Source: a bacterium
GTDB lineage: Bacteria > UBP15 > UBA6099 > JAJRTR01
Direction: 5' to 3'
NCBI GenBank assembly: GCA_024278215.1
Contig: JAJRTR010000138.1
Coordinates: 62,001-126,000, forward strand
Length of the DNA stretch: 64,000 nucleotides
The translations under genes and the position numbers were made by a program. Of the stretch, positions 1 to 64,000 are shown in pieces; positions within the stretch are counted from its first letter, which is position 1; each line of letters opens with the position of its first letter. The notes under the pieces are model-generated. The model searched no databases, was not told the DNA's origin, and worked only from the letters and a program-made list of their open reading frames with translations.

Positions 1-199
1 GGAGTTTTATTGGGACAGATATTACTACACAATAAACAACAGAATTTGCGGGTTAGACCTGTCCAAACCGGCAGGATAACGCAAGATATTGATCGCGGAA
101 AACGGATTTCAGAAACGGAAGGTAAAAAACAGAAAAATAATGGCTGAAATCGAGAGTTCACTTTAAAAACACAGCGTGAATCGAAGGGGGTAAAAAAAC

Positions 200-1906
200 A
201 TGGCGATGAATTTTGTTGATAAGATAAATATACTCAAACACATAATTAAATGGCGGCTTACATGGAATCGAAGGAATACGAAGTATAAATTCACTGTTGA
301 CGGAAATCCGAAATTCATGAGTGCCCGGGAAGCTGTCTCGCTTATCGAGGATGAAGCGGCGGTGTCCACATCCGGACTCGGAGGGAACCAGAGGGCGTCC
401 ATACTTTATTGGGCCATTAGAGAAATGTTTCTGGAGACCGGACATCCGAGGAACCTGACGATAATGAGCATAGGCGGGCAGGGCGGTCGTGGAATCGCGC
501 CGGGGACTGTCGAGGAAATGGGTTTGCCGGGATTGTGCACACGTTTCATCGCAGGCCACATGGAGACATTCAAGGCTCAGCTGAAGCTGGGGGACGAAGG
601 GCAATGTGAACTCCAGTGCATACCCCAGGGGATTATGTCGCTACTTTTCGATGCCCAGTCGCGTGGTGTGGGAGAGTTGGTGATGAGGACAGGTGTTGGG
701 ACATTCTGCGACCCGAGGGTAGGGAGGGGATCACCGCTTCTGGACCCCGGAGCCGAGCAACTCATAACTGTGGAGGGCGATAATCTAAAGTATCGGATTC
801 CGAAGATAGACGTATCGATATTCAATGCGCCGGCGGCGGATCGTAAGGGGAATATATATGTCAGGAACTGCTCGATGGTGGGCGAAAGCTACGAAATGTC
901 GATTGCCGCGAAGAAAAACGGCGGGAAGGTTATTGCAACAGTCGGGCTGCTTGTTGATGAAGGATATGATGAGATCTTTCTGCCTGCCGACAAAGTGGAT
1001 GCAATTGTCGTATATCCGGGCACAGAGCAGACGGGGTCGATCCCGCACCGAAAGTACTGGCCGCTGTTCACGACAAACAGCGATATGTCCATAGATGACG
1101 GTATCGAGCGTTTGCGCTGGATCAACCGGGTGCTGGGCATAACGCCGCGCAGGAAAGCAGTCGACAATGTGCTGGCGCGTCTGGCGGCAACTACACTGGC
1201 GGAGAATCTGAAGAAAGGTTCTTATGTCAATGTGGGGGTGGGGCTGCCCGAGGAAGTTTGCCGGCTTATGTACGAGGGCGGCCTGTTTGAAGACATTACG
1301 CTGCTGACGGAAAGCGGCGTGATGGGCGGCCTGCCCGCGCCGGGCGTTTTCTTCGGCTCGGCCGCCTGCCCGGAGAGGATCATAAGTTCAGCGGCGATTT
1401 TCAAGATGTGCTACGAAAAGCTGGACATAACTTGCCTCGGACTGCTCCAGGCGGACAGCGATGGAAACGTCAACGTCTCCAGAAGAGGGGAGGGCGCTAT
1501 AAACTATGTCGGCCCGGGCGGTTTTATCGATCTGACGACCGCCGCCGGTATGGTCAATTACATCGGTACCTGGATGGCGCACGCAAAATATTCAGTAAGC
1601 GACGGCAAGATGAAAATCGCCAAATCCGGAATACCGAAATTCGTCGATAAAGTAGATGAAATAACATTCAGCGGTCCTGAAGCAGTGAAGGCCGGTAAAA
1701 AGGTCTTTTACAACACAAATGTCGGGGTTTTTCAACTCACAGTACGTGGTATGGAACTTATTAAGGTTATGCCGGGCATTGATATTAAGAAAGACATACT
1801 GGATGTGTCGTCGATGAGGATTGTACTGCCGAAAAACGGCGAAGTGCCGCTTGTCGATAGATCAATCGTTACCGGAGAAGGTTTCCGGCTGGAGTTCGGC
1901 AGATGA
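200..1906 (+). CDS. Class I acyl-CoA:acetate/3-ketoacid CoA-transferase (fused alpha-beta, YdiF-like)
   Basis: This 568-residue protein is predicted to move CoA between acetate or a ketoacid and an acyl-CoA in the cytosol. Alpha and beta halves are joined in one chain, as in YdiF-type enzymes. The alpha half carries SIGGQGGRGIAPG-like glycine-rich loops near residues 90-105. The beta half carries LLTESGVMGG, whose Glu371 matches the family's catalytic glutamate that forms the glutamyl-CoA thioester. A good ribosome site (GAAGGGGG) precedes the ATG by about 9 bases. It stands alone on this strand; the fatty-acid genes at 10-12 kb and 29-32 kb may be in the same metabolism, but that is inference. 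The exact acyl substrate cannot be told. Confidence 0.9.
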   Translation: MAMNFVDKINILKHIIKWRLTWNRRNTKYKFTVDGNPKFMSAREAVSLIEDEAAVSTSGLGGNQRASILYWAIREMFLETGHPRNLTIMSIGGQGGRGIAPGTVEEMGLPGLCTRFIAGHMETFKAQLKLGDEGQCELQCIPQGIMSLLFDAQSRGVGELVMRTGVGTFCDPRVGRGSPLLDPGAEQLITVEGDNLKYRIPKIDVSIFNAPAADRKGNIYVRNCSMVGESYEMSIAAKKNGGKVIATVGLLVDEGYDEIFLPADKVDAIVVYPGTEQTGSIPHRKYWPLFTTNSDMSIDDGIERLRWINRVLGITPRRKAVDNVLARLAATTLAENLKKGSYVNVGVGLPEEVCRLMYEGGLFEDITLLTESGVMGGLPAPGVFFGSAACPERIISSAAIFKMCYEKLDITCLGLLQADSDGNVNVSRRGEGAINYVGPGGFIDLTTAAGMVNYIGTWMAHAKYSVSDGKMKIAKSGIPKFVDKVDEITFSGPEAVKAGKKVFYNTNVGVFQLTVRGMELIKVMPGIDIKKDILDVSSMRIVLPKNGEVPLVDRSIVTGEGFRLEFGR

Positions 1907-1942
1907 ACCGCAACATACCTGCCCGGCGGGCGCAGCGGATAG

Positions 1943-1969
1943 CCCGGATTTCTTTGTTGGAAATCCGGG
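1943..1969. repeat. Hairpin repeat, CCCGGATTT / AAATCCGGG family
   Basis: A 9-bp perfect stem with a 9-base loop lies 37 bases after the CoA-transferase stop. Related hairpins occur at 28940, 33650, 42058 and 63621. It has no T-run, so it is either a factor-dependent 3' structure or a REP-like repeat. The rest of 1907-2275 shows no gene. Confidence 0.7.
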
Positions 1970-2275
1970 ATAACGGGGAATAGCGGGGTAAAGAAACCGC
2001 CGCCGGGGTGGGACCAGGTTGAAATGGCCTCTGACCCCTGATTCAAATGTTCAATATCAAGCCTTATATCCAATGTCCGGGCCCGATCCATATCCTCCAC
2101 GAAATATTCATTGTTTGTACATGTTCATGACGTAGCAGGCCGGCAATAATATTATTGAAAACAAAAAATGCAACGATCCGACGTAGGTGATATATGTTTA
2201 AGAATCAACGTGTTGGAATACAATAGACGGTGGTGGCAAGACCAGGGCAGGGTAGGGCAGGGCGCTTGAAATATT

Positions 2276-3481
2276 TTAGTTATTCACCAGTCTGCCTGTC
2301 AATTCTTCGATATTTGTTAGTCCTTCTTCATCGTTGATTGCACTGAAAGCTTCCGATGCCTGGTCGAGATACCGTTGCGCTTCTGCGTTGTTTCCCATCT
2401 CTAAATGAGTTCTTGCATAATACTCGTTTACTGTTCCAATCAGCGGAGTTATCTCATTGCCGGTCACAAAATGGTGCGCCGATCTGAGCAATACGAGATA
2501 ATCACCCCATTTTTTAAGTTCAAGGCATGAATACCACATGGTTTTCAAGAGGTGAACCATCGCGCCGTAATCGTTATTTCCCATAGCTGTGTTGTATGCC
2601 TGATTCAAAACATCCCATGATTCCTGCGGTTGATCGTTTTGTATGAAAACCAACCCAAGCTCATCCGCAGCTGCAATAAGAACATCATTTTCTTCGGCTC
2701 TCGCCGCCTCTTCAATTGTGTTTATGTAATGTCTGATTGCTTCCCTGAGATCAGCTCCCGAATTCACGATTCTTGAAAGACTCAGCCAGGCACGAGCACA
2801 AAACACCGCGCTTCCGTTCTCTGCCCCTGTCTTGTTAATGACCGATTGCAGAATGTCTGTCGCCCTGCTGCTGTCGCCTGCTTTATGTAGAGTTTCCGCA
2901 TGTTTGATCATCAAAAACATCCGGAGTTCGGGTTTGAAGTCTTCTCTGCAATTTGTCAGCATAAAATCGAGTATCCCCGCAGCCTCTCTATACTCCGCAT
3001 TCTTTTCTCTAATGTCTGCTATTCTTATCAGCACATTCTGTTTCATTTCATCGTCAACAATTCCGATTTCTTCCGCCATCCTATCAAGATTGAGCCATAA
3101 TATCTGCGCTTTTTTGAAATTATTGATTTTCAGGGCCAACGCCTCTGCCTGCGCTGTCAGGCTGATCGCCTGATCCTTATCCCTGCCGCGCATCGCCCGG
3201 GCCGTCATAGACAGCAGATAGTCCATTCCCAAGTCGACAACCGCCGTGAAAACTTTATATGGTTCCGGCTCACTGAATCCTTTATTTTCAATAAGTTCCA
3301 TCATCAATTCTTCGTGGTCTTCCGGATTCTCGACTATTCCGGCAAACAGTGGTTTGACTTTCTCATCGCCAAGAACAGCCATTATTCGCTTTTTCAAATC
3401 TTTCATATCCGCGCCGACACTCGAGCTTCCCAGGGAATCTCTTATCTGCTCTATATGTTGTGCCAAAAACACATTGGTCAT
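2276..3481 (-). CDS. TPR-like helical repeat protein, function unknown
   Basis: A 401-residue soluble protein without signal peptide or membrane segment. From about residue 70 to the end it is built of helix pairs with TPR-like spacing of small and aromatic residues (for example AKTLHKAGDSSRATDIL-like and ARTHLEMGNNAEAQRYL-like units near 195-215 and 355-370). The N-terminal 60 residues look like a separate helical part. Such proteins are usually scaffolds. It faces away from the STAS gene at 3818, so the 336 bases between them should hold both promoters. Its coding sequence is less GC-rich than the enzymes around it. No specific family was recognised. Confidence 0.75.
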   Translation of the reverse strand: MTNVFLAQHIEQIRDSLGSSSVGADMKDLKKRIMAVLGDEKVKPLFAGIVENPEDHEELMMELIENKGFSEPEPYKVFTAVVDLGMDYLLSMTARAMRGRDKDQAISLTAQAEALALKINNFKKAQILWLNLDRMAEEIGIVDDEMKQNVLIRIADIREKNAEYREAAGILDFMLTNCREDFKPELRMFLMIKHAETLHKAGDSSRATDILQSVINKTGAENGSAVFCARAWLSLSRIVNSGADLREAIRHYINTIEEAARAEENDVLIAAADELGLVFIQNDQPQESWDVLNQAYNTAMGNNDYGAMVHLLKTMWYSCLELKKWGDYLVLLRSAHHFVTGNEITPLIGTVNEYYARTHLEMGNNAEAQRYLDQASEAFSAINDEEGLTNIEELTGRLVNN

Positions 3482-3817
3482 ATCTATTCTCCATAAAACG
3501 CGATTTGTCTATCCTGGACTTCTCTTGCCGGGCATGTACAATCAACTGATTCCAATATTCTGGTCTGCGTAGCACATCTATTGCCCACAGGCTGATCATT
3601 ATAATCGATACACCGTTAAGGTGTCCACTTTATTGGCGATTTTTTGTAGTGAATCTACGATACTTCATTGAAATTGTGTTGACTATCCGTTTTTATGGTA
3701 TATATTATTCTAAGAGCCGATTAAAAAAATCCAATTTTATGCGTACGTTCGGTATAGCCCCAACTACGTACCCGCCACTAACATGATATTGTAATCGGCC
3801 CAATAATAAACGGTTTT
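3482..3817. other. Divergent intergenic region
   Basis: 336 bases between the TPR-like gene (minus) and the STAS gene (plus). AT-rich; should contain promoters for both. I see no repeat copy and cannot place a -35/-10 pair with confidence. Confidence 0.4.
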
Positions 3818-4153
3818 GTGAGCACACTATTCATGAATGTAAAGAAAAAAGGACAATACTGTATTCTTAATCTGAACAACGATTCCAGCCTGCTCCAAGT
3901 ATCAGGCAGGATACGGGAAACCCTTAATATTCTTCATGATGCCGGCCACAAAAAAATATGTGTCGATCTCACAAAAGCACCCATCATCGACAGTAGTGTC
4001 ATTGGTACACTGGTCAGTTACCACGAGGTTTTAAAAAATCAAGGCGGCGAACTCATCATAATAAATAGCCCTAATCCCGCTCTTGAAGCCCTCTTTAGAA
4101 TGCAACTCCATAAAGTCCTTCGTATCATAAACAGTGAAGACGAACTGGATTAA
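3818..4153 (+). CDS. Orphan STAS-domain protein (anti-sigma factor antagonist type)
   Basis: A 111-residue single STAS domain. After a beta-strand pair (YCILNLN, LLQVSGRI) comes the core strand ICVDLTKAP and the loop IIDSSVIGTL, where the serines match the phosphorylatable Ser of SpoIIAA/RsbV-type antagonists. The C-terminal part (LIIINSPNPALEALFRM) fits the last strand and helix. Such proteins switch partners between a GHKL kinase and a sigma or effector protein. No kinase or phosphatase gene is adjacent; the nearest GHKL ATPase in the window is at 17.5 kb, whose own STAS-like partner sits next to it. The start at 3818 is not ATG (GTG) and has no clear ribosome site; the ATG at 3833 is an alternative. 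Confidence 0.8.
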   Translation: MSTLFMNVKKKGQYCILNLNNDSSLLQVSGRIRETLNILHDAGHKKICVDLTKAPIIDSSVIGTLVSYHEVLKNQGGELIIINSPNPALEALFRMQLHKVLRIINSEDELD

Positions 4154-6312
4154 ATCCTTAATCTCAATACAAACGCCATTTCGCAATTATGTTGTGTTGT
4201 TGTTTTTACATCAATTGCCAGAACAATGAGTTTTGCTTTTTCGCATCATTTCATCAGTCTTCAGAATATTTGCTCTACACTCCACATCTCTTTTATCACT
4301 TCCAAATATTATTGTAATAATACCGCTATCATAAAAAAGTTCGTATTCAATAACTGTCAGTAAATATCCAAGTAAAGAATCAATTCCTGGAACTGACAAT
4401 ATAATTACGCATTGAGAACAAGCGTATTTAATGTTAATTTTATGATGTATCAATTCATTGGATCAACATATTACCCTATATATATAACAAACAACATGTT
4501 CTTATAGCATCTATAGCACTTTTGCAAATTGCGTGGTAAAGTGTTATGCTCAATCCGCTTCAAGCATTTACTCGGTGAACACCCCATCACTTGCCTCAAC
4601 ATCACGGACATAAATATTCCGGCCAACATAGAGAAATAGTATTGGTCATTACAGGAATCGGATTCACAAATAGAAAAATAGTCGCAATTCTATGTTCATT
4701 GGGAAATACGCCACTATAACGGACAATAATTCCTCAAAGTTTACTCTGTGATTGCGCTGATAGGTGTACTGCACTCCTATTGCCCTCGTTTGGCCACGTA
4801 AAACAGCACAAAAAAGACAATAAAGAAGATTCTCGTATCCAGCGGCAATAGCACAGTATTCCTATTGCAGAAATTATGTATATTGATACTCTCGATTTTT
4901 GTTCGGGACCGCTTATTAGCGTAATTAGCATATCGTTTTATCTTTATATAGAGTATTAACATGATCATTTGTTTAATAGAATATTTACGTGAATATACAA
5001 AGGCGTACATAAGCAGAAATTTATAGGGTTTTCAGGAGGAATTCATAAATGCAGTGAGACCTTTCGGTATAATGCTCGATCGCGTTATTCCTACTTTCTA
5101 AGCATGGTTATAGATGGCTTTTGTCGTGCACGGAATATTCACAATTACATAATTCCGTAATTATAATCATAAATATATTCAGGAGGACCTTTATCCAACG
5201 AACACAGAGAAGTAGTTTGTCACAATGCCTTGTAGAGAAATGAGGTAGTTCTGCTTACAAATATACGGAATGTACCCATAAATTTTAAATAATAACACAA
5301 TGTATGCAGGAAAAAGGCATTTTAATAAAAATGAAAACCGAAAAGTGCCTTGACGAGGCTTTGAGGCATTGGTGCATACTCCCCTTTATCGTGTGATGAC
5401 AGTAGACAATGTGCAATATAATGCACAACATTAAAGGAATCAATGGATGTAGGTCTGTATGGACTTTGTTGTAGACAGAAAGGGCTTTGCCTTTACACAG
5501 AGGATATGGATTATAAATTGATCCAATCAGTATGAGGCCACATGGGTATACGAATTACCGGCATGGGTAACCTTGTGAATTGATTTTGTTGTCTATGCCA
5601 GGTAATACTGTCCGGGCACATTTCCTATAGAACTCCCAACGCATACAACTGCAGGGGTATAGACTGGACATTGTGGAGTGGCACGATTGTCGTATGAACG
5701 GATATTGCAGAAAATGAAAGTCCAACTCCCGTCTAACCAGGATGGGTTGCTGTATATATCGGGTCTGTAATTACCCACATTGATTGTATTCCAAAATACA
5801 GGTAGTGAAATAAATAAATTGATGTGAATATAAGCTTAGAAACTCATATTGTATCTTTTATACTGCATGTATGACATGAACAATAATCTATGGTGGACAT
5901 TGAGGAGAGATTGAGTAGAAGCCATGAATACACCATAAATATACTTATACAGTTTAACTTAGAACGGAATTGCGAAATTGTAGTTTGAAAGCGTATGGAT
6001 TTTAATTTATATTTCAGATAAGGGATGAATATGTATTATTCACAAATAATTTATCAGAAGAAGAGACAATAATATTTTGAACATACAATGATTACCGGAA
6101 TACAATACGAGCCAGTTGCAAAATTATGTTCGAAGCGAGGTCGAGCGAAATTGGTCGGAAGCAAGGCGGTGGTGCAAAATCCCCGCAGGCGTACTTGTAG
6201 AGTACGTCGAGGATGATTTTGTGCCGACAACGCAGCTGTTGACAATTGCAGCCGACCGTAGCCGAATCAGAATTTTGCAATTGGCTCAATACTAGAACAT
6301 ACTAAATACTAG
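4154..6312. other. AT-rich gene-poor stretch
   Basis: About 2.2 kb with no convincing gene. Short open frames lack ribosome sites and coding-like composition. The only recognised structure is the 180-bp repeat copy at 6109-6287. The AT-rich composition resembles the 14.3-19.3 kb island and suggests decayed accessory DNA. Confidence 0.6.
6109..6287 (-). repeat. 180-bp inverted-end repeat, copy 1 (reverse orientation)
   Basis: Begins with GAGCCAGTTGCAAAATT and ends with AATTTTGCAATTGGCTC, the near-perfect terminal inverted repeats of this family. The interior matches the other copies in reverse orientation. Non-coding. Confidence 0.9.
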
Positions 6313-6580
6313 GGAATGTCACCTATTTATGCTCCTTTTTTGCTTACCGACTGGCAAGGGACGAAGTCTTCGACCAATCCTCGTTTCGAGTTTACTTACG
6401 AAGTTGTCGCTGCACAGCGGCCTGCCTAAGGTATCTACTTCTGTCATCATCTGCAAAATATATATCCTGACGGTTATTTCCACGTTGTGTAACATGATGT
6501 GGGTATCACACTGCTACTATTCTCGCTGTTATCGGCATTTTTATATTATTCCCTGCCATTAGATCAATAGGTGCCTGTCC
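6313..6580 (-). mobile_element. RAYT-derived mini-element, internally deleted (copy A)
   Basis: Read on the minus strand this 268-bp unit is an older copy of the element at 16113-16389. It has the same ends (GGTGCCTGTCC at 6570-6580 and a degenerate GGGAATGTCACC at 6313), the same first ~42 codons of a Y1-type REP-associated transposase (here broken by a stop after MPITARIVAV) and the same join to the transposase tail (RRLRPLPVG). The shared internal junction shows that the deleted form itself was copied. Confidence 0.8.
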
Positions 6581-6682
6581 ATAATTAATCTAATTACTCT
6601 AATTACTTTATTGTTCATGATCGTCTCTGCTGTATTCTGTGGTATAATGCAGTCAGTGTGTTCACTGAAAAGGAGATACTAT

Positions 6683-6955
6683 ATGGGAAATCTGAAGAAA
6701 TTGAAAGACCTCGTGCAGGAGACAATAGACAAAGGCGCGACATCGGTCGAGGAAGTGCACCAGGCGATCGCTGCAATGCCGCTCGACGTGCTCGAAAGTA
6801 TCGAAGTGCTCGAGGAGCCTGCGAAGAACATCAAGGAAATCCGCAAGAAAACCATCGGCGGCGTTTATAACATCATCAGGACGATAAACGAAAAAGTGGC
6901 CGACATCGCCGATGATATCATCAATAGAGTCGAGAAAGAAGACGAAGAAGAGTGA
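6683..6955 (+). CDS. Small helical protein, conserved-looking, function unknown
   Basis: A 90-residue soluble, highly charged, mostly alpha-helical protein. It starts at the ATG preceded by AAAAGGAGATACTAT, a strong ribosome site, rather than the longer frame from 6611. The N-terminal half contains KGATSVEEVHQAIAAMP, the C-terminal half IGGVYNIIRTINEKVADIADDI, ending in an acidic tail (EKEDEEE). The pattern recalls small phasin-like or uncharacterised helical proteins of deltaproteobacterial and related genomes. It is GC-rich unlike the DNA just upstream, so it belongs to the core composition. Confidence 0.75.
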   Translation: MGNLKKLKDLVQETIDKGATSVEEVHQAIAAMPLDVLESIEVLEEPAKNIKEIRKKTIGGVYNIIRTINEKVADIADDIINRVEKEDEEE

Positions 6956-7259
6956 TAGATGTGCAGCCGGGTATTTGCGGTAGTATTCGCACGAATGCGA
7001 AATAAGTGCCTCTTCGCTATTTTGTGTGGATAGAATAATTATAGTGTGCCGCAGGTGGAGACTGACAATCTTACAACGACAACTGTAGAGTTTTTCAATA
7101 ATCCACCGTCCGGCAATCCTTAAAAATTGCCGGGAAACGGTGAGTTTTGTGGTAAGCTCGGCTCGAAAACTATGAATTTCCCACATGCGCCGAAGTTATT
7201 TTATGGTAAATGCAGAGCGTTCAGTCGTTGCGTTCCGGGTCAGAGCCCCGGAACGATAA

Positions 7260-7334
7260 AAAGAGCGTTTTTGTGCATTTCCGCCGACTTTAACAACAAC
7301 GGCTGAATTGAAAATGACTAATTACACACGAATC
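7260..7334 (+). repeat. 75-bp dispersed repeat, copy 1
   Basis: Runs from AAAGAGCGTTTTTGTGCATT to ACTAATTACACACGAATC and matches 12070-12144 with only a few mismatches. Non-coding, both copies intergenic and in the same orientation. Confidence 0.85.
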
Positions 7335-7345
7335 GAAGTTTTTGG

Positions 7346-7368
7346 CCCGCATTGGTGAAATATGCGGG
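7346..7368 (-). repeat. Stop-proximal hairpin CCCGCAT/ATGCGGG, copy 1
   Basis: 7-bp perfect stem, 9-base loop. On the minus strand it begins one base after the TAA of the GH92 gene. The same hairpin, in the same orientation relative to the gene, follows the genes ending at 14293, 34185, 54464 and near 57244. It may act as a 3' mRNA structure or be a REP-type repeat. Confidence 0.8.
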
Positions 7369-7369
7369 G

Positions 7370-9646
7370 TTACTCCATCGACGAGCCCCAGCCGGACGGT
7401 TCACCTGTCATATCAAATACAAGCTTGCCGCTGTTAACGAGGTCCCTGTGATAAAAATAAGGCTTTTCGAGCGATTTGCCGTTCAGAGCCGCATTCTTTA
7501 TATACAGCCGCTTGCCTGAAACATTTTTTGCTTCCACGGTAAATTCTACATTCGGCGCACTGACTGTCACCTTCCTGAAAATCGGCGAACCGATATAATA
7601 GCGGTTTGTCGCGGGGACCGGCATAAATCCCATCGCGCTGAGAACGAACCACGCGGACAGTGTGCCGCCGTCGTCGTTGCCGTCGAGCCCGGCGGGGTCG
7701 TCCGCATATTTCCTGCGCATCACCCATCGCACTTCCTCCTGTGTGCGGTGCGGCAGTCCGGCCCAGAGGAAGAGATACGGCGCGTAAATGTCCGGTTCGT
7801 TGCCGTGCCAGTAATATTTATCGTACATCATCGTGTCGGGTTCTTTGTGGGATTTCCTGAACATAAAGTCGAGTTTTTCGGCGAATGCTTTCCTGCCGCC
7901 CATCAGTTTCATCAGGCCGGGCACATCGTGCGGCACAAACCACAACCACTGCCAGGCTGTGCCTTCGGTATAGAAGTCCGCCCATACCTGGTCGTTAAAA
8001 TGTTTCGGGAAAGTACCGTCGCTGTTGCGCCCGTCGAAGAACCCTGCCTCGGGATTCCACACGTTTCTGTAGTTCTTCGATCTTTCGTAGAACATTTCGG
8101 CATCATCGTATTTGCCGAGTGAGGCGGCGAGTTTCGAGAGTGCGTAGTCGTCGTAGGCGAATTCGAGCGTTTTGGAAGTCGCTCCGCCGTGTTTGTCGGC
8201 AGGCACGTAGCCGAGATCGAGATAATCTTTTATCCCGCCGCGGCCTCCGAATACCGCGCCCGGCGGTGTCGGACCCAGCGCTGTTTTCATCAGGCCCCTG
8301 TATGCAAGCTCGATGTCAAAACCGGTGATCCCTTTCAGATATGAATCAGCGATGACAACATCCGCCGACGTACCGATCATGCAACCTGTGTAGTTCGACC
8401 CGAGCGGCCATTTGGGGATGTAGCCGCCGTCTTTATACATTGCCAGGAGCGACATGTTGAAGTCGCGCTGGTAATCCGGCGCGATCAGTGAGATCAGCGG
8501 ATGCAGCGTGCGGAAAGTGTCCCACATCGAAAAATCCGTATAATATCTGAATCCCTCGGCGCGATGCACTTCTTTGTCCATACCCCTGTACCAGCCGCCC
8601 GCCTCGGAGTTGAGCGTCGGCATAACGAACGCATGATAGAGAGAAGTATAGAAGATACGTTTCAGCTTATCCGGGCCACCCTCGACGCGTACTCTCGAAA
8701 GTGTCTTCTCCCACTGTGCGCGGGTTCGCGCGTGCAGCGCGTCGAAATCCCAGCCCGGCACATCCGCCGCCATATTCATCTTTGCCTGATCGACACTTAC
8801 AAAAGATATTGCAACCTTTATTTCAACAACCGTACCGCCCGAAAGATCGTAAGCCACGACAGCGCCGGCTTCTTTCCCATTCGCCGATGCAGCGCCGGTC
8901 ATGTATTCTCCGTCCTTCCACGCTCCGCGCAGCTCGAACGGCTTCGCCGACTGGATAAAAAAATATGTCGTCAGGCCGCCGCCCCTGCTGGAGAACGGGC
9001 CGTTGTAGACGAAATAGCCGGAGATCTCGTTTTTTTCCGTGTCAACATTTATTTCCGTCGATACCGGCGTGCCGTCGCCGATAAAATGGCTTGCATTTAC
9101 AACGAGCAGTGCACTGTCCGTCTCGGGATATGTATATCTGTGATAAGCGACATAATCGCCCGCCGTAAGCTCGACGCGTATCCCCGTGTCCTCGAGAGTC
9201 ACCGCGTAATAGCCGGGACTCGCAACTTCTGTTTTGTTTTTGAATTTCGAACTGTATGCCTGTTCCGTGAACATCCCGGAGGCTTCACCTATCGTGGGCA
9301 TTACCATGATATTACCGTAGTCGGGCACCCCCGTGCCGTTCATGCGCGTGTGGCTGAAACCGCGTATCGTGTTGTCCTTATGATAGTAACCCGAACAGTG
9401 ATTGAAGCCGGGTGCGCGACCGTTTTTCATCGTGTCGGGACCCGGTTTGACCATCCCGAAAACCGTAGTAGGCCCCGGATAAGTGCTTCCCACCCCGAAC
9501 CCCGCACCACCTGTGCCGATAAACGGATCCACATAATCGACAAGTTCAGTGGCGGAAGCGCCGGCGTAAGGCATCACAAAAAACAAAACAAGCGACAACA
9601 GGGCCGGAAAAACCGACATGTAACTTCTATTCGTGCTCTTCAGCAT
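7370..9646 (-). CDS. Secreted GH92 family glycosidase (alpha-mannosidase type)
   Basis: A 758-residue exported enzyme predicted to remove alpha-linked mannose from glycans. A signal peptide covers about residues 1-33 (LLSLVLFFVMPYAGASA). The N-terminal beta-sandwich domain starts with the hallmark DPFIGTGG, followed by YPGPTTVFGMV and FSHTRMNGTG. The (alpha/alpha)6 catalytic part holds GGYIPKWPLGSNYTGCMIGT, HGNEPD with Glu617 as the likely general acid, and GNDDGG near 658 supplying the catalytic aspartate(s). These match GH92, whose known members are Ca-dependent inverting exo-mannosidases. The ATG is preceded by GGGAGAG. It is transcribed alone, with a repeat copy just upstream and a hairpin directly after the stop. 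Confidence 0.92.
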   Translation of the reverse strand: MLKSTNRSYMSVFPALLSLVLFFVMPYAGASATELVDYVDPFIGTGGAGFGVGSTYPGPTTVFGMVKPGPDTMKNGRAPGFNHCSGYYHKDNTIRGFSHTRMNGTGVPDYGNIMVMPTIGEASGMFTEQAYSSKFKNKTEVASPGYYAVTLEDTGIRVELTAGDYVAYHRYTYPETDSALLVVNASHFIGDGTPVSTEINVDTEKNEISGYFVYNGPFSSRGGGLTTYFFIQSAKPFELRGAWKDGEYMTGAASANGKEAGAVVAYDLSGGTVVEIKVAISFVSVDQAKMNMAADVPGWDFDALHARTRAQWEKTLSRVRVEGGPDKLKRIFYTSLYHAFVMPTLNSEAGGWYRGMDKEVHRAEGFRYYTDFSMWDTFRTLHPLISLIAPDYQRDFNMSLLAMYKDGGYIPKWPLGSNYTGCMIGTSADVVIADSYLKGITGFDIELAYRGLMKTALGPTPPGAVFGGRGGIKDYLDLGYVPADKHGGATSKTLEFAYDDYALSKLAASLGKYDDAEMFYERSKNYRNVWNPEAGFFDGRNSDGTFPKHFNDQVWADFYTEGTAWQWLWFVPHDVPGLMKLMGGRKAFAEKLDFMFRKSHKEPDTMMYDKYYWHGNEPDIYAPYLFLWAGLPHRTQEEVRWVMRRKYADDPAGLDGNDDGGTLSAWFVLSAMGFMPVPATNRYYIGSPIFRKVTVSAPNVEFTVEAKNVSGKRLYIKNAALNGKSLEKPYFYHRDLVNSGKLVFDMTGEPSGWGSSME

Positions 9647-9686
9647 CTTGTCTCTCCCGACACAGTGTTAATGAACATATAAAGAG

Positions 9687-9865
9687 GAGCCAACTGCAAA
9701 ATTCTGATTCGGCTGCGGTCGGCTGCTATTGTCAACAGCAGCGTTGTCGGCACAAAATCTTCCTCAACGTACTCTGCAAGTACGCCTGCGGGGATTTTGC
9801 ACTTCCGCCTTGCTCTGGACAATTTCGCTCGACCTCGCTACGAACATAATCTTGCAATTGGCTCG
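9687..9865 (+). repeat. 180-bp inverted-end repeat, copy 2
   Basis: Lies upstream of the GH92 gene. Ends GAGCCAACTGCAAAATT and ATCTTGCAATTGGCTC; interior has the GTACTCTGCAAGTAC inner palindrome seen in other copies. Confidence 0.9.
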
Positions 9866-9895
9866 GAGGAAACGGCAGATAAGTTGAAGGGGCTG

Positions 9896-10723
9896 TCACC
9901 TCGGATTAACAAGTGTCATGCCGCCGGTGATATAAAGTATCTGCCCTGTGCAGTAACTTGATTGTTCCGATGCGAGGAATGCGACAAGATTGGCGATGTC
10001 TTCAGGAAGCGCAATGCGTTTAAGCGGCACATGGCTCTCTTCTTCCTTTCTTATGTCGTCAATATCCTTACCGAACGCATCCGCCTTAAGCTGCCAGCCC
10101 ATGCGCTCCATCTCGGTGTCGACTTTGCCGGGACATATCGCATTCACACGGATATTGTTGGCGGAAAGTTCGAGCGCCATGACTTCCGTCAGCGCCATGA
10201 CGCCGGCCTTTGCGGCGCAATATGCGGCCATGAACGGTGCCGGATACCTGCCGCGCCATGACGCCGTGTTGATTATACTTCCGCCCCGGTTTTGTTTTGT
10301 CATCACTTTTGCGACAGCAGCCGACACGATAAATGTGCCCGTGAGATTGACTTCGAGCATCTTTCGCCAGTCGGACGGCGAGATCATATATGAAAGGTTC
10401 ATTCCGAAAGCCGCACCCGCGTTATTGCATAAGATATGCACTCCGCCGAGCTCGGATACAACTGTATCCACCATCGTACCGACCTGTTCGGCGTCTGTTA
10501 TGTCCGCGCAGACAGCAACCGCCTTCCTGCCGAGTTTTTCTATTTCACTTTTGAGTTCCAGGAGCCCCTGCCGGTTCTTGTCGTTTTCGTCCCCTGCGCT
10601 GCAAAGGTCCGTGACGCCGACATCCGCACCCTCCCGGGCCAGTCGCAACGCCAGTGCATGACCTATCCCCTTTGAACTGGCGCAACCTGTTACTATCGCT
10701 GTTTTACCGCTCAGATCGTACAT
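9896..10723 (-). CDS. Short-chain dehydrogenase/reductase (SDR)
   Basis: A 275-residue classical SDR. The NAD(P)-binding loop is TGCASSKGIG near residues 12-21, NNAG sits near 100, and the active site follows the Ser-Tyr-Lys plan with NTASW and YCAAK. An acidic residue after the second strand (TDL) suggests NAD rather than NADP, which is weak evidence. The C-terminal part (YCTGQILYITGGMTL) is typical of the FabG-like group. It lies 69 bases downstream of the acyl-CoA dehydrogenase on the same strand, so both probably form an operon for an acyl-CoA or hydroxyacyl-CoA conversion. Confidence 0.88.
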   Translation of the reverse strand: MYDLSGKTAIVTGCASSKGIGHALALRLAREGADVGVTDLCSAGDENDKNRQGLLELKSEIEKLGRKAVAVCADITDAEQVGTMVDTVVSELGGVHILCNNAGAAFGMNLSYMISPSDWRKMLEVNLTGTFIVSAAVAKVMTKQNRGGSIINTASWRGRYPAPFMAAYCAAKAGVMALTEVMALELSANNIRVNAICPGKVDTEMERMGWQLKADAFGKDIDDIRKEEESHVPLKRIALPEDIANLVAFLASEQSSYCTGQILYITGGMTLVNPR

Positions 10724-10792
10724 TTATTTACCGTCCCTATGTATAGATGTAGTTGACAATCCACAAAAATAAAAAATCAAAGACAGAAGTCA

Positions 10793-11938
10793 TTACAATC
10801 CCATCTGTCTGCCGATGATCTCTTTCATTACCTCTGTCGTGCCTGCATATATTGTCTGAACGCGGGCATTCAGGAAATCCTTCGCAATATTGTATTCCAT
10901 CATATATCCATAGCCGCCGTGCAGTTGGAGCGCCTCGTCGCAAGCGCGCTTGAGCATCTCCGTCGTCCACCATTTCGCCATGCACGTTTCCGTCAGGACA
11001 TTTTTCCCGGCGATGTGTTCCACTATGAGCCGGTCTACGAAAGCGCGGCCGATTTCTACTTCCGTCGCCATCTCGGCAAGCTTGAATCTCGTGTTCTGAA
11101 ACTTCGACAGCGGTTTGCCGAACAGCACCCTTTCCTTCGTATACTTCATCGCATCCTTCAGCACCTGTTCGGCTCCGGCCTGCGCGGCGATGGAGCACAC
11201 AAGACGTTCCTGTTGCAATTTCTGCATGAGATATATAAACCCCATGCCTTCGTCTCCCAGCAGATTCGCCTTCGGCACGCGGCAGTCCTCGAAAAACAAT
11301 TCGGCTGTGTCCTGCGCGTGCATACCGATCTTCTCAAGATTGCGTCCTTTTTCAAAACCCGGCGTGCCTGCTTCGACAACAATAAGGGAAACACCCGTGT
11401 GCGGCGGGTCAGCTTTCGTGTCCGTTTTTACAGCGACAACGCATACATCGCACAGGATTCCGTTTGAAATAAATGTTTTCTGGCCGTTGATAATGTAGTC
11501 GTCGCCATCCTTAACTGCTGTAGTTTTTATCGACGCGAGATCGGAGCCTGCGCCGGGCTCAGTCATTGCCACCGCGCTTATCAGTTCGCCTGAAGCGCAG
11601 CCGGGCAGCCACTTCTTTTTCTGCTCTTCGTTGCCGAAGCTGAATATATAAGGAACCACTACATCGCTGTGCAGCCCCATCATAAAACCGGAGTTCCTCG
11701 CGTAGACACATTCCTCGTTGATGATGGTCGAATAAAGAAAGTCTACTCCCGAGCCGCCGTATTCCTCAGGCAGCCACGGGCACAGGAAACCCATCTCGCC
11801 CGCTTTTTGGTAGAGTTCCCTCGGGCATATTCCATCCTTTTCCCACTGCTCATGAAACGGCACCACTTCTTTCTCGAGAAACTTCCTCACTGCATCCCTG
11901 AAAATATTATGCTCTTCCTGAAATAGAGTTCTATCCAT
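10793..11938 (-). CDS. Acyl-CoA dehydrogenase
   Basis: A 381-residue flavoprotein of normal family length that should desaturate an acyl-CoA and pass electrons to ETF. The signature MTEPGAGSD is at 125-133, the flavin/substrate-binding [10 protein letters not shown] at 151-160, and the C-terminal [10 protein letters not shown] at 338-346. At the medium-chain-type catalytic position the sequence is IYAGT with Ala365 instead of Glu. Glu244 in LQQERL sits where long-chain and isovaleryl-CoA dehydrogenases carry their base, so that class of substrate is more likely. A GGAGGT site lies 10 bases upstream of the ATG. Confidence 0.92.
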
Positions 11939-12378
11939 CGGTCACGATACCTCCGGTTTCGATTTTGATAGTGCAAATATTGTGTTTATTATACATCAAC
12001 TTTGATTTGTGTGTAAAAAGTCACGGATGACATTTGTCAACAGACAATAAACAACAATAGCGAACTCGCAAAGAGCGTTTTTGTGCATTTCCACCGACTT
12101 TAACAACAACGGCTGTATTAAAAATGACTAATTACACACGAATCAACTTTAGAGTCGACTTTCAGAAAAGATACCAGAAACGCACCGCCGTGTCCATCGG
12201 GCACAAGAAGTTTGTGCATTGCACATGTATTCGATTCCTTATCGTCTCCGCATTTCCTGTTTCATCGGAAATGACGGGAAATCCTGCTCCACGGATTTCA
12301 TCCCGGCGCGAAAATCAAAATTATGTTTCCACTTTATATTGTCGTTCATACGACCATTGTAATATATTTAACATGTGC
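11939..12378. other. Intergenic region with 75-bp repeat
   Basis: No gene seen. Contains the promoter side of the acyl-CoA dehydrogenase and copy 2 of the 75-bp repeat at 12070-12144. Confidence 0.5.
12070..12144 (+). repeat. 75-bp dispersed repeat, copy 2
   Basis: Near-identical to 7260-7334; see that copy. The flanks differ, so the boundaries are sharp. Confidence 0.85.
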
Positions 12379-12556
12379 GAGCCAATTGCAAAAATCTGAT
12401 TCGGCTGCGGTCGGCTGCTATTGTCCATAGCTGCGTTGTCGGTGCGAAATCATCCTCGACGTACTCTACAAGTACGCCTGCGAGGATTTTACACCTCTGC
12501 TTTGCCCTGAACAATTTCGCTCGACCTCGCTACGAACATAATTTTGCAATTGGCTC
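12379..12556 (+). repeat. 180-bp inverted-end repeat, copy 3
   Basis: Ends GAGCCAATTGCAAAAAT and AATTTTGCAATTGGCTC. Intergenic, upstream of the glycosyltransferase gene. Confidence 0.92.
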
Positions 12557-12703
12557 GTGCGTTTTACAGAATTTCGGTTATTTCTGAAAAACGCACAGGA
12601 TGCTGTGTCCGGTTATACCCATCCCTATCCGTGGGGATTGTAAAGATGTTGCTATGACTGAAGTCTTACGAATGCAAACAAACCAAAACCGCAGAAAGAC
12701 AGG

Positions 12704-14293
12704 ATGGCCACCATGACAGGTAGTCGCGAAACGTCACGAACAACCTGGCTCGCCGTCTCCACCGTCAGCGCCCTCGCGTTCGCAATACGATGGTTTCGAG
12801 CGGACGAGGCTTTCGGCGGTTTCCACTCATTCAACGAGGCATGGTATTCCACAGTAGCACGCAACTACGATTCAATCAGTTCCCTGTTCTTTCCCATCTC
12901 TCCTTACGGCAAAATCGACTTCAATGTCAGTCCGTTCTTTTCGTGGCTGTTGTTCGCCGCCGGGAGCGTTTCAGGTTTCGATGAATCCACGCTCAGATTC
13001 GTTCCGATTATTTTCAGCGTGTTGACCATTCCTGTCATTTATGTAATCGGTCGGCGTTTTTTCGGTGTGGCAGGCGGCTTTTGCGCGGCGGCTTTTTATG
13101 CCTTCGCGCCTGTCAGCGTCATGGTCGGCCGCAACGTGCAGACCGACGCGGTATACATTTTCTTTATGCTGCTGTCCCTGGTGTTTTACCTGCGCTACAG
13201 AGATGACGACCTCGGCATATCCAATATGGCGATATCCGGGTTCCTGTTCGGAATCGGGTTCCTCACAAAGCAGTTCGCGGCGATTATCCTGCCTGCAATC
13301 GTCGTGTGGGAAATATTTCGCGAGCGCGGCATCAAGTGGTTCGGGTGGGGACACCTCCTTTTCGGATTGTGCGCATTGTGCGCGGCGGGTCCGTATTTCA
13401 TCTACCATATCGTCAACGACCTTGGTGCCATGGCCGGTTCGCAGTCTTCCCTTTCGGCAAGCCAGTTTGTTCCTTTGTCGATAGCCTCCGTGATCTACCT
13501 GCTCCCTGAATACTTCTGGGGATTATCTCCATTCCTTGCAGTCCTTTCCGCAATTGCGTTTGTCTATTATATTATCAAGAGAAATGCAGGCGGGCGGCTC
13601 GCGCTTGCTGCTACGATCTTTTTCAACTGGTTCTTTCTCCACTGGCATGGGCACAGCTACTATCTGCTTTTTGCCGCACCCTTCCTGTGCCTTATGGCGG
13701 GCGGGATGATCGGATCAATAAAAAATAAAACAATCGTGGCGGCACTCGCATCCGTTATCTGTGCACTTTCGCTCATACAGGCTGTCGCGATGCTGTGCGA
13801 AGTCAAGTATGGATTCAGCGAGTTCCCGGCAGTTGCAGAAGTTGTCTCCGAGGGCGCGCGCGACCCGCTGTTGATCGCCGCCGACGGTGTCGCGGGCAGC
13901 TACTATCCGGTTTTGAAATATTATGCCCCTGAAATACAACTGATAACCGAAAAAGATATAGTGAATACAGACAGGGACAGTTTCGCGCCGCAAGAGGGAG
14001 TCAGTCCTTATATTGTCGGATTCGTGCCGGACGACGTTAAGAGATTCCCGCCGCTGCAATTGATTGTAAAAAGAAAAGAATTCGGACTGTTCATATTCGG
14101 ATACCGGGTGCGCACAATAATGATGGACGAACATTTTTTTATGATAGAAGATATAAAAATAAAAAAGAATGCAGACCCGCTCGCTTTCGGAGTCTATGGC
14201 ACCGGATATGTACCGAGCCTCACCCTTGGCGTGATTCCGCCTGGCGGCACAGTGCCGATAAAAGACGGGCGGATCGACTTCAGAAGGCAATAA
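12704..14293 (+). CDS. Membrane glycosyltransferase, GT39/ArnT-PMT-like
   Basis: A 529-residue polytopic inner-membrane protein with about ten hydrophobic segments between residues 20 and 370 and a soluble C-terminal part of about 150 residues. The first extracytoplasmic loop contains FHSFNEAWYSTVARNY; an acidic residue in this loop is the usual catalytic feature of PMT/ArnT-type enzymes, which use lipid-phosphate sugars as donors. RFFGVAGGFCAAAFYAFAP and the MVGRNVQTD loop fit the same family. The target (lipid A, glycolipid or protein) cannot be told. The gene is alone; its TAA is followed at once by a hairpin. Two close ATG codons (12704, 12713) are possible starts. Confidence 0.82.
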   Translation: MATMTGSRETSRTTWLAVSTVSALAFAIRWFRADEAFGGFHSFNEAWYSTVARNYDSISSLFFPISPYGKIDFNVSPFFSWLLFAAGSVSGFDESTLRFVPIIFSVLTIPVIYVIGRRFFGVAGGFCAAAFYAFAPVSVMVGRNVQTDAVYIFFMLLSLVFYLRYRDDDLGISNMAISGFLFGIGFLTKQFAAIILPAIVVWEIFRERGIKWFGWGHLLFGLCALCAAGPYFIYHIVNDLGAMAGSQSSLSASQFVPLSIASVIYLLPEYFWGLSPFLAVLSAIAFVYYIIKRNAGGRLALAATIFFNWFFLHWHGHSYYLLFAAPFLCLMAGGMIGSIKNKTIVAALASVICALSLIQAVAMLCEVKYGFSEFPAVAEVVSEGARDPLLIAADGVAGSYYPVLKYYAPEIQLITEKDIVNTDRDSFAPQEGVSPYIVGFVPDDVKRFPPLQLIVKRKEFGLFIFGYRVRTIMMDEHFFMIEDIKIKKNADPLAFGVYGTGYVPSLTLGVIPPGGTVPIKDGRIDFRRQ

Positions 14294-14316
14294 CCCGCAT
14301 ATTTCACCAATGCGGG
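14294..14316 (+). repeat. Stop-proximal hairpin, copy 2
   Basis: CCCGCAT / ATGCGGG stem with 9-base loop, beginning at the base after the glycosyltransferase TAA. No T-run follows. Confidence 0.85.
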
Positions 14317-15134
14317 CCGAAAATTATTCCATGAATTTTCCATATACATCTTATTACCGCTTCATCTCTACTCTTTATATTTCTATCTCGTTTTTTCCCC
14401 TCAATAAGTCCAAATAACATCGGTGTATATCTAATATCAATTGGATATAAATTCTAAATAACCGGAAGATACACAATGGTTTCTATCCTCGATTATCGTG
14501 TATATTTCTTAGTGATATTCATAATAACACATTATTTTTGAATTAACAATCATGATATATTAAGATAGATAGTTCATATCTTACATATTATATTTTATAA
14601 CCTGTATTATGTCTATAATAAACGAAAATTTCATTTGAGGGCATACTAAACCCACAATATAATCATACAATAATATTATGGGTTTTGAAGTAAATGCTAA
14701 ATATAGTTGTACAGAATAGTATCGAATCCAAGTGCAAACTGCTCATATACGAAAATATCGCAAAATGTCCATATTTATTTATGTAATGTATATATATTAT
14801 ATCTTAATTATAATCATATAACATAATATTTGTGATATATTCGGCTATGCAATTACCGCAACGCTATTGCTGTCGCTAAGAGGACAAAGATGTTTTTGAG
14901 GTCAAAAAAGAACTATCACTTATATCATATATATATAACATAATCCAATTATCAACTGATTGCAAAAGACATGTTGTTTTGTATTTACATAATCTAATTA
15001 TCAAGTAGTTCACGATTATCATTTTTTGTGAACAAAGGGTGTATTGATTGTTTTGATAAATAGGTATATTATATTCTGAATTATTCGTTTGCAATCGGCT
15101 TAATAACAAATAATCTTCAGGAGTGTAAAGTACG
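14317..15134. other. AT-rich region without genes
   Basis: About 820 bases of very AT-rich DNA. Short frames have no ribosome sites. Marks the left edge of the 14.3-19.3 kb low-GC island. The ribosome site AGGAGTG for the next gene is at its right end. Confidence 0.6.
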
Positions 15135-15857
15135 ATGAAAGAGAAGTCCGTATTAGTTATTGCAGCTCACCCTGATGACGCTGATTTCTATTGTGGTGGA
15201 ACCCTGGTAAAATGGATACAAGAGGGCGCAAAGGTAAATTATGTAATATGTACTGACGGGGCATTTGGGAGTGAAGACGGCAGCATTACTACGGAAGAGC
15301 TTGTCGAATTGCGTAGACGCGAGCAGAAAGCTGCAAATCAGATAATAGGTGTCCGATCAACTGTATTTCTTAATTATCCCGATATGGGACTTGTTGGCGG
15401 AGAAACTCTTAGAAAAGAGTTGGCAAGAGAGATAAGAAGGTTCAAACCACAGATCATTATGTCTTTTGATCCGTGGCTGAAATATGAATTGCATCCCGAT
15501 CATACTGTATCAGGCATTGAGACAATTTACGCACGGCTTGCAGCAAAAATGCCTTTAAAATATAAGGATCTTGAGGATGAGGGATATTCGGCCTGGCAGG
15601 GTGTGGATGAATTTTACCTGTTTAAAACTGACCATCCCGATACCTGGATAGAAACCGAAGACTATCTGAGAGCAAAAATCGAAGCATTGAAATGCCACAA
15701 ATCCCAATTCGGTCATATTATTCAAGATGAAAGTCAAGCTGAATATCTGTTAAGGGAGTTGTCACACAAACACCCGGAAACGGGAAAAGTTGCGGAATGC
15801 TTCAAAGTTATTAAACTTGATGGCATTGAGGGTTTAAAGAGCTATATAAAGTTTTAG
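15135..15857 (+). CDS. PIG-L/LmbE family deacetylase
   Basis: A 240-residue zinc-dependent deacetylase of the family that removes N-acetyl groups from GlcNAc-type sugars and small-molecule glycosides. Zinc ligands are visible in AAHPDDADFYCGG (residues about 11-23) and in HPDHTV near 120. It is cytosolic, with no signal peptide. AGGAGTGTAAAGTACG precedes the ATG. Composition is markedly AT-rich compared with the second PIG-L gene at 20.0 kb, so it was probably acquired separately. Substrate unknown. Confidence 0.9.
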   Translation: MKEKSVLVIAAHPDDADFYCGGTLVKWIQEGAKVNYVICTDGAFGSEDGSITTEELVELRRREQKAANQIIGVRSTVFLNYPDMGLVGGETLRKELAREIRRFKPQIIMSFDPWLKYELHPDHTVSGIETIYARLAAKMPLKYKDLEDEGYSAWQGVDEFYLFKTDHPDTWIETEDYLRAKIEALKCHKSQFGHIIQDESQAEYLLRELSHKHPETGKVAECFKVIKLDGIEGLKSYIKF

Positions 15858-15938
15858 TTTCAATTTTTCCAACTTGTTTTCAGTTATTTCCACTAACACC
15901 ATATTTCGTAACACTTTAGACATCTGAAGCAAAGTCAT

Positions 15939-16076
15939 GGAATTCCGCGGGGTGTGTGACATAAAAGTGGGTTAAAAACAACCATATTTTTAATGTGCGA
16001 AAAACAGGGACTGATAACGCTGTGTCTTGCGGTACCTGTCCCGCTTTTCGTAATGTTGTGTCGCACACCCAATTCC
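15939..16076. repeat. 138-bp imperfect inverted repeat
   Basis: GGAATT...GGGTGTGTGACATAAAAG on the left pairs with CTTTTCGTAATGTTGTGTCGCACACCCAATTCC-type sequence on the right (read in parts), and an inner pair CAGGGAC / GTCCCG is also present. It is a single long foldback, MITE-like. Only one copy in the window. Confidence 0.65.
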
Positions 16077-16112
16077 GGGGACATGACTGATAATTAGGAT
16101 AATTGATAATTA

Positions 16113-16389
16113 GGGACAGGCACCTATTGATCTAATGGCAGGGGTAAGGGATAATATAAACATGCCGAGAACAGCGAGAATAGTAGCAGTGGGATACCCA
16201 CATCATGTTACACAACGTGGAAATAACCGTCAGGATATATTTTTAGCAGATGAAGACAGAAGCAGATACCTTAGGCAGGCCGCTGGGTAGCGACAACTTC
16301 ATAAGTAAACTCGAAACGAGGATTGGGCGAAGACTTCGTCCCTTGCCAGTCGGCAGGCCCAAAAAGGAGCATAAACAGGTGACTGTCCC
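16113..16389 (+). mobile_element. RAYT-derived mini-element, internally deleted (copy B)
   Basis: Bounded by GGGACAGGCACC (16113) and GGTGACTGTCCC (ending 16389). Inside, an ATG at 16162 opens 42 codons of a Y1/REP-associated tyrosine transposase (MPRTARIVAVGYPHHVTQRG at the start), stopped by TAG at 16288. Directly after comes a tail in another phase that reads as the transposase C-terminus (SKLETRIGRRLRPLPVGRP). The HUH and catalytic-Tyr part is missing. Copy A at 6313-6580 has the same junction. Confidence 0.82.
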
Positions 16390-16501
16390 ATAAGCATTAA
16401 CTTAAGCGCGAAATGGGGTATTATGGCGAACTATAGCGCACATTCTTTGCGCATTATCGCATAAGAATGCGACAAAAACCCCGTTAAGTTAACGCCTATG
16501 G
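16390..16501 (+). repeat. 112-bp MITE-like repeat, copy 1
   Basis: Starts TAAGCATTAACTTAAG and ends CCGTTAAGTTAACGCCTA, so the two ends are inverted repeats, with an inner GCGCA / TGCGC pairing. It abuts the right end of the RAYT mini-element; a second GGTGACTGTCCC follows it, as if inserted into or beside that end. Copy 2 is at 19145-19255. Confidence 0.8.
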
Positions 16502-16621
16502 GTGACTGTCCCTAGTATTTAATCCGCCCATTTTTAGGGGGGAAGTTCAGCTTAAGGGCCTAATTAAGTTTTCAAGGTGCAGCTTCACCTGGCCAAAGTG
16601 TTGCGCAGAAAGAAGTTTACA

Positions 16622-17170
16622 CTATCTTAAAAGGCGGGGGTTTGTGGTTAGAATCTCAATGCCACAATTTTGAAAATCGCCATCGTTAGTCATTAATTTC
16701 AAGCTTTTCTGTTTGCAAATATCAATAAGAATAGCATCGTTAAAATCCACTTTTCCTGATGAAAAATCAGTTAATATCTGATTTAGACCCAGTTCGTTAG
16801 CTGGGACTGAGTGAACTTTGCAAAAGCTAACAATTTTTATTGCAAAGGTTTTAGCAGAAGCTGCGACTTTCAGAAAATCCTGCGAATTTCTGAAATCCTT
16901 AAATTCATGATGGTTTGATTTATAATTACCATCCCACTCAATTCTCATATATCGATTTAGGTACTCACTTAGTACCATTGGATCGAGAATCGGTTGAGCA
17001 TCTGTTGAAATAAGATTAGAAAAAGCTTTCGAGTATTGATCGGCAAATCGGTGGCGCGGTTTTACTGGTGCAGGAAATAGATAAAGCCAAATGTTGGTAT
17101 CAACAAGGATTTGCTCTCCCTTGCTGAAAGAATAGGAAGAAAGGTCATAAGCTTTATTCATCATCATCAT
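16622..17170 (-). CDS. PIN-domain nuclease (VapC-like fold)
   Basis: A 182-residue PIN domain with all four acidic positions in place: Asp24 in LVDTN, Glu69 in VLSEYLNR, Asp145 in FNDAILID and Asp163/165 in TNDGDF. PIN proteins of this pattern are Mg-dependent RNases, most often toxins. It is longer than a typical VapC (about 130-140 residues), with an insertion near residues 78-120. It is the last gene of a three-gene operon; its start lies inside the end of the STAS-like gene. The start is one of four consecutive ATGs (17170, 17167, 17164, 17161) behind AAGGAGGAGG. No VapB-type antitoxin is next to it; the upstream STAS-like protein takes that position. Confidence 0.88.
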   Translation of the reverse strand: MMMMNKAYDLSSYSFSKGEQILVDTNIWLYLFPAPVKPRHRFADQYSKAFSNLISTDAQPILDPMVLSEYLNRYMRIEWDGNYKSNHHEFKDFRNSQDFLKVAASAKTFAIKIVSFCKVHSVPANELGLNQILTDFSSGKVDFNDAILIDICKQKSLKLMTNDGDFQNCGIEILTTNPRLLR

Positions 17171-17513
17171 CCTCCTCCTTCAGCCAGGCATCATCATAAG
17201 ATTCTTTATTGGAATAATACTTTTTAGCATTGTCGACAACTCGCTTCAAAAGCTCCATATCATCCGGTGAAAGACCTTCAACCTTTAAGTGAGTACGTAT
17301 AGCTTCTTCGCTAAGAGATTCGTAGAGTTGGCCAATTGCCACATTAAGAAAAAGAGAAATCAACATGGTTGCATTTTCAAACGAAATTGTGATTTTCCTT
17401 CCAGATAAAATTAATTGTTTTGTTTTTTCAAAGACTTTCTGTCCATCCTCAGCAGATATGCACAAAGGAGTCCCTATTAAATCCGTCACTTTTATTGTTA
17501 TTCTTTCATTCAT
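17154..17513 (-). CDS. STAS-like protein, DUF4325 family
   Basis: A 119-residue protein with the DUF4325 pattern: an N-terminal strand-rich part (ITIKVTDLIGTPLCISAED), KQLILSGRKITISFENA, then LISLFLNVAIGQLYE. In this family the fold resembles STAS anti-sigma antagonists, and the genes usually sit next to a GHKL ATPase gene, as here (15-base gap to the upstream gene). The C-terminal 35 residues are helical and end in an acidic tail (LKEEDDDDE) encoded by the same bases that serve as ribosome site and start codons of the PIN gene. AGGAG precedes the ATG by 6 bases. Probably the middle, switching component of the cassette (inference). Confidence 0.82.
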   Translation of the reverse strand: MNERITIKVTDLIGTPLCISAEDGQKVFEKTKQLILSGRKITISFENATMLISLFLNVAIGQLYESLSEEAIRTHLKVEGLSPDDMELLKRVVDNAKKYYSNKESYDDAWLKEEDDDDE

Positions 17514-17528
17514 TGGTTTCTCCTAATA

Positions 17529-18398
17529 TTAAAATATATCGTTATGATCTATTTCTGAACTTAAACGATAACTGCTTGTATCTTCTGTATTAATTTCAAT
17601 ATTGACGCATGTCCCCGGAAAATCATTATCCATTTTTTGGTATAACTCATTACTGGCAGTAAACTCGTAATACCCAAACCGTGAAATAATCTGAAGTTTT
17701 CCTCTATTTAATTTGATAAAATCTTTAAGTAATTTCAGTCCAAGTCCTCCCGGCAGATTTCCTGTCTTTGTGGTATGTCCTTCCATCACAGCCCATTTTA
17801 GAGCATTTACGGAATTAATCTTTCTTCCTGTAAAGTTCCTGACATTTTCTCTTATGCCAATACCTGCATCAGAGATAGTAAAATCAAGTCGATGTTTTGT
17901 AGGATAAAACTGACCACAGACAAATATACCTGATTTTGATTTTGAATGAAACGTCGCATTAATAAAAATTTCTAAAAGGCTTTGCCTGAAACGCTTAGTA
18001 AGTACATCAGACATGCGAGGAATTCCCTTCCCCTTCATATAATAATCAAGATACTCGGAAAACTGTTCATCCGCATTCAATTTGAAAATCTTAAAAGGCA
18101 AGGTTGTCTGATTCGTATCAGGGATTGCATTATCACCGAAGAGTGTAAGGAAACGATTTCTTTTTAAAATTTCCCTAATTTTGCGTGGAGTATTTAATAA
18201 ATTGACATCATTTAATTCATTTCGGAGCCGTGCAATGACAGAATAGAGTGGAGCTGCCATATTGGCTTCAAAAAAAGAGCAATCAGAAAAATCCAAATCA
18301 ACAGAATCAAAAAGCAGATATTTTGTGTTTCTGAAAACTTCAGCAATACTATTAAATCCTGACATATCGCTTCGTATTGTACCCATATTTAGTTTCAT
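17529..18398 (-). CDS. GHKL-type ATPase/kinase with N-terminal STAS-like part
   Basis: A 289-residue cytosolic protein. The C-terminal half is a HATPase_c (GHKL) domain: N-box Glu143 and Asn147 (LLEIFINATFHS), G1 box Asp177-x-Gly179-x-Gly181 (ISDAGIGI), and G2 box GGLGLKLL at 217-224. There is no His-phosphotransfer domain, so it is closer to SpoIIAB/RsbW-type kinases than to sensor kinases. The first ~90 residues (LDFSDCSFFEANMAAPLYSV) look STAS-like. It is the first gene of the operon with the DUF4325 and PIN genes. There is no clear ribosome site at the ATG; ATG at residue 5 is an alternative. Strongly AT-rich. Confidence 0.85.
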   Translation of the reverse strand: MKLNMGTIRSDMSGFNSIAEVFRNTKYLLFDSVDLDFSDCSFFEANMAAPLYSVIARLRNELNDVNLLNTPRKIREILKRNRFLTLFGDNAIPDTNQTTLPFKIFKLNADEQFSEYLDYYMKGKGIPRMSDVLTKRFRQSLLEIFINATFHSKSKSGIFVCGQFYPTKHRLDFTISDAGIGIRENVRNFTGRKINSVNALKWAVMEGHTTKTGNLPGGLGLKLLKDFIKLNRGKLQIISRFGYYEFTASNELYQKMDNDFPGTCVNIEINTEDTSSYRLSSEIDHNDIF

Positions 18399-18460
18399 AT
18401 TTAGACTACTTCCCGCGTCTCGTTACCGGTCGGTCGTACCACATGAGGAACTTGTGGGCT

Positions 18461-18840
18461 TCATAAAGGACCTTGTTCGGAATCTTTGCGGGCCACAGCT
18501 ATGATCGTTCCGTAGTCTCGCTCCTGCCAGGTCTTCTTGAACCCGGCGCGACCGGCTTTACAGGATTCATTTCAATGTATCTTGTTGCGCATAGGAGATG
18601 TGCCCAGTCCATTATATACGACGTAAAACGCCCCTGCCAGAAGTGTCCCCTCCAATTCTCACGGAAATTCATATACTGCTAATATCCACGATCTGTTTCC
18701 CCTATTGCCTGTCGCAGTCCATCCTCTGCCTGAGGCACAGCTACCAGATGCACATGGTTTGGCATAGATAATATGGCCAGATATCTACATCGTATTTATC
18801 ACACCAATAAGTCATCAGTTCCAGATTGTGTTGTCGGCCT
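18461..18840 (-). pseudogene. Broken REP-associated (Y1/RAYT) transposase, C-terminal two thirds
   Basis: On the minus strand, from about 18840 to the TGA at 18461, the translation matches a RAYT transposase across at least two frames: LELMTYWCDKYDVDIW, then after a frameshift ILSMPNHVHLVAVPQ with the HUH motif, then after a further shift MNFRENWRGHFWQGRF and YIEMNPVKAGRAG. Frameshifts and the missing N-terminus make it non-functional. It lies directly upstream of the GHKL-STAS-PIN operon. Confidence 0.8.
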
Positions 18841-18966
18841 TAATTTCCGAAGAATGTGCTCATCCTGCGACTTACACGCTGCGTTACATGATGCGTATAT
18901 TTCGGCGCAACTGCTCTCGCTAATCTTAGCATCCTTTGATTATATCATAACTTATCTATTTTATCC

Positions 18967-19119
18967 GAGCCAATTGAAAAATTCAGTTTTACTGTGTCCG
19001 GCTGCAATCGTTCCGAGCTGCGTTATTGGCTCAAAATCATCCTCAACGTACGATTCAAGTACATCTGCGGGGATTTCGAGTCTCTGTCTTACTCGAGCGC
19101 GATTTAGTTCGGACGATAA
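18967..19119 (+). repeat. 180-bp inverted-end repeat, copy 4 (divergent, truncated)
   Basis: Left end GAGCCAATTGAAAAATT and interior are recognisable, but the right terminal repeat is lost and the sequence runs into RAYT-element DNA. More diverged than other copies. Confidence 0.7.
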
Positions 19120-19131
19120 TTAGAATAATTA

Positions 19132-19293
19132 GGGACAGGCACCTATAAGCGTTAACTTAAGCGCGAAATGGGGTATTATGGCGAACTATAGCGCACATTT
19201 TTTGCACAGTATCGCATAAGAATGCGACAAAATCCCCGTTAAGTTAACGCCTATGGGACAGGCACCTATTTAACTAATGGCAGGGGTAAGGTA
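19132..19293. repeat. RAYT-element end with 112-bp MITE-like repeat, copy 2
   Basis: GGGACAGGCACC at 19132 is followed by the 112-bp repeat (19145-19255, ends TAAGCGTTAACTTAAG and GTTAAGTTAACGCCTA), then again by GGGACAGGCACC and the left-end sequence of the RAYT element, cut off at the GNAT stop codon. Confidence 0.75.
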
Positions 19294-19992
19294 TTATCGG
19301 AACTTCTTGCCCATCACTATATTGCGCACATTATCCCGACACCACTTTTCGTAGAATCTTGTTCTGCGGGAATACAATTGGCGATAACCGCGAGCGTGAT
19401 AAAACCGCAAAGCTTTCTTGTTGAGGCTGGTGGTCTGAAAGTGTACTCCGGCTGAGCCGTACGAGCGGAGATGCTTTTCCGCGGCTTGCATCAGCAGGGT
19501 GCCGGTTCCGCGGGACTGGAATTCCGGCGCGACGTTTATGTGCAGGGTTGACGGGAATTCGCGGTAGAAGGTTGGAAAAGAGAATTCACCGCGCAGGGCG
19601 GATGCGATGTATCTGTAGTAAAAGACGGCGTCGCGTTTTGTGAACTTCGCGAGCGCGGGTATTTCCCTGAGGGTCCGACTGAAAAAGTATTTTATCCTCG
19701 GCATCCGCAGTCGCTCGGACTGCGGGGCGATGAATATGTATCCCATCGTTTGTCCGCAGGATTCCGCCACCATGAGATTCGCGAGTTCTTTGTTGAAAAA
19801 ACAGCAAGTGTCCAGGTCGACGAAAAGCCGTCTGTTGTCGACGATCCCTTCGAGTGTTTTTCCGGCGAACCCTGTGCGGAAGCAGATGTCTCTCACTGCG
19901 GCTGTGTGTCGTTGGGAACAGGGAACAATCGCCGCCGTGCCGCCTGTTGTTCCGGCGCATCCCGCTCCATTGTTTTTCTTTGTTTCGCTCAC
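19294..19992 (-). CDS. GNAT family N-acetyltransferase
   Basis: A 232-residue acetyltransferase. The acetyl-CoA-binding motif A is HINVAPEFQSRGTGTLLM near residues 150-167, followed by HFQTTSLNKKALRFYHARGY, the usual motif B. The first 20 residues (NNGAGCAGTTGGTAA) look like a flexible leader, and the GTG start at 19992 may be too early. It is 47 bases downstream of a PIG-L deacetylase on the same strand. A deacetylase followed by an acetyltransferase suggests remodelling of an N-acyl group on an amino-sugar or similar compound (inference). Confidence 0.82.
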   Translation of the reverse strand: MSETKKNNGAGCAGTTGGTAAIVPCSQRHTAAVRDICFRTGFAGKTLEGIVDNRRLFVDLDTCCFFNKELANLMVAESCGQTMGYIFIAPQSERLRMPRIKYFFSRTLREIPALAKFTKRDAVFYYRYIASALRGEFSFPTFYREFPSTLHINVAPEFQSRGTGTLLMQAAEKHLRSYGSAGVHFQTTSLNKKALRFYHARGYRQLYSRRTRFYEKWCRDNVRNIVMGKKFR

Positions 19993-20039
19993 TTGTTCCT
20001 TGCCGCGCTTTCAAGTTGTAAACGGTGCCGTTCCTGTCC

Positions 20040-20993
20040 TCACTCGATAGGCAGCCGTTCGAAAAGCTCGTTTTTGCGCACGAAGCCGCGCATGAGCCGG
20101 CCAAGTTCAGGCGTTACTATCTGGGAGCGGTAGAGTCGTATCGCGTCGTATTTTTTATCCCTCACATCATCTTCCATCGGAAACTGAAGCCAGCCGAAAA
20201 TGAAGGTATGTGAAAACGGTGGGAGAAGGTATTCCTCCGGTTTCAAGCCGCTGGGCCTGGGGTAGAAACGATGGTGTGTGAGATAGGCGAGCAGCTCGGG
20301 TTTCGGGACCGCGCCGTTGCCGGTATAAAGCTCCTTCGCAGCCTGGTTTATAAACTCGAAAGTATATTTGTGATCCGGGTGTCTGTCTTCAGGATGAGGA
20401 GAAACGATAATGGTCGGTTTAAAGCTTTGTAAAATATGCTTTATATCCCGCAGAACATTTTCTCCCGCGTATATTGTCCCCGGCTCATAGCACATTTTAT
20501 AGGGAGAACTCGAGTCTTTCGTCGCATGAGAACGGAAAGGGTTATGGACCGGCCAGTTTGTTGTGTAAAGCGCTTTAATCCCTCTGTCAGGGTAGCAAAG
20601 GAATAGCACGTCATCGCGCGAAACACCTATGAAATCCATAGCTTTCAGGGATTCCTGCTGCCGGTTTTCGCCGGCTTTTATGTAATCTTTTGCCGACGGG
20701 TGAATTGCTTTAAATTCCATCTCGGTCGAAAGAAGGTTGTTGTCGCCGTTTGTCACAATGACAACTTTTACAGCTACGCCCAGTTCGACGGCCTTCATCA
20801 GCAAGCCGCCGGCGCCCAGGGTTTCGTCGTCGCAATGAGGAGCGAACACAATTATACGGTCGTTTCCGGTAAGGGGTTTCATCTCGTCGATGACATTGAT
20901 ATTCAGACTGGGTGTGCGGATGTATATAATCAGGGACGACACCGCGAGGACCACAGTCAGGACTTCTACAAAATACAGCAGTTTGCGTTTCAT
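20040..20993 (-). CDS. PIG-L/LmbE family deacetylase, membrane-anchored
   Basis: A 317-residue protein with an N-terminal membrane anchor at about residues 5-26 (LLYFVEVLTVVLAVSSLIIYI). The zinc-binding motif FAPHCDDETLGAGG is near 50-63 and HPEDRHPDH near 200. It probably works on the outer face of the inner membrane on an N-acetylated sugar or glycolipid. It precedes the GNAT gene. GGAGG lies 11 bases before the ATG. GC-rich, unlike the AT-rich PIG-L gene at 15.1 kb. Confidence 0.88.
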   Translation of the reverse strand: MKRKLLYFVEVLTVVLAVSSLIIYIRTPSLNINVIDEMKPLTGNDRIIVFAPHCDDETLGAGGLLMKAVELGVAVKVVIVTNGDNNLLSTEMEFKAIHPSAKDYIKAGENRQQESLKAMDFIGVSRDDVLFLCYPDRGIKALYTTNWPVHNPFRSHATKDSSSPYKMCYEPGTIYAGENVLRDIKHILQSFKPTIIVSPHPEDRHPDHKYTFEFINQAAKELYTGNGAVPKPELLAYLTHHRFYPRPSGLKPEEYLLPPFSHTFIFGWLQFPMEDDVRDKKYDAIRLYRSQIVTPELGRLMRGFVRKNELFERLPIE

Positions 20994-21139
20994 GTGATGA
21001 ATTGCCTCCGTGACTGTTCATCGTAGTTTGCAACTTCCTCATGACGACGAATGGAATTCCCCGGTGCCACGATCAGGAATCGAAGCGGCAGCATCAACCG
21101 GAGTTTCCGCGTTTTCGTGTAGCTGCTGATATGAGAATG

Positions 21140-21787
21140 TCAGGCGTTTTTCAACTGAGAAATATTTTTTGGAGTCCCTGAAACAAGGAATGTGTCTCCA
21201 CGCTCGAAGACATCGTCAGGACCCGGAGTGCCGTTTGTTTGCGCCCCTCTCTTTATCGCTATTACATTGACATTGAATTTGTTGCGAAGCTGGAGTTCGG
21301 AAAGAGATTTTCCAGCCATATTATCGGACACCTGCATTTCGGCGATGCTCAGTCTGTCGCCGAATTCTATGAAATCGATCAGGTCGGGATTGGCTATTGC
21401 CCTGGCGACTTTGATACCGATCTCGTTTTCGGGGTAAACGATTTTGTCGGCGCCTATTTTGTCGAGTATTATGCCGTGATAGTTGGTAATCGCGCGGGAA
21501 ATAACTTTTTCGACACCGATCTCTTTCAGCATGAGTGTTGTGAGAATCGACGCTTCCACGTTCTCGCCTATTCCCACAACAGCGGTTTGAAAAGTTTTCA
21601 GGCCGGCTTGAATCAGCGCGTCTTTGTTTGTCGAATCGAGGATAAGTGCGTGGGTTACGGAATCTACCACTTCGTTTACCATCAGCTCTTTCTTGTCGAT
21701 CGCGAGCACATCGTATCCAATTTGCATTAGTTCCTGGACCACACCTATTCCAAACCTTCCGAGACCGATTACAGCGACTTTCTCCAT
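21140..21787 (-). CDS. ktrA: Potassium uptake regulatory subunit TrkA/KtrA
   Basis: A 215-residue cytosolic RCK protein. An N-terminal RCK_N Rossmann domain (VIGLGRFGIGVVQEL, LAIDK at the end of strand 2) binds nucleotide. A C-terminal RCK_C (TrkA_C) domain follows from about residue 140. One RCK_N/RCK_C unit is the KtrA layout rather than the doubled TrkA. It lies 9 bases downstream of the channel gene in the same operon and should gate it. Confidence 0.92.
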   Translation of the reverse strand: MEKVAVIGLGRFGIGVVQELMQIGYDVLAIDKKELMVNEVVDSVTHALILDSTNKDALIQAGLKTFQTAVVGIGENVEASILTTLMLKEIGVEKVISRAITNYHGIILDKIGADKIVYPENEIGIKVARAIANPDLIDFIEFGDRLSIAEMQVSDNMAGKSLSELQLRNKFNVNVIAIKRGAQTNGTPGPDDVFERGDTFLVSGTPKNISQLKNA

Positions 21788-21796
21788 GGCGTTTAC

Positions 21797-23146
21797 CTAC
21801 CCGATCATTATTTTACCTTCAGGGAATCGTATTAAATTCTTGTTTTCGCCGACCATCAGCGCCATTGCAACGGTGAGTGGACCGAGCCTTCCGCAAAACA
21901 TCGTGATAATCACGAAGAGTTTTTCCATTGTCGACAGAGATTGCGTAATCCCTGTGGAAAGCCCAACCGTGCCTGCTGCGGATATGACTTCAAAGAGTGT
22001 AGACGAAAGCCCGAAACCTTTTATACTCAGCATGAGCAAAGTCATAAAAGCGATAAGCGTCAGATAGAGCAACATTATTGTCGAGGAACGGTGCAGATCG
22101 TGTTCTACGATGCGTCTCCCGAATATATTTACTTCCCTTTTCCCTCTTATTATCGCCCAGGCGGTTGCCGCCATAAGCCCGAATGTGCTTGTTTTTATTC
22201 CGCCGCCGGTGCCCCCGGGAGATGCTCCGATAAACATCAGAATCATAATGAGAAATAAAGAGGCGGTGGATAAGCCGCCAATATCCACTGTGGCAAAACC
22301 TGCCGTTCTTGCGCTTACCGACTGGAAGAATGCCGTCAGTAATATCCCTCCCATATTCCGGCTTTCGTGGAATTCTATATTGTGCATGTATTCGAAAATG
22401 AATATCCCCACGGTTCCCAGCAGGATAAGAGTGGCAGTGATCGACAGAACCAGTTTAGTGTGCAGGCTTATTCTTTTTGCTTTGCGCCAGTCAAGAATCT
22501 CTATAATGACAGGGAAGCCGATCCCGCCGAGAACGATCAGAATACTGACGATACTTAATACTAAAAAGTTGCTGTGATATCGCACGAGACTGTCGGAGAA
22601 CACAGAAAATCCTGCATTGCAGAAAGCCGATATCGAGTGGAATATCGCGTAGTAGATCGCAGTGGGAAGTGGATAATCCCTCGTGAACGCCGGGAGCAAC
22701 AAAAAAGCGCCGGCCAGTTCGATTGTGAATGTTACGGCCAGGATTATTTTCACAATCTGTGCAAGGTCTACATAACTCAAACGGTTGAGCGATTCCTTCA
22801 GGATCAACTGGAACCGCAGGGACATCGCGCCACCCATATATAGCACCAGCAGAGTAGAGAATGTCATGATTCCCAGCCCGCCCACCTGTATAAGCGCGAG
22901 AATCACGATCTGGCCGAACAATGAGAAATCACCGCCGGTATCCACCACTGTAAGCCCGGTAACGCAAACAGCGGATGTCGATGTGAAAAGGGCATCTATG
23001 AAGCTGAGTCCGCCGGACTGCCTGCTGAACGGGAGCAAAAGAACCAGCGCACCGATGACTATTGCCGCCAGAAAACCGAGCACCAGGGTTTTCGGCACGT
23101 TCAGCGCCGGTTTATTTTTGCTCCCGGAAGTTTCGTTCGCGTTCAT
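21797..23146 (-). CDS. ktrB: Potassium transporter channel subunit TrkH/KtrB
   Basis: A 449-residue inner-membrane cation channel with four M1-P-M2 repeats. Pore-loop regions such as TSTSAVCVTGLTVVDTGG near 50-67 and GASPGGTGGGIKTST near 305-320 are typical. The length fits KtrB. With the RCK protein directly downstream it forms a K+ (possibly Na+-coupled) uptake system. A 180-bp repeat copy sits just upstream of the start. Confidence 0.92.
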   Translation of the reverse strand: MNANETSGSKNKPALNVPKTLVLGFLAAIVIGALVLLLPFSRQSGGLSFIDALFTSTSAVCVTGLTVVDTGGDFSLFGQIVILALIQVGGLGIMTFSTLLVLYMGGAMSLRFQLILKESLNRLSYVDLAQIVKIILAVTFTIELAGAFLLLPAFTRDYPLPTAIYYAIFHSISAFCNAGFSVFSDSLVRYHSNFLVLSIVSILIVLGGIGFPVIIEILDWRKAKRISLHTKLVLSITATLILLGTVGIFIFEYMHNIEFHESRNMGGILLTAFFQSVSARTAGFATVDIGGLSTASLFLIMILMFIGASPGGTGGGIKTSTFGLMAATAWAIIRGKREVNIFGRRIVEHDLHRSSTIMLLYLTLIAFMTLLMLSIKGFGLSSTLFEVISAAGTVGLSTGITQSLSTMEKLFVIITMFCGRLGPLTVAMALMVGENKNLIRFPEGKIMIG

Positions 23147-23203
23147 TATAGTTTTCTTCTTCGCCGTCTCTCCGACATAACGCTTTCAGCGATATCCAGT
23201 ATA

Positions 23204-23381
23204 GAGCCAATTGCAAAATTCTGATTCTGCTGCGGTCGGCTGCTATTGTCCATAGCTGCGTGGTCGGCACAAAATCGTCCTCGACGTACTCTACAAGTAC
23301 GCCTGCGAGGATTTTACACCTCCGCCTTGCTCCGAACAATTTTGCTCGACCTCGCTACGCACATAATTTTGCAATTGGCTC
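23204..23381 (+). repeat. 180-bp inverted-end repeat, copy 5
   Basis: Complete copy with ends GAGCCAATTGCAAAATT and AATTTTGCAATTGGCTC, located upstream of the potassium operon. The remaining bases to 23529 hold no gene. Confidence 0.95.
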
Positions 23382-23529
23382 TATTGTATATTCTTCCTGC
23401 GATTATGTCGATTATGCTGTAACCGGTCAGGAAAGGCTCAAGCATCCGAAGTGTCGTGTCAAGCATTCAAGGAAACGAAAGTGCGGCGTGCAACTGGCTC
23501 AATATTTTCTCGTGAGCGTTCGCAACATG

Positions 23530-24267
23530 CTATTGGGGAAGTTGAGAGATTTTGCCCGATCCGGAGACTGTCCGAGTGATTTCCGGCGAACCGGAATAAG
23601 AGACATTGCCGCTGCCCGTAATTGAAACATCAAGACTGTCCGCCGCGTAAAGAACCGCATCGCCGCTGCCTGTTATCGAGACTTTCGCCGAACTGCCCGA
23701 AAGTTCCTCCGCGCGATAGTTGCCTGAACCGTTGATCGACACGTCCTGTGTTTCAGCCGCGCCGCTCAAATAAAGATCGCCCGAGCCTCCCGCCCGGACT
23801 ATCAGTTTCTTAACATCGACGCCCAGGTTCAAGTCGCCCGAACCATTGCTTACGACATCGAGAGTATACGCCGCAAGCGCATCGCAGCGCACATCCGCGG
23901 AACCGTTTGTTTCTATCTTATCGAGCGCCGCGAAAGAAAGCGTATACCGTACATCTATGGTCGGATCGAGTTTCTTCTTCGTTTCGATCACGAGCGTGTC
24001 GCCGCGCACTTCGGTCGTTATGTATTCCAGCAGATTATCGTCTGTGTTGATCGTGAGAGATTCCGTGGCGCCCTGTTCGAGCAGCAGCAGGCCCTGTCCA
24101 TTCAATTCTATCTCCGAAAATGATTGTATATTTCTTGTTTCGGTAACGATCTTTCCCGACCCGTCAATCCCGTTGAACACTCTCCCCCTTTTGGACACTT
24201 CGGCGCAACCTGTTGCAAGGGACAACACGGCTACAAACAGTATGGCTTTAACTATGGTTGTCTTCAT
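23530..24267 (-). CDS. Putative lipoprotein with auto-transporter-adhesin head GIN (DUF2807) domain
   Basis: A 245-residue envelope protein. I chose the ATG at 24267 because GGAGATGT precedes it and it places MKTTIVKAILFVAVLSLATGC as a lipoprotein signal at the N-terminus, with Cys near residue 20. The rest is a right-handed beta-helix-like domain: a first part with VTETRNIQSFSEIELNGQG, then repeats of the type NGSGDLNLG, GGSGDLYLSG, NGSGNYRAE, TGSGDAVLYA, TGSGNVSYSG. This is the DUF2807 head-GIN pattern. Its role is unknown; it is found in surface and periplasmic proteins. Confidence 0.85.
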   Translation of the reverse strand: MKTTIVKAILFVAVLSLATGCAEVSKRGRVFNGIDGSGKIVTETRNIQSFSEIELNGQGLLLLEQGATESLTINTDDNLLEYITTEVRGDTLVIETKKKLDPTIDVRYTLSFAALDKIETNGSADVRCDALAAYTLDVVSNGSGDLNLGVDVKKLIVRAGGSGDLYLSGAAETQDVSINGSGNYRAEELSGSSAKVSITGSGDAVLYAADSLDVSITGSGNVSYSGSPEITRTVSGSGKISQLPQ

Positions 24268-24415
24268 TACATCTCCTCTGAACAATATAATTGTATGTAT
24301 CCGTTCACAGGAAACTGTTCGCAATGGAACATCTGAAATTCTGGAATGCAACGACTGCGTCGTTGCAACTGTGAAGAAGTCGCATTTCGCAAAAACTGAT
24401 GTTTTTGCAATCGGC

Positions 24416-25504
24416 TCACTTGATGTCTTTCACAGTTTCGGTTGCTGAATTGTTGCCGGTGCCCTCTTCGCCTTCAGGGAGCATCGGCGGGAAAAGTTCC
24501 TCGAAAGCCGCGCGGTCAACTTCGCCGAGATAGTTCATATTCGTATTGAGTTTCAGGTTTGCCGTCAGTGCCGGATTCCATGGCTCCGTGCTGCCGTCGG
24601 GATGTGTGAATGTGAGCGAACCGCCACCCTTGATGTCCACTACACCTTCGGTTTTCATATCCATTATCAGTCCGTCTGCGATGACGAAGTGCATTATTCC
24701 ACTGATATCCCAGTTGACGACAAGGTCCACTTTGTCGATGCTCATCTGGTCTTCACCCATCGGTATTTCGGGCAGCATCGCGAGGAAGTTGTTCAGGAAT
24801 CCGGCATCGTAGTCGCCTTTTGTGCGGAACTTGATTTTTGCCACGCCGTCTTCGATGGACTCCAGTTTATATCTGAATTCGAGGACAGGAAATATCGGCA
24901 TAGGCATATCTTCTTTACTGATTTTTTGCGCCCATTTGTCGCCAATCGCAACCGGGCCGGTGGGGAACATCGGCGGGAGCAGGCCGGTGATCATGGGCAT
25001 GATCGTGTCCATGCTCGTGAGGTCGAGCCCCATGTCGTCCATGCCGGGCAGCATTCCTTTGAGCATGTCGCCGCCGGGCATCGCCATGTCGGACACCTGT
25101 ATATTTTCGATAGCGCCCTGTGGTGTGATGTCCATATCTACAGTCGGCGTTTTGCCGCTCATTCCGCTGTCCGGAAGCTGGAGCAGGCCGCCCAGCACAA
25201 GTTTTTTCATCATGAGGCGCATCTCATAGCTGGTGTAATCTTCCGTCGCGTCGATGGTGTCGAAATAGGCATCGGCGGATATCTCAGCCATCAGGTTTTC
25301 GCCGGTCATATTCGAGTTCGGCAGCGGTAGCGATTTCAGGTCGAAACTCAGCGTGCCGCCCATTTCCACTTCGTAGTGGAGTATCTGGCCGGTCTTTCCT
25401 TTAATTGCGATTTTGATTGTTTCCTGGGCCGTCGCGCCGACTGCGAATACCATTATTGCAACACAGAATGTCAGTAATACTACGATTCCTTTTCTCCGCA
25501 TCAT
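24416..25504 (-). CDS. Secreted protein of unknown function (DUF6263-like)
   Basis: A 362-residue exported protein. The signal peptide spans about residues 1-26 (VVLLTFCVAIMVFAVGATAQ). The mature part is beta-rich, opening with TIKIAIKGKTGQILHYEVEM, and has a methionine- and proline-rich middle (GMLPGMDDMGLDLTSMDT). FPTGPVAIGDKW near 200 is the kind of motif seen in DUF6263-type periplasmic proteins. GGAGGAGAAG precedes the tandem ATG start. It follows the head-GIN gene direction but is separated from it by 148 bases. Confidence 0.7.
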   Translation of the reverse strand: MMRRKGIVVLLTFCVAIMVFAVGATAQETIKIAIKGKTGQILHYEVEMGGTLSFDLKSLPLPNSNMTGENLMAEISADAYFDTIDATEDYTSYEMRLMMKKLVLGGLLQLPDSGMSGKTPTVDMDITPQGAIENIQVSDMAMPGGDMLKGMLPGMDDMGLDLTSMDTIMPMITGLLPPMFPTGPVAIGDKWAQKISKEDMPMPIFPVLEFRYKLESIEDGVAKIKFRTKGDYDAGFLNNFLAMLPEIPMGEDQMSIDKVDLVVNWDISGIMHFVIADGLIMDMKTEGVVDIKGGGSLTFTHPDGSTEPWNPALTANLKLNTNMNYLGEVDRAAFEELFPPMLPEGEEGTGNNSATETVKDIK

Positions 25505-25699
25505 AAACTTCTCCTCCGGTTCCCTTGTCGATTATACAATTGGCTCACTAGTGTCGTGTCAACAAAGAAAAGACGTAAGGCGGGTAAGCGTGAAAACGAT
25601 AAAGGTGCAGGCATCTTATGGATTTACAAGTGTGACACGACACCAGCAGGGCACAAAAACACAGAAAGCAAGAAGAATCCACATAAATAAACCCCGTTG

Positions 25700-26182
25700 T
25701 CAGGCGAGCGCTTCAGCCTTCTTTTTTACGAGTTTGCATTTCGGCTCGAAATCTTTTTTGATGCCGCTGATAACAGCTTTCGCAATGAGATTGCCGATCA
25801 GCGGCAATTTGATCTCCACAGTTCCATGTTCAGAGATGATGCAGGCGTCGTCACCGTCGGGAACGACCTCCGTTGTGCCCTGTATCTTCGACATTTTCTC
25901 CTGGCGCAGAACCCGGCAGCGCCATTTGCATGAGCGCGCCGCTCGATCCCACTTCATCGAAACTTCTATCTTTTCCGTCTTATTGGGCGCCGGCCCGCGC
26001 GCGGGGTCTTCCCGGTCCACGATGAAAAAAACCACATCGCCTTCCTCTTTTTCCACACGCGCCTTCGCCGAGATCGCGCCCTCGATCTTCGCTTCGTCCT
26101 CGAGGTGCTCCGGCGAGGACAGTATGCCGACAACTACATCAGCAGGTGCCGGTATCTTTTTCCGCTGTTCATATTTCGCCAT
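25700..26182 (-). CDS. DUF2505 family (SRPBCC/START-like) protein
   Basis: A 160-residue soluble protein. It begins with KYEQRKKIPAPADVVVGILSSPEH, the opening strand and helix of a START-like fold, continues with paired strands (KIEVSMKWD, CKWRCRVLRQE) and ends with LPLIGNLIAKAVISGIKKDFE, the long C-terminal helix. This matches DUF2505. The fold usually binds a hydrophobic ligand. AAAGGAA precedes the ATG. Transcribed alone. Confidence 0.78.
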   Translation of the reverse strand: MAKYEQRKKIPAPADVVVGILSSPEHLEDEAKIEGAISAKARVEKEEGDVVFFIVDREDPARGPAPNKTEKIEVSMKWDRAARSCKWRCRVLRQEKMSKIQGTTEVVPDGDDACIISEHGTVEIKLPLIGNLIAKAVISGIKKDFEPKCKLVKKKAEALA

Positions 26183-26285
26183 CGTTGGTTTCCTTTACAG
26201 ATAAAAGATTCCATATTCTATTTTATTGCAAAGAACATCGCAAGTAGTCCGGTCATATCGCGGCGGCCGTCGCCCGGGAAGTTGC

Positions 26286-28376
26286 TTATACGACAATGAA
26301 CGTTGCGCTCAGAGACAGGTCGCCGGGGTTGGACGAAGGCCCTGCGAATACATTGTATGTGATCTGCTCGGTGACCCATGCGCCGTCTTCGACATTGTAG
26401 CAGGCAAGTGCCGACGGGCTGACGGTAAATGTCACGGTTTTCGTTTCGCCGGGTTCGAGGCTGATACGCTCGAACCCTTTCAACTCACGCACGGGCCGCT
26501 CGAAAGCCGAACCTTCATACCCGATATATAGCTGGACGACTTCATCGCCCGCTCTTGCGCCGGTGTTTTTTACATCCACCGATGCAGTGACAGTGCCGCC
26601 GGGCGGGACTCTTTCAGCAGACAGCACAAGGCTCGAGTATTCAAAGGTCGTATAGCTGAGTCCGAAGCCGAAATGGTACAGCGGTTCATATTTCTGTTTT
26701 TCCATGTACCTGTAGCCGTGCAGACCGCTGTAATCTATGTGTCTCACACGGTTGTTGAAATGCACACACTGGTTTTCCGAACGCGGGAAAGCGACAGGCA
26801 GCCTGCCGGATGGGTTTGTGTCGCCGAAGAGAATTTCAGCAATTGCCGTACCGCCCGCCATGCCCGGATACCACGCCGTAAGCACCGCCTCGACCCAGTC
26901 GAGCCACGGCGACATCGTGATGGCGCTGCCGCCTTCGAGCACGACGATAGTGTTGTCGTTGACACCCGCCACACCGGAGATCAGGTGTTCCTGGACGGGC
27001 GGCAGCGCGAGGTTCGGCCTGTCACCACCACCGGTTAAAACAGAAATAAATTCACCTTCGTCCCTTGCTGTCAGGCCGGCGACAATAATAACCGCGTCGG
27101 CTTTCCCGGCAATGGTGCGGGCGGCGGAGATGTTGCGCCCCGGATTATAGAGTACTTCGACATCGTCGCCCGCGAGGCGCCTGATGCCCTCCAGCGGCGT
27201 GATGCACTCCGGCGGCCTGACCCTGCTGCTGCCGTTGTCCCCGAGGTTACACATGTCGGCCAATCTGCCGATAACAGCAATAGTCTCGACTTTCTTCCTG
27301 TCGAGAGGCAGAACATCGTCACAGTTTTTCAGCAACACGATGCCCTTGCGCGCCGCCTCGAGCGCGAGTGCGACATGCTCTGGCCGTGCGACTGCATCTT
27401 CAGGGTATCCGTCGGGCCTGCCGACATGCGCGAAGCGCGCTTTCTGCCTGATTATTCGTGTTGTCGCTTCGTCTATATCCGATTCGGGCACATCGCCGTT
27501 TTTCACGAGTCCGACAAGTTTTTTCCCGTAACAAAACGTGCACGGCATTTCGATATCCAGCCCGCCGCAAGCTCCTTTTTCGCCATCGCGCACACCCCAT
27601 AAAAAATCGGACATTACCAGTCCGTCGAATCCCCAGTCTTCCTTCAGTATATCCCGCAGCAGGTGCCTGTTGTGACCGCAGTAATGGCCGTTGACCCGGT
27701 TGTACGCACTCATAACAGCCGCTGCCCCCGCGTCTATGCACTTTTTGAAATGAGGCAGATATACCTCGCGCAATGTACGTTCGTCAATTCTTACATCGAC
27801 ACGGAACCTTGTGTTTTCGATGCTGTTTGCGGCGAAATGTTTCACACATGCCATGACATGATTCTGGAGTCCCCGTACGAGCCGCACACCCATTTCCCCG
27901 AGATGAAAAGGGTCTTCGCCATAAGTTTCCTGCGCACGGCCCCATCCGGGAAAACGCAGCACGTTTATGCAGACCGCACCGGAGAAATTCGCGCCCTGCG
28001 CCCTGGACTCGATTCCCATAACGTCGCCGATGCGCTCCTCGAGGCTGCGGTCCCACGACGCGCCCCGGCAGATTGTCGCCGGAAAACACGTCGAGTGGTT
28101 CAGCGCCACACCGCGCGGACCGTCTGTAAACCTGATGGGCGGTATGCTCAGCCGCTGGTTTTCGCCGGCGTCGAAAGGCTTGTGGTTGTACCTGATCATT
28201 TCGTACAGACGCGTGTTGCCGGACATCTGCCCGACTTTCTCCTCAAGCGACATGCAGCCCACGAGTTCCGCTATTTTTCCCTCGCGCTCCGCACCTTCCG
28301 GTGCTTCCACCACATCTTTCATCGTTGTTACCGCCACGCCGGTCGTGCCTTTTACGGTTTTATCGAAAATCGACAT
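26286..28376 (-). CDS. GH3 family beta-glycosidase
   Basis: A 696-residue cytosolic glycoside hydrolase without signal peptide. The start at 28376 is favoured because AAAGGAGGAG lies 7 bases ahead; the longer frame from 28400 would begin before it. The order is a (beta/alpha)8 domain with RFTDGPRGV near 83-91 and GLVMSDFLWG carrying the nucleophile Asp, an alpha/beta sandwich domain, and a C-terminal fibronectin-III-like domain (VKNTGARAGDEVVQLYIG). This is a beta-glucosidase/xylosidase layout. A structured 82-bp element sits upstream and may be in its leader. Confidence 0.92.
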   Translation of the reverse strand: MSIFDKTVKGTTGVAVTTMKDVVEAPEGAEREGKIAELVGCMSLEEKVGQMSGNTRLYEMIRYNHKPFDAGENQRLSIPPIRFTDGPRGVALNHSTCFPATICRGASWDRSLEERIGDVMGIESRAQGANFSGAVCINVLRFPGWGRAQETYGEDPFHLGEMGVRLVRGLQNHVMACVKHFAANSIENTRFRVDVRIDERTLREVYLPHFKKCIDAGAAAVMSAYNRVNGHYCGHNRHLLRDILKEDWGFDGLVMSDFLWGVRDGEKGACGGLDIEMPCTFCYGKKLVGLVKNGDVPESDIDEATTRIIRQKARFAHVGRPDGYPEDAVARPEHVALALEAARKGIVLLKNCDDVLPLDRKKVETIAVIGRLADMCNLGDNGSSRVRPPECITPLEGIRRLAGDDVEVLYNPGRNISAARTIAGKADAVIIVAGLTARDEGEFISVLTGGGDRPNLALPPVQEHLISGVAGVNDNTIVVLEGGSAITMSPWLDWVEAVLTAWYPGMAGGTAIAEILFGDTNPSGRLPVAFPRSENQCVHFNNRVRHIDYSGLHGYRYMEKQKYEPLYHFGFGLSYTTFEYSSLVLSAERVPPGGTVTASVDVKNTGARAGDEVVQLYIGYEGSAFERPVRELKGFERISLEPGETKTVTFTVSPSALACYNVEDGAWVTEQITYNVFAGPSSNPGDLSLSATFIVV

Positions 28377-28434
28377 CGCATTCTCCTCCTTTAAACCCAA
28401 TAACGATTACTTAATATAAAACAGGCTTGTGTCT

Positions 28435-28516
28435 GGAGTGCGGTGATTCATCACCGCTTTGTCTTCAAACGGAAATTATTTCCGGCGATGAAAACGACAA
28501 TGAATTGTCGCACTCC
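28435..28516 (-). repeat. 82-bp branched hairpin element upstream of GH3
   Basis: An outer stem (GGAGTGCG at 28435 with CGCACTCC ending 28516) encloses three perfect small hairpins: GGTGA/TCACC, CGGAAA/TTTCCG and CGACAAT/ATTGTCG. The result is cloverleaf-like. It is followed by the palindrome AAAGCGCTTT. It lies 58 bases upstream of the GH3 start, so it could be in the leader RNA. I recall similar GGAGTGCGG repeats in Verrucomicrobia-type genomes; this is memory, not a search. Confidence 0.65.
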
Positions 28517-28641
28517 AAAGCGCTTTGCCCCCTTAAGTAAACGGTATCGCCGTCAAACCGCTCATTTGTAAATCTTACCACGTAAACAGTGAAACATGCT
28601 GGTATTTATGCGAAAATCACAATAAAATAATTCATGCTACT

Positions 28642-28819
28642 GAGCCACTTGCAAAACTCTGTTCTACTGCGACCGGTTGCAATTATCCGGACCTGCGTTG
28701 TCGCCGCAAAATCATCCTCAACGTACTTGGCGAGTACGCCTGCGGGGATTTTGCACCTCCGCCTTGCTTCTGAAAAATTTCGTCCGGCCTCGCTACGAAC
28801 ATAATTTTGCAATTGGCTC
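28642..28819 (+). repeat. 180-bp inverted-end repeat, copy 6
   Basis: Ends GAGCCACTTGCAAAACT and AATTTTGCAATTGGCTC. Moderately diverged interior. Confidence 0.88.
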
Positions 28820-28939
28820 AATCGAGGCACTTAAGTGACCGGTATTGGGGTTAAGATCGGGTAATACATCAAATACTAAATTCGTGCGTTTTCGTAAAAG
28901 GCATCTTTCCGTGTGATATAATTCACCTTTGAAAACAAC

Positions 28940-28964
28940 CCGGATTTCTCACAAAGAAATCCGG
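28940..28964. repeat. Hairpin repeat, CCGGATTTCT / AGAAATCCGG
   Basis: 10-bp perfect stem with a 5-base loop. Identical core at 33650-33674. Confidence 0.75.
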
Positions 28965-28983
28965 AAAATCAGGCGAACGCCTG

Positions 28984-29132
28984 TTCTACTGTGTTGCGGC
29001 GGCGATTCGGGATCGGTCACATACCAGCATTTTGCGCAAGAGGCTGGCTGACTGCTCTCTCGCCACTCACTTGCCGCGCCTTGTATTACAGGCATTCTCC
29101 TGATTTTGGCCCGCATTGGTGAAATATGCGGG
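28984..29132 (+). repeat. 150-bp dispersed repeat ending in CCCGCAT hairpin, copy 1
   Basis: From GTTCTACTG to the hairpin at 29110-29132 it matches 54302-54459 with scattered differences. Shared blocks include TTTTGCGCAAGAGGCTGGCT and CACTCACTTGCCGCGCCTTG. Lies upstream of an enoyl-CoA hydratase gene. Confidence 0.8.
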
Positions 29133-29193
29133 ATAAACGGCCTCCGACCCTGTCGGTGGTTTATAACTGTATCGAAAATCTGGAGGTTGCTCT

Positions 29194-29988
29194 ATGTCAT
29201 CGGATCTTGTGTTGAGGAAAAAAGATAATGATGTAATGACCCTGTTGCTCAACAGGCCGGAGAAGAAAAACGCTATATCATTTGAGATGGCCTGGGAGTT
29301 GGAAGCGGCTGTCGAGGAAGCGGCGCTGGACAACGATGTACGCATTGTCGTGCTGCGCGGATCGGGCGATTGCTTCTGCTCGGGCATAGATTTCAATTCT
29401 CTGGCGGAGATCAACTCGAAGTTTCCGCAGACCCGCGAATTCAGGTTTATGCTCGAAAAGCTTCAGCATGTGGGAAACACAATCGAGAAGATGGAAAAGC
29501 CCGTGATCGCAGTGCTCCATAAATACTGCTATGGAATGGGCACGGAAATAGCTGCTGCCGCCGATTTCAGGATAGCGGCGGACGACACGAAGATAGGAAT
29601 ACAGGAAGTGGAACTGGGTCTCATTCCCGATGTCGGCGGCACCACGCGGATAACCCGCCTTGTGGGTATACCGATGTCGAAAGAGTTGATAATGACAGCA
29701 CGGGTTCTCAGCGCGGCGGAAGCGTTCGAGATCAGGCTCGTAAACGAAGTAGCAGCGCTGGACGGGATCGACGCCGTGCTGGATAAATGGATCGAACGTC
29801 TGCGAGGTTGCGCTCCTCTGGCTGTGGGTATCGCAAAGAAGATCATCGACCGCTGTGCACATCTCGACAAAATGACATTCATGGAGATCGAGGGCATCGC
29901 GCAGAGTACGATACTGAAAACTGAAGATGTGATGGAAGGCGTCATGGCTCGTGTGCAGAAACGGAAGCCGGTTTTTAAGGGCAAATAG
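29194..29988 (+). CDS. Enoyl-CoA hydratase/isomerase family (crotonase) protein
   Basis: A 264-residue crotonase-fold enzyme. The oxyanion-hole segments are RGSGDCFCSGIDF near 65 and YGMGTEIAAAADFRI near 112-125. The active-site stretch is QEVELGLIPDVGGTTRI near 138-154. The Asp in PDVGG, where simple hydratases have another residue, resembles dienoyl-CoA isomerases, so isomerase activity is possible (inference). GGAGG lies 7 bases before the ATG. It converges on the sigma-54 regulator gene. Confidence 0.9.
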   Translation: MSSDLVLRKKDNDVMTLLLNRPEKKNAISFEMAWELEAAVEEAALDNDVRIVVLRGSGDCFCSGIDFNSLAEINSKFPQTREFRFMLEKLQHVGNTIEKMEKPVIAVLHKYCYGMGTEIAAAADFRIAADDTKIGIQEVELGLIPDVGGTTRITRLVGIPMSKELIMTARVLSAAEAFEIRLVNEVAALDGIDAVLDKWIERLRGCAPLAVGIAKKIIDRCAHLDKMTFMEIEGIAQSTILKTEDVMEGVMARVQKRKPVFKGK

Positions 29989-30077
29989 CCCATGAGCGGA
30001 CACTGTTGAAAAAGGAGGCCCGGGAGTATTGCCATTAACCGGTGTCGCGGTCGATGCGAAGAATTCAAAGCGGGAAT

Positions 30078-31439
30078 TTATTTCAAACCGTACTCGTCGA
30101 TCTTATAGTACAACGCGCGTTCGCTGAGCGCGAGTCTTTTCGCGGCGTTCTTCCTGCTTCCCCCTGTTTCCTCGAGCACCCTTTTGATGATGCTGCGCTC
30201 GACACGCGACATCATCTTTTTCAGAGATTCCTCTTTCATGAGGCTGTCGGCGTGAAAATCTCCGGCCGGCCCGTCGATTATCGATGTCAGGTTTTCGGAA
30301 GTAATGGTCGTCCTGTCGCAAAGAAGAACCGCCTGCTCGATCACATTTATTAATTCGCGTACATTCCCCGGCCAATTGTGGGAAAGAAGCGTGCTGACCG
30401 CGTCCGGAGAAAAACCGTCTATATTCCGACCGTGCTCCGACCTGAGTTTTTCGAGATAATGCTCTGCAAGCAGCATGATGTCCTCGCGCCGCTCGCGTAG
30501 CGGAGGGATATGGATTTCAATGACTTTGATTCTGTGGTACAGGTCGAGCCGGAAATTGTTCCTTTCAACTTCCCGCGCGAGATTTTTGTTGGTCGAGCAA
30601 ATAAGTCTTACAGCTACCGGCATCGTCTGTGTGTCGCCGACACGCCGGATCGTACCCTCGTCGAGTGTCCGCAGAAGTTTTGCCTGGAGCCCCATCTGCA
30701 TATCCGCTATTTCATCAAGCAACAGTGTGCCGCCGCCGGCTTCCTCGAACAGTCCCCTTTTCGAGCTCACGGCACCGGTAAACGCACCGCGCACGTGGCC
30801 GAACAGTTCGCTCTCGAGCAGGTTTTCAGGTATCGCCGCGCAGTTTACCGCGACAAACTTCCCGTCGCGGCATGCGCTGTTGTAGTGGATAGCTTTGGCA
30901 ACAAGGTCTTTTCCCACACCCGTGTCGCCTGTGATCAGCAGTGATACATTCGTGGACGATATACGTTTTATCATATCGAATAAGTGTTGCATCGACTTGC
31001 TTTTACCGATGATTCCCGAGAAGTTGTATCTCTCCTCGAGCTGTGCCCGCAGACGCATATTTTCACGAAACAACGAAATTTTTTCCAGCGCTTTTTTTGC
31101 TATTTCTTTTATCTCGTCGAGGTTGAACGGCTTTGTGACATAATCGTCCGCGCCCAGTTTCATGCACTCGATCGCATTTTCGATCGATCCATACGCTGTT
31201 ATCATCACAACTGCCGGTGGATCATCCAATCTTTTTGCTATCTTGAGGATGTCCGTGCCGTCCATATCCGGGAGATGCACATCCGCGAGCACAAGCTCGA
31301 ATGAATCCGACTTGATTTTGCGCACGGCAGTCTCTCCATCTGTAGCCGTATCTGTCTCATACCCGGCTTCGGATAGAGCAGTATCAAGTATTTCCACCAG
31401 TGATTCCTTGTCGTCAATTATCAGTATTCGTTCCGGCAT
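30078..31439 (-). CDS. Sigma-54-dependent response regulator (NtrC/AtoC type)
   Basis: A 453-residue transcriptional activator. The receiver domain (1-120) has the phospho-acceptor Asp53 in LVLADVHLPDMDG. The AAA+ domain (about 140-375) has Walker A ITGDTGVGKD, the sigma-54-contacting GAFTGA loop and GGGTLLLDEIADM. A Fis-type helix-turn-helix ends the protein (SRKNAAKRLALSERALYYKI). No sensor kinase gene is adjacent, so it is an orphan here. It sits between two crotonase genes, which could be targets, but I find no convincing -24/-12 sequence before either. GGAGAG precedes the ATG. Confidence 0.93.
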   Translation of the reverse strand: MPERILIIDDKESLVEILDTALSEAGYETDTATDGETAVRKIKSDSFELVLADVHLPDMDGTDILKIAKRLDDPPAVVMITAYGSIENAIECMKLGADDYVTKPFNLDEIKEIAKKALEKISLFRENMRLRAQLEERYNFSGIIGKSKSMQHLFDMIKRISSTNVSLLITGDTGVGKDLVAKAIHYNSACRDGKFVAVNCAAIPENLLESELFGHVRGAFTGAVSSKRGLFEEAGGGTLLLDEIADMQMGLQAKLLRTLDEGTIRRVGDTQTMPVAVRLICSTNKNLAREVERNNFRLDLYHRIKVIEIHIPPLRERREDIMLLAEHYLEKLRSEHGRNIDGFSPDAVSTLLSHNWPGNVRELINVIEQAVLLCDRTTITSENLTSIIDGPAGDFHADSLMKEESLKKMMSRVERSIIKRVLEETGGSRKNAAKRLALSERALYYKIDEYGLK

Positions 31440-31678
31440 TTCTCTCCAGTGTTCAGACTGTGTGCAATAAATTCGCTACTGCCGCTTTGCTGATATTTTA
31501 TGCCCGGCGGCAGTTGTCTAGCTGAAAAAATGTTTAATGTCATTTTACATTAGTGTCCCCAAAAACAGAAACAAAAACAAAAAACAATGACACTTCCGTT
31601 TTCGCGGGAATGCCCTGTTATTATGTTCAGTTGCTCCGGACACTAACCGTTTTACTGATAAAATAACGGCCTTTAGCG

Positions 31679-31684
31679 TATAAT
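31679..31684 (+). promoter_or_regulatory. Possible -10 box for the second crotonase gene
   Basis: TATAAT lies 24 bases upstream of the start at 31708. The matching -35 region (TGATAA at 17-base spacing) is weak. Confidence 0.35.
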
Positions 31685-31707
31685 ACGGAAGAATGGAGGA
31701 ATAGGTA

Positions 31708-32505
31708 ATGGGTGTTATTTATGAAAAAGACGGACATATTGTAAAGGTGGGACTTGATATTCCTGAATCGAAAAATGCAATGGGGCCGGACGTACTCCTG
31801 GAACTGTACAATATATGGGAAGAATGTGAAAGGGATAAGACGATACGTGTGGTGGTCGTATATTCCGCACTCGAGGATATTTTCTGTTCGGGCCTAAACC
31901 TTAAAACAGCGATACCGTTGCTGACTGGAATGCGTGGCCCCGAGAATGAAACGGAAGAATGGATGATGAAGAATCCTGCGGCATGGAGTAAGGCAATACT
32001 GAAGTATAAAGATTTTGATGTGCCGGTGATCGCGTCGATACACGGATATTGTCTCACAGGCGGTTTCGAGATGGCGATGGGTTGTGAACTAAGGGTGGCA
32101 TCTGAAGATGCGATATTCCAGATGCGCGAAACCACACTCGGCATCATGCCTATCGGCGGCTCGAATGTTTTCCTTCAGCACCAGGTCGGTATGGGGCGCG
32201 CGCTCGAGATTCTTCTCACGGGCGACAATTTCAGCGCTGAAACTCTTTATGACTGGGGTTTCCTCAACAGGTTGACAACTAAAGACAAGCTTATGGATAC
32301 GACGATGGAACTTGCGGAAAGAATAGCGTCCAACGGCCCGAAATCCGTAAGGGGAATGACACGTTGCGCGAGGATGATACAGGGCAAAACGCTTGGCGAG
32401 GCTTTCGATATCGAGATGAATATCGGCGCCCCCATTTTCAGCAGCGACGATGCCCGTGAAGGGGTCAGGGCGCAAAAGGAAAAACGAAAACCTGATTTTA
32501 AATAA
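31708..32505 (+). CDS. Enoyl-CoA hydratase/isomerase family (crotonase) protein
   Basis: A 265-residue crotonase. Oxyanion-hole segments are YSALEDIFCSGLNL near 52-65 and YCLTGGFEMAMGCELRVA near 113-130. The active-site stretch is QMRETTLGIMPIGGSN. The helical tail YDWGFLNRLT is typical of the group. It differs clearly from the protein at 29.2 kb, so the two are not recent duplicates. GGAGGAATAGGTA precedes the ATG. It is divergent from the sigma-54 regulator (268 bases between). Confidence 0.9.
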   Translation: MGVIYEKDGHIVKVGLDIPESKNAMGPDVLLELYNIWEECERDKTIRVVVVYSALEDIFCSGLNLKTAIPLLTGMRGPENETEEWMMKNPAAWSKAILKYKDFDVPVIASIHGYCLTGGFEMAMGCELRVASEDAIFQMRETTLGIMPIGGSNVFLQHQVGMGRALEILLTGDNFSAETLYDWGFLNRLTTKDKLMDTTMELAERIASNGPKSVRGMTRCARMIQGKTLGEAFDIEMNIGAPIFSSDDAREGVRAQKEKRKPDFK

Positions 32506-32614
32506 TCGGTCCTGTTTTTGTCGGGCTCTTAGCGCGCATATTTGTTGTCCCGCATCCGGAGTCGCACTTTCCGGTCGAGAAGGCCGTAGTCGCCTGTAAG
32601 AATAACGTATTGGG

Positions 32615-33421
32615 TCAGCTAATATTACCGGCGAAATTCTCGATAGCCGCGGCGACCTTTTCGGGTTGCTCGAGGGGCAGGTAGTGGCTGTGGTTTTCGA
32701 TCACCCTGAATTCCGCGCCGTCGATGCCGTCGGCAAGCTCGCGCACTCTGGCCGGTTTGATCAGTTCGTCTTCGCTGGAGCACAGTACGAGAGTCGGCAT
32801 ATCGAGTTTTGGCAGATCACGGCGGTAGTCCATGAACGCGATTGCTTTGAAGCACTGTGCGACGGCGGTATTGTCGAAGTCCAGTTCGGGACGGTCCCAC
32901 TCGGGGAAAAGATCACGCGGTTTATTCTTTGTTTTATTCCTTATAATGGCACCGATGAGCATCGGCAGGAAACAAACGATTGTCGCGAGCAGCCTGAACA
33001 GCAAGTTCAGGACACGGCCCGGAATCATACAGGCTGTAGTCGCAACCAGCACGAGAGCATCCACCCGCTCGGGATACTTCATAGCGAACCGCTGGGCTAT
33101 CATGCCGCCCATCGAGTGCCCGGCGATAATCGCGCTGTCGAGCCCCAACTCGTCCATCATACCGGCGAGGTCCTCGACATGAGTATCGAAATCATAATCC
33201 GCTCCGTCGCTTTTGTCCGACAGGCCGTGGCCGCGCAGATCGTAGCCGAAGACATGCATCGAGCGTCCGAGAATATCCGCCGCCGGTGTCCACCGCGTAT
33301 AGTTTCCCGCCAGCCCGTGAAGCAGTATAATCGGTCGTCCCTGGTTTTTATGTTCATAGTAATTCATCTTTAAGCCGGTTCGCTTAATGTCTATTTTTTT
33401 CAAACCCCTGGTTTCCTCCAC
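32615..33421 (-). CDS. Alpha/beta hydrolase
   Basis: A 268-residue hydrolase. The oxyanion motif HGLAGN is near 34-39 and the nucleophile elbow GHSMGG near 99-104. The acid is probably the Asp in SSEDELI and the catalytic His lies in ENHSHYLP. This is the pattern of esterases and ring-cleavage hydrolases. The GTG at 33421 overlaps a GGAGG ribosome site, so the in-frame TTG at 33403 (starting LKKIDIKR) is the likelier start. Confidence 0.88.
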   Translation of the reverse strand: MEETRGLKKIDIKRTGLKMNYYEHKNQGRPIILLHGLAGNYTRWTPAADILGRSMHVFGYDLRGHGLSDKSDGADYDFDTHVEDLAGMMDELGLDSAIIAGHSMGGMIAQRFAMKYPERVDALVLVATTACMIPGRVLNLLFRLLATIVCFLPMLIGAIIRNKTKNKPRDLFPEWDRPELDFDNTAVAQCFKAIAFMDYRRDLPKLDMPTLVLCSSEDELIKPARVRELADGIDGAEFRVIENHSHYLPLEQPEKVAAAIENFAGNIS

Positions 33422-33783
33422 AAATCCGAAACTAACTTAACTTGTGCGTTGTTGAAACATGCGCAGAATTTCCTGGGAACACGATTCGGAATTAAAGAAC
33501 AAATTTCAGTCATGTCCCCGAAATTCTTACAAAACATCTGAACTTGCTCAAATTCAGAGCTAAGAAATTATAGTCATGTATGTCCGAATTTGAAGGTTAG
33601 CGGTCAAGATTGTTGTAATTGTTGTTCGAACGGAAGTTTTGCTCTTAACCCGGATTTCTCACAAAGAAATCCGGAAAATCGGGGGAATAGATGAAAATAG
33701 CTGCATACACGTATTTCGCAATACGTATGCCGCAGGGTAACTGTTATTGGAATCGTTATGAAACAGGGAAAAGCGAGTCCGGA
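33422..33783. other. Intergenic region with hairpin repeat
   Basis: About 360 AT-rich bases with no gene. Contains the CCGGATTTCT/AGAAATCCGG hairpin at 33650-33674, the same core as at 28940. Confidence 0.6.
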
Positions 33784-33984
33784 TCAAAAATGGTTTTCGA
33801 GCATTTCCTCTAATGATTCGTGAAACTCCTTGAGCCCCTCTTCCGGGATAAAAACAAAACTTCTCTTTTCACCGTTGCTCTCTGTCACCTTGAGAAACTT
33901 TCCGTTGGGATTCTCCTTCAGGTCCAGGAAAAACGCCTTGTTTCTGGTAATAATCTTTTTAGTATAAAGGGTTTTCTCCTCCAT
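33784..33984 (-). CDS. Small PUR-domain-like protein (DUF3276-like)
   Basis: A 66-residue protein shaped like a single PUR repeat: strands KKIITRNKAFFLDLKEN, GKFLKVTES and RSFVFIPEE, then a C-terminal helix FHESLEEML. PUR proteins (for example Bacteroidetes/spirochaete PUR-alpha) bind single-stranded nucleic acid. AGGAGAGGTG precedes the ATG. Family assignment is by pattern only. Confidence 0.72.
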   Translation of the reverse strand: MEEKTLYTKKIITRNKAFFLDLKENPNGKFLKVTESNGEKRSFVFIPEEGLKEFHESLEEMLENHF

Positions 33985-34117
33985 CCAAATACACCTCTCC
34001 TAAGTAATTCTACAGGCTCGCCACGTCCCATGTATGTTGAGATAGCTTATAATCATATTAGCTAACTCGGAAAACGGTGTCAACAATACAAAATACCTGA
34101 ATAATTGCGGTTATTAG

Positions 34118-34140
34118 CCCGCATTGGTGAAATATGCGGG
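34118..34140 (-). repeat. Stop-proximal hairpin, copy 4
   Basis: CCCGCAT / ATGCGGG stem, 44 bases downstream of the Gfo/Idh stop on the minus strand, same orientation as the other copies. Confidence 0.8.
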
Positions 34141-34184
34141 TTATTCATTATCGCCGTCTCCTGTTCGGACAACATGCGGGCATG

Positions 34185-35276
34185 TCAGCGTTTTTTAATT
34201 TTTTCGAGGATCATGTCGATTGCGAGTCCTGCTTCTCCTGTGGCGACGCTGTCTTCCTCTTCGGGGGGGAGTTGGCCTCTTGCATCGAGTATGAAGTTGT
34301 TGTTTCTGTGGTAGAGGGGCATATTCATGAGGGGATTGCTTTTAAGTCGCGGCACGAGCGGACGGCGCATACCGAACGGGCCGTCGTCTGTTTCGACGAT
34401 GATCTTAGCGGGCAGGAAAGTCTGGCGGGTGGAGCCGGTCGAGTAGCGGATATTGCCGCCGGTGCAATTGAAGAGACCGCTTTCGCGATCTGCCATTGCG
34501 AGCGCGCGGATGCTCATTGTGATGTAGACAGCCGGGCCGTCGTTGTATTTGAAAAGCACAGCGGCGTGTTCGGGTTTGACGGCATCTTCCGAGACCGTCG
34601 CGGCATCGCCGGTGACTTCGTCCGGCGTGCCGAAGAACCACACGGCGAGGTCGAGCAGATGGCACAATACTTCCAGTACACCGCCCGGTGTGCGCGGGTC
34701 TTTCAGCCGCCAGTCGGGACTGAACTTCTCGGATGAATAGCCGAATTTGCGCATGATGCCGACCATCGTATTCACTGCGGGCACAGTGCCGAATGTCGAT
34801 AATCCGTCCCAGCGGAACTCGGCGCCGAAACAGCGTCCGTATTTTTCTTCGCGAATCATCTGGCGCACGCGGGCGATGCCGCTGTCGTATCTTTTGTGGA
34901 AGCCTGTGTGCAGCACGACACCGCTGTCGCTGCATATATCGACAATTTTTCGCGATTCGGCGGCGGATGTTGCAAGCGGTTTTTCGCATAGCACGTGTAT
35001 GCCGCGCCCGGCGGCTGCCGATGCGATGTCCGGATGTGTGAATGTCGGTGTGCATATGCTCACGGCGTCAACACCCGAGTTGTCCAGCATGTCCTCGTAA
35101 TCCGTGTAAACCTGTTGCGCTCCGAATTTCTTCGATATGCCGCGCGCCTGCTCTTCGCGCACGTCGCACACTGAAGTGAAGTCGCAGGCGGGATTCAGGT
35201 AATAGGGCAGGGCGTGCCCCGGCAGAGCGAAGCGCCCGCATCCGATGAGACCGACTTTCAGTTTGTTGTCAGACAT
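34185..35276 (-). CDS. Gfo/Idh/MocA family oxidoreductase
   Basis: A 363-residue NAD(P)-dependent sugar or inositol dehydrogenase-like protein. The Rossmann motif GLIGCGRFALPGHA is at 9-22, and EKPLATS with the catalytic Lys is near 97. FRWDGLSTFG near 160 and GGVLEVLCHLLDLAVWFFG near 210-228 (the active-site His region) follow. It is the last gene of a four-gene operon with a DapA-type aldolase, an OYE and a HAD phosphatase. GGAG lies 9 bases before the ATG. Confidence 0.9.
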   Translation of the reverse strand: MSDNKLKVGLIGCGRFALPGHALPYYLNPACDFTSVCDVREEQARGISKKFGAQQVYTDYEDMLDNSGVDAVSICTPTFTHPDIASAAAGRGIHVLCEKPLATSAAESRKIVDICSDSGVVLHTGFHKRYDSGIARVRQMIREEKYGRCFGAEFRWDGLSTFGTVPAVNTMVGIMRKFGYSSEKFSPDWRLKDPRTPGGVLEVLCHLLDLAVWFFGTPDEVTGDAATVSEDAVKPEHAAVLFKYNDGPAVYITMSIRALAMADRESGLFNCTGGNIRYSTGSTRQTFLPAKIIVETDDGPFGMRRPLVPRLKSNPLMNMPLYHRNNNFILDARGQLPPEEEDSVATGEAGLAIDMILEKIKKR

Positions 35277-35402
35277 GTGCTGCTCCGTAATGTGTGTCGT
35301 GGTTTTATGCTCTTATTCTGTCGTGAGCGACAACATGTTGTCGCCAGGCGGGTAATAAGGTGAACGCAGAGCGACCACACGTTTTATATTGCCTGTTGAA
35401 TC

Positions 35403-36320
35403 TCACAGCATCCCCAGGTCGCCGAGGCAAGCGTGGATTCGCGCCCTGTCTTCATCACCGACGGGCATGAGTGGCGCACGCATTGTGTCGTTGTCGATGA
35501 CGCCGAGTTCTTTGAGCGCGGTTTTCATGCGCGCCCTGTAGTTGCGTACAGGCACATCGAATATAACTTCTTCGAGCGGCCTGATCTTTTCCCACAGGTC
35601 GCGGCCTTCCTGCACACGACCTTCGAGCGCGGCGCGGTGCATGTCGATCTGCTCCTGGACGGCGATTGTGCCGAACCCGATCAGTGCCCCGGTTGCGCCG
35701 AGCAGGAACGATTCGTATATGAAATTGTCGTTGCCCGTGAGGATCGTAATATCATTGCCCGCCTTGCGGAGCAAGGTGCAGGTTGTGACGAAAGTTACGG
35801 CGTCGAAAGAAGCCTCCTTGATAGCGACGGCCTGCTCGATGTCCGCGAGAGCGAGCAGGGTTTCTTCCTGGAAGATCGCGCCCGCGAGAGCGGCCTGAAG
35901 CTGGAAAAGAATCATCGGCAGGCCTGAAGCGGTGGCGATAGCTTTATGGTACGCCACAGGGATTTCCGGGCCGAGCGCCGCGCCCGCGAAAACCGGCGGC
36001 GGGAATATCACCAGCGCGTCCGCGCCGCATTCTTTCGCCATCTTTGCCTGTTGCTGCGCTTCGCGTGTGGACCTGCCCGCGATACCCGCGAGAATCGGCA
36101 GCGAGCCGCCCATCTCTTTGCTGTATATTTCCAGCAATCGTGCGCGTTCTTCATCCGACAGGTGAGGTCCCTCGCCCGTGTCCATGTTCACGGCGAGTCC
36201 CTTCAGGCCCTTAAAGCTCTTCAGCCATTCGATGTATTTGTGCAGTTGCTTTTCGTCTATTTCAGACTGATCGTTCATCGGTGTCACAACCGCGGGAATT
36301 ATTCCGTCAAGGTCCAGCAT
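35403..36320 (-). CDS. Dihydrodipicolinate synthase/N-acetylneuraminate lyase family protein
   Basis: A 305-residue class I aldolase. The conserved TGEGPHLSDEER is near 48-60 and the Schiff-base Lys is in VAIKEAS near 168-174. The DHDPS-type PPYY tyrosine pair is replaced by PPPVF, so it is unlikely to be DapA and more likely a sugar-acid or related aldolase. The ATG at 36320 (third codon of the longer frame) has GAGG at the right distance. Nine to fifteen bases separate it from the OYE gene upstream. Confidence 0.85.
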   Translation of the reverse strand: MLDLDGIIPAVVTPMNDQSEIDEKQLHKYIEWLKSFKGLKGLAVNMDTGEGPHLSDEERARLLEIYSKEMGGSLPILAGIAGRSTREAQQQAKMAKECGADALVIFPPPVFAGAALGPEIPVAYHKAIATASGLPMILFQLQAALAGAIFQEETLLALADIEQAVAIKEASFDAVTFVTTCTLLRKAGNDITILTGNDNFIYESFLLGATGALIGFGTIAVQEQIDMHRAALEGRVQEGRDLWEKIRPLEEVIFDVPVRNYRARMKTALKELGVIDNDTMRAPLMPVGDEDRARIHACLGDLGML

Positions 36321-36335
36321 TTCCATGCCTCGCTT

Positions 36336-37571
36336 TCATTGCACACTTGATCCGGCGGTCTCATCATGTGATTTCCGGGCCGCCTTGAGCCGCTTGAGAA
36401 CGTCCTTATAACACTTGTCGTATATGACACAACCTGTTTTAACCTTGTTTCGCAACAGATATGAGCAATTGTTGGTTTTGCAGCCGATGCACCAGTTAAC
36501 GCGGTCCGTGTCGTCGCACATGAGTTTTCGCGGTGTTTCCGGGTCGGCGAAACTCTGGCGACCGAGACCGATGGCATCGACACGGCCCGCCTTTATGTTT
36601 TCCACCGCGCGTGTGACAAAGTCCTTCTTGAGCGGAGTGTAGCCCGCCCCGATTACCGGCAGCCGGGGCGAACATTCTTTTGCCCATGCCGCAAGCCGGT
36701 GGTGCAGCGCGAGCGCTTCGTCGATCTTTTCAAATCTCGCGTGCGGTCTGACGTAGTCGGGTTCGAGATACGGGATGCCCATCGACTCGCACACGAAGGC
36801 TGCGCCCGCGTCCGTGAGTTGCCGCATAATCCGGGGCAGGTCGCCGCCCGGCTCGAAGTGCAACCCTTCCTTCATGCCGGAGCCGAGTCCGCCGGGAAAA
36901 CACTCGGTGAGCGAGATGCGCGACCCGAAAAAGAAGTCGTCGCCTGCAAGTGATTGTGCCGTCCGGATAAGCCGGGAGAAGAACCTCATGCGGTTGTCGA
37001 ACGCGCCGCCGAAACTGTCTGTGCGGCTGTTTGCGGGCCTGGCCAGTTCGATGTTCAGGTAGCCGTGGCAGCATTTGAGGTCGACGCCGTCCGCCCCGGC
37101 GCGTTTGGCGAGTTCGACGGCACGAGCCGAATTGTCCGCCGCCTCTTCGAGTTCCGAAGTTGTCGCCACGGGTGTGTCCGGGCCGATGTCCCAAGTGGGG
37201 TCGAGCAGTTCGTGGTGATAGGGCAGGGTGGGTGTCAGCCCATAGCGGCCCGCGTGATTGATCTGGAAGATGACGGCCGGAGGCGCAGGGTGGGAAGTTT
37301 TCATCGTTTCAATAAGTTGTTTGAAGCCGTCGAGGTTGCGGGGCGACAGAATCATCTGGCCGGGTCGCGCTTTGCCGCGCTCGTCGGGAGCGACAGCCTC
37401 GACATAAACTATGCCCCAGCCACCGGCGGCAAGTTGTCTGTAACGCGCCAGCGTCGACGCGGTCGGTGCGCCGCCGGGAGTCGCGTCGTTGCCTTCCATC
37501 GGGAGTGTGGACAAACGGTTTTTGACCGTCATGTCGCCCAGTTTCCATTTTTCAAATAATGGTTCCAGCAT
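36336..37571 (-). CDS. NADH:flavin oxidoreductase, old yellow enzyme family
   Basis: A 411-residue TIM-barrel flavoenzyme. FQINHAGRYG near 99-108 is the FMN and substrate site, CHGYLNIEL the HGYL signature, and GRQSFADPE near 356 the phosphate-binding end. A cysteine-rich tail (CIGCKTNNCSYLLRN, then CVIYDKCYK) may bind an Fe-S cluster as in 2,4-dienoyl-CoA reductase-type members, but the C-terminal pyridine-nucleotide domain of those is absent. It reduces an activated double bond. Second gene of the operon. Confidence 0.87.
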   Translation of the reverse strand: MLEPLFEKWKLGDMTVKNRLSTLPMEGNDATPGGAPTASTLARYRQLAAGGWGIVYVEAVAPDERGKARPGQMILSPRNLDGFKQLIETMKTSHPAPPAVIFQINHAGRYGLTPTLPYHHELLDPTWDIGPDTPVATTSELEEAADNSARAVELAKRAGADGVDLKCCHGYLNIELARPANSRTDSFGGAFDNRMRFFSRLIRTAQSLAGDDFFFGSRISLTECFPGGLGSGMKEGLHFEPGGDLPRIMRQLTDAGAAFVCESMGIPYLEPDYVRPHARFEKIDEALALHHRLAAWAKECSPRLPVIGAGYTPLKKDFVTRAVENIKAGRVDAIGLGRQSFADPETPRKLMCDDTDRVNWCIGCKTNNCSYLLRNKVKTGCVIYDKCYKDVLKRLKAARKSHDETAGSSVQ

Positions 37572-37595
37572 TATTCGTTGCGCCTCGAAGTTTTT

Positions 37596-38471
37596 TCAGA
37601 CATGAGTTTTCACAAGTTCGGTCGGGAAGAAAAAACGCACGATCTCAAGGAAACCACTGCTGTAAGGTTTTCCTGAAATATATAATTGGAGGTCTTCGAT
37701 TTCCTTCTCGAAGCTGCCGGTATAGTTTCTGATATTCGCAGGCGCGGCGCGGCACTCGAAACACCGGAACATCGGCACATCGTTCAACGAATCGCCGACA
37801 GCAAGCGCCTGTGAAGACTTCAGGCCTGTCGACTCGATGATTGTCAGTACGGCCTCGCCCTTGTTCATGGTTTTCGTCTTATGGTAGAAGTGCATGTGAA
37901 CCGTCGAGTAGTTCATGGCCAGCGGTGCGTCGCAACCTTCATAGCGGATATTGTTTTGCCTGAGAAAACCCCTGTATTCTTTATCCAGCATATCTACCGC
38001 GCCTTTGATTCGGTCCATTGTTTTCTGTGATATGGTTTTTCCGTTCGACTCACGCGTGCAGAGAGTGAGATCGGCGCTGCGGCTGAAGTTGTCGTCGGCG
38101 GGGGCAGGGGCGGAGACACCGCAATCTGCGAGGAAGTCACCGAAAAAACTTCTGGGTTCGGTATCGTTTTCAAGCAGCAGCGGCTTGTGGACAACTACGC
38201 GCGGCCACTGCGGGTTTTCGCCCATCAACTGGAGCACACCGCCGTTCTCGCCGATTACGCCGGCAATGAGTGTTGCGGGCAGGAGATATTCCGCAAGGCC
38301 GCGCACCACCGGGAACGGTCTACCGGAAGCCAGTATGACCGGGATATTGCGTTCGGCAAGCAGCGCGAAGGCCTCGAGCGTGTCCTTGTCGATTCTGCCG
38401 TCGCAGTTGGTAATCGTGTGGTCGACATCGGTGGCCAGCAACCTTATTTCAGGGCATCCGTCAATGTCCAT
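37596..38471 (-). CDS. HAD superfamily phosphatase (Cof/sucrose-phosphatase-like)
   Basis: A 291-residue HAD hydrolase. Motif I is ATDVDHTITN near 11-20 with nucleophile Asp, motif II VILASGRPF near 42-50, and motif IV VGDSLNDVPMF near 225-235. This is the C2-cap (IIB) type that acts on sugar phosphates. The ATG at 38471 is chosen because GGAG lies 9 bases ahead and it starts just before motif I. The longer frame to 38621 would leave only 29 bases to the divergent symporter. First gene of the operon. Confidence 0.82.
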   Translation of the reverse strand: MDIDGCPEIRLLATDVDHTITNCDGRIDKDTLEAFALLAERNIPVILASGRPFPVVRGLAEYLLPATLIAGVIGENGGVLQLMGENPQWPRVVVHKPLLLENDTEPRSFFGDFLADCGVSAPAPADDNFSRSADLTLCTRESNGKTISQKTMDRIKGAVDMLDKEYRGFLRQNNIRYEGCDAPLAMNYSTVHMHFYHKTKTMNKGEAVLTIIESTGLKSSQALAVGDSLNDVPMFRCFECRAAPANIRNYTGSFEKEIEDLQLYISGKPYSSGFLEIVRFFFPTELVKTHV

Positions 38472-38650
38472 TTCCGGTAACTCCAATAGCGGGTAAGATG
38501 TAATATCGCTTGAAGCAAAGCTTCGATTTCGTTCATAATACAGTACATCAAATAAATAGTCAAAACGATATGGCCTTGATTTTGGTATGTGTTGTATGTT
38601 TAAATGGTATTCCCTGAACATATCGTCTGAATGAGACCCGGGAGAAAAAA

Positions 38651-40660
38651 ATGAACCAGTTTATCGAAAGTCTCCAGTTGGGGCGGATGTACGAGCATGT
38701 GAGTCCGATCGACTGGTATATTATCGTCGCATATATGATCTTTGCGCTGGGGATTGCGTTATACCACAGCCGAAACGCGACGAGCGGACTGGACAACTAC
38801 TTCGTGTCGGGCCGCAAGATGGCATGGTGGCTGCTGGGTACGTCGATGGTCGCGACGACCTTCGCCGCCGACACGCCGCTGGCAGTCAGTGGCTGGGTCA
38901 TCAGCAAGGGCATATCAATGAACTGGTGGTGGTGGGGCATGGCGATGGCCCATCTCGCGGGCGTGTTCTTTTTCTCGCGCCTGTGGCGGCGTTCCGAGGT
39001 GCTCACAGACACCGAACTCACGGAACTTCGCTACGACGGCACGAGCGCGGCGTTCCTGCGCGGGTTCAGGGGAATCTATTTCGCCTTATTTTATAATTGC
39101 ATTGTCATCGGCTGGGTGAACCTTGCGATGGTCAAGCTGATCGGATATACACTCGGCATCGACAAGTTCACTGCTCTCATCATCTGCTTCACGTTCAGTC
39201 TCATATATACAATGCTGGCCGGGCTCACGGGCGTTATGGTAACGGACCTCATCCAGTTTACGCTGGCCATGTTCGGGTCGGTATACCTGGCGATAGTCGC
39301 CGTAAGCCATATAGGCGGCATGGACACGGTGCTGGCGAAGATCACCGAAAATTTCGGGGCGGAAAAAGCGGCGGAACTCACCGCAATGTTCCCGGCCTAC
39401 GGCACAGAGATGTTCCTCACAGTGTGCGTGTTCGTGTTTTTTCAGTGGTGGACGGCGACGAATATCGACTGCGGCGGCTACCTCGCCCAGCGCATGTTGT
39501 CGGCGCGTGACGAGCGGCACTCATTCTTCGGACTGCTGTGGTTCAACATCGCGCACTACTGCCTGCGGCCGTGGCCGTGGATCGTGGTCGGACTCTGCGC
39601 GGCGGCGCTGTACGGTCCTGTCGGCAGCCCCGGCGGACTTGCCGACCCGGAGGTGGGCTATGTGAAAATAATGCTCGATTTTTTGCCGGCAGGTATGCTT
39701 GGCATCGTGCTCGCCTCGTTCTTCGGCGCGTACATGAGCACTATCGACACACATCTCAACTGGGGCGCGTCCTACCTGGTCAACGACATCTATAAGAGGT
39801 TTCTTGAAAAGAACTATGGCAATCACACTTATAATATTATCTCATGGTCTTTTTTTGTTGTTTTCCTCATCTTTGGATATTCTCTGTACGGCAGAACACT
39901 CGGCTCGCAGCCCGAGTCGGCGAAATATGTCGTGTATTTTGTAATCGCATTTTCGTTGATTTTCATTACATACAAGCTGTTCATCAGACCTCGCGAATCG
40001 GGCAAGCACTACATTCACGTATCACTTCTGGCGACAGTATTTATCGCGCTGTGCGGCGCCGCCGGCACGATGATGATGAAAAGCATCTCGGGCGCTTGGT
40101 TCATCGTCACGGCAATTTACGCGGGGCTGGCGATTATCTATGTTCTCAGATGGTACTGGTGGGAGATAAACGCCTGGAGCGAGATAGGGGCGATGTTCGG
40201 CGCTCTCTTCGGCACGTTTCTTTTCCGCTATTATATGGGAACAGTAGCGTTTCCCGATTTCAGGTTTGGACAATGGGGGATAAAACTTTTCAACTTTCCG
40301 TTCGTGTTGCTGCTGATAGTGCCGTGTTCACTGGCGTTTTCTTTTCTCGCGACAGCCGTTACAAAGCCTGTTTCGACGGAGCAACTCGTCAGGTTTTATA
40401 AGAAAGTGCGGCCCGGCGGACCCGGCTGGAAACCCATCCAGGCACTAGTGCCCGGCGCGGAGAAGGACCCAGGCCCCGGAAGCAAGTTTATCGCTTATAT
40501 CACTTCGGTGGTCGCCGTCTACTGCACACTGTTCGGGATCGGCAAACTCATCATGGGGCCAAGGCTGCTCGGCGCGCTTCTGCTGGGCATAGCCATCGTG
40601 CTTGCCGTTGTATTGTGGAACATGCTCTCGCACCTGATATGGACACAGGAGGAATCATAG
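38651..40660 (+). CDS. Sodium:solute symporter (SSS family)
   Basis: A 669-residue inner-membrane transporter, longer than the usual 500-550. It has about 13 or more membrane segments. WLLGTSMVATTFAADTPLAVSGW near 60-82 is the family's TM2 sodium/substrate region, and GIVLASFFGAYMSTIDTHLNWG near 355-376 is TM9. The C-terminal 200 residues add further segments and a soluble stretch (VRPGGPGW). Divergent from the catabolic operon, so it probably imports that operon's substrate (inference). GGGAG precedes the ATG. Confidence 0.9.
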   Translation: MNQFIESLQLGRMYEHVSPIDWYIIVAYMIFALGIALYHSRNATSGLDNYFVSGRKMAWWLLGTSMVATTFAADTPLAVSGWVISKGISMNWWWWGMAMAHLAGVFFFSRLWRRSEVLTDTELTELRYDGTSAAFLRGFRGIYFALFYNCIVIGWVNLAMVKLIGYTLGIDKFTALIICFTFSLIYTMLAGLTGVMVTDLIQFTLAMFGSVYLAIVAVSHIGGMDTVLAKITENFGAEKAAELTAMFPAYGTEMFLTVCVFVFFQWWTATNIDCGGYLAQRMLSARDERHSFFGLLWFNIAHYCLRPWPWIVVGLCAAALYGPVGSPGGLADPEVGYVKIMLDFLPAGMLGIVLASFFGAYMSTIDTHLNWGASYLVNDIYKRFLEKNYGNHTYNIISWSFFVVFLIFGYSLYGRTLGSQPESAKYVVYFVIAFSLIFITYKLFIRPRESGKHYIHVSLLATVFIALCGAAGTMMMKSISGAWFIVTAIYAGLAIIYVLRWYWWEINAWSEIGAMFGALFGTFLFRYYMGTVAFPDFRFGQWGIKLFNFPFVLLLIVPCSLAFSFLATAVTKPVSTEQLVRFYKKVRPGGPGWKPIQALVPGAEKDPGPGSKFIAYITSVVAVYCTLFGIGKLIMGPRLLGALLLGIAIVLAVVLWNMLSHLIWTQEES

Positions 40661-40703
40661 GTTTCAGCAGTCGTACCTCTGAACCGTCGGGACAAATATT
40701 GCA

Positions 40704-41699
40704 ATGCTTCTGAATATTTCCCTATTCATACTTGGGTTTGTCATTCTCTATTTCGGGGCGGAATGGCTTGTGAAGGGTGCGGCGACAATCGCACATTCAC
40801 TGGGCATCCGGCCTGTTGTCGTGGGGCTTACAGTCATCGCCTTCGGCACATCGGCACCGGAGTTTTCCGTAAGCATACTTTCCTCCCTCAAAGGCGTGAC
40901 GGACATCGCCATCGGCAATGTCGTGGGCAGCAACGTGGCGAATGTGGGCCTTGTGCTGGGGCTTGCCGCCGTGTTGAAACCCTTCGCGGTGGACAGAGGT
41001 TCCGTGTCGCGCGAGTTGTGGATGTCGCTCGCCGGCGCGCTGTTGTTCTTCGTTCTGTGTTTCGACCGGACGGCAAGCCGTCTCGACGGGTTTATTCTTC
41101 TGGCGGGCATCACGGCATTCACGACATATTGCATAGTTGACGAAAAGAAAAGAATGACCGCGGCGGCGGGGCAGCCGGTCGGAGAGCGGCAGGGCAGGGC
41201 GGAGCAGGAAGGCGGCGGAGGCGATGATGCCGACGATAGTGACGGCCTTTCCATACCTGTTTGCATACTGATGGTCGCAGCGGGATTGTGTCTGCTGGTC
41301 GGCGGCGCGAAGCTTATGACTGATTCCGCCGTGTTCATCGCACGCGCGCTCGGCGTGAGCGAACTCGCCATCGGCCTGACAGTCGTCGCGCTCGGCACAT
41401 CGCTGCCCGAGGTGGCGGCTTCCGTCGTAAGCGTGTTCCGCGGCGAAGCCGAGCTGGCGGTCGGCAATGTGCTCGGTTCGAACATCTTCAACCTCTTCAT
41501 GGTCATCGGCGGTGTGGCCGTCATCAACCCGATGCCGGTTGCCGCGTCCACGGTATATTACCAGATACCGATAATGATAGGTTTTACCGTTGCCATAATA
41601 GCGCCGCTGATAATATTTCAGAAAGTCAGCCGGCTATGCGGGTTTGTGCTCCTCGCCGGCTATGCGGGTTTTATCCTGCTGAGTTTCCTCGCTGCATGA
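40704..41699 (+). CDS. Calcium/sodium antiporter (CaCA, YrbG-like)
   Basis: A 331-residue inner-membrane antiporter made of two inverted halves. The alpha repeats are GTSAPEFSVSILSSLKG near 50-66 with IGNVVGSNVANVG, and GTSLPEVAASVVSVFRG near 232-248 with VGNVLGSNIFNLF. The Glu in each GTSxPE binds the cations. A charged, glycine-rich loop (about 150-175, GERQGRAEQEGGGGDDADD) separates the halves. It lies 43 bases after the symporter. Confidence 0.92.
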   Translation: MLLNISLFILGFVILYFGAEWLVKGAATIAHSLGIRPVVVGLTVIAFGTSAPEFSVSILSSLKGVTDIAIGNVVGSNVANVGLVLGLAAVLKPFAVDRGSVSRELWMSLAGALLFFVLCFDRTASRLDGFILLAGITAFTTYCIVDEKKRMTAAAGQPVGERQGRAEQEGGGGDDADDSDGLSIPVCILMVAAGLCLLVGGAKLMTDSAVFIARALGVSELAIGLTVVALGTSLPEVAASVVSVFRGEAELAVGNVLGSNIFNLFMVIGGVAVINPMPVAASTVYYQIPIMIGFTVAIIAPLIIFQKVSRLCGFVLLAGYAGFILLSFLAA

Positions 41700-41768
41700 T
41701 CGAGCGTGATTATTGTACAAGTGGATTGCGCGGATACATACGGAGAAATTGACGGGAGTTGCTTCGAA

Positions 41769-42047
41769 ATGACGAGCTGTTGCCTTATGGGATGCTTCGG
41801 GGCATTGCTGGGCCGTGTGGGAGTCGTTTTCCTGTGGATAGTCGGCTGGTTCGCGCGCGCCGGCGTACCCGGAGTATGGATATTGATAGGTTTTCTCTTT
41901 GCCCCTCTCAGTCTCATCTGCGTGGGGGGGGTAAATGCTTTTTTCGATGGTCACTGGGGCCTGTTCCAGAAAGTCGCCCTCCTGATTTGCCTTCTCATCG
42001 ATCTTGGTGGAGACGGTAGTCCCGCTGTGCATAAGAGACGCCGCTGA
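41769..42047 (+). CDS. Small membrane protein, unknown function
   Basis: A 92-residue protein with cysteine-rich start (MTSCCLMGCFG) and two hydrophobic segments (about 12-48 and 60-75). GGGAG lies 10 bases before the chosen ATG; an upstream GTG/ATG at 41706 is possible. It follows the antiporter on the same strand. A poly-G run (GGGGGG near 41926) could cause sequencing or slippage errors. Confidence is limited by size. Confidence 0.55.
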   Translation: MTSCCLMGCFGALLGRVGVVFLWIVGWFARAGVPGVWILIGFLFAPLSLICVGGVNAFFDGHWGLFQKVALLICLLIDLGGDGSPAVHKRRR

Positions 42048-42057
42048 CCATTTTTAA

Positions 42058-42084
42058 CCCGGATTTCATAGTGAGGAATCCGGG
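42058..42084. repeat. Hairpin repeat, CCCGGATTTC / GAATCCGGG
   Basis: Near-perfect stem between two genes that converge (small membrane protein and radical SAM protein); may serve as a shared 3' structure. Confidence 0.65.
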
Positions 42085-42143
42085 CTGACACAAATTCTCC
42101 CGCAGGTGCGGATATGTTCGGGAGCGCGAATTGAATACACCAT

Positions 42144-43640
42144 CTACCACAACTCGATCTTATCAATTCCCATTTTTTTAAATTCAGGAATGGATAAATG
42201 AAGGGTTTGCGCGTTGGCGTCACATATTTTCGCTTTGAGGATTATGTTCTGCGGCCCCAGGATGTTCAGAATATTGGAGATGCCCCTGACTGACTGGCTG
42301 AAACTGTTTTTTACACGTGTTACCCCGTCATGAATATGCGAAATATGGCTGTGCAGCGAAACGGATGCGCGGTCGAGCCCGGCATCCGCAGCTTCTCGGC
42401 AGAAAGTCCGATATGAAAACATCCTGCCGTTTGTGACAACACTTACCTGTTTATATCCGATTGATTTTGCGTAGCGTATGAAATGAAAGAAGTCCGGGTG
42501 TATCGCAGGCTCACCGCCCACAAGATTCAGAAAGTCCGCGCCGTTGACTCTGCCTTCGGAAATTTCCTTTTCCACCTCCGTCCGCGCAACAAAACTTCCG
42601 TCCATTTCGCCTGCCTCCGGACAAAACACGCAACCGTTATTGCAGGTCCCGGATATGCGCACACTAACTGTCTGGCCGGTCGGCCGGGCATCATGCGCCG
42701 GTCTGCCGAGAGGAGGCTCACCCTGTGGCGTTCCGGGCACACTCGCAACATCGTTTTTTACAGGTGTGAGTTCTCCCACGCCATATATGTCCGCATAAGC
42801 TTTCCATACGCCGTAGCAGATCGGATCGTGAATACATTCGCTGCACACGCTGCTCTTGGTCTTATGCGCGCCGGATGTTTCGATGATGATATTGTGATCG
42901 GATTTCGAAAGTTGACCCTCTGTGCCTCTGATGAATTCGGAGCAAGCGAATTCAACACCGCCCATGAAACATGCAGGAACGCCGCAGTCGGGGTTGAATG
43001 ATGTTATGCCTCTGTCGCGGCAAACTGTGTGCGCCTCGACAAGCAGCGGCGCAATTTCGGAATATCGTGGAACGATCCACGGATTCGCCCGGGCGCGTCC
43101 GTCGGGATTCGCGACGGATATAGTGACAGCTTTCACGAAAGGCAGTCGTTCCGACACGAATTCAATATAATCCGGAAGCCGCCGGAAGTTGAAAGCGTTG
43201 ACAACGATATTGAGGCTGACGGGAACCCCGGCGGCATCTATCGCATGTATACCTTCTATAGTCTGCGCCCAGGCGCCACGAGTCTGTGTAAGGAAGTCGG
43301 AAAGTGCAGCCGTATGCGCGTGCAGGGCGACCAGCACATCGGTAAAACCGTTGTCTTTCATACGACCGGCCATTCCTTTTTTCCGGAAAGCCATTGCGTT
43401 TGTCTGGAGAGAAATAGTCTCGAAATTTCCTGACTCCGCCGCATAGGACGACAACTCGAAAAGACCTTTGTGAAGAGAAGGCTCACCACCGCTGAATGTT
43501 ATCGCCGGCGTCGACTGCTCCGCAATTTCATCTATCTCTCTGCGTACTTCCCCGACCGATCGATCAGGCATATCTAAAAGCCTCGAACAGAAAAGGCACT
43601 TCTGGTTGCAACGACCTGTCAGGAGGATAACTTTATGCAT
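42144..43640 (-). CDS. Tandem radical SAM protein with SPASM-like middle
   Basis: A 498-residue protein holding two complete radical SAM modules. Module 1 has Cys11, Cys15, Cys18 (CNQKCLFC) and GGEP at 51-54. Module 2 has Cys333, Cys337, Cys340 (CNNGCVFC) and GGEP at 375-378. Between them are extra cysteines (219, 224, 233 and CSECIHDPIC at 266-275), which look like SPASM/twitch auxiliary cluster ligands. A Pro/Gly-rich linker (about 295-325) joins the halves. No precursor peptide gene was recognised nearby, so the substrate is unknown. No clear ribosome site at the ATG. Confidence 0.87.
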   Translation of the reverse strand: MHKVILLTGRCNQKCLFCSRLLDMPDRSVGEVRREIDEIAEQSTPAITFSGGEPSLHKGLFELSSYAAESGNFETISLQTNAMAFRKKGMAGRMKDNGFTDVLVALHAHTAALSDFLTQTRGAWAQTIEGIHAIDAAGVPVSLNIVVNAFNFRRLPDYIEFVSERLPFVKAVTISVANPDGRARANPWIVPRYSEIAPLLVEAHTVCRDRGITSFNPDCGVPACFMGGVEFACSEFIRGTEGQLSKSDHNIIIETSGAHKTKSSVCSECIHDPICYGVWKAYADIYGVGELTPVKNDVASVPGTPQGEPPLGRPAHDARPTGQTVSVRISGTCNNGCVFCPEAGEMDGSFVARTEVEKEISEGRVNGADFLNLVGGEPAIHPDFFHFIRYAKSIGYKQVSVVTNGRMFSYRTFCREAADAGLDRASVSLHSHISHIHDGVTRVKNSFSQSVRGISNILNILGPQNIILKAKICDANAQTLHLSIPEFKKMGIDKIELW

Positions 43641-43735
43641 ATTTTTCGCCGGTCAAGAATCTGTTTCCTTCCAGGTTGATTTTACACGAAAACTCCCGCC
43701 GGGGTAAATGGATTCAGTGCGCAGCTCGCTGTCCG

Positions 43736-44617
43736 TTATTGTCCGCCGTAGAAGCCGCAGATCGCCGCCGCCAGAAAGATGAGAAGCATTCCAATCCAGT
43801 TTCTTTTCAGCGGTTTCTCGCCAAGCACAACTACCGAACCAAGGAACGCAAACGGAATAACTGTAGCGAAAACGGGCGAGAAGATGGATGCGGGCAATGC
43901 GTCGATACCTGCCATCAGTATCGTGTCGCCGATCACGAGCGTGATCGCGGATATTACGGCGAGCTGGATGCCTCGCGCGCTCGAAGGCCCTTTTACAAAC
44001 GGTGAACATCCAAGATGGAACGCCGCGGCCGCTATCATTGTATAGAACACAAATGCCGCCTCGTTTATGTTGCCTATCAGCACCTTGGTCAGCACGACCG
44101 ACACAGCCCACAACAGCGACACACTCAACGCCGCCGGCAACGCCCACTTCCACCTGCGCTCCGTCGACGCTTTCGGCGTCATCAGCGCTATGCCGACAAT
44201 CAGCAATATAAGGACCACCGCGAGCGCCGGAAAGAATTTTTCTTTAAGAAAGATTATCGAGAGCACGACGGCCCACACGCTCAGGGAGTTGCTCACGGGC
44301 GCTACCCTGTGCATGCTGTCTTTTTCCATCGCGGTGAAGAACAGCATTGCACCGATCCCCCACGCCATGATCGCTATGACCGCCGTCATCGCAAACTGCG
44401 ACCATGTTATCGCCTGCGGCCACTGCCCCGATATCACCCGCGTGGCAACAAGCGCAAATGGAACGGCGGTAGCATACCTCACAGTACACATCTTCAGGGG
44501 GTGCATGTCCTTTGTGGCCATCTTGCCGGTAAGTTGAGCAATGCCACAAATGGATGCCCCGGTAATCGTTATCAATATGCCGCTGATCGCTTCGGTCAGT
44601 CTGTTACCTCTCTTCAC
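43736..44617 (-). CDS. EamA/DMT family transporter
   Basis: A 293-residue inner-membrane protein with ten hydrophobic segments arranged as two EamA repeats (first about 8-140, second about 155-290). PVFATVIPFAFLG near 258-270 and VVLGEKPLKRNWIGMLLI near 271-288 are the typical end of an EamA repeat. Start is GTG at 44617. It lies 95 bases upstream of the tandem radical SAM gene on the same strand, so it may export that enzyme's product (inference). Confidence 0.87.
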   Translation of the reverse strand: MKRGNRLTEAISGILITITGASICGIAQLTGKMATKDMHPLKMCTVRYATAVPFALVATRVISGQWPQAITWSQFAMTAVIAIMAWGIGAMLFFTAMEKDSMHRVAPVSNSLSVWAVVLSIIFLKEKFFPALAVVLILLIVGIALMTPKASTERRWKWALPAALSVSLLWAVSVVLTKVLIGNINEAAFVFYTMIAAAAFHLGCSPFVKGPSSARGIQLAVISAITLVIGDTILMAGIDALPASIFSPVFATVIPFAFLGSVVVLGEKPLKRNWIGMLLIFLAAAICGFYGGQ

Positions 44618-45113
44618 ATTGACATTTACATATATTAATTATTGCGACCGTGACTTTAAAGCAAATCGGATTATATTGCCACTGTCGCGAAGATTACAGC
44701 GCGTTCGCGGCAATGTGTTGTCGTGAAAAAAGAGCAGTGCGCGCGCGGTGCGTTCAGGCTGCGCGTCCCGGCCGGAAGCGGTGAGAGCGGACAAACACAC
44801 CGGGGCGAAATTCCCGGACGACCGCTATTTCAGAAAACATATCGCAACTTTGTGGTGCGAAACCGTGAAATTTGATGCGAGGATAAGCTATAATCCATAG
44901 AGCCAATTACAAAATTATGTTCGTAGCGAGGTCGGGCGAAAATGTTCAGAGCAAGGCGGAGGTGTAAAATCCTCGCAGGCGTACTTGTAAAGTACGTCGA
45001 GGACGATTTTGTGCCGACAACGCAGCTATGGACAATAGCAGCCGACCGCAGCCGAATCAGAATTTTGCAATTGGTTCCATATAAGAAATATTTCAACGGA
45101 GGGCAGACAAACC
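44618..45113. other. Divergent intergenic region with repeat
   Basis: Promoter side for the DMT transporter (minus) and flavoprotein (plus). No gene or riboswitch recognised in 44618-44899; a 180-bp repeat copy fills 44900-45077. Confidence 0.5.
44900..45077 (-). repeat. 180-bp inverted-end repeat, copy 7 (reverse orientation)
   Basis: Ends GAGCCAATTACAAAATT and AATTTTGCAATTGGTTC. It stops 36 bases before the flavoprotein start, so it must lie within or very near that gene's promoter or leader. Confidence 0.92.
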
Positions 45114-45668
45114 ATGAAGATAGTTGGCGTACTCGGAAGTCCGCGCAGGACATCGAACAGTACAGCTCTGGCGAAGAAGGTCATCGACACGGCAAAAGAG
45201 ATGGGCGCGGAAGCTGAAGTATTCGTGCTGAACGAACTTATTTTCAAAGGCTGCCAGGCCTGCCGCGGATGCAAGGGAGAAAACGACCATTGCATTTTGA
45301 ATGACGATCTTCCTGAAGTGCTCGATAAAATACGCGAAGCCGACGCCCTTGTCATGGCGTCGCCTGTTTATTTCGGTGACGTATCGGGCCAGCTCAAGCG
45401 ATTCATTGACAGAACATACAGCTTCTTCGACGACGGCTTCATCACAAGACTCGCGCCCGGAAAGAAGTTCATCTTTATCCTCGTGCAGGGCAATCCGTCG
45501 GAGGAAGTGTTCGCCGACATAATCCCGCGCTACGAGACATTCTTCAGAATGTACGGGTTCGACACGAAAAGTCTGCGCGCCACAGGATATCAGGATGCCG
45601 GCCTGGTCGCGGAAAATGAAGAATTGATGAAACGCGCCGAAGAACTCGGCAGGGAATTGGTGCAATAA
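45114..45668 (+). CDS. Flavodoxin-fold NAD(P)H-dependent FMN reductase
   Basis: A 184-residue flavoprotein. The FMN phosphate loop is GSPRRTSNSTAL at 8-19. KGCQACRGCKGE near 44-55 has cysteines typical of iron-sulfur flavoproteins (Isf-like), and MASPVYFGDVSGQLKRFID near 82-100 is the second FMN-binding stretch. It reduces FMN or transfers electrons. GGAGGGC lies 11 bases before the ATG. 60 bases separate it from the B12-binding radical SAM gene, so both may be co-transcribed. Confidence 0.88.
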   Translation: MKIVGVLGSPRRTSNSTALAKKVIDTAKEMGAEAEVFVLNELIFKGCQACRGCKGENDHCILNDDLPEVLDKIREADALVMASPVYFGDVSGQLKRFIDRTYSFFDDGFITRLAPGKKFIFILVQGNPSEEVFADIIPRYETFFRMYGFDTKSLRATGYQDAGLVAENEELMKRAEELGRELVQ

Positions 45669-45728
45669 ACCGGCGGCTTACTTGCTGGAGGAAACCGGCG
45701 GCACAGGCGAAAGCTGTTGCCCGGCGAG

Positions 45729-47192
45729 ATGAAAGTATTACTTCTCAACCCACCTTATTCGCGTTTGCGCAACACCAAGGAAAGATCGGAGATGGTGCCG
45801 CCGCTGGCATTGCCGTATATCGCTGCCTCGGTCGCCGCCGCCGGCCACGATGTTACAATCCACGATGCGAACTACAACCCGGCAGAACGACTTGCCGCTA
45901 TCGACGAAGGCGCAAGTCTGCTCGATAAATTCCACAAATATCACGGCAGCCTCGATTCGGGCACCCACCCCGTGTGGGACGAATGCAGAGCGCTGATACG
46001 CACGCTGGAGCCGGACATTGTCGGCCTCACCGTGCTCAGCCCCGTTCGCAACTCCGCGCTGAGACTCGCGGAAATATGCAGGGAAGTCAACCCGGATATT
46101 AAAGTGATACTCGGCGGCTATCACCCCACGGTATGCCCCGAAGATGTGCTGGGTAACGATGCGGTGGACGCGGCGGTGCGCGGCGAAGGCGAGATCACTT
46201 TCACTGAAATAGTCGGCAGGCTTTCAGCCGGTGGCGGCTTCGACGACATCGACGGCGTGTCCTTCAGGCGCGGCGCGGAGATCGTCCATAACCCTGACCG
46301 CGACCTTGTGAAAGACATCGACACACTTCCCTCGGCCGCCGACTTTATCTCCGGTTGCGAAACAGGCAAGGCGGCACTGCACTTCGCGCGCGGATGTCCC
46401 TATGCCTGCAAGTTCTGCGCCGACTCCACGATGTGGCGCAGAAAACCCCGCTTCCATTCCGCGGAACGCATGGTCGGCGACATCGAGACTGTCGTCGACA
46501 AACTCGGCGTCCGCGAATTTACTTTTGTCGACGGCACATTCAACCTTAACCGTCGCCGCGTGATGGAACTGTGCCGGATGATAGTCGACCGAAAAATCCA
46601 CATCCGCTGGGACGCGCTTGTGCGAGCCGACAGCCTGGACGAAGAACTGGTTGCTTTATGCCGACGCGCCGGCTGCTCGCAAATGAATCTCGGCGTCGAA
46701 TCCGGCAGCCAGTATGTTATCGACAAACTCAACAAGAAGACCGATCTCGACACCATCGAAGACGACATAAAGATTATCAGGAAGAACCATATAGCGAGCG
46801 TTTCCTTTTTCTGCGTGGGAATGCCGCCGGAGCGGAAGGAAGACCTTCGCGCGTCAAGGGACCTGATACTAAAGCTGAAACACGATTATGTGATTATGAA
46901 TATTTTCACACCGTTCCGCGGCACAGCCTTTTACGACGAACTTGTAAGCTGCGGCTTCCTCGACGATAGCCATGATTACGATTCCTACGGATACAAAGCG
47001 CCTACGAACCATTTCGTGCCCGGCCTGACACAGGAAGAGTATGATGAATTGAGAGATGAGATCGTGCAGGCTGTCGACCTCGTCAACAAAAGAGGCAAGC
47101 TACCGCTGAAGTTGCTTTTCTACAACTTCGGCTTCTATGCCCGCTATCCCGGCCAGTTGTGGAAACGCCTCAGGAGCCTCCTCGGGTTTTAA
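45729..47192 (+). CDS. B12-binding domain radical SAM protein
   Basis: A 487-residue protein. The N-terminal cobalamin-binding-like domain (MKVLLLNPPYSR, then ILGGYHPTVCPEDVL near 125-140) is followed by a radical SAM domain with CPYACKFC near 218-225 and a GVESGSQYVIDKLNK stretch near 320-335. Such proteins methylate or rearrange lipids, hopanoids or natural products. The ATG at 45729 was taken rather than the TTG at 45717. Directly after the stop a hairpin GCCGC/GCGGC (47193-47215) resembles the stop-proximal family. Confidence 0.88.
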   Translation: MKVLLLNPPYSRLRNTKERSEMVPPLALPYIAASVAAAGHDVTIHDANYNPAERLAAIDEGASLLDKFHKYHGSLDSGTHPVWDECRALIRTLEPDIVGLTVLSPVRNSALRLAEICREVNPDIKVILGGYHPTVCPEDVLGNDAVDAAVRGEGEITFTEIVGRLSAGGGFDDIDGVSFRRGAEIVHNPDRDLVKDIDTLPSAADFISGCETGKAALHFARGCPYACKFCADSTMWRRKPRFHSAERMVGDIETVVDKLGVREFTFVDGTFNLNRRRVMELCRMIVDRKIHIRWDALVRADSLDEELVALCRRAGCSQMNLGVESGSQYVIDKLNKKTDLDTIEDDIKIIRKNHIASVSFFCVGMPPERKEDLRASRDLILKLKHDYVIMNIFTPFRGTAFYDELVSCGFLDDSHDYDSYGYKAPTNHFVPGLTQEEYDELRDEIVQAVDLVNKRGKLPLKLLFYNFGFYARYPGQLWKRLRSLLGF

Positions 47193-47241
47193 GCCGCGCC
47201 TATGAAATATGCGGCATACCCTCGCCGCCCCCGGCAGACAC

Positions 47242-48570
47242 TCACTTCAACTTGTAGAGATCATTGAGATATTCGACAGCAAGTTCTTTAGCGAGTGAGC
47301 GGTCTTCCATAGTCGCCATCATTCCATACATGGCGGCTTCCTGCGAAACGTTCGACGCATCTACGTCCCGGACCGCATCGACAGCCTCCGCGAGTTCAGC
47401 CAGGAACTCGTCGGCGACATTTTCGTGGAACGGCGAGACCGTCACATGAAGACTGGGGGGCAGGTGCTGTTTTTCTATCATCCAGCCGCGTTTGTGGAGT
47501 TCGTCCGAGAGGGCGTAGACATTGATCGTATCGCTCTTCATACTGAAAACCGTCGCGTGTGGTTCGCCGATGACGTCGAGGCCGTCGATGGCGCGCACTC
47601 CGGCAATGAGTTTCTTTGTCGTGTCCATCGCTTTCCGGGCGAGTTCGAGATAGCCGTTTTCGCCGACATAGCGGAGCACAGTCCATGCGCCTGCGATGGG
47701 GCCGCCCGTGCGCGCGCCGGAAACAGTGGACGTGCCGTAGACGCCTCCGGGGAAATCGGCGAAAGCGAAATACTGGAAGTAACGGTAACCGCTGTTGCGG
47801 TAAAGCACCGTGGAAGCGCCCTTGGGCGTAAATCCGTATTTGTGGAGGTCCGCGGACATCGAAGTGACACCCGGCACACTGAAGTCGAAGTCGGGCACGG
47901 GATAGCCCAGTTTTTTTACGAACGGCAGTATCAGGCCGCCGAGACACGAATCAACATGGAACCAGATGTCTTTCTCCGCCGCCGCCGCCGCGAGCTCCTC
48001 GATAGGGTCGACCATGCCGTGCGGATATGTCATGGCCGAGCCGACCATCATAATCGTGTTTTCGGTAATCGCGTTTTTTATTCCCTCGACATCCGCGCGG
48101 TAGTCGTCGCCGACCGGCACATGAATGATACTCAGCCCTAGGTAATGGGCTGATTTGTCGAAAGCGGGATGTGTTGTTGTAGACGTAATTATTTCCGGTG
48201 CACAGATGCCGGGCTTGATTTTGCGAGCCCGGTCGCGCGCGGTTTTAGTTGCCATAAAGATACTTTCCGTGCCGCCGCTTGTCATGCTGCCTACTACGTT
48301 TTCGTCGCCGCCCAGAATGCCTGCAACCATTGACACAACTTCCGTCTCCATCTTCAGCAGGCTCGGAAACGCCATCGGGCTGAGGCCGTTTTCGAGTATG
48401 AACTTCCCGTAAGCCTCGTTGCCCACCCGCATGAGCTCTTCTCCCGCATTGTATATAAGACTGAAGGAGCGGCCCCGTTTCCAGTCGAGGTCGCTTTCCT
48501 TTATCCTGTCGAGTTCGGCCATAAGTTCTTGTTCGGGCACCCCGGTTTCGGGCAGTTTTTCCTGTTTCAT
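47242..48570 (-). CDS. PLP-dependent decarboxylase/lyase (group II, sphingosine-1-phosphate-lyase-like)
   Basis: A 442-residue fold-type I PLP enzyme. TSGGTESIFMATKTARD near 104-120 binds the phosphate, HVDSCLGGL near 203-211 stacks on PLP, and SADLHKYGFTPKG near 236-248 holds the Schiff-base Lys. The overall pattern is closest to sphingosine-1-phosphate lyase and archaeal-type L-tyrosine/aspartate decarboxylases. The N-terminal FILENGLSPMAFPSLLKME fits this group. GGAGGAG precedes the ATG. Divergent from the GbsR-type regulator. Confidence 0.88.
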   Translation of the reverse strand: MKQEKLPETGVPEQELMAELDRIKESDLDWKRGRSFSLIYNAGEELMRVGNEAYGKFILENGLSPMAFPSLLKMETEVVSMVAGILGGDENVVGSMTSGGTESIFMATKTARDRARKIKPGICAPEIITSTTTHPAFDKSAHYLGLSIIHVPVGDDYRADVEGIKNAITENTIMMVGSAMTYPHGMVDPIEELAAAAAEKDIWFHVDSCLGGLILPFVKKLGYPVPDFDFSVPGVTSMSADLHKYGFTPKGASTVLYRNSGYRYFQYFAFADFPGGVYGTSTVSGARTGGPIAGAWTVLRYVGENGYLELARKAMDTTKKLIAGVRAIDGLDVIGEPHATVFSMKSDTINVYALSDELHKRGWMIEKQHLPPSLHVTVSPFHENVADEFLAELAEAVDAVRDVDASNVSQEAAMYGMMATMEDRSLAKELAVEYLNDLYKLK

Positions 48571-48756
48571 CGTGCTCCTCCGTAAGATGTATTCTTTATA
48601 CCTTAATCGGCTGAGCCTGAAATCGCAATGTTTAAGGTTTTCGTTCGGGCGCGGACGAATAATCGAAAGGAATAGTTCACAATATTCAATACTTCATGAA
48701 CTTTTGAATATATTGAATCACTCGGTTATAATCACGTCATGGTGGAGGTGTTTCAA

Positions 48757-49386
48757 ATGGATGAGGAATTAAGCGCGCGTGCTATTGAAGAGGAAGACAG
48801 GATATTGCAGGCCGTGGAGGATGTGATAGATTTCTGGGGTTTCAAGGGGATACACGGAAGGGTGTGGGGGATGTTGTATCTCGCGACGGAACCGATGACG
48901 ATGGACGAAATCGGAGAGCGGCTGGATTTGAGCGCGGGCGCGGTGAGTATGGCCTTGAAGGAACTCCGGCAGATCGGCGTGGTGGCAAGGGTGAAAAAAC
49001 GCAGCGACAGAAAAACACACTATATAGCCGAGACGGATTTCATGAAGATGATCACGGGGATTCTCGAGGACAGGGAAAAGAGGATCGTGAATACCGCCAC
49101 AGACAGAATTCGCGAAAGCGCCGATGGGTTGAATAAACTGTCGCGGGAAGCCGGGGGCGCAAGCAAAAAGGAGTTGAAGCAGAAGGTGGAAAAAGCGCGT
49201 AAACTCGAACTGCTCGGACTCAGCATATTTGCGCTGATAGAGTCTGTCGCGAAGCTGCGGAATGTGGATTCCGGCGCGTTGCGCGACCTGTCGAGACTTG
49301 CGGGTACGCTTGTTGAAACTCCCGAGCGGAAATTGAAACGGCTCACTAAAAAATGGAAGAACGACTGGAACAGATTGATCTCATAG
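48757..49386 (+). CDS. GbsR/MarR-type transcriptional regulator
   Basis: A 209-residue regulator. The winged helix spans about 20-95: FKGIHGRVWGMLYLATEPMT, then EIGERLDLSAGAVSMALKELRQIGVV as helix-turn-helix and VKKRSDRKTHYIAE as wing. A long helical C-terminus follows (dimerisation). This is the GbsR pattern. GGAGGTG lies 7 bases before the chosen ATG. It is directly upstream of the isoprenoid operon on the same strand, 78 bases away, and divergent from the PLP enzyme; it may control either. Confidence 0.85.
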   Translation: MDEELSARAIEEEDRILQAVEDVIDFWGFKGIHGRVWGMLYLATEPMTMDEIGERLDLSAGAVSMALKELRQIGVVARVKKRSDRKTHYIAETDFMKMITGILEDREKRIVNTATDRIRESADGLNKLSREAGGASKKELKQKVEKARKLELLGLSIFALIESVAKLRNVDSGALRDLSRLAGTLVETPERKLKRLTKKWKNDWNRLIS

Positions 49387-49464
49387 ATGTCGGAATATTA
49401 ATAGATAATTCATGCCGGGCGACAGTGATTTGTGATTTGTTCAAAAGCGGGAATCGAGGGTTCA

Positions 49465-50436
49465 ATGCATGAAAATATTGCGGCTGATATGCGGATAGCA
49501 GCAGACAAGCTCAATGATGAAGGCTGTATACGTAATGTCGAGAGTATAAACGGCGCAGAAAGCATAATCCCGGACGGAGGCAAGCTTCTCAGGCCGCGCC
49601 TCGTTGTGACAACGGCCAGACTCTGTGGATACTGCGGGACGAAGCATACGGATTGCGCTGTTGCTGTCGAGCTACTCCATAATTCGACGCTTTTCCATGA
49701 TGATGTAATCGACTCTGCGACGGTGAGAAGGGGGAAACCCTCGATCAACGCGAGATATGGAAATGAGGTTGCGATACTCGCGGGAGATCATTTTATCGCG
49801 AGGTCGATGAACATTGCGTCTCTGACCGGCAATCCTGTAATCGTAGAGATAATATCGAAGTGTCTCGAAGAACTCGTCTTCGGACAATTGAGGGAAATGG
49901 ACCTGGACTATCGGCTGGAATGCAGCGTGGATGAGTACTACGAGGTAATAGAAAACAAGACAGCCGCGCTCGTGAAGGCATGTGTGCTGGTCGGCGCACG
50001 CGTGGCGGGCGCAGGCAAAGATACCATAAAACTGCTCGTCGATATAGCGCTCGGAGCAGGCAGGCTTTTCCAGATTGCGGACGATGTCATCGACTACCTG
50101 TGCGATGAATCCGTCACGGGAAAACGCAGATTCCAGGACATTCGTGAAGGCAAGATGACTCTGCCTGCAATTATCCTGCTCGAGAAATGCGGTCTGGACG
50201 AAAGAAGACTTTTCGCGTCGAAACTGGGGAAAGAAAAACTTTCAGACGAAGAGGGGCTGGAGATACTTGCTCTGATGGAAAAACACGAGGTGTTCGGGGA
50301 CATAAGAAAAGATTATGAAGAGCAGCACGGCAGGTTGCGAGCGCATTTAAAAGATGTTAGTGATAATGAATACAGTCACGATTTCAAAGAACTGGTCGAG
50401 TTGATAGTCGGCAGGCTGTATGGCTGTATGGAATAG
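49465..50436 (+). CDS. Trans-prenyl diphosphate synthase (polyprenyl synthetase)
   Basis: A 323-residue IspA/IspB-like enzyme that condenses IPP with allylic diphosphates. The first aspartate-rich motif is HDDVID in STLFHDDVIDSATVRRG and the second is FQIADDVIDY, both DDxxD. The region before the first motif (VELLHNSTLF) has no bulky aromatic pair at positions -4/-5, suggesting a long-chain product (weak inference). ATG 49465 has GAGGG just ahead; a GTG at 49432 is the alternative. First gene of an operon with UppS-DXS and IPP isomerase. Confidence 0.9.
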   Translation: MHENIAADMRIAADKLNDEGCIRNVESINGAESIIPDGGKLLRPRLVVTTARLCGYCGTKHTDCAVAVELLHNSTLFHDDVIDSATVRRGKPSINARYGNEVAILAGDHFIARSMNIASLTGNPVIVEIISKCLEELVFGQLREMDLDYRLECSVDEYYEVIENKTAALVKACVLVGARVAGAGKDTIKLLVDIALGAGRLFQIADDVIDYLCDESVTGKRRFQDIREGKMTLPAIILLEKCGLDERRLFASKLGKEKLSDEEGLEILALMEKHEVFGDIRKDYEEQHGRLRAHLKDVSDNEYSHDFKELVELIVGRLYGCME

Positions 50437-50442
50437 AAAACG

Positions 50443-50474
50443 GACAGCAGAATCAGAACTTTGTAATTGGCTCG
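50443..50474 (+). repeat. Right-end fragment of the 180-bp repeat
   Basis: CAGCAGAATCAGAACTTTG followed by TAATTGGCTC matches the end of a reverse-oriented copy. It sits in the 57-base gap between the prenyl synthase and UppS-DXS genes. Confidence 0.65.
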
Positions 50475-50493
50475 GATATAAAGGAGTTGTCAA

Positions 50494-53148
50494 ATGAAGG
50501 AGCAAGGGATCAAGGATTTGTTGGACCACAGCGACGCGCTGCCTGCTCACATTGCAATCATTATGGACGGAAACGGCAGGTGGGCACAGGAGAGGGGACT
50601 GCCGCGCTCTGCCGGTCACAAAGCCGGAGCGGAGCGAGTGAGGCCGGTCATCGAATTGTGCAGTGAGCTTGTAATAGAGACACTTACGATGTTCGCTTTC
50701 TCGACGGAAAACTGGCAGCGCCCGGAGGCGGAAGTGTCCGGGATTATGAAACTGCTGGGAATGTTTCTAGACCGGGAAGTCGAAAGCCTGAAAAAGAACG
50801 GCATCCGCTTGCGTTTCCCGGGCAGCCCGGACAGGATGTCGCCGGTGTTGAGAGAAAAAATGAGGAAGGCTGAGGAAATCACTTCCGTGGATTATAAGAC
50901 GACTCTCAATATCTGTGTTAATTACGGTGGTCGCGACGAAATACTGATGGCGATAAAAAGAATAATGAAGAGCCGGCGGGATGAAGGTCTGGAAGCAGAG
51001 AGTTTCGAGTTGGACGATATTTCACAATACCTTTATACGGCAGGTATGCCGGACCCCGACATCCTTATCAGGACGGGCGGCGACAATCGTATCAGCAATT
51101 TCCTTCTGTGGCAGATCGCGTACTCCGAGATATTCTTTCACCCGAAATACTGGCCCGACTTCGGCCCCGGCGACCTTGTGGAATGTATAAATGACTACAT
51201 TGCAAGAGAGCGAAGATTCGGCAGGATCGAGGAGAGCGGCGAAACACTCCTTTCGACAATCGACAGTCCTGAGGATGTGAAGAAACTGCCTGCCGACAGG
51301 CTCGACGAACTGGCCGCGGAGGTAAGGGATACGATTATTTCCAGGGTGTCGTCGATCGGCGGGCATCTCGCGTCGAATCTCGGTATTGTCGAGTTGACTA
51401 TAGCGCTGCATCGGGTTTTCGATTCGCCGCGCGACAAATTCGTCTGGGATGTCGGCCACCAGTGTTATCCGCACAAACTTCTCACAGGCCGTTACAGGGA
51501 TTTCGCGACATTGCGCACACGCAATGGCATCAGCGGATTCCCTAAAAGAGGCGAGAGCGAGCACGACTGCTTCGACACGGGGCACGGCAGCACGTCGCTG
51601 TCCGCGGCGCTCGGGCTGTCGGTAGGCCGCGACCTGAAAAATGAGGACTCGCATGTGATCGGCATCTGCGGCGACGGCGCTATGTCCGGCGGCATGATTT
51701 TCGAGGCGCTCAATCACGCGGGTGAACTGAGCAGGAATATAATCGTGATTCTTAATGACAATTCGTTCTCCATTTCACCGGTGACCGGCGCGCTCGGGCG
51801 CTCCCTGAGCAAGCTGCGGACCAGCGCCCACTATGTGCGACTCCACCAGACGATGGAAAATCTGAAGGAAAAACCTTCGGGCATATTTAAAGCGCTCAGC
51901 CTCATTACTTCTCCGTTCAGGTCGCTCGGAAAGTATCTCGCTTTCAGGGAGAACATCATTTTCGAGGAACTTGGTTTTCAATATGTCGGCCCCATAGACG
52001 GGCATGATATACAGGCAATGTGCGCGGTGCTGGAGAATGTGAAGAAAATCAAAGGACCGGTTCTCGTGCATGTCCTCACGAAAAAAGGCAAGGGCTATGT
52101 GCCCGCCGAATGCGACCCTGCAAGTTACCACGGGATAAATAAGCTATCCGCTGTGAAAAAAGAGAAAGTCGATATACGCCCCGCTGTCACCTATACGCAC
52201 GCATTTTCCGCATGTATGAAAAAGCTGTGCAAAAAAGATGACCGTGTCATGGGCATAACCGCGGCGATGCCGGGCGGGACCGGCCTGGAGAAACTGATCG
52301 AAGAGTACCCTGAAAGATTTTTCGATGTCGGCATGGCCGAGCAACATGCGGTGACATTCGCGGCCGGGCTCGCCGTGCAGGGTTTCAGACCCGTCGTAGC
52401 GATATATTCGACCTTCCTGCAGAGGGCATACGACCAGATATTCCACGACGTATGCCTGCAGGACCTGCCGGTAATATTCGCTGTCGACAGGGCCGGCCTC
52501 GTAAGCAGATATGGACAGACCCACCAGGGCATCATGGATATTGCATATATGAGACACCTGCCGAATATCCAGTTGCTTGCCCCGAGAGATACGGTCGAAC
52601 TCGAAGCCATGATGGAGTATGCGCTGACGCAGGACCATCCGTTGGCTGTCAGGTATCCTTCCGGCGCGGATGCCGGGCCGATAAAAACAGGTGCCCGCGC
52701 GCCGATAGAACATGCGACGGCGGAACTGCTCAAAAACGGCAAGGACGCCGCTGTATGGGCTGTCGGCCCGATGGCTATGCACGCTCTGAAGGCGGCGCGC
52801 GCGTTGCAGAAGCAGGGGCTGGACGTGCGTGTTCTGAATGCAAGATTCGTGCATCCCATGGATGAAACAACATTGCTCAAAGCCTATGAGGACGGCATAA
52901 GAAGATTCTTTACAGTTGAAGACCACCTGCTTTCATCCGGGTTCGGAAGCCTGTTCCTGGACAGGGCGAACGCGCTGGGGCTCGACCTTCTCAACGTGGT
53001 GCGCATAGGCGTGGAGCACAGCTATATTCCTGACGACAGCCGTGACAACCTCCTTGCCGACTTCGGCCTCGACAGCGCTTCGATTGAACAAAAAATCCTG
53101 GAGACGATGACGAATGCGCAAACCGGAAAAGTTAAATCCGGAAGGTGA
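50494..53148 (+). CDS. UppS-DXS fusion: cis-prenyltransferase joined to 1-deoxy-D-xylulose-5-phosphate synthase
   Basis: One 884-residue reading frame joins two complete enzymes. Residues 1-248 are undecaprenyl diphosphate synthase: IIMDGNGRWA with catalytic Asp25, FAFSTENW, LIRTGGDNRISNF and the end signature ERRFGR (239-244). Residues about 250-884 are DXS: IDSPEDVKKLPADRLDELA, GGHLASNLG, DVGHQCYPHK, the ThDP motif GDG (Asp394) to NDN (421-423), and Glu616 in MAEQHAV, the cofactor-activating Glu. No stop, internal ribosome site or long linker divides them. DXS makes the first MEP-pathway intermediate; UppS makes the lipid carrier for cell-wall synthesis. AAGGAG precedes the ATG; the next gene is IPP isomerase. 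Confidence 0.95.
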   Translation: MKEQGIKDLLDHSDALPAHIAIIMDGNGRWAQERGLPRSAGHKAGAERVRPVIELCSELVIETLTMFAFSTENWQRPEAEVSGIMKLLGMFLDREVESLKKNGIRLRFPGSPDRMSPVLREKMRKAEEITSVDYKTTLNICVNYGGRDEILMAIKRIMKSRRDEGLEAESFELDDISQYLYTAGMPDPDILIRTGGDNRISNFLLWQIAYSEIFFHPKYWPDFGPGDLVECINDYIARERRFGRIEESGETLLSTIDSPEDVKKLPADRLDELAAEVRDTIISRVSSIGGHLASNLGIVELTIALHRVFDSPRDKFVWDVGHQCYPHKLLTGRYRDFATLRTRNGISGFPKRGESEHDCFDTGHGSTSLSAALGLSVGRDLKNEDSHVIGICGDGAMSGGMIFEALNHAGELSRNIIVILNDNSFSISPVTGALGRSLSKLRTSAHYVRLHQTMENLKEKPSGIFKALSLITSPFRSLGKYLAFRENIIFEELGFQYVGPIDGHDIQAMCAVLENVKKIKGPVLVHVLTKKGKGYVPAECDPASYHGINKLSAVKKEKVDIRPAVTYTHAFSACMKKLCKKDDRVMGITAAMPGGTGLEKLIEEYPERFFDVGMAEQHAVTFAAGLAVQGFRPVVAIYSTFLQRAYDQIFHDVCLQDLPVIFAVDRAGLVSRYGQTHQGIMDIAYMRHLPNIQLLAPRDTVELEAMMEYALTQDHPLAVRYPSGADAGPIKTGARAPIEHATAELLKNGKDAAVWAVGPMAMHALKAARALQKQGLDVRVLNARFVHPMDETTLLKAYEDGIRRFFTVEDHLLSSGFGSLFLDRANALGLDLLNVVRIGVEHSYIPDDSRDNLLADFGLDSASIEQKILETMTNAQTGKVKSGR

Positions 53149-53155
53149 AGGAGCC

Positions 53156-54184
53156 ATGCCTGAAGACAAAAACATATCGAAACGTAAGATCGAGCATCTG
53201 AACGCGGCGCTCGATTATTATGACAAAAGCAAAGTGAACAGTTTCGATAATTATTATATGGTTCACAACGCGCTGCCCGGGATTGAGCTTGCGGATGTGG
53301 ATTCATCGTGCGATTTTCTCGGACGCATAATATCGGCGCCGATAATGATAGGAAGTCTGACGGGCGGACCTGAGCGCGCCGGCGAAATAAACCGCAACCT
53401 CGCCATTGCCGCGCAGAACGCCGGTATTGCGCTTGCGCTCGGTTCGGCGAAGATCGCATTTATAAAAGAAAAAGCCGCCGCGTCGTTTCAGGTGCGTGAC
53501 TTGTGCCCCGATGTCCCCCTGTTGATGAACCTCGGACTCGTCGATCTTGGCGCGTGTTTCTCGACAGACGATTGCCGCTCACTGATGGAACGCACGGAGG
53601 CCGACGCGCTTATCTTCCATATGAATCCGCTTCACGAAGCCATGCAGGCCGAAGGGAACACAGATTTCAAGGGTTTAGCGAACAGGCTTCGGAAAGCAGT
53701 CGCGGAATTTGATTTCCCGGTAATCGTAAAAGAAGTCGGACACGGCATAAGCGCGGATGCTTTCGGTCGTCTGTCGGATGTGGGAGTATACGCAGTAGAT
53801 GTGGCGGGTCGGGGCGGCACGTCGTGGGGTTATATCGAAAGCAGCCGTTCGACGGACGCTGTCAGGCGTGCCGCGTGTCGCAGCTTCGTCGACTGGGGCA
53901 TACCAACTGCCGATATACTGGCGCGAATCGGTGGAGCAAAGACAGCAACGCGGCTCATCGCTTCGGGCGGAGTGCGAAACGGTATAGACGCGGCAAAATG
54001 TATATGTCTCGGTGCCGATTTAGCGGCTGCGGCGGGTGCGTTCCTGGAACCTGCGCTGGAAAGCCCCGTGGCGGTCGAAAACAAGATCAGACAATTTATC
54101 CTCGAATTCAGGATGGCGATGTTCGCGACCGGCTGCCTGCGCGTAAAGGACCTCAATCCGAACTTGATCAGGAAGAAGACTTGA
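53156..54184 (+). CDS. fni: Type 2 isopentenyl-diphosphate delta-isomerase
   Basis: A 342-residue FMN/NAD(P)H-dependent isomerase of IPP and DMAPP. APIMIGSLTGG near 57-67, LMNLGLVDLG, MNPLHEAMQAEGNTDF with the conserved PxHExxQxxG-like segment, KEVGHGIS and DVAGRGGTSW are all present. The ATG at 53156 has GAAGGAG just upstream. A frame from 53114 would overlap UppS-DXS by 35 bases. Only 7 bases separate it from that gene, so expression is probably coupled. Confidence 0.93.
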   Translation: MPEDKNISKRKIEHLNAALDYYDKSKVNSFDNYYMVHNALPGIELADVDSSCDFLGRIISAPIMIGSLTGGPERAGEINRNLAIAAQNAGIALALGSAKIAFIKEKAAASFQVRDLCPDVPLLMNLGLVDLGACFSTDDCRSLMERTEADALIFHMNPLHEAMQAEGNTDFKGLANRLRKAVAEFDFPVIVKEVGHGISADAFGRLSDVGVYAVDVAGRGGTSWGYIESSRSTDAVRRAACRSFVDWGIPTADILARIGGAKTATRLIASGGVRNGIDAAKCICLGADLAAAAGAFLEPALESPVAVENKIRQFILEFRMAMFATGCLRVKDLNPNLIRKKT

Positions 54185-54301
54185 ACTGGCAGTCGGATTT
54201 ATTATCGGTTTCGGGTTCTCCGTCAATAAGGTTTTTAACGACAACACACTGTCACTTACGGCCCTGAAAGACCTATCCCGGGGAAATGAAAATAACGCCC
54301 A

Positions 54302-54459
54302 TTCTACTTCCGGTGCATCGGCGATTCGGGAGCGGTCCCATACCTGTATTTTGCGCAAGAGGCTGGCTGGCCGGCTGCTCCCTCACCACTCACTTGCCGC
54401 GCCTTGTTATTACACAGGCATTCTCCCGATTTTCGGCCCGCATTGGTGAAATATGCGGG
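54302..54459 (+). repeat. 150-bp dispersed repeat ending in CCCGCAT hairpin, copy 2
   Basis: Matches 28984-29132. The terminal hairpin (54437-54459) lies 4 bases after the hemerythrin stop codon when read on the minus strand. Confidence 0.8.
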
Positions 54460-54463
54460 TTGT

Positions 54464-54889
54464 CTATGTACCGCTGGCGAGTTTATTATTTTCGGCACTG
54501 AGATACTCGCACATTTTCAGATCCATTTTCATGATATGCTCGAGAAACCACGACACGAGAGCCTTATTCAGCCTGACAACAGTATCTGTAGCTACGCCCT
54601 CGCTATCCACTTTCACCCATGTCTCCAATATCAGCGAATTGAACATCCTGTGCTGTCTGGCATGAGAAAGATAATAAGGGTACCCCGATTCCCGCATAAG
54701 GTTTTCTTCCAGAACAAAATGTTCCGTACAGTAAGCCGACAGAAAATCGATCATTTCCCGTGCTTCTTCTTTCCCCGCGGCATTCTTGCAGGCCAATAAC
54801 AACTCACCTGTTTTCTTGATCAGCAACTTGTGCTGCATATCAACTGCCGGTATTCCCGACTCGAGGTTCTTCGTCCATTCGATAGACAT
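54464..54889 (-). CDS. Bacteriohemerythrin
   Basis: A 141-residue four-helix protein that binds O2 at a di-iron site. Ligands are visible in DMQHK near 17-21, EHFVLEENLM near 55-64, HARQHRMF near 76-83 and HIMKMD near 119-124. The length is normal for single-domain bacteriohemerythrins. AAAGGAG precedes the ATG. It suggests exposure of an otherwise low-oxygen organism to O2. Confidence 0.93.
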   Translation of the reverse strand: MSIEWTKNLESGIPAVDMQHKLLIKKTGELLLACKNAAGKEEAREMIDFLSAYCTEHFVLEENLMRESGYPYYLSHARQHRMFNSLILETWVKVDSEGVATDTVVRLNKALVSWFLEHIMKMDLKMCEYLSAENNKLASGT

Positions 54890-54946
54890 TTTTTCTCCTT
54901 TGTCAAATCACCCGCTGCAGAATCCCCGGCCTTCCAAACATATATG

Positions 54947-55174
54947 TCAGCCCTTCGGACATTTGTATTTCTCGACTATTTCATCGACCGACATGCGCGA
55001 ACTCGGCAAAAGTTTTTTCGGCACAAGGTAGCCTCTGATTCTTACTGCGTATCTTTTACAACTGTCGAAATCCGCCTCGCAGAATTGCGTCTTGAACGCT
55101 TTTGCGGACATCTCCTGGTCCTGTAATATCCCTGTGTAAATCGGGCACACCTCGTAAAATCTGCATTTTCCCAT
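54947..55174 (-). CDS. Small cysteine-containing protein, unknown function
   Basis: A 75-residue soluble protein. Cysteines occur in KCRFYEVCPIY at the start, FCEADFDSCKRY in the middle and KYKCPKG at the end; four or more of these could bind a metal or Fe-S cluster. CAGGAGA precedes the ATG. It is upstream of bacteriohemerythrin (57 bases), same strand, so both may be expressed together. No named family was recognised. Confidence 0.65.
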   Translation of the reverse strand: MGKCRFYEVCPIYTGILQDQEMSAKAFKTQFCEADFDSCKRYAVRIRGYLVPKKLLPSSRMSVDEIVEKYKCPKG

Positions 55175-55220
55175 CGGACGATGTCTCCTGTATATTATTG
55201 ATATATTTCAAATATCTGCG

Positions 55221-55339
55221 GCAGTTGTAAAATTCTGATTCGGCTGCAATTGTCCATAGCTGTGAGGATTTTGTACCTTCGTCTTGCTTCTGAACAATTT
55301 TGTTCGACCTCGCATCGAACAGAATATTGCAACTGGCTC
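55221..55339 (+). repeat. 180-bp inverted-end repeat, copy 8 (internal deletion)
   Basis: Left part GCAGTTGTAAAATTCTG and right end GAATATTGCAACTGGCTC are present, but about 60 bases of the centre are missing. Confidence 0.75.
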
Positions 55340-55469
55340 ATCAGTAGAAATTATATTTCCCCGGCGCTTTTCCGGTATCGCTGGAGAAACGATTATTCTG
55401 TAGCTCACAAATTAAATTATTGTAGATGCACAGCCACAGACCACAGGAGGCAATGAAACTCCCGAAACA

Positions 55470-56150
55470 TTACCCCTGAGTGAATATGCTTTTGAGCCGG
55501 GACACCGCTATATTATTGGATGCAGACAGGATTTGTGCGAAAACGCGAGCGCCGTCACCGAGAAAAGAGCGTATGTCGGCAGCGCCGGTTACGATGCAGA
55601 AAATCGAGCCGAGTACAATACAATTCATTGCATAAACAAAGGTAAGCGCGGGAAAAAAACCGGATTTACGGATGTCGCTCTGCCCGAGTTTCAATGAGTA
55701 GAGTGTGAGTAGAATGTGGAATGATGTAGTGAACCCGACAGCCGCGACGAGCCAGGGCTTGAAAACAGGTGCGGCGAGAGCCCACACTGCCAGAAACATT
55801 ATCGAATAGAGCGGGAAGAAATACGGCGCGAGGGTTACAAGAAAATTACCCCGCGTGTAGGACGAAAAACCGCCCTGTGATCGTGAGACATATATTTCCT
55901 GCACTTTGCCGCCGAAAAGAACCGACCACAACGCATGTGTAATTTCGTGTCCGAATATGTGAATTACGATCAGTCTGCGAAAAAGGATATGCACAGGAAT
56001 ATATGCTGAAAAACCCGCAAGCCAGTATAGTCTCGCTCCCGACAGCCATTCTGACGGAGCGACAGTGAGAAGTCTGCCCAGCGCGGCGGTGAAGCCCACG
56101 CCGGCAACTATACTTACCACACCTGTGAGTATTCCAAGCAATAATCTCAT
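55470..56150 (-). CDS. M50-like membrane metalloprotease
   Basis: A 226-residue inner-membrane protein with about six hydrophobic segments. HIFGHEITHALWSVLFGG near 69-86 contains HEITH, the zinc-binding HExxH inside a membrane segment, as in site-2-type proteases. GGFSSYTRGNFLVTLAPYFFP near 103-123 fits the region that follows in M50B members. The second metal-ligand motif (NxxPxxxxDG) is not clear, so activity is uncertain. No ribosome site at the ATG. Confidence 0.72.
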   Translation of the reverse strand: MRLLLGILTGVVSIVAGVGFTAALGRLLTVAPSEWLSGARLYWLAGFSAYIPVHILFRRLIVIHIFGHEITHALWSVLFGGKVQEIYVSRSQGGFSSYTRGNFLVTLAPYFFPLYSIMFLAVWALAAPVFKPWLVAAVGFTTSFHILLTLYSLKLGQSDIRKSGFFPALTFVYAMNCIVLGSIFCIVTGAADIRSFLGDGARVFAQILSASNNIAVSRLKSIFTQG

Positions 56151-56184
56151 TTCAATATAAAATCCTTTAATATCACTTTTTATT

Positions 56185-56361
56185 GAGCCAATTGCAAATT
56201 ATGTTCGTCGCGAGGTCGAGCGAAATCGTTCAGAGCAAGACGGAGGTGTAAAATCCTCGCAGACGTACTTGTAGAGCACGTAAAGGACGATTTTGTGTCG
56301 ACAACGCAGCTATGTACAATAGTAGCCGACCGCGGCAGAATCAGAATTTTGCAATTGGCTC
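56185..56361 (-). repeat. 180-bp inverted-end repeat, copy 9 (reverse orientation)
   Basis: Complete, ends GAGCCAATTGCAAATTA and AATTTTGCAATTGGCTC. Intergenic between divergent genes; the rest of 56151-56506 holds only the promoter side of the next gene. Confidence 0.93.
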
Positions 56362-56506
56362 CATTGCCGGAATCCCGTTTTGGATAATTTCAGATTGTGA
56401 CGTAAAACACGCATTGTCGGTGGCCCTGAACAGGCCGGCGCGGTTTTAATCGGCCCGATTCGGGGTAAATAGAATATAAAAAGGGATTGAGGAGGAGGTG
56501 AGAAAA

Positions 56507-57244
56507 ATGAAGAAAGCGGGATTTGTGACAATAATAATAATTTTTGCTGTTTTAACACCTGCCGTGGCTCGTGATTTCTGGACGATATACGGTGAAAAGA
56601 TCACATCGAATTATGCGACAAAGGTCGGTATCGGACTGCAAAATGATATTAATAAAAGGCTTTCAAACGATGAGTTGTTTTCGGTAGTCACGAAGTCGTT
56701 CTCCCAGAGCCTTGGCGCCAGACTTGCAGAGGTGGCCTATCAGAGAAGAGGTGCCGCAATACCATGTATATTCACTCCGGGTCCTGAACAATGCTTTGTC
56801 AATCTTGTGATGAATGTGACATTCGATGAAATGAGTTTTATGAACGCGCCGCATTTCTCGCAGAAATTTCTGATGAAGCTCAGGTCCTTCCACACGGCAA
56901 CATTCACAGACAGGTTTTCCGACAGAGGGAAGAGGAAGAGGGCCGATCTGGTGCCGCCATGGAAAAAATTCAATCCCAGATTCGGATTTTCGATAGGCGA
57001 CATGGAACTGGTCGTCGCAACCCCGTTCTACACATTTCTCGGCATATATGTCGAACCCCAGTGGGGCACCAGCTCCGGTCCCAGCCTCAGCCTTATGAAG
57101 CATCCCTGGTATATGGATGTTTTCAAAAACAGATTATCGGTAAAGTATCGGTTTGCAAAAAGCATGTTGAATAATGTGGAATTCGACATAACATTCAGGC
57201 CCGGCTGGGAACTGACCCTGGAAAACACACTGATCTATTGGTGA
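56507..57244 (+). CDS. Secreted protein of unknown function
   Basis: A 245-residue exported protein. The signal peptide is at 1-21 (AGFVTIIIIFAVLTPAVA). The mature part is rich in aromatic and alternating residues and ends in strand-like segments with aromatic ends (RYRFAKS, VEFDITFRPGWELTLENTLIYW), which could form outer-membrane strands, though it is short for a barrel. GGAGGAGG precedes the ATG at 56507. A TGA TAA double stop precedes a hairpin. Family not recognised. Confidence 0.68.
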   Translation: MKKAGFVTIIIIFAVLTPAVARDFWTIYGEKITSNYATKVGIGLQNDINKRLSNDELFSVVTKSFSQSLGARLAEVAYQRRGAAIPCIFTPGPEQCFVNLVMNVTFDEMSFMNAPHFSQKFLMKLRSFHTATFTDRFSDRGKRKRADLVPPWKKFNPRFGFSIGDMELVVATPFYTFLGIYVEPQWGTSSGPSLSLMKHPWYMDVFKNRLSVKYRFAKSMLNNVEFDITFRPGWELTLENTLIYW

Positions 57245-57247
57245 TAA

Positions 57248-57270
57248 CCCGCATATTTCACCAATGCGTG
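57248..57270 (+). repeat. Stop-proximal hairpin, copy 6
   Basis: CCCGCAT / ATGCGTG stem (one mismatch) starting 3 bases after the stop of the secreted protein. Confidence 0.75.
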
Positions 57271-57327
57271 ATAAACGTAAACAGCGCGATCCGCCGCCGC
57301 CCCGCGTTTTATTACTTCCGCCGGGAA

Positions 57328-58680
57328 TCAGATTCCGAAAACGTATTTTGCAAGGCTGAGATAGGTGATGAGAGTGAAAATGTCGCTTATGCTGGCGATC
57401 AGCGGGCCGGACATGATGGCCGGGTCGAGTTTGAGTTTCTGGAAAAACATGGGCAATACCGCCCCCATGCTTTTAGCGATTGTAACGACGAGAATCATTG
57501 TGAAGCATACTGTGAAGGCGAGTTTCAGGCTGTTCTGAGGGCTGCCCATGCCTACGAAATAGGCTCGCGAGCCGGCGAAGAATCCCAGCAGAATCCCAAC
57601 CATGAATCCCACACGCATCTCTTTCCACAAAACCTTCAGAAAAAGACTTGTCGTCAATTCGCCTGTCGACAGTCCGCGCACGATAACCGTCGATGCCTGG
57701 GTGCCGGCATTGCCTCCTGAACTATTCAGAATCGGTATGAAGAATATAAGCTGCACAATCGCCTGTAGTTCATCCTTAAAAATCTCCAGCACCCAGCCGG
57801 CTACGAATTCCGAGAGCACGAGAATAAAAAGCCATGTGATTCTTTTTCGTGAAATGTTGAATACACTTGAGCCTAAATAATCTATGGGTGACCCCGCCGC
57901 GCCCATCGCATAGATGTCTTCCGTCACTTCTTCTTCGATAATATCTATGACATCGTCGACGGTGATGATGCCGCGAAGCTGACGCTGTGAGTTCACGACC
58001 GGCATAGCGAGCAGGTCATACTTTGCAATCTTCTTTGCCACGACCTCGACATCTTCCATCAACGTTACGTTTATCACATTCGGGTTCATGATCTGGCGCA
58101 GAGTCGTATCCGGTTTTGCAAGCACGAGCTCTTTGAGAGAAGCGACGCCGACGAGTTTTTCATTCTTGTCGATGATATAAAGAGTGTATATCGTTTCAGC
58201 TTCTTCGGAGCGTTTTTTTATGTAATCGAGGGCTTCAGTTGTTGTGGTCTCGGGTTGCAGAGCGAAGAACTCGGTCGTCATGGCCGAGCCGGCGGTGCCT
58301 TCCTCGAATTTTACGAGTTGCATCAGGTCGTCGCGCTCGGAAGCTTTGAGGAGATCAAGAAAATTCTCTTTTCTTTCATCGTCAAGCGATTTCAGGAGAT
58401 CGACTTGTTCGTCGGGAGAGAGCGCCTCGAAGAAATGAATCACCCGGCCGGGCTCGGCAAATTCCAGACATGCTTTCTGGGTGTCCGGTTCGAGATGGCC
58501 GAATATCTCGAAAGCCATGCTGTTGCCGACAGTCTCAATAACCTTGAGAATGTCTTCCGGGCGCAACCTCGTAATAGCCGCAGCGACATCAGCGGCATGG
58601 TGCTGTTTCGCATAGTGCCTGAGTTGCGCATCCCTGCCGGAAGCAAGGAAATGCGATATTCTTTTTGATGTCGGCTGCAT
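57328..58680 (-). CDS. mgtE: Magnesium transporter MgtE
   Basis: A 450-residue MgtE. The N domain (about 1-130) has superhelical repeats such as LSPDEQVDLLKSLDDERK. Two CBS domains span about 135-255 (MTTEFFALQPETTTTEA, then MNPNVINVTLMEDVEVVA). The channel part has five membrane segments, with NSSGGNAGTQASTVIVRGLSTGE near 340-362 and the ion-selectivity region ending PLIASISDIFTLITYLSLAKYVF. CBS and N domains gate the pore by intracellular Mg2+. I looked for an M-box upstream and did not see one. Confidence 0.95.
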   Translation of the reverse strand: MQPTSKRISHFLASGRDAQLRHYAKQHHAADVAAAITRLRPEDILKVIETVGNSMAFEIFGHLEPDTQKACLEFAEPGRVIHFFEALSPDEQVDLLKSLDDERKENFLDLLKASERDDLMQLVKFEEGTAGSAMTTEFFALQPETTTTEALDYIKKRSEEAETIYTLYIIDKNEKLVGVASLKELVLAKPDTTLRQIMNPNVINVTLMEDVEVVAKKIAKYDLLAMPVVNSQRQLRGIITVDDVIDIIEEEVTEDIYAMGAAGSPIDYLGSSVFNISRKRITWLFILVLSEFVAGWVLEIFKDELQAIVQLIFFIPILNSSGGNAGTQASTVIVRGLSTGELTTSLFLKVLWKEMRVGFMVGILLGFFAGSRAYFVGMGSPQNSLKLAFTVCFTMILVVTIAKSMGAVLPMFFQKLKLDPAIMSGPLIASISDIFTLITYLSLAKYVFGI

Positions 58681-58975
58681 GATAACGCCACGCAGAACCG
58701 TCGGCAGTGCGCCGTCCGTGCCATGAAAACATGTTGAAGGGGGAGGATAAAGGGGTAAAAAGTCGAATCAAGCAATCAGTCTCTCCGATCACCCCCCTCC
58801 GACTGTCGGCATACAACGTCTTGAATATCCACCCGCCGGCAATGCGCTGGGGGAGGACGGTCTTCGTCGTTGTTTATACTGCCCGCAGATTCTTCCATTT
58901 CGTCCTTCCAAAATAATTGTCGCCGTTTCGGCCAATTATCCATTATAGGTCTGGTTCCCAATGTGGTCAACAGTA
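58681..58975. other. Region upstream of mgtE
   Basis: About 300 bases, GC-rich near the gene. There is no gene and no recognisable magnesium riboswitch. Confidence 0.4.
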
Positions 58976-59152
58976 GAGCCAATTGCAAAATTCTGATTCT
59001 GCTGCGGTCGGCTGCTATTGTCCATAGCTGTGTTGTCGGCCCAAAATCGTCCTCGACGTACTCTACAAGTACGCCTGCGAGGATTTTACACCTCCGCCTT
59101 GCTCCGAACAATTTCGCTCGACCTCGCTTCGAACATAATTTACAATTGGCTC
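58976..59152 (+). repeat. 180-bp inverted-end repeat, copy 10
   Basis: Complete, ends GAGCCAATTGCAAAATT and AATTTACAATTGGCTC. Very close to copy 5 in the interior. No gene between it and 59345. Confidence 0.93.
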
Positions 59153-59344
59153 AGTAAGTTTTCGAAAGTATTCTGAACTTGCAAAAATTCAGCTTGACAT
59201 ACGATGTTGATATTACCTTGTTTTGCGACATTCTTACCCATTTGAGGTGCGAAAACGCAACTTTTCGAGGAGATTGCGAAAAAATCAGTTTGAAAATCGT
59301 CTAGTGTAATTATAACTGCATATTGCCACGAAAGTGCAAGCGGC

Positions 59345-60832
59345 TCATATAAATACGGGCAGCGGTTTTCCGTCGGCCCGCGGCATTTCCACACCCATGA
59401 GAGCAGCGCATGTCGGCGAAAAATCGATGGTAAGCGCGTCGTCGAGCTCGTCAGTGCGTACGCCGGGCCCCGCGAAGATCATCGGCACAATCGAATCGTC
59501 GGCGTTGAGCGAGCCATGCTGGCCGGCGTGGAATTCCGCGCGCTCCTGCACATTGAAGTGGTCTGCATAATTGAGAACGAGCTTCACATCCGGCCCCTTG
59601 GGATGATCGATACCGCGGATTCTCTCCACAGGCCGGCAGTAGCCCTCGCGCCCATCGAAAAATGTCTCCGGATCGACAAGCCTGCCTTCTCCCTCGTAAG
59701 GCGGGTCGTTCGCGTAGATACTGTAAGGTTCGTCGAACTTCGTGCGAGTAAGAATGAAATCAACGTAACGTGGAAACGGCCAGTTGCCGAAAGGCGGCAA
59801 CCTGTCGCCGGCTTTGAGCAGGTTGTTGAGAAAGGGCAGTACATCATTCGCGTAATCCGGCTGGGTTTTCCAGTCGCGAGTGTCGCGGTTGCGAAGATAG
59901 AAGCTGAATGTCGCGCCGTTGCCGAGGCTGATCACGGCATCCATCTGTCCGAGATCGTGTTCGCTCATGGACAGGCCCTGCTCGGATTTATCGAAGCCCG
60001 ACGCCGCCAGCACCGGCTGCATATCCTGGTAGTACATAGACCTGTCTATATCGTCCGGGTTCATGTTTGTCTGGCCGTGATCGGCGGTTATCGCCGAGTA
60101 GATGTCGTCGCCGGGATAAATCTGTTCGGCGGCTTTTTTCATGCGCATGAACTCGCCGTCTATGAAGTCGCGCAGATATGGCAACTGGCCGGGCACACCG
60201 TGCCGGTGACTGTTGCCGTCATTGCCGCCGAAGTAGAGCGAAATCACATCGGGACGTCCTTTTCTCGCGTTGATGATCGCGCTGCTGACCATGTGTTTCT
60301 CGTACATCTCATAAGGTTTTTCGAATTGCTCGACAAGTCCGTAGCGAAGCATGTCCATGCGCCCGGGGCGGATCCATTTCGTCGCGCCGCGCCCGATATA
60401 ATGAAACATCGTATACGACTTGAGCCCCGCCCTCGTGAAGTCCTCGTATATGGTTGGTGCTTCGAGATCATTATTCGCCGCCCCGCCTTTGTTGATATTC
60501 GGCAGTAGAATGGACGGTGCGCCCCACAGTTTGCGGTCCAGAGATTCAAGCGCGTAGTGCAGACCCGCGATGTACGAACGTGCCCGCGGCGGCGTGTCGA
60601 ACCGGTCGAACCACTCGTTGTCCAGTATCCCGTGGTTCCTGTACCAGCAGCCGGTATAAAGCGATGAACAGCAGGCGACGGTCGTCGATGGAAACATAGT
60701 TACTGCACTTCGCACGCGGGTTCCCGTCTTCAGTATCTCGTTAAAAAAGGGCATCTCACCTTTGTCGATAAGATCGTAGAGAGTCTTCTGGTGGCAACCG
60801 TCGATCACCGCCATAATCAGCCGTTTAGCCAT
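59345..60832 (-). CDS. Alkaline-phosphatase superfamily nucleotide pyrophosphatase/phosphodiesterase
   Basis: A 495-residue enzyme of the type I phosphodiesterase/NPP group. The first metal site is LIMAVIDGC near 4-12, the nucleophile Thr is in FPSTTVACCSSLYTG near 46-60, and the second metal-binding motif is TADHGQTNMNPDD near 236-248. The C-terminal SPTCAALMGVEMP is usual for the superfamily. The ATG at 60832 has GGAG 7 bases ahead. No signal peptide, so it is cytosolic. Substrate unknown. Confidence 0.88.
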   Translation of the reverse strand: MAKRLIMAVIDGCHQKTLYDLIDKGEMPFFNEILKTGTRVRSAVTMFPSTTVACCSSLYTGCWYRNHGILDNEWFDRFDTPPRARSYIAGLHYALESLDRKLWGAPSILLPNINKGGAANNDLEAPTIYEDFTRAGLKSYTMFHYIGRGATKWIRPGRMDMLRYGLVEQFEKPYEMYEKHMVSSAIINARKGRPDVISLYFGGNDGNSHRHGVPGQLPYLRDFIDGEFMRMKKAAEQIYPGDDIYSAITADHGQTNMNPDDIDRSMYYQDMQPVLAASGFDKSEQGLSMSEHDLGQMDAVISLGNGATFSFYLRNRDTRDWKTQPDYANDVLPFLNNLLKAGDRLPPFGNWPFPRYVDFILTRTKFDEPYSIYANDPPYEGEGRLVDPETFFDGREGYCRPVERIRGIDHPKGPDVKLVLNYADHFNVQERAEFHAGQHGSLNADDSIVPMIFAGPGVRTDELDDALTIDFSPTCAALMGVEMPRADGKPLPVFI

Positions 60833-61253
60833 GATGTTTCTCCAATTGTACTTGTGTCGTGCAAAACGACGAGCCGCTTGCAACCGGGCACAGTATAACA
60901 TGGTTTGAAATCAGCTCAGACATACATTGATTATAACGAATCATCGTTACCAAAGCGAAGCGTAAATTTGGGAATTTGGGGTCAGGCCTAGAATCAGGTG
61001 TCAAGCGGCGGCGAATTTTGACCCCCAAACGGCGTTGAAAATTGACCACCCTGTTGAGACGGGTAATGTCGTAGAATAAAGTATGTAATGGAGGTGGCTA
61101 TCCGCGTGCGGGACGCACGCGCCCCTGCCAAATCGTATCCTTGCAAGCCTTCCTTTTCGTGTATCCTATTGCCGGCTATCGTACTGAAAGCACTGCGCTA
61201 TTGTTCGGAATAGTTCTTTTTAAAAATTTATTTTCGGACTTTTTACACACGAA
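60833..61253. other. Intergenic region with IS21-type end remnant
   Basis: Contains GGGGTCAGGCCTAGAATCAGG (60976 on, first 20 bases shared with 63328) and, at about 61009-61060, paired phrases AATTTTGACCCCC and AAAATTGACCACC typical of IS21/IstAB element ends. No transposase gene remains. Confidence 0.5.
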
Positions 61254-62816
61254 TCATCTTATTGCTCCCTTTATCTTCAAAGCGAAAGCGTTTTCAGAGG
61301 TTCTTTCCGGGGGAAGAGAAACTGTGAGTTTTTCGTCACCCTGAGACCAGTCCAGTTCTCCGCCGCCTAGAACCTGCACCGATGTGATTGTCCCTTCAGC
61401 CAGCCCGCTTGCAATGCCCAGGGATTCTATCTCGACCGCGCCGTCATCCGGCCACTCCATGACAACTGCGTAAAGAATTTTTCCTTTAGTGGTGAACCGG
61501 ATGTCTTCCGACGTCAGTTGATTTCTCGATTCCAACTGATGGTAAGCTGCGCCATCTTTGTGCAAGATCGCGTCTGTGGGTCCTTCTCCATAGATTTTCC
61601 ATGGGCGAGTTCCGTAGATCGCTTCCCCGTTGACATCCAGCCAATCTCCTATCTGAAGCAGGAGCATTTTTTCAGCGTCGGGAATCGTCCCGTCGGGCGC
61701 GGGACCGATGTTCATGAGAAAAACTCCATTTTTGCTTACCGTGTCGACGAGTTCGTCTATGAGACGGTCCGCCGTTTTATGTTTGTTCATGGCCGGGTCG
61801 ATGTATCCCCATGAAATGAACGAAACTGAAGTGTCCGTCTGCCATACCTCGGGCCGGATTTCTGTTTCTCCGGTTCGCTCGTGGTCGAGCACTGCCGTGC
61901 CTTCCGGGTATATTGTACCTTTGTAATTGATAACAACTTCGCGGCCCCATTCCCGTGCGCGGTTGTAGTAATATGCGGCAAACTTCCTGTTGTACGGCTC
62001 GAATGATTTTTTACCGATACCGAAATCAAAATAGAAGATCGCCGGTTTGTAGAGATCCACGAGTTCGGCGCATCTCGCCAGCCAGTCACGCATAAAAGGC
62101 TCATCCGGCATGGAATCAGGGGGCATCGCCGGGCCGTAGAATGAGGCGTATCTCGGATCGTTGACATCCGATCTGAACTCCCGACCCCCACTCAAAAACC
62201 ACCAGTGCGCTGCCCTGTGTGAAGAAAGTCCGAAAATAACATCTTGACGCGCGGCAGCTTCTTTCAGTTCTCCGAGAATATCCCTTCGTGGCCCCATCCG
62301 GAAAGCGTTCCATTTCGAGAAGCCACCGTTGTACATCGCGAATCCATCGTGATGCTCGGCCACGGGAATCACGTATCTCGCCCCGGCTTTCTTAAATAAC
62401 CTCATCCACTCATCCGCGTCGAATTTCTCCGCCTTAAACATCGGAATAAAATCCTTGTATCCAAACTTATCCTGGGCCCCGTATTTCTTCCTGTGGTAAT
62501 ACCACGTTGCCACAATACTTGTTTTATCATACATTTCCTTGGGATACCATTCACTCATATACCCGGGAACGGAATAGACTCCCCAGTGAATAAAAATGCC
62601 AAACTTCGCATCCTTATACCATTCGGGAGGCTCGTATGCCGATAGGGATTCCCAAGTATCCGTGAAGGCTCCTTTTTTGTTGACCGCATCCACGAGGCTG
62701 ACATATCCATTCCTGTCAAGACCTTTAAACTTTGAGATATGAGCACAATTTTCTTCGGCATTGATCGAAGCGCAAAACAGCAGCATTATTAATATTATTG
62801 TAAGTATTCTTGTCAT
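61254..62816 (-). CDS. Secreted GH29 alpha-L-fucosidase
   Basis: A 520-residue exported fucosidase. The signal peptide is about 1-20 (ILTIILIMLLFCASINA). The catalytic (beta/alpha)8 domain has WYKDAKFGIFIHWGVYSVPG near 62-81, VAEHHDGFAMY near 152-162 and YFDFGIGK, whose Asp is the nucleophile. A C-terminal beta-sandwich follows. The ATG at 62816 was chosen over 62858 because it starts the signal peptide directly. With GH92 and GH3 it points to use of fucose- and mannose-containing glycans. Confidence 0.93.
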   Translation of the reverse strand: MTRILTIILIMLLFCASINAEENCAHISKFKGLDRNGYVSLVDAVNKKGAFTDTWESLSAYEPPEWYKDAKFGIFIHWGVYSVPGYMSEWYPKEMYDKTSIVATWYYHRKKYGAQDKFGYKDFIPMFKAEKFDADEWMRLFKKAGARYVIPVAEHHDGFAMYNGGFSKWNAFRMGPRRDILGELKEAAARQDVIFGLSSHRAAHWWFLSGGREFRSDVNDPRYASFYGPAMPPDSMPDEPFMRDWLARCAELVDLYKPAIFYFDFGIGKKSFEPYNRKFAAYYYNRAREWGREVVINYKGTIYPEGTAVLDHERTGETEIRPEVWQTDTSVSFISWGYIDPAMNKHKTADRLIDELVDTVSKNGVFLMNIGPAPDGTIPDAEKMLLLQIGDWLDVNGEAIYGTRPWKIYGEGPTDAILHKDGAAYHQLESRNQLTSEDIRFTTKGKILYAVVMEWPDDGAVEIESLGIASGLAEGTITSVQVLGGGELDWSQGDEKLTVSLPPERTSENAFALKIKGAIR

Positions 62817-62999
62817 CGCATTGCCTTTCACTCGTAAATGATTATAACTTATAAGCATATACTCTTTATTTTTTCGTGTTTTTTGCGATAAAGGGAATTG
62901 CTGTCAAGTATTGATTAAAATACAGTAGAATATCCTAATCTGGTACTGCATATTTGTTATGCCTTACGTAACAAGGCGGGACTTCGAGAGAAGTTCTTT
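62817..62999. other. AT-rich intergenic region
   Basis: Promoter side of the fucosidase gene; nothing else recognised. Confidence 0.4.
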
Positions 63000-63179
63000 T
63001 TAGTTTTTAAGGTTCAAGTAATGCTCATTGTAACAGGAAAAAGAAAAAATCTCAAACTGCCACTTCCGTATTGATGTCGTCTCAATATACGGCACCTTGC
63101 CGTTCTCGAACTTTATTGTAATTGTACCATAAAGATTTTCAGAGAACAGCCTCTTCAAAAAACGGATAAGTTTTTCCAT
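63000..63179 (-). CDS. Small YezD/DUF2292-like protein
   Basis: A 59-residue protein. A basic N-terminal helix (KLIRFLKRLF) is followed by a two-strand unit YGTITIKFENGKVPYIETTSIRKW, which fits the YezD/DUF2292 pattern (G-x-I-x-I-x-x-x-x-G-x-x). AAGGACC precedes the ATG. The start overlaps the stop of the small upstream frame by one base (TGATG). Function unknown. Confidence 0.6.
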   Translation of the reverse strand: MEKLIRFLKRLFSENLYGTITIKFENGKVPYIETTSIRKWQFEIFSFSCYNEHYLNLKN

Positions 63180-63298
63180 CAGGTCCTTTTCCTTTTATAG
63201 TCTTCTTTGAAATGGCGCTCCAGGGCACGGATAAGTTCATTTTTCGTTTCCTCGGTTGTCTCCTTGAAAACGACGAGGTGGGTATGCACATCACTCAA
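63179..63298 (-). CDS. Tiny open frame overlapping the YezD-like gene
   Basis: About 39 codons from a TTG (or GTG at 63289) to the TGA at 63179: contains THLVVFKETTEETKNELI, with a basic end. Stop-start overlap suggests translational coupling, but it may be the tail of a truncated gene, since a stop lies just upstream and repeat remnants flank it. Confidence 0.35.
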   Translation of the reverse strand: MSDVHTHLVVFKETTEETKNELIRALERHFKEDYKRKRT

Positions 63299-63396
63299 CC
63301 GGACTCAAGATGTTGCGGTTTGGAAATTTGGGGTCAGGCCTAGAATCAGGAATAGTTCATTAAGGAGTTATCACCCTGACTCAGTCAACTACTACT

Positions 63397-63436
63397 TGAG
63401 CCAATCGCAAAATTATGTTCGTAGCGAAGGCGAAAG
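63397..63436 (-). repeat. Left-end fragment of the 180-bp repeat
   Basis: GAGCCAATCGCAAAATTATG and a few following bases match the end of reverse-oriented copies; the remainder is lost. Confidence 0.65.
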
Positions 63437-63620
63437 TCAACAGGGTAGCAAATAGCCGACGTGAACAAAACAATTCCGAGCCAATAGACTATTCTCCAAT
63501 TTCAATTCACGTCCTGCCCCTTACCCTTCCGCTCTGTGCACAATTCTATGTCTGACCCCAATGCGTACATTAACTTGTAACAGTAACAGATAATATGATA
63601 AGCTCTGTGCGAGTATTTAA

Positions 63621-63647
63621 CCCGGCTTTCTCACAAAGAAATCCGGG
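63621..63647. repeat. Hairpin repeat, CCCGGCTTTC / GAAATCCGGG
   Basis: Same family as at 28940 and 33650, upstream of the OstA-like gene. Confidence 0.65.
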
Positions 63648-63728
63648 CCTGGAATATTCATATCTTGCAGATTTTGTCCTGAAAAACACACAATGGCAGA
63701 AAAGAAAGATCGAATGGAGACATCCGAT

Positions 63729-64000
63729 ATGGACGGAAGCAAAAAAAACTTCGTTATTGTTGCAGCTATTGTTGCATCGCTGTTTTTTGCACACGGGGCC
63801 GCCGCGGAGAGATACTTCAATCTTACTATTGAATCCAAAGAAATAATCTATGAACCCCGCACACAGGTCGCTCAATCGCTGCTCGGATCGGTTGTGTATG
63901 GCGACGATTTTCAGCTTATTGCAGATCGTCTCCAGGTGGATTTTAAACGCAAACTGCTCAGGGCATCCGGCTATGTACTGCTTTATTCAAACCGTGAATC
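63729..64000 (+). CDS. Partial OstA/LptA-LptD-like exported protein (5' end)
   Basis: Only the first ~90 codons are in the window. A signal peptide (NFVIVAAIVASLFFAHGAAA) is followed by RYFNLTIESKEIIYEPRTQ and DDFQLIADRLQVDFKRKLLR, the strand pattern of the OstA (LptA/LptD N-terminal) domain that carries lipopolysaccharide through the periplasm. GGAG lies 9 bases before the chosen ATG; in-frame ATGs at 63693 and 63714 are possible. It supports a Gram-negative envelope. Confidence 0.65.
   Translation, partial: MDGSKKNFVIVAAIVASLFFAHGAAAERYFNLTIESKEIIYEPRTQVAQSLLGSVVYGDDFQLIADRLQVDFKRKLLRASGYVLLYSNRE

Follow-up and report, generated by a model that had tools for sequence, protein, structure and literature searches.

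Does a bacterial gene that reads through from undecaprenyl diphosphate synthase (UppS) into DXS, the enzyme that controls flux into the MEP pathway, encode a genuine two-enzyme polypeptide, and what would such a protein do? The question is raised by a window of 64,000 nucleotides, the whole stretch of DNA analysed here (contig JAJRTR010000138.1 of GenBank assembly GCA_024278215.1, positions 62,001 to 126,000; GTDB lineage Bacteria; UBP15; UBA6099; JAJRTR01), to which all coordinates below refer.

A single reading frame for UppS and DXS

On the plus strand, an 884-codon single frame (50494-53148) encodes a complete UppS followed by a complete DXS, as seen from the ORF list and from profile matches. 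A single-frame fusion of these enzymes had been proposed in the initial annotation and is borne out: both domains are full-length, score above curated cut-offs and share one open frame with a good ribosome-binding site (RBS). The uppS-dxs gene is a genuine translational fusion, laid out as follows:

50494..53148, plus strand: UppS-DXS fusion gene (ORF, Pfam, NCBIfam)
50480..50486, plus strand: RBS of the fusion, AAAGGAG, 7 nt 5' of ATG 50494 (sequence)
50539..51222, plus strand: UppS domain, residues 16-243 (NCBIfam; alignment to E. coli UppS)
51250..53109, plus strand: DXS domain, residues 253-872 (Pfam, NCBIfam)

Pfam identifies Prenyltransf at residues 23-243 (268.6 bits) and, in the DXS half, DXP_synthase_N (253-529), Transket_pyr (565-722) and Transketolase_C (742-864). 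The curated uppS model TIGR00055 matches residues 16-243 over model positions 1-228 with 266.7 bits against a cut-off of 109.6, and the dxs model TIGR00204 matches residues 253-872 with 712 bits against a cut-off of 466. The halves could also be aligned, nearly end to end, with the chains of solved UppS (PDB identifier 1jp3) and DXS (PDB identifier 2o1s) structures.

Like E. coli UppS (TIGR00055; PDB identifier 1jp3), the N-terminal half has the whole domain and keeps every catalytic residue checked, the alignment showing equivalents of D26, N28, R30, R39, H43, S71, N74, W75, R77 and R194 and also of R200, S202 and E213. It differs from the E. coli enzyme in that its C-terminus continues straight into DXS and in that the tunnel residue L137 is replaced by Thr, so that the length of its product may differ. 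This half would be expected to use FPP and IPP for the synthesis of a cis-polyprenyl diphosphate carrier. For the protein as a whole, we consider it rather probable that a real fusion gives a two-enzyme polypeptide with fixed dosage, shared assembly and a rewired DXS pocket, and with no channelling between the halves.

The DXS half and its acceptor and gating site

The DXS half was compared with 104 DXS sequences, drawn from loci of 15 named phylum-level groups and from further genomes, using E. coli numbering. The following positions stand out:

52504..52512, plus strand: S671-R672-Y673 (AGC AGA TAT) for E. coli G425-A426-D427; the third position is Asp in 104/104 DXS
52660..52662, plus strand: S723 (TCC) for E. 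coli R478, a GAP-binding residue; Arg in 78/104 and Lys in 26/104 DXS
51766..51768, plus strand: F425 (TTC) for E. coli M183; Met in 101/104 DXS
52144..52146, plus strand: L551 (CTA) for E. coli F304 of the fork aromatic cluster; Phe or Tyr in 91/104 DXS

The three domains of E. coli DXS (PDB identifier 2o1s) are all present, but the fusion carries D427Y, R478S, M183F and F304L, and its DXS is joined at the N-terminus to UppS and has no start codon of its own. The earlier claim of a full set of key residues in both enzymes therefore stands for the catalytic residues of UppS, as judged by alignment, and falls for DXS, where D427 and R478 are lost and M183 and F304 also differ. Retained in the DXS half are H49, H80, R99, D152, N181, H299, E370, Y392, R398, R420 and H431, among which the ThDP/Mg-binding and catalytic set (H49, H80, D152, N181, E370, H299 and H431) is intact. 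The lactyl-ThDP gating network H431-D427-R99-H49-H299, on the other hand, is incomplete, D427 being Tyr673, and the usual Gly-X-Asp at positions 425-427 has become Ser-Arg-Tyr, which places a new Arg next to the lost Asp. Of the GAP-site arginines, R420 is retained as R666 and R478 is Ser723.

In E. coli DXS, the H431-D427-R99-H49-H299 network stabilises lactyl-ThDP, holding it until GAP arrives (PMC12633525). Network variants activate lactyl-ThDP without the GAP trigger (PMC11908136) and give a two-carbon product (PMC12633525), and F304L moves the enzyme to the open state (PMC12633525). R478 forms part of the GAP pocket, and EcR478A has a Km(GAP) of 1400 uM (PMC11019550). From this published work, both D427Y and R478S map to the acceptor/gating site. 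A base error at these sites is unlikely, since no Arg or Lys codon can be reached from the Ser723 codon TCC by fewer than two base changes, and both neighbours of position 427 are altered along with it. At the 128 alignment columns conserved to 90% or more, the fusion DXS deviates only a few times, and this, together with its conserved DXS make-up, argues against simple decay. With the changes clustered and the frame otherwise well conserved, a rewired acceptor/gating site appears more likely than a decayed one. Weak ligand gating and an altered GAP affinity or acceptor range would be expected of a site rewired by D427Y and R478S; as a guess, Arg672 beside Tyr673 might replace R478 in phosphate binding. 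Read from the sequence, the changes could equally mean a lost or a changed function.

UppS, DXS and a polyprenyl synthase are each encoded once in the source genome (4.55 Mb, 95% complete), within the operon of the fusion, and a Dxr is encoded on another contig. Separate complete uppS and dxs genes, whose presence elsewhere the initial annotation had seen as a challenge to the fusion, were not found: a genome-wide search of this 95%-complete genome gave no second uppS or dxs, and the fusion is the sole copy of each. The only other weak match to DXS, on contig C188 (L002), was rejected as a split transketolase. Split two-subunit transketolases are common in the phylum (G000:C188 = L002; L171-L178), and DXS-like matches there are otherwise confined to these and to full-length transketolases.

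The phylum sample comprised seven genomes including the source, the six relatives (G001-G006, same order) being 67-97% complete. MraY/WecA-type transferases, which use undecaprenyl phosphate, are encoded in all six relatives and Dxr in five (loci L121-L125, L153-L170), with ispE-like genes adjoining dxr in the relatives inspected; no Dxr was detected in G002, which has a gene that appears IspH-like from its sequence. DXS, UppS (PF01255), trans-polyprenyl synthase (PF00348) and type 2 isopentenyl-diphosphate isomerase (IDI2) were detected in none of the six relatives, and the PF01255 and PF00348 searches were positive in 14/14 named control genomes. The probability of this joint absence by chance is ~4e-6 as the product of one minus completeness, with gaps assumed independent; the absence may come from an assembly gap common to all six or from a true replacement. 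A contig break upstream of a decarboxylase gene, common to four relatives, was considered as the site of the missing operon and rejected, proving nothing because the contigs end within another conserved gene. With all four operon genes missing from the six relatives, these genomes offer no comparison for the fusion within the lineage. Bacteria with the MEP pathway yet no recognisable Dxs have been described (PMC10663253).

These observations bear on an alternative that we regard as unlikely though not negligible, namely, that the DXS half has given up DXP synthesis and has become a neofunctionalised or decaying ThDP enzyme, which might convert pyruvate to acetate, acetoin or another acyloin, or use a non-phosphorylated acceptor, DXP then coming from an undetected DXS or by a DXS-independent route. 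The loss of both D427 and the basic residue at R478, each present in 104/104 sequences, together with M183F and F304L, would suit such a change, as would the long branch of the fusion DXS (0.97 against a median end branch of 0.38), the Km(GAP) of EcR478A and the two-carbon product of network variants; five relatives have Dxr without a detectable DXS, and the MEP genomes without DXS cited above offer a precedent. However, the dxs equivalog model still scores 712 bits, the ThDP-binding and catalytic residues are retained, and the gene sits in an isoprenoid operon as the sole DXS of a Dxr-containing genome. A rewired DXP synthase is the reading followed below.

Possible consequences of joining UppS to DXS

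As the sole DXS-type ThDP enzyme, the C-terminal half would most likely supply DXP to Dxr, and the presence of Dxr indicates that the source organism probably uses the MEP pathway. The coupling to be expected from the fusion is a fixed one-to-one dosage and a shared dimeric assembly; the activity of both halves and their common assembly are predictions from sequence. UppS is a homodimer. DXS is a homodimer too (PMC11019550), and for this reason a UppS dimer would tether two DXS chains. IPP and DMAPP feedback-inhibit DXS (PMC4993486) and, according to a report by Di et al. 2022 as it is cited in PMC10904526, bind to the surface of the DXS dimer and split it into monomers. By holding two DXS chains together, the UppS dimer could blunt this dissociation. 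Substrate channelling between DXS and UppS is implausible, because UppS lies outside the MEP pathway and several enzymes away from DXS, which also makes the earlier description of fused 'first and last steps' a loose one.

Studies of ligand gating in DXS have until now relied on laboratory mutants (D427A, R478A and F304L); the fusion offers a DXS from nature, apparently its organism's sole copy, in which these very positions are altered. Should it be active, it would put to the test whether DXP synthesis in vivo requires gating, and its feedback by IPP and its sensitivity to inhibitors directed against the GAP-site arginines may differ. Through the UppS fusion, isoprenoid supply would be tied to the cell-wall carrier in a new manner. 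We are doubtful of a further proposal, in which the lineage's sole DXS, with its site rewired, works only within the UppS fusion, constitutively un-gated or differently fuelled, while the other members of its small phylum appear to enter the MEP pathway at Dxr, with no recognisable DXS.

Quite improbable, in our estimate, is that, as the initial annotation suggested, the fusion acts as a sensor of IPP demand, in which UppS lowers IPP near DXS and so relieves the IPP/DMAPP feedback during active wall synthesis. The direct joining of the two domains, the inhibition of DXS by IPP and DMAPP and its reported monomerisation by them would fit such a role, but small metabolites diffuse fast, so that depletion around a single enzyme would probably have little effect, and the junction has no sequence feature that hints at an allosteric link. 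Fixed dosage and shared assembly are the coupling we favour.

Probable operon and proposed origin of the junction

The fusion lies in a run of plus-strand genes with short gaps, comprising a MarR-like regulator, a trans-polyprenyl synthase, UppS-DXS and IDI2:

48704..48732, plus strand: sigma-70-like promoter TTGAAT-17-TATAAT, a 10/12 consensus match only, with 7 such sites against 4.5 expected in shuffles
48739..49386, plus strand: MarR/GbsR-like (CudC-like) regulator, first gene of the run (Pfam MarR_2 4.6e-7; NCBIfam CudC 5e-20, under the cut-off)
49432..50436, plus strand: trans-polyprenyl diphosphate synthase (PF00348), the genome's only copy (Pfam, NCBIfam, genome search)
53156..54184, plus strand: IDI2 (TIGR02151, 345 bits, above the cut-off), with a predicted start

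IDI2 starts 7 nt past the stop of the fusion, and its SD overlaps that stop. A terminator scan found no convincing terminator within the run and one weak plus-strand stem-loop, which lies inside IDI2; the four genes probably form a co-transcribed operon. As no more than an analogy, CrtR of Corynebacterium, also of the MarR type, senses GGPP and regulates the genes beside it (PMC7432914). At 109 other DXS loci, a polyprenyl synthase is found just upstream in 68 and IDI2 just downstream in three, and uppS adjoins dxs at one. Thus, the neighbours of the fusion are usual for dxs, and it is the insertion and fusion of uppS that are unusual.

The joint itself is short:

51223..51249, plus strand: junction RIEESGETL, residues 244-252 (sequence)
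51229..51234, plus strand: GAGGAG, probably a relic of the dxs RBS, 9 nt before codon 51244 (judged from sequence)
51244..51246, plus strand: ACA (Thr251), not a start codon, where a stand-alone DXS would be expected to begin (judged from sequence)

The joining stretch reads RRFG-RIEESGETL-LSTIDSPEDV, with ~9 residues from the end of UppS to the start of DXS. In the alignment, RRFG falls just short of the C-terminal end of E. coli UppS, and in the DXS loci compared, stand-alone enzymes start a few residues upstream of the equivalent of LSTIDSPEDV; the two enzymes are thus joined with almost nothing extra. The GAGGAG before the missing dxs start codon suggests a former two-gene junction, and we hypothesize that uppS and dxs were once neighbours in one isoprenoid operon and were joined when the stop of the first and the start codon of the second disappeared.

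GC content by codon position is uniform across the joint and both other frames contain stops there, which makes a frameshift join unlikely. A scan found no in-frame ATG, GTG or TTG between the end of UppS and GTG 51277, which already lies within the conserved DXS N-terminus, so that splitting the fusion into two ordinary genes would need both a new stop and a new start codon. A missed stop or frameshift was considered and found unlikely, the composition of the frame being continuous and the dxs start codon absent. That an assembly or base error merged two genes that the organism keeps separate is very improbable: the assembly is fragmented (207 contigs), the fusion is not confirmable from relatives and one substitution in a GAG or GAA codon of the junction could mask a stop, but a stop alone would not suffice with the dxs start also gone (ACA), more errors or an unusual start being needed, and the frame and its composition run on across the joint. 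The contig belongs to the lineage, as its decarboxylase (61-62% identical) and MgtE (58% identical) resemble proteins of same-order genomes.

The initial annotation's remark that this is not a standard architecture agrees with our searches, in which no second case and no paper on a UppS-DXS fusion were found. No other UppS-DXS fusion was seen among the best 80 of 591 loci in a scan of genome contigs, in the 109 DXS neighbourhoods, in 34 genomes of other families, in one further phylum (80 genomes, E <= 1e-190), in viral contigs or, at 80% query coverage, in plasmids. Long N-terminal open frames on some DXS were examined as candidate fusions and are not UppS. Judged from the genomes and loci searched here, the fusion is likely rare, though not necessarily unique. 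The only uppS-dxs neighbourhood among the 109 DXS loci is an unfused ispG-uppS-dxs cluster in a MAG labelled Parcubacteria (L023:5980-8741). As in the fusion, uppS lies directly 5' of dxs on the same strand, but the genes are separate, 167 bp apart, and the DXS motif is standard (GDDGATHHG). A known system, IspDF, is likewise a fusion of two isoprenoid enzymes at non-consecutive steps (PMC13001223); it joins two MEP steps, whereas here the entry enzyme of the pathway is joined to a downstream prenyltransferase.

Further genes of the window lie upstream of the operon. Divergent from it, a minus-strand gene (47242-48570) encodes an MfnA-like (tyrosine decarboxylase-like) PLP decarboxylase, which scores below the MfnA cut-off and has orthologues of 61-62% identity in four relatives. 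A 498-aa protein (42144-43640, minus strand) with radical SAM matches in its N- and C-terminal halves (HxsC4/HxsC-like) is apparently a tandem radical SAM protein. A B12-binding/radical SAM protein (45717-47192, plus strand) is nearest to BchE-type models, below their cut-offs, and dozens of B12-binding/radical SAM proteins are encoded on many contigs of the source genome and in its relatives.
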